NCBI GenBank assembly: GCA_014885115.2 | Contig: WKLE02000128.1 | Location: forward strand, 964-15,221 | From: Asterionellopsis glacialis | Taxonomy: Eukaryota > Bacillariophyta > Plagiogrammaphyceae > Rhaphoneidales > Asterionellopsidaceae | Length of the DNA: 14,258 nucleotides | Reading direction: 5' to 3' | Part shown: piece after piece, positions 1 through 14,258 of the stretch | Layout of the letters: each line of letters opens with the position of its first letter | Numbering within the stretch: the first letter of the stretch is position 1 | Program-made: the position numbers and the translations under genes | Notes under the pieces: model-generated | What the model was told of the DNA's origin: nothing | Databases searched by the model: none | The model's input: only the letters and a program-made list of their open reading frames with translations

Positions 1-489
1 AAGATGTTTGTCAAAAAAATTTGTCACTGGTGTAAATCTTGTACTGTGAAGTTCTTGGATCTGTATATTCAGTCCATCCATCCTTGCACACTGGAAAAGC
101 TTGAGAAATAAAGCCTTTGTTCCTCTGAGTTGATTGTCTCCTAGGCATGTTTTTTTTGTTATCTATATTTTTGATTTACCCAACTTTGATGGTCTGTTCA
201 TCTCTTGGTGGACATAATAAATTACAAATTACAAGTGAAAGCAAAGGTGAGCAACAGGACCTCCTCACTCCAAAGAATCCCTGTACTAGACTTCTATGGG
301 GCATCACCAGAAAATTATGAGTGAAAAGTACAATGATTCAGCAGATCAACCTGACCCAGAGGACAAATGCTGTGAATCACTCCAAACCGTTGCAGCCAAT
401 TGAGTACAGTTAACAATGAAACCTGCAACACAAAGCCAGACAAAAATAAGAAGTTTGGCTCAATAAACAATTTAATCGAACAGAGGGAT

Positions 490-517
490 CTCATCACCTA
501 CATGTGGGTGATAAGAG
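490..517. repeat. Imperfect palindrome, copy 1 of a pair
   Basis: The right half reads GTGGGTGATAAGAG. The left half is its reverse complement with one substitution and a two-base deletion. The right half repeats almost exactly in the perfect palindrome at 541-570, so the two are related copies about 50 bp apart. Confidence 0.7.
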
Positions 518-540
518 GTTTGACTCAATGGACTAAAAAA

Positions 541-570
541 TTCTTATCACCCACGTGTGGGTGATAAGAA
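541..570. repeat. 14-bp-arm perfect inverted repeat, copy 2
   Basis: The arms TTCTTATCACCCAC and GTGGGTGATAAGAA are exact reverse complements separated by only GT. The centre contains CACGTG (552-557), the core of bZIP and bHLH binding sites, and the arms contain TGATAAG, a GATA-type word. With only two bases between the arms it suits a dimer-binding site or a cruciform better than an RNA hairpin. Confidence 0.85.
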
Positions 571-716
571 TGGGTTGGGAGATTAGTGATTATGGTTACT
601 CTGTTCAGTCTGTCCATTCTCTCACTTTTACCTTCATTGCTATCTCATGATCCCAGAATCCTAAACAGCCAGCTGATAAGCTATTTTCAGTTGGGGTTGA
701 TTGGACTTGGGACTTG

Positions 717-729
717 GGTACCAGGTACC
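717..729. repeat. GGTACC-A-GGTACC element
   Basis: Two GGTACC palindromes are separated by one base. The inner word TACCAGGTA also occurs at 2067, 2102 and 13895, so this is one member of a word family scattered through the window. Confidence 0.6.
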
Positions 730-1149
730 ATAACATCTGTTTGTAGGTCCTAAATAGCTGATCCATCAATTTTAGGAGTCTGTTTTTACCCCAGACATCC
801 ATATTGTTCAAAAGCTCTTGAGCTCTAGAATACCAATATTGTCATTGACAAGACTAGTTCCATGTTTATACCTGAATGTGTATCATTTTTATGTTTTAGT
901 ATAGTAATATAAAGTAAGATTAGATAAATACTGGATTATAGCATTATACTTAATTTCTTCAAATCAATAGCTATGTGAAAATAGTTTTAGGGCTACTCCT
1001 TCAGTTTCCTAAATTAAGTAATCAGTATTTTACTGCTTGTGTGCTTAAACAGTCATGCATACAATATACATATACATTACTGTCAATTTTCAGAACAAGA
1101 GCCATTGACAAGAAAAGGAAACTAATGGTGATAGTTTTGTGTTGCTCAA

Positions 1150-1262
1150 CTTGAATACTATGGAATTGGATTCAAAAATCTGTTTTGATGCAACACAGAA
1201 GAATCAAGTTGTTCAGTGTTGTATCAAAACAGAATTTTGAATTGATTGCTATGGCATTCAAG
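1150..1262. repeat. Long foldback (inverted repeat, 47-bp arms)
   Basis: The left arm is 1150-1196 and the right arm 1216-1262. They are the same length and need no gaps to align. I count 38 of 47 positions complementary. The outermost 7 bp and the inner block TCTGTTTTGAT are unbroken. The spacer is 19 nt. Read as plus-strand RNA, four of the nine mismatches become G:U pairs, giving 42 of 47 paired. It could be a MITE-like relic or a source of hairpin RNA. No target-site duplication is evident and no gene is nearby. Confidence 0.8.
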
Positions 1263-1574
1263 TAATGTGAAGCAAAAAAGATGCATCAGGTATTTACAGA
1301 CAGACAGTAGGCCTAGTCCAACTCAAAATCCTAATTGAACTACCAGGAGCAATCATGTAAACAATTTATGGAGCTTTGGTGGGACTCTTTTTTTTGTTTT
1401 TCTGTCAAGAATATTCTGTTGCTACAGCAGCAAAAAATTACTAGATGATTGATTCATAATGATGAAAACAACATCAAGAGGAACAATAAAACATATTCTC
1501 TGCTCTATTGCTCCTAAATTTTTACAGTAATATTTCAAAAAAAAATTTCCACCATACAGGAAAAGGACAATTGC

Positions 1575-1775
1575 TGTGTTGTTGTTCCCTCTGTGGATTG
1601 TTAATTTGACAGAGTTAATTGTTTGTTTTGTCTTTGTTTCATCTCTTTGACATGCATGGGTTTTGAAAAAACAATAAAAAGCTTTTATGGTGGCAAGTAA
1701 ATTACTTGCTTGCATTTTATCATGCCTGCAGGTGAAAACTGATGTGTTGTGGTTCCCTCAGCATGGTGGATTGTT
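1575..1775. repeat. Diverged direct repeat (1575-1602 and 1744-1775)
   Basis: The two segments share TGTGTTGT, GTTCCCTC and TGGATTGTT in the same order. The second copy has about four extra bases in the middle. The copies are about 170 bp apart. This fits an old local duplication, though the short length leaves chance possible. Confidence 0.4.
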
Positions 1776-2132
1776 GCTTGATTCAGTAGACCATCATTGA
1801 GCTGTTCATTTGGTCTTCATTGAGTAGTTGCTTCAAAATAATAACAAAATTCTTACATTTTGCCTGGATGATTAGGACTTTGATTAAGGTTTGATGGGAA
1901 AGATGCCAAATGGCCTTGAATCTCTGGCTTTGGTGGTCTCATAACCAATTAAATGACCTCAAAAATCTTATTTGGACTTTGACTTGGGTGGTCAAATGCA
2001 GGGTGCTTTAAGCACCTAATCTTTTGGTATATACATGCTGCTTGGACCACTACCTGTTAAGTCCTGTACCAGGTAGAACTTGTGGTACACAAATTATTAT
2101 TTACCAGGTACCTACCTACCTGTACACAAAAT

Positions 2133-2134
2133 NN
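2133..2134. other. Two undetermined bases (NN)
   Basis: Two N bases lie in an A+T-rich stretch just after a run of ACCTACCTACC-like sequence. They mark a consensus ambiguity or a joined assembly gap, so distances across this point may not be exact. Confidence 0.95.
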
Positions 2135-2470
2135 TTCCTTCATTTCCCAATAATCTCCCCTCTATTCCCTTTGTTCAAAATTGATACACTATACTCTAGG
2201 AGAAATAAGATGTATATCAATGTACAATGGTGTTTGCAAGGGAAAATGAAACTGACCTAATGTACCATAAATAATGGGGAAAAAATGACTATATTCCTTT
2301 GTGGGCATAACCACCCCCTAATCTGTAGGAAGCCTGGATCCAAGACAAACCTATTTCATTTGAGATAATCTATCTAATTGTTTGACAACCTTCCTTTGTA
2401 CTGCCAACATGTTGTTTATTTCTTCACACTTTATTGTTTTTTATTGATACTTCTGAAAACACGTATTGTT

Positions 2471-2499
2471 AGATGAGATATCTGACATATATCTCATCT
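2471..2499. repeat. 11-bp-arm hairpin
   Basis: The arms AGATGAGATAT (2471-2481) and ATATCTCATCT (2489-2499) are exact reverse complements around a 7-nt loop. There is no gene beside it and no T-run that would suggest a terminator. Confidence 0.75.
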
Positions 2500-2862
2500 G
2501 AGTATTTTATCCCAATATTTTGTTGTGAGTATAGATTTCAAGTACTTGGAAAAAAAAGTTTCCAGAAATAATTAAACCATGCAAATGGATGAAGGACAGA
2601 GACACACCTGCAAGTGATTCCAGACAATGATCAAGGCCAGAATTAATTATCCAAATCTCTTTCATTTGCATGTGTGAAGGATGGTAAACAGAGACTTGTG
2701 GCCAGCAGGACCATATAAGTGTTGGAATTGGATAATTTTGAGGGTTGGTTGGATTCATGGATGTGATGAAAAATTTCATGATGTTGATGATGGTACATGA
2801 AAAAAGTAATCAGTCTCAATCATGGTACCTGATAGATGTGATACCTCTTTCATGAATTGGTG

Positions 2863-2880
2863 CTGATCCTGATCCTGATC
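2863..2880. repeat. (CTGATC)3 tandem repeat
   Basis: Three perfect copies of the hexamer CTGATC. This is a short minisatellite-like run with no coding context. Confidence 0.85.
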
Positions 2881-3120
2881 CAGAAATAATGAAAAACCAT
2901 CAGAATACATCTATAATAATGGAATATACTGCCCAGTATGGCATCAAACATGATGTCACTGACTGTTGTTACCAATTTTACTTTCTACCTAATCAACGAA
3001 TTCCACCTCAGAGAGATTTTTGTTTCCATTTCGTGGAAAAAAAATAATTAGTATGGCTGCTTGGTTGAGGTTGCATAGTATGTATCATGTTGGTGAACAT
3101 ATACCCAGAATAGAATTGAA

Positions 3121-3153
3121 GACACAAATACTTAGATGACACAAATACTTAGA
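3121..3153. repeat. 17-bp tandem duplication
   Basis: GACACAAATACTTAGA occurs at 3121-3136 and again from 3138, so the period is 17 bp. The copies are identical over 16 bp, which suggests a recent slippage duplication. Confidence 0.85.
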
Positions 3154-3634
3154 AGAATATCTTCAAGCAACATCAAGTAGAACAACCAAATAGGGACTAC
3201 AATCATGATGGCACAATGATAAATGGCCAAGGCACCACACATGGCAGAATTATTTAATCTGGTCCAGCTCTACCTATGGCTATGTAATAATAAACATAAT
3301 TTAAGTCTTGTTTAATTCACTTTGTTGCATAAAGAAAAGGAATCTTGATCTTGATAATAGTAAAAGGAGAGTTCTTGAAGTACTACTAGTAAGAAGTACT
3401 GCTCACCCCCCAAAAATCAACCAAAAGGCCATGGTGTAGGATTTTTTTATATTATTACAGTTACAGTTTGAATCTTGTAGGTACATGACTTAAGGCATCT
3501 GCCGGTACTTCAATACAATAGGACCTACTAACTACCTGCTTGACTGAGTGAGCCTGAAAATAGGTCTTTACTATTTTAAAAAATCCCCAGCAACTCCATG
3601 AAAAGACATGGCAAATCCCCTAATGCACACCATC

Positions 3635-3658
3635 TGTTGTTGTTGTTGTTGTTGTTGT
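3635..3658. repeat. (TGT)8 microsatellite
   Basis: Eight perfect TGT units. The last units run into one copy of the diverged motif described at 3651-3700. Confidence 0.95.
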
Positions 3659-4425
3659 AGAACATACTTGTGTAGCTGTAATAGGAAATATAATTTTATT
3701 TGCATGTACAAATATCAATAACTACAATACCAAAAAAAAATTAAAAAATTTTTGAAAGGAAATGTAAGTTTTGTTCTTCTCAAACTGGCATATAACCATC
3801 AGTAAAATCCCAGGAAAGGGACATGAAAACAACACCTTTTTTAGCTTCAATACTGATTTTCAGCACTACTTGTAGCTATATCATATATGTGATATTGAAT
3901 ATACTTAATTTCAAATTATCAAAGTCATCCAGACCAGAAACATTCATCAAAACCTGCTCTTCTTGCTGGGGGACAGTAAAGTTTCTCACTTTCTAAACTT
4001 ATAGTATCTAGCCTCCACAAGACCCCCCCTCTGATCCAAAAGATTGGTAACAACTTCTTTTAGTATTTCTAGAATAACCACACATGTGGATCTGTTCTAA
4101 CCACCAGTAAAGAATATAATTAGTAAGTTTGATTGTACAACATCACCAAGACTACAATCACAAAAACCTGTTCAAGATGCTTGAATGGTTGAAAATATAT
4201 CTGTAACCTCATAATCATATCTGCTGTACCTTGGGAACAAACCAAAAAGGCACCATGGTAGTACATTTTATTGGTGTATAGGATAGTCATACACATTATG
4301 TACAACTGTAAGAGTGACATGATTGAGGGGAACCAAAGCAATCTAGTATGCAAAATCTATAAAAACGTGTCCTTCTCTTTAGTAAAGAAGGAAGTTTCTG
4401 TCTTCACCCTCTTTATCCCCTCATG

Positions 4426-4447
4426 ACATCTAACCTACATCTAACCT
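4426..4447. repeat. 11-bp tandem duplication
   Basis: Two perfect adjacent copies of ACATCTAACCT, followed by a further partial ACCTA. No coding context. Confidence 0.85.
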
Positions 4448-4615
4448 ACCTAAATGTAACAGAATCAAGTCTTCTTACTTATAAATCTATAACAGAAAAT
4501 TTAATCTTTTGACCTTTAGGTCATTTTATACACAAATGAGTACCTTAAATATGTAGGTTCTGTAATATTTTGTGTAAAGTTGTTCTACAGAAAGTGATTT
4601 GATTAAAGGGGGTGT

Positions 4616-4739
4616 CTGGTACAAAATTGCAGAATAAATATATAATTTAGTCTCAAAAGTATCCTATGTGTAGAAAAAGAAAATGTAGACTGTGGTACAA
4701 AATTGCTTTACACATATATAATTTACTTTCAAAAATATC
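4616..4739. repeat. ~48-bp direct repeat, period 76
   Basis: TGGTACAAAATTGC occurs at 4617-4630 and at 4693-4706. The similarity continues in register through ATATATAATTTA and TCAAAA to about 4663 and 4739, with scattered substitutions. It is a local duplication of moderate age. Confidence 0.8.
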
Positions 4740-5260
4740 TTACAGAAACACAAAAAACTACAAGGTCAAATGTATACAATTTCCATCTTTTCATTGATTT
4801 TCATTGATCAACAAAGCCAAGACAATAATATGTCATAAAAATCTGGTATGGATGTTAAAAAAGAAGTTCTTATATACTGTATACTTTTACTAAAGTTATA
4901 GATGATCCCAAGGAACCCCATGAAAAGGACATTGTAGCTGAAGTACACTCCCTGTAGGACACTCTTGAGGATGGATGATTGATGCATGGGCAAGCAGACG
5001 GACTCACTAAAAATTACCATTTACTAAAATTTCCTGATTTCTTACTTCTTACTAATTTGCCAGATTTCTCCAGCATAAAACTAGATCTTTAAACTAGCTC
5101 ATAATTTTCATCACCAAATAAAAGTCTTCTTTTCTTTTGTGTGTTGATTGTCTGATTGTTGTGTTGTGCCACCGTTGACACTAGCAGCATAGGGCAGTAG
5201 CTAGTAGCCAATTGCTCTGTTTGTAGTTGCATGATCCTCTCAGCAATGCAGCAGTAAGTA

Positions 5261-5278
5261 TAATATTTTAAAATATTA
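5261..5278. repeat. 18-bp perfect A/T palindrome
   Basis: TAATATTTTAAAATATTA is identical to its reverse complement. The A+T-only composition makes chance occurrence fairly likely. Confidence 0.7.
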
Positions 5279-6382
5279 ACCTCCCAGGAGTTCAACAAAA
5301 AGATATCAGCACTACTAATCACTTGTATTTCTGGAGTAGCCAACTATTTTTTGGACATCTTGCCTTAATTTCTATCATTTTTGATTAAGCAAAGTCACCA
5401 ACAAGTAGACAACAAAAATTTAGGATGCCTAGTAGTTTTCTTGATGATAGGAAATTTCTGTATTCTTGGGTCTGTTTAAAACTTCCAGGAAGAAACACCA
5501 ATATATATCATGGTATTTACCTCCTTTAAACAAAAACTGGTAGACTATTTAAATTGCTGCTTCTGTTCAGGGGGTTACTTTTATACACTTGACCCACAGT
5601 GATTATAACCATAATTAAGCTGTGGAGTACAATTTTGTGAAGTGGAGCTTACTGGATGGAAAATAGAAAGAGGAAGCAATGGTGCAAATATTGACTACTG
5701 TACACTGACCAAGCAGATGCTAATTGAAAACTAGTTTAAATGAAGGGTTATCAAGTACCATTTCTGGCCAGATGTCACATCATATTGACCTACCTAATCC
5801 TGGAACCACTCTAGCAGAATATATTTTTTGCTGAATGAAGTTTCTGGTATTCTTCCATTTGTATCAAGTCCCCAGCATACACTCCTTCAAAAGGAAATTG
5901 AACACTCATCTTCTTTATTATTATGACTACAAAAAATATTTTGAAATACATTCTTGATGATATAGGTTATTCCTGTACTCTTCAGGTCTCCACCAGGAAT
6001 TCAAATCAAATGGACATGGTGGCACCCAGATATGTTATTTATTTTTGTAGTGTAGAAGCTACATCAAGCTGTGGTAGTAAATATAATTTTATATTTGGAC
6101 CAACCAAAATCACCCAAATTAACAAAAATGGGAACATATTCTTAATGCTAATATAAACTTTCTGTACTATTCTTCAACTAGTTGTAACATACAAGAAGGT
6201 AAAAAAAAACAAGGAAAGGACATATTACATTCATATACATATATTTCTTGCTATATAAGGAGTTACTTGTATTTGTTGCTATAATACTGAAAATGTAATT
6301 TAATGTTGAATGTTAAAAGTCAGCTTAGCAATTCAAAAATCATAAAAATCTATTCTTGGTGATAAATCAAATTTGCTATATC

Positions 6383-6420
6383 CTAAGAGGAAACAACAAG
6401 AGGATTCTAAGAGGAAACAA
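6383..6420. repeat. 14-bp direct repeat, period 24
   Basis: CTAAGAGGAAACAA occurs exactly at 6383-6396 and 6407-6420. A short recent duplication in non-coding DNA. Confidence 0.85.
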
Positions 6421-7648
6421 GGAATTGATATGATACACTCACCTTTTATTTTTGTAGAATCTAGTAACTGCTACTGCTGTGACAGTCAATATAATTTAAT
6501 CTGGATTGAAACAATAAAACAACTCAGACAATTATGGAACAATAGAAACTAATTCCTAAACCATTTGCTGTGTTGTTATGGCTGTTCTTGTACTAATCAA
6601 GTAATTTTTTCTTTGCAACAACAGAAAATAATTATTGGAAAATCTAGTAGTATCTTTTTACAATTCCACACATGGGTGTGCCAACACTTTATTCTTTATG
6701 TAATTTAGTCTAGAGGATGTAATCAAAGATTTTTTGTTTAAAAAAAATGTTGCTACATATTCTTGTCAGATGATTGTCTGCTAGATTTTGTTCTTGTTGT
6801 CATAACAATGCTGTCTGATTTAGCAATAATAGATCATTTTTCATATCTGGATATTTTCAAGTTCAAGTGCTTGGATTTGACTAAGTACCTGTCTTCCTAA
6901 TTCTTTAACTAGATGTGTGTTTGAAAGAATTGTTGAGAATTTGCTTTTGATCCTTTTGTGTTTCAGTAGATTAGTACTATTAGCAAAAGGAAAAGCACAA
7001 GCAACAAGATGATATATGTGACCTGGTATTAGTATACATATCACAGTTGATTATATCAATATACATGGCCAAAAGAAACCATTTTAGGCTCATTATCAAT
7101 TTATTACAGCCATTAGATTAGTGGGTATGATTGGTGGGTTGTTTTGGTTATAGAGTAGTGGGATTAGGTAATTTAAGAAGTGATGATGCCTATTGGTATT
7201 ACTTTTGGTTAATTAGTCTAGCATTCAACAAGGGCATGACAATTAGTTTTCTCTGATCATTCGAGCAAACAAGCATACAGTCATAGGCAACTTCCAGTAC
7301 TATACACAATAAGTTAATCATTTAGTTAGTTAATTGGTTATGGCCATTGGCTGTAGGTGTGAACTAGGATCAGAAGTATGCAATACAGAAGATACTACTA
7401 CATATCATAGCAATCACTTTCTTAAGAAGTTTATAGTATATTATTTATATTGACTGATCATAATGATTGTAGGATTATACTCTATACTACATAGACCAAA
7501 AAACTTCTGATATATAAAAATTTCTCTATTGAGCCTCCTCAACCACAAATACTATTACTCAGAGTTGGAAATGACCCATTGAAGAAGAATAAAAAGCTAC
7601 AAAATATAACCAGTAAAGCATAGAGTTTAGATTTGTTGAAGGTGGTAT

Positions 7649-7663
7649 CAGCAGCAGCAGCAG
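7649..7663. repeat. (CAG)5 microsatellite
   Basis: Five perfect CAG units in non-coding A+T-rich DNA. Confidence 0.9.
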
Positions 7664-8498
7664 TAAAATTCAAAAAGTTACTTTTACACATTTTCTACAT
7701 GATTGTGGTCAGAAAAAATCAAGAATCCTTTGAATGAATTAGTCTGCTGCCAGGTACACAAAATATTTCTCTAAATATTGGCTTGCAAATTGCACAATGG
7801 TGTCAATTCTGACACCTTCAAAAGAAATGCAAGATATCTATAGGTTCTATTGATAGATGAATAAAAAAAACTGTTTGAGATTCCAGCTGAGACCAATAAT
7901 TCAGTTAGTCTAGTACCATGAATTCAGTACACAGTAGAAATAAAAAAAGAACTAAAGTTTTTTTGGGGGACAATGATGCTAAACATGTTAGTAAGGGGGT
8001 GGAGGGGCTTCTTCATATCAAAAATCAGACTATAGATGAACTGCAAATAGTGTTTTGTAACAGATCATGTTAATAATCTGCCATATTTGATACAATGAAA
8101 TGGATTATTCTCAGGGTGTTGAGACCAAGAAGAATTAATAAGAAATGACAAAAAAAACTAGTAGAAAACATGGGAACAGTTAAATCCGAGGAGAAAAAAT
8201 GATGGGCATCATCAGAAATGAAGTTATGGCACCACCTTTTAAGGAATAGCTAGAAAGCACAATAAATTATTTTCATGTTATCCATGCATAGTAGTACCAT
8301 CATTTTTTTCATGACTTGTTTGTCAACATTGTTGGAAAGTACTTTTATAGAGAAGAATTCTTTAACATGAAATATTAAGAAAAGTTTTAAACATAACTTA
8401 ACTTTTACAATTTCCATTTCCATTGAAAAATATGAAAATGTTCCAAAAAAATTTGATACTACCAGCAATAAAGGAATAATATTTTCTTGTCCCCCCCT

Positions 8499-8518
8499 TC
8501 CTTTTTTTAAAAAAAGGA
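8499..8518. repeat. 20-bp perfect palindrome, T7/A7 core
   Basis: TCC, then seven T, seven A and GGA form a perfect palindrome immediately after a run of seven C. It is homopolymer-driven, and a likely place for sequencing or assembly error. Confidence 0.8.
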
Positions 8519-8945
8519 TTGTTATGCTATAGAAGAAAGTAGATGAATATAGTCTCATTGTTTGTGCATTCTTTTTCAAGCTTCTCTTGCTGTGGTTTGC
8601 TTTTGATGCATAACCTACCAACTTCTGGTTTCTGTTATCATTATAGTAATTCTTGAGCATCTATAATTATACTAATACTTTGAACAGTACTACTATTAAT
8701 AATACTATAAAGGGACAATATACTAGCATTGTAAGTTAATAATTAGAAGTAAAAAAAAAAGTAGGATTATTATTATAGTCTTAGATATCTCCTGCATGTA
8801 CAACTTACTTATGCTACTAATTAGTGATACTGTGTTGTTCTTGTACATCACTAGGTGCTTAGTTACTTGAGTAAGAGAGTGATTCTCTGTACTATACAGA
8901 GTCATACAATTTATGTGTGCATATTTTTTCATGATCAACCAATCA

Positions 8946-8959
8946 TGATGTTAACATCA
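8946..8959. repeat. 14-bp palindrome TGATGTTAACATCA
   Basis: Perfectly self-complementary. It lies within a small cluster of ATCATG/TCATGA words (8929-8960) about 560 bp upstream of the TMTC start codon. Possibly a protein-binding site, but nothing shows this. Confidence 0.5.
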
Positions 8960-9109
8960 GTATGAAACCTATGATCAGAGAAATCTGCAAATATGATGGT
9001 GCAAGAATTGATTATGTATTTAGAGATTCAGATTCAGAGCTGTTTGTTGAAAAGTTAGAATTTGTGATCACAACTAATGTTCACTAACTAGTCCTCTTAC
9101 TAATTAGAA

Positions 9110-9523
9110 CGTGGTAGTTACCGGTAGGTACTCTCTTGAGGGTTTCTGTACTACCGAAAAAAGTATTTATTAGTACTATTCATTAATGTTCGAGTTATCC
9201 AGGATTTGGGTCGTTGGTTCTTCTGTTATTATTCAGATTAGAGACCGAGTTACCCAAAAAATCTTTTTTCTTCTCCTGCCTTTTTGTCTCGTTTCAAACA
9301 GTCGGTTGGAAAATTCGAAAATCCAAGAAAAACTTCACGTTGTGCGATTCTCCCACACTGAAGGGTTTTGTTGTCATTACAAGTATTATACTTGTACTTT
9401 ACGCCATCAACTTCTAGATATGCCTCATACGACGGATACCCTTTGAGGCGTTGATCAAGACAAGAAGAATACTGGTGTGCTTGTATTAAAGAAATATATT
9501 TGGTTTTGTTTAAAATTTAAAGT
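9110..9523 (+). promoter_or_regulatory. Promoter/leader region of the TMTC gene
   Basis: From about 9110 the sequence becomes visibly less A+T-rich and contains CG dinucleotides (ACGTGG, ACCGGTAGGTACT, TTCGAGTT), unlike the DNA to its left, so the gene's own control region probably starts here. GTTACCGGTAGGTAC near 9117-9131 belongs to the GGTAC/ACCGGT words seen again upstream of other genes in this window. Two short frames (9186-9446 and 9214-9417) are open but resemble no family; if transcribed they would be upstream ORFs. An in-frame TAA at 9518-9520 lies just before the start codon. Confidence 0.4.
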
Positions 9524-11482
9524 ATGGTTCTCTCATTATTGAAGCGACCAAGTTTTTGGGCTGCACTCGTCAGTCTTATCGCATATTGTGATAAAGAAGC
9601 CTTACATGGATACTGGGTGTATGATGATTCTGGTTCTGTGGCACGTAATCCCGTAGTGACTGGTGAGGTCCCTATTGACAATGCCTTTACTCGTGATTAT
9701 TGGGGTACACCCATGGTTGAAGTAACTAGTCACAAATCATTCCGACCCATAACAACATTAACATTTCGATTGAATTGGTGGCTTGCACAATACTTCGGTT
9801 GGATGGAGACTAGTACGAAACTTGCCAATACACTTGGATTCAATATTGTTAACTTTGTACTGCATGCGATTGTGACGGGCCTTGTGACGGAGGCAAGTAC
9901 GTATATATTTGATGGTGGAACGCAGGGAGATTTAATTTCACAACTATTGACAGGACTTTTATTTGGTCTACATCCAGTTCATGTCGAGGCTGTGAGTAAT
10001 ATTACCAGTCGTGGTGAAATTTTAATGTCATTCTTCTTTTTATTGGCATTCTTATCGTTTGCAAGTCACATTCCGAATGCACGACGACATCGTCGTGGCA
10101 AAACGCCCAACGAAACAAAACCAACAATCTTGACCAGTATTCAAAATGGATTTTTTATTTACATTGCACCCTGGTTCTTTATGATTTGTTCTGTGTTTTC
10201 GAAAGAACAAGGAGCAACAACATTGATCACGTTAGTGGTATATGATTTTTTAAATAACATTGGATCTATCCAAACATTCTTCCAACGAGTGATGGCAAAG
10301 GAAAGGGAAACATTGAAATTTGTTCTACGGACAATCATTTTAGCAACCGAAACCTTGGCTGTGGTAGCATTCCGTATGTGGTTGAATGGTGAAACCAAAC
10401 CTGACTTTATAGTAGATCAAAATCCAGCAGGATTTGCAGAAGATCGTTTCACAAGAATATTTTCAGTTTGTTGGGTCCATTGTTTGTATGTATTTGATAT
10501 GATCTTTCCTAAATACTTATGTCCTGATTGGAGTGGTAATAGTATCCCTTTGATTGAAAGTTTAACAGACGAACGATCGGCAGGTCCTATAGTATTATGG
10601 TTAGCCACAGCATGGTGTTGTAAATCACTTTTGGTAGGTCCCAAGGATGGTGCAAGTACAATTCGCAAGGAAGCACGACGAATTTTACTTATAGCATTCT
10701 TTGGCTTTTTAGTTAGTCCCTTCCTCCTATCATCCAACCTAATTGTGGTAGTTGGTCTTATGAAAGGTGATCGTGTCATCTACCTACCATTGTTAGGATT
10801 CTGCATGATGGAAGCATTGGCGTTCAAACTTTTGTTTTGTGCTGAAAGGCAAACAAATGTCGAGAAGGACAACAAAAGTACTACGTCCAAGGCAAGAAAC
10901 TTTGGTAAAATATACTGGTTGGGACATTTACTTGTGATGATTCAACTTGTATTGCTTACCTACAAGACTCACACACGAAACTTAGCATGGAGTCATAGTG
11001 TCAGGTTGTGGACTGCTGCCTACGAAATCAACCCCATTAGTGAACATACCATGTATAATTGTGGCTACGAACTTTCTTTGAAACAGCGGTATTTAGAATC
11101 AGAACGAGTCATGCGTCCTATAGGTAGTGCTCGGAAAAGTGGACCAAGTAATACTTTCGTGTACGCGATGGCTTTGTATAATTTAGATAAAGTCATTGAA
11201 GCAAATGCATTTGTAGATGAAGCACTTGAAGTAATAGAAGAACAAAAGAAGAAGGGAGGAAAACGTAACACCCCTGGAATGCTTGCAAAAACAGAAAGTA
11301 ATTTGTTGGTAGCTAAAGCTCTTATTTTGTCAAGGTCAGATATGGAAGCAGCAGGACGAACGGCATGGAAAGCAGTTCAGGTTGATCCTCGCAGTGAATA
11401 TGCTATCAACCAAGCACAACAGATAGCTAATCGAATTGAAATGATGAAAAAGTATCAAGGTCAAGGTTATGCGGTTAATTAA
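9524..11482 (+). CDS. TMTC-family (DUF1736/TPR) membrane protein, putative protein O-mannosyltransferase
   Basis: A 652-residue polytopic membrane protein read without an intron. Family hallmarks occur in order: first membrane segment (about 8-22) followed by VYDD (32-35), the acidic luminal motif expected of GT-C glycosyltransferases; SHKSFRP and TFRLNWW (69-86); NIVNFVLH (107-114); LHPVHVEAVSNITSRGE (149-165); SKEQG (226-230); DUF1736-type NPAGFAEDR and LCPDWS (300-308, 332-337); GDRVIYLP (415-422). I count about ten hydrophobic segments up to 482. The rest (about 495-640) is helical with about three degenerate TPR units, the clearest at 590-622. Animal TMTC1-4 proteins are longer with more TPRs, so this is a short form. 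Family members add O-linked mannose to cadherin-type domains in the ER; the substrate here is unknown. The in-frame TAA at 9518 and the position of the first membrane segment support this start. Confidence 0.9.
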   Translation: MVLSLLKRPSFWAALVSLIAYCDKEALHGYWVYDDSGSVARNPVVTGEVPIDNAFTRDYWGTPMVEVTSHKSFRPITTLTFRLNWWLAQYFGWMETSTKLANTLGFNIVNFVLHAIVTGLVTEASTYIFDGGTQGDLISQLLTGLLFGLHPVHVEAVSNITSRGEILMSFFFLLAFLSFASHIPNARRHRRGKTPNETKPTILTSIQNGFFIYIAPWFFMICSVFSKEQGATTLITLVVYDFLNNIGSIQTFFQRVMAKERETLKFVLRTIILATETLAVVAFRMWLNGETKPDFIVDQNPAGFAEDRFTRIFSVCWVHCLYVFDMIFPKYLCPDWSGNSIPLIESLTDERSAGPIVLWLATAWCCKSLLVGPKDGASTIRKEARRILLIAFFGFLVSPFLLSSNLIVVVGLMKGDRVIYLPLLGFCMMEALAFKLLFCAERQTNVEKDNKSTTSKARNFGKIYWLGHLLVMIQLVLLTYKTHTRNLAWSHSVRLWTAAYEINPISEHTMYNCGYELSLKQRYLESERVMRPIGSARKSGPSNTFVYAMALYNLDKVIEANAFVDEALEVIEEQKKKGGKRNTPGMLAKTESNLLVAKALILSRSDMEAAGRTAWKAVQVDPRSEYAINQAQQIANRIEMMKKYQGQGYAVN

Positions 11483-11747
11483 AAAATAATAACTGTTGAG
11501 ACTGTGTAATATTTTTAGAAATTTTTAGAATCATCGTCAAAACAACGTTGTTTGTGAGCATCAGCAGCAAAATTTTAAACGAAATTTCAAAGTGCAAAAG
11601 AATCTTTGAAACGTTCCGGCAGATCGTGATTTGTGATCGCCTCTCTCTCTGGACTCAACTCTGACAATGACGACAAAAGTACCAAGAGGTACCGTGCCTG
11701 GTAGGCCTCGCAGGCCCATGCTAATGGGTAAGAAGAGAGAGGTCGGC

Positions 11748-11753
11748 TGACGC
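11748..11753 (+). promoter_or_regulatory. TGACGC word, candidate bZIP/CO2-responsive site
   Basis: TGACGC, about 340 bp upstream of the start codon of the plastid-targeted gene. From memory, TGACGC and TGACGT are core CO2/cAMP-responsive elements of Phaeodactylum carbonic anhydrase promoters. A six-base match alone is weak; the second inverted copy at 11893 makes it slightly more interesting. Confidence 0.25.
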
Positions 11754-11892
11754 AAGACTCAAATTGAAAGTACACGAGCTCGTATGGATTATAATTAATT
11801 ATCTTTTATCTTTCTTTGGATGAATTTACATATATCACTGGTGAATGATAGCTTGTTTTTCAGATATTGGACCTCAAGCAAGCAAATTGACG

Positions 11893-11902
11893 GCGTCACG
11901 TG
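11893..11902 (-). promoter_or_regulatory. GCGTCACGTG: inverted TGACGC overlapping a G-box
   Basis: GCGTCA (11893-11898) is TGACGC on the minus strand. It overlaps CACGTG (11897-11902), the classic bZIP/bHLH core, about 190 bp upstream of the ATG at 12091. This is a plausible place for a light- or CO2-responsive factor to bind. There is no functional evidence in the sequence. Confidence 0.3.
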
Positions 11903-12090
11903 TTTGGCTCACCTCGTCATCACACTAATTTTTGTTCATCATTATTATTTTCTCACGGTGCTTCATTACTTTACGCCACTATTACAGCTATAGGTTTCAT
12001 TGTATTTCTCAAGAACGACAAGTAAGGAACTGCAAACAAGGCAGCAAGAAATCGAGAACTAGTATCACCAAACACATTGATTTGAAAAAT

Positions 12091-13233
12091 ATGCTAGAAC
12101 ACCGCCTCGCTATTTTCTTATTGATTTTGGGTCAATTTTTCGGTGGTGATGCCTTTCTTGCTCCATTGTCACCAGTAAACAAGAAGCACCATGACCATCA
12201 ACAAAGCTCAGTAGCCCGTCATCTTTCTGCCCCTGCTGATTCAGACTTTGAAAGGCCTGTTGCCACGTCTGACAGATTAGTTGATGCAGATAATTATAAC
12301 GTTCCATTAGAAAAAGCTGCAGAGTTGTGGACTGCATCTGTACAGGAAAGTACAACTGCTACACGTGATGCAGGAATGCCATTTTTAGATTCTAAATCTA
12401 AGGATTACTTTGTAGATGATATTGAAAATATCCGTGTATCACGAGAAGGGGGTATGGGTATCGAATTATTAGAACTGGCCGGAGGACGTGATGATGGATT
12501 TGGTATTACCATAGTGACCGCTGTAGTGCCTGGTGGTAATGCAGACAAGGCAGGTATTATCCCTGGTGACTCCATTGCATCTATTGCAGTAACTACGTCA
12601 AATGTTGTGGGCAATAATGCGATTGAAGAGTCAACACAAGTGCGTGGATGCGAATGCCTTGATTTTGATAATACCATGTCTATCCTTGCCAACTTTCCAG
12701 GTGATGCATCTGAGGTATACATTAGTTTAAAACGGATACGTCGATGGCCCAAGGTACAAGTACGTGTTGAATACCCCCCTTCACAATGTGCAGAGGGTGT
12801 TAGTAATGTTCGTGATATTGAATTGTTCGCCGGCGAAAATTTAAGAAGAGCTCTGCTCAATCGCGGTATCATTATGGATGACCCTGAAGCACCTAAATGC
12901 GACTTTTGTGGAGGCAAATGTACTGTGTCTGTTTCTCGTGGCATGAGATTGTTAAACCCCATCGGTACAACAGAAAAGAAAATTATGGAACGCAATCCCA
13001 AGTGTAGGGTAAGTTTGAAAAGAATATACTTAATGTGATGCTGCAAGTCCTCCTGAAAGAAAATATGTGTACTGAAAAAGAAGAACAAACATCTCATTAT
13101 TTTTTTTCTTTCTCTTGACCTGGATTTCTGACTGACTGTATTACTCCGCCAAAAGCTTTCTTGCAAAACAACTGTTGGATATAATATGCAAGAAGGTGAT
13201 ATCCAATTACGTGTTAACTTGAGACAGTGGTAA
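12091..13233 (+). CDS. Plastid-targeted PDZ plus [2Fe-2S] ferredoxin-like protein (exons 12091-13008, 13156-13233)
   Basis: Spliced product 331 residues. Residues 1-21 are a signal peptide (hydrophobic AIFLLILGQFF) ending at DAF-LAP, a variant of the diatom ASAFAP motif, followed by a Lys/His/Ser-rich transit stretch (to about 50); stroma or thylakoid delivery is inferred. Residues about 108-216 form a PDZ domain with carboxylate-binding loop GGMGIEL and the plastid-PDZ-like PGGNADKAGIIPGD. Residues about 220-331 look like a ferredoxin beta-grasp (KVQVRVEY, DIELFAGENLRRALL) with Cys270, 273, 277, 305 and 309. C-x2-C-x3-C is not the plant ferredoxin spacing C-x4-C-x2-C; RLSCKT at 309 matches the usual position of the last ligand. 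The signal peptide begins exactly at the ATG 12091, so upstream open frame is not counted. The PDZ part recalls plant MET1; the exact function is unknown. Exon 2 carries Cys309. Confidence 0.8.
13009..13155 (+). other. Intron, 147 bp, phase 0
   Basis: The donor is AGG|GTAAGT at 13009 and the acceptor CAAAAG ends at 13155. A pyrimidine-rich tract (about 13093-13115, mainly T) precedes the acceptor by about 40 bp. Without splicing the frame would end at 13038 after SLKRIYLM and lose the last Cys and final strand of the ferredoxin fold. With splicing it joins ...NPKCR to LSCKTTVG..., which restores the expected motif. Confidence 0.85.
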
Positions 13234-13432
13234 ATATTGCTGCGGTGTCATAATATGTGTGGAGATAATGACTATCCATACCTCGATTACTGGCTGACTG
13301 TATTGCTCCACCAAAAGCTTTCCTGAAAAACAACTGTTGGGAATAATAATTAGCAAGAAGGTGATGTTCAATTACGGGTCAACTTGAGACAGTGGTAAAT
13401 ATTACTTTTAACTGTCATGTGATGATATGTGA
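13119..13432 (+). repeat. Tandem duplication of intron end, last exon and flank (period 162)
   Basis: Unit 1 runs from 13119 to about 13262 and unit 2 from 13281 to about 13432. By hand count the intron flanks match at 32 of 37 positions and the exon parts at 68 of 78, plus a 3-nt insertion in unit 2. Similarity then fades through TAAATATT and a TGTCAT...ATATGTG stretch. The pyrimidine tract of the intron lies outside the duplicated unit. Confidence 0.9.
13318..13398 (+). pseudogene. Duplicated terminal exon with two in-frame stops
   Basis: A copy of exon 2 of the PDZ-ferredoxin gene, preceded by the same CCAAAAG acceptor and ending in the same LRQW-stop. It differs by ten substitutions and one extra codon. 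Codon 3, the Cys309 codon TGC in the working exon, is TGA. Codon 12 is TAG. Four substitutions are silent (Ser, Gly, Arg, Val) and one is Ile to Val, so much of the divergence looks as if it accumulated under selection in one or both copies. Spliced to exon 1 at 13318 it would stop after two residues. It lies in the 3' UTR or just beyond the working copy. Confidence 0.85.
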
Positions 13433-14131
13433 TTATTATTATTTACAGTATTTTTTGTAAAGCCATTCTGCAATACAGTTCTCGTTAACCCTACTCCAAA
13501 AGATAAAAATAATAGAGTGTTAATTTTTTTAAAAATCGGTAGGCTTGCAGACGAGTTTTCTTGGAGAGAGAACAATGACTATGAACCAATGAAATTACTC
13601 GAATCTGGGTCGAAAGACACGGGCAGAGAACAGCAAACGAACTTCAACACCAGAAAAATCTAGTCTAATCTTGCCGTTTGCGAGTATAGAATGTACAGAG
13701 CGTTCATCTTATTCTGGTAGAATACGAGATACGAAGAGAGCACAAAACCATACTACCAGTAGTTAACAGGAGAATCTCCTTTAAATAATGCGATGCCTGC
13801 CTGCTGGAAAAAAAGACGGCGGAGTCTTTGGGGTGGAGACAATTTGACTGGCAGAGGATCTTCTAGAGTACCTCTGGTACTTCTCTAGGTAAAGTACCAG
13901 GTACCGGTACAGGTAATGATGAGAGAATACCTTAGGTAGAACAAGCACTGCTATTTACCGGTTCTACGCCAGGACATTGCATACAACGGTAGACAGAGAG
14001 ATCTTACCTGATATCTTTGCGCCTCATGGTTGGCGGTAGCGTTCGCATCCCATCATTATAGTATACTACTGGTACAGAGCTTTCATTTGCTTTGCACTTT
14101 GAACACGGTATACAAGAGCAAAGGTTGAACC
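13433..14131. other. Intergenic region right of the PDZ-ferredoxin gene
   Basis: I see no gene here. The first 100 bp are A+T-rich. From about 13540 the base composition is more balanced with frequent CG, as in the promoter regions elsewhere in this window, which suggests the control region of a further gene. AGGAGA-A-TCTCCT (13768-13780) is a small hairpin. The GGTAC cluster is listed separately. Confidence 0.5.
13866..13916. repeat. GGTAC/TACC word cluster
   Basis: Within about 50 bp there are GAGTACC, TGGTAC, CTAGGTA, AAGTACC, AGGTACCGGTAC and AGGTA. The block AGTACCAGGTACCGGTAC (13894-13911) is three overlapping palindromic units. It lies about 220-265 bp before a possible start codon at 14132. 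Similar words stand before the other two genes (9117-9131 and 11678-11693). Confidence 0.55.
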
Positions 14132-14162
14132 ATGCTTGCCGGAAATAAATACGACAGCGAAG
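14132..14162 (+). CDS. Possible first coding exon of a gene continuing off the right edge
   Basis: An ATG in good eukaryotic context (GAACCATGC) opens MLAGNKYDSE and meets a consensus-like 5' splice site, GAAG|GTAAGC, at 14162/14163. The sequence after it turns T-rich, as in an intron. Unspliced, the frame stops at 14209. The peptide is too short to identify. Chance is a real alternative. Confidence 0.25.
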
Positions 14163-14258
14163 GTAAGCTAAGAGATACTTTTAGTGTTTCGAATTACTTC
14201 CTACGGTAGCGTTTGAGCATTTCTGACAGAAGACCTGTTTTTTGTTCTTCTCTAAAAA

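Follow-up and report, generated by a model that had tools for sequence, protein, structure and literature searches.

In the window analysed here, a 14,258-nt stretch of the genome of the diatom Asterionellopsis glacialis, we identified a tandem duplication of the terminal exon of a PDZ-ferredoxin-like gene (Table 1). The second copy of the exon (copy 2) lies downstream of the true stop codon of the gene and carries two premature in-frame stops, the first of them replacing a codon for an invariant cysteine. The feature is real, and nothing observed here points to a role for the second copy. We consider it very probable that this copy is a young duplicate undergoing neutral decay, of an ordinary kind and arising through ordinary genome wear.

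Table 1. Features of the PDZ-ferredoxin-like gene and its duplicated terminal exon (positions are those of the window).
Feature	Position	Strand	Remarks
Exon 1, PDZ-ferredoxin-like gene	12091..13008	+	ATG to codon 306 (AGG); open frame; P0001 85% identical over the whole length
Intron, 147 nt	13009..13155	+	GTAAGT...AAAAG; T-rich tract at about 13096-13117; CTGAC at 13128 and 13132
Exon 2, terminal exon in use	13156..13233	+	78 nt; encodes LSCKTTVGYNMQEGDIQLRVNLRQW, then TAA
Duplicated block, copy 1	13118..13241	+	38 nt of intron end, exon 2 and 8 nt past the stop
38-nt spacer between blocks	13242..13279	+	Not significantly like the sequence following copy 2; weak likeness at most to the intron
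Duplicated block, copy 2	13280..13406	+	About 87% identical to copy 1
Decayed exon copy	13318..13398	+	LS*KTTVGNNN*QEGDVQLRVNLRQW*

The gene (12091-13233, forward strand) is predicted to encode a product of 331 residues, for which the best match over the full length was P0001, a protein from an MMETSP transcriptome. The best species-named relatives are diatoms, including Helicotheca tamesis, Trieres chinensis, Corethron hystrix, Fragilaria crotonensis and Pseudo-nitzschia multistriata, and the names listed for this diatom family are restricted to PDZ domain protein, ferredoxin or hypothetical protein. Near the N-terminus is a G-D-A-F-L-A-P sequence, which we take to resemble the diatom plastid-targeting motif. 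Searches against Pfam returned PDZ models alone, all scoring below their cut-offs, and no Pfam ferredoxin model matched up to an E-value of 0.1. The C-terminal domain matches by sequence the PnsB3 chains of solved structures (best E 8.4e-05 when the protein is searched alone, 1.7e-06 when a profile is used), the R-L-S-C of the host protein being aligned with the R-L-A-C of PnsB3. PnsB3 (NDF4) is the ferredoxin-like subunit of the chloroplast NDH complex; the diatom protein differs from it in possessing an N-terminal PDZ-like domain and a cysteine spacing of CxxCxxxC. Cysteines 270, 273, 277 and 309 are conserved without exception across 13 aligned sequences, with the matching four present in 39 chosen homologues, and from this pattern Cys309 is likely to be a ligand of an iron-sulfur cluster. 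The AlphaFold model of P0001, consulted for cysteine geometry, has a mean pLDDT of 74 that falls below 50 at residues 307-311, the last cysteine included, and is uninformative there; Foldseek searches with the same model returned PDZ domains and no ferredoxin among the first 50 of 797 matches.

Two paralogues of the gene were also found in the genome, on C1082 (41%) and on C1461 (33%), both possessing the homologous C-terminus without interruption. At 12898-12921 of the window, Cys 270, 273 and 277 are spaced CxxCxxxC, unlike the CxxxxxCxxC of the C1082 paralogue, and for this reason the cluster loop may have been remodelled in the diatom PDZ family. Antisense to the gene we also noted a 280-codon open frame (12405-13247, reverse strand), which is probably a by-product of codon usage.

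Joining position 13008 to 13156 yields R-L-S-C-K, as found uninterrupted in P0001 and most of the listed homologues, and exon 1 followed by copy 1 ends in the same way as P0001. P0001 itself, which derives from the transcriptome of a relative, has the intact C-terminus alone. Among the best 120 of 230 matches the terminal segment was present in 108 and missing in 12. In 11 of these 12, N-P-x-C-R runs straight into V-S or V-R, as would result from translating into a retained intron whose GT donor occupies the same position; the remaining one, the Attheya gene model P0009, omits part of the terminal exon. Since 11 homologues read into V-S or V-R at the same point, the position of the intron is common to the family.

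That the terminal exon was duplicated together with its intron flank, as an earlier note on this DNA had claimed, was confirmed by aligning the two blocks, the joined alignment of 124 and 127 nt scoring 167, whereas 300 dinucleotide shuffles gave no score above 26. The same note had given a period of 162 over 13119-13432, which holds for the first part of the direct repeat (13118-13186 and 13280-13348, 87% identity); the second part (13181-13241 and 13346-13406, 89% identity) is instead spaced by 165, and homology extends only over 13118-13241 and 13280-13406. The homologous block starts near the branch point and ends just past the stop codon, and is therefore close to a functional unit. An AG acceptor and at least one branch-point-like CTGAC are found in both copies, the latter once in copy 2 (13294), and together with the extent and identity of the block this corresponds to the structure of a tandemly duplicated exon. 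The T-rich tract of the intron is outside the duplicated block, so that copy 2 lacks one. Complete 162-nt repeat units were also considered and rejected, the spacer showing no significant similarity to the sequence that follows copy 2 (under two scoring schemes, its score was equalled or exceeded by 188 and 151 of 1000 shuffles). The likeness of the spacer to the first intron is weak at most (the corresponding counts are 29 and 72 of 1000), a faint hint that it may be a remnant of that intron. Tandem Repeats Finder did not report the copy 1/copy 2 pair at its default threshold.

A codon-by-codon reading of copy 2, whose acceptor AG occupies 13316-13317, agreed with the earlier note in that the Cys309 codon is TGA, a further in-frame stop follows (TAG, nine codons after the TGA), and the acceptor, reading register and final TAA have all been retained. 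It also revealed an in-frame insertion of 3 nt (AAT) absent from that note. In total, the two copies differ by five silent and five replacing substitutions and one inserted codon. Three of the replacing changes put TGA in place of Cys309, Asn in place of Tyr and TAG in place of Met. Of the 108 homologues possessing the segment (of the best 120 of 230 matches), 108 have the cysteine, 104 the methionine and 98 the tyrosine at these sites. With two premature stops, one of them at Cys309, copy 2 therefore has neither the open frame nor the conserved key residues of a functional alternative or substitution exon. In having a coding exon and its splice signals repeated in tandem and in the same register, the locus is similar to the tandem exon duplications, known from human and fly genes, that give rise to substitution (mutually exclusive) exons. 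Known functional duplications of this type retain the main structural and functional residues (PMC9741552), whereas here a stop codon has replaced the key cysteine, the duplicated exon is the last one and any use of the copy is putative. The locus also resembles decayed duplicated exons (pseudo-exons), likewise copies that contain in-frame stops and sit in non-coding DNA next to a working exon; the present case differs from them solely in following the stop codon of a last exon.

Under the preferred reading of neutral decay, some 124 nt, from the final part of the last intron through the terminal exon to 8 nt past the stop, would have been copied to a position 38 nt downstream, probably through ordinary replication slippage or break repair. 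Copy 1 would still serve, exon 1 being spliced at 13008/13156 and translation ending at 13233, and copy 2 would fall either within the 3' untranslated region or beyond the end of the transcript. Because nothing beyond the stop codon requires copy 2, neutral decay would have turned it into a pseudo-exon. Any splicing to its acceptor would yield a protein truncated after residue 308, without the fourth conserved cysteine and the C-terminal strand.

The substitution counts were compared with simulations in which copy 1 was constrained and copy 2 was neutral, half constrained or 90% constrained, conditioned on about 10 changes (743 of 12,000 neutral runs, 1018 runs at half constraint and 379 at 90% constraint were kept). 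A neutral copy 2 accumulated on average 3.5 silent and 6.5 replacing changes, with a probability of 0.18 for at least five silent ones, and acquired a premature stop in 45% of runs, while keeping the final stop in 80% and the acceptor AG in 82%. At 90% constraint, five or more replacing changes arose in 4% of runs. Strong constraint on copy 2 throughout is hence disfavoured, and the data are compatible with a copy that was neutral from birth. Given how often the acceptor and final stop persist in neutral runs, these surviving signals are not evidence of use. Somewhat against the neutral reading, the silent changes exceed the neutral mean (5 versus 3.5), the AG, register, CTGAC and TAA have all survived, and the duplicated block is close to a functional unit in extent. 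Copy 2 might instead have worked for a time as an alternative terminal exon and been lost recently: five of the ten changes are silent, the insertion preserves the frame, and the counts agree somewhat better with half constraint than with none (P = 0.56 for at least five silent changes). Neutral decay alone, however, is not rejected, and such a past is not needed to account for the silent differences, which the earlier note had offered as a hint of it. Furthermore, last exons are barred from classical mutually exclusive splicing (PMC9741552), and a choice between two last exons would need an intervening poly(A) site, here only putative. We accordingly regard a period of past use as unlikely. 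Of the suggestion in the earlier note that an alternative terminal exon is being born or lost, birth would find support only in the intact AG, which neutral decay preserves at the frequency given above, and in the branch-point-like CTGAC; loss is apt only in the sense of a decaying duplicate.

The intact AG, single CTGAC and register of copy 2 might also be read as those of a regulated poison last exon in present use, choice of the acceptor at 13317 over that at 13155 giving a PDZ protein truncated after RLS and unable to hold a cluster. Were the second acceptor in use, loss of one cluster cysteine, the fourth, by last-exon choice would constitute a simple on/off switch for a plastid iron-sulfur protein. 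However, the first acceptor lies upstream, comes first and has the T-rich tract, and survival of the second AG by chance is common in the neutral runs. The RNA fold of 13009-13441 is moreover ordinary (z -0.18, 41 of 100 shuffles folding as well), and a special RNA structure at this site, also considered, finds no support; we judge present use as a poison exon very unlikely. The draft state of the assembly (1503 contigs for a eukaryotic genome of 40.3 Mb, with long runs of N) raises the question of whether two haplotypes or a misjoin were placed in tandem. Copies some 13% apart, with two stops in one of them, are however unlike two alleles of a working exon, and a DNA search of the assembly found the region once only, making an artefact highly improbable. 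Finally, as the TGA falls exactly at a cysteine codon, copy 2 might be intact if TGA were recoded, either as selenocysteine or through a changed genetic code. An in-frame TAG nevertheless follows nine codons later, so that the frame is not otherwise open, and no SECIS element was among four weak matches in 12900-14258, nor did any Rfam family reach its threshold over the whole window. A scan of kinase domains in the same genome also found inner stops in 15 of 140 matched stretches (5 TGA, 7 TAG and 9 TAA), with no excess of TGA or TAG, and we attach next to no probability to recoding.

Turning to the background frequency of such repeats, self-comparison of the first 10 kb of contigs C1-C19 (190,000 bases, of which 35,117 are N, leaving about 155 kb readable) for repeats of at least 60 nt, with starts within 600 nt and E up to 1e-8, identified four other local direct repeat pairs, with spacings of 77, 154, 243 and 300 nt and identities of 76-90%. 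By extrapolation, each readable Mb would contain about 26 local direct repeats, with a wide margin of error, and the genome on the order of a thousand; it is unsurprising that one should land on a last exon. With respect to age, both copies encode Gln at a site where 1 of 108 homologues (from the best 120 of 230 matches) has Gln and P0001 has Asn, a pattern that tentatively places the duplication after the divergence from the P0001 species; this dating is weak because the Attheya model P0009 also has Gln there. Alignment-based scans of viral contigs and genome contigs for DNA of the same locus in relatives returned no relative, and no title found by literature searches describes the locus, which is no proof of its absence from print. 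As it stands the duplicated exon is of little importance, a well-preserved case of local duplication in a compact algal genome making spare exons that decay beside the working exon; it would gain importance if the second acceptor proved to be in use.

Several observations were also made in the neighbourhood of the gene and elsewhere in the genome. Directly upstream, a single open frame of about 652 codons (9524-11482, forward strand) contains the DUF1736 domain of TMTC proteins (protein O-mannosyl-transferases; 65.5 bits against a cut-off of 27). The first 9.5 kb of the window (1-9500) hold no open frame longer than 136 codons, forming a gene-poor, AT-rich stretch in a compact genome. From just beyond the right end of the window, 6,418 of 9,901 bases read N, as a gap or as withheld sequence, followed by a chaperonin-60-like open frame. 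On two other contigs (G000:C927:10722-14351 and G000:C729:365-3974), the two halves of a kinase domain (profile positions of about 1-132 and 132-263) are repeated several times on one strand, a pattern expected of kinase genes arrayed in tandem and sharing the position of one intron. Among histone-like open frames picked by motif (L005-L017), all nine distinct frames end in TAA, a strong stop-codon preference, and one neighbouring frame (L003) ends in TGA.
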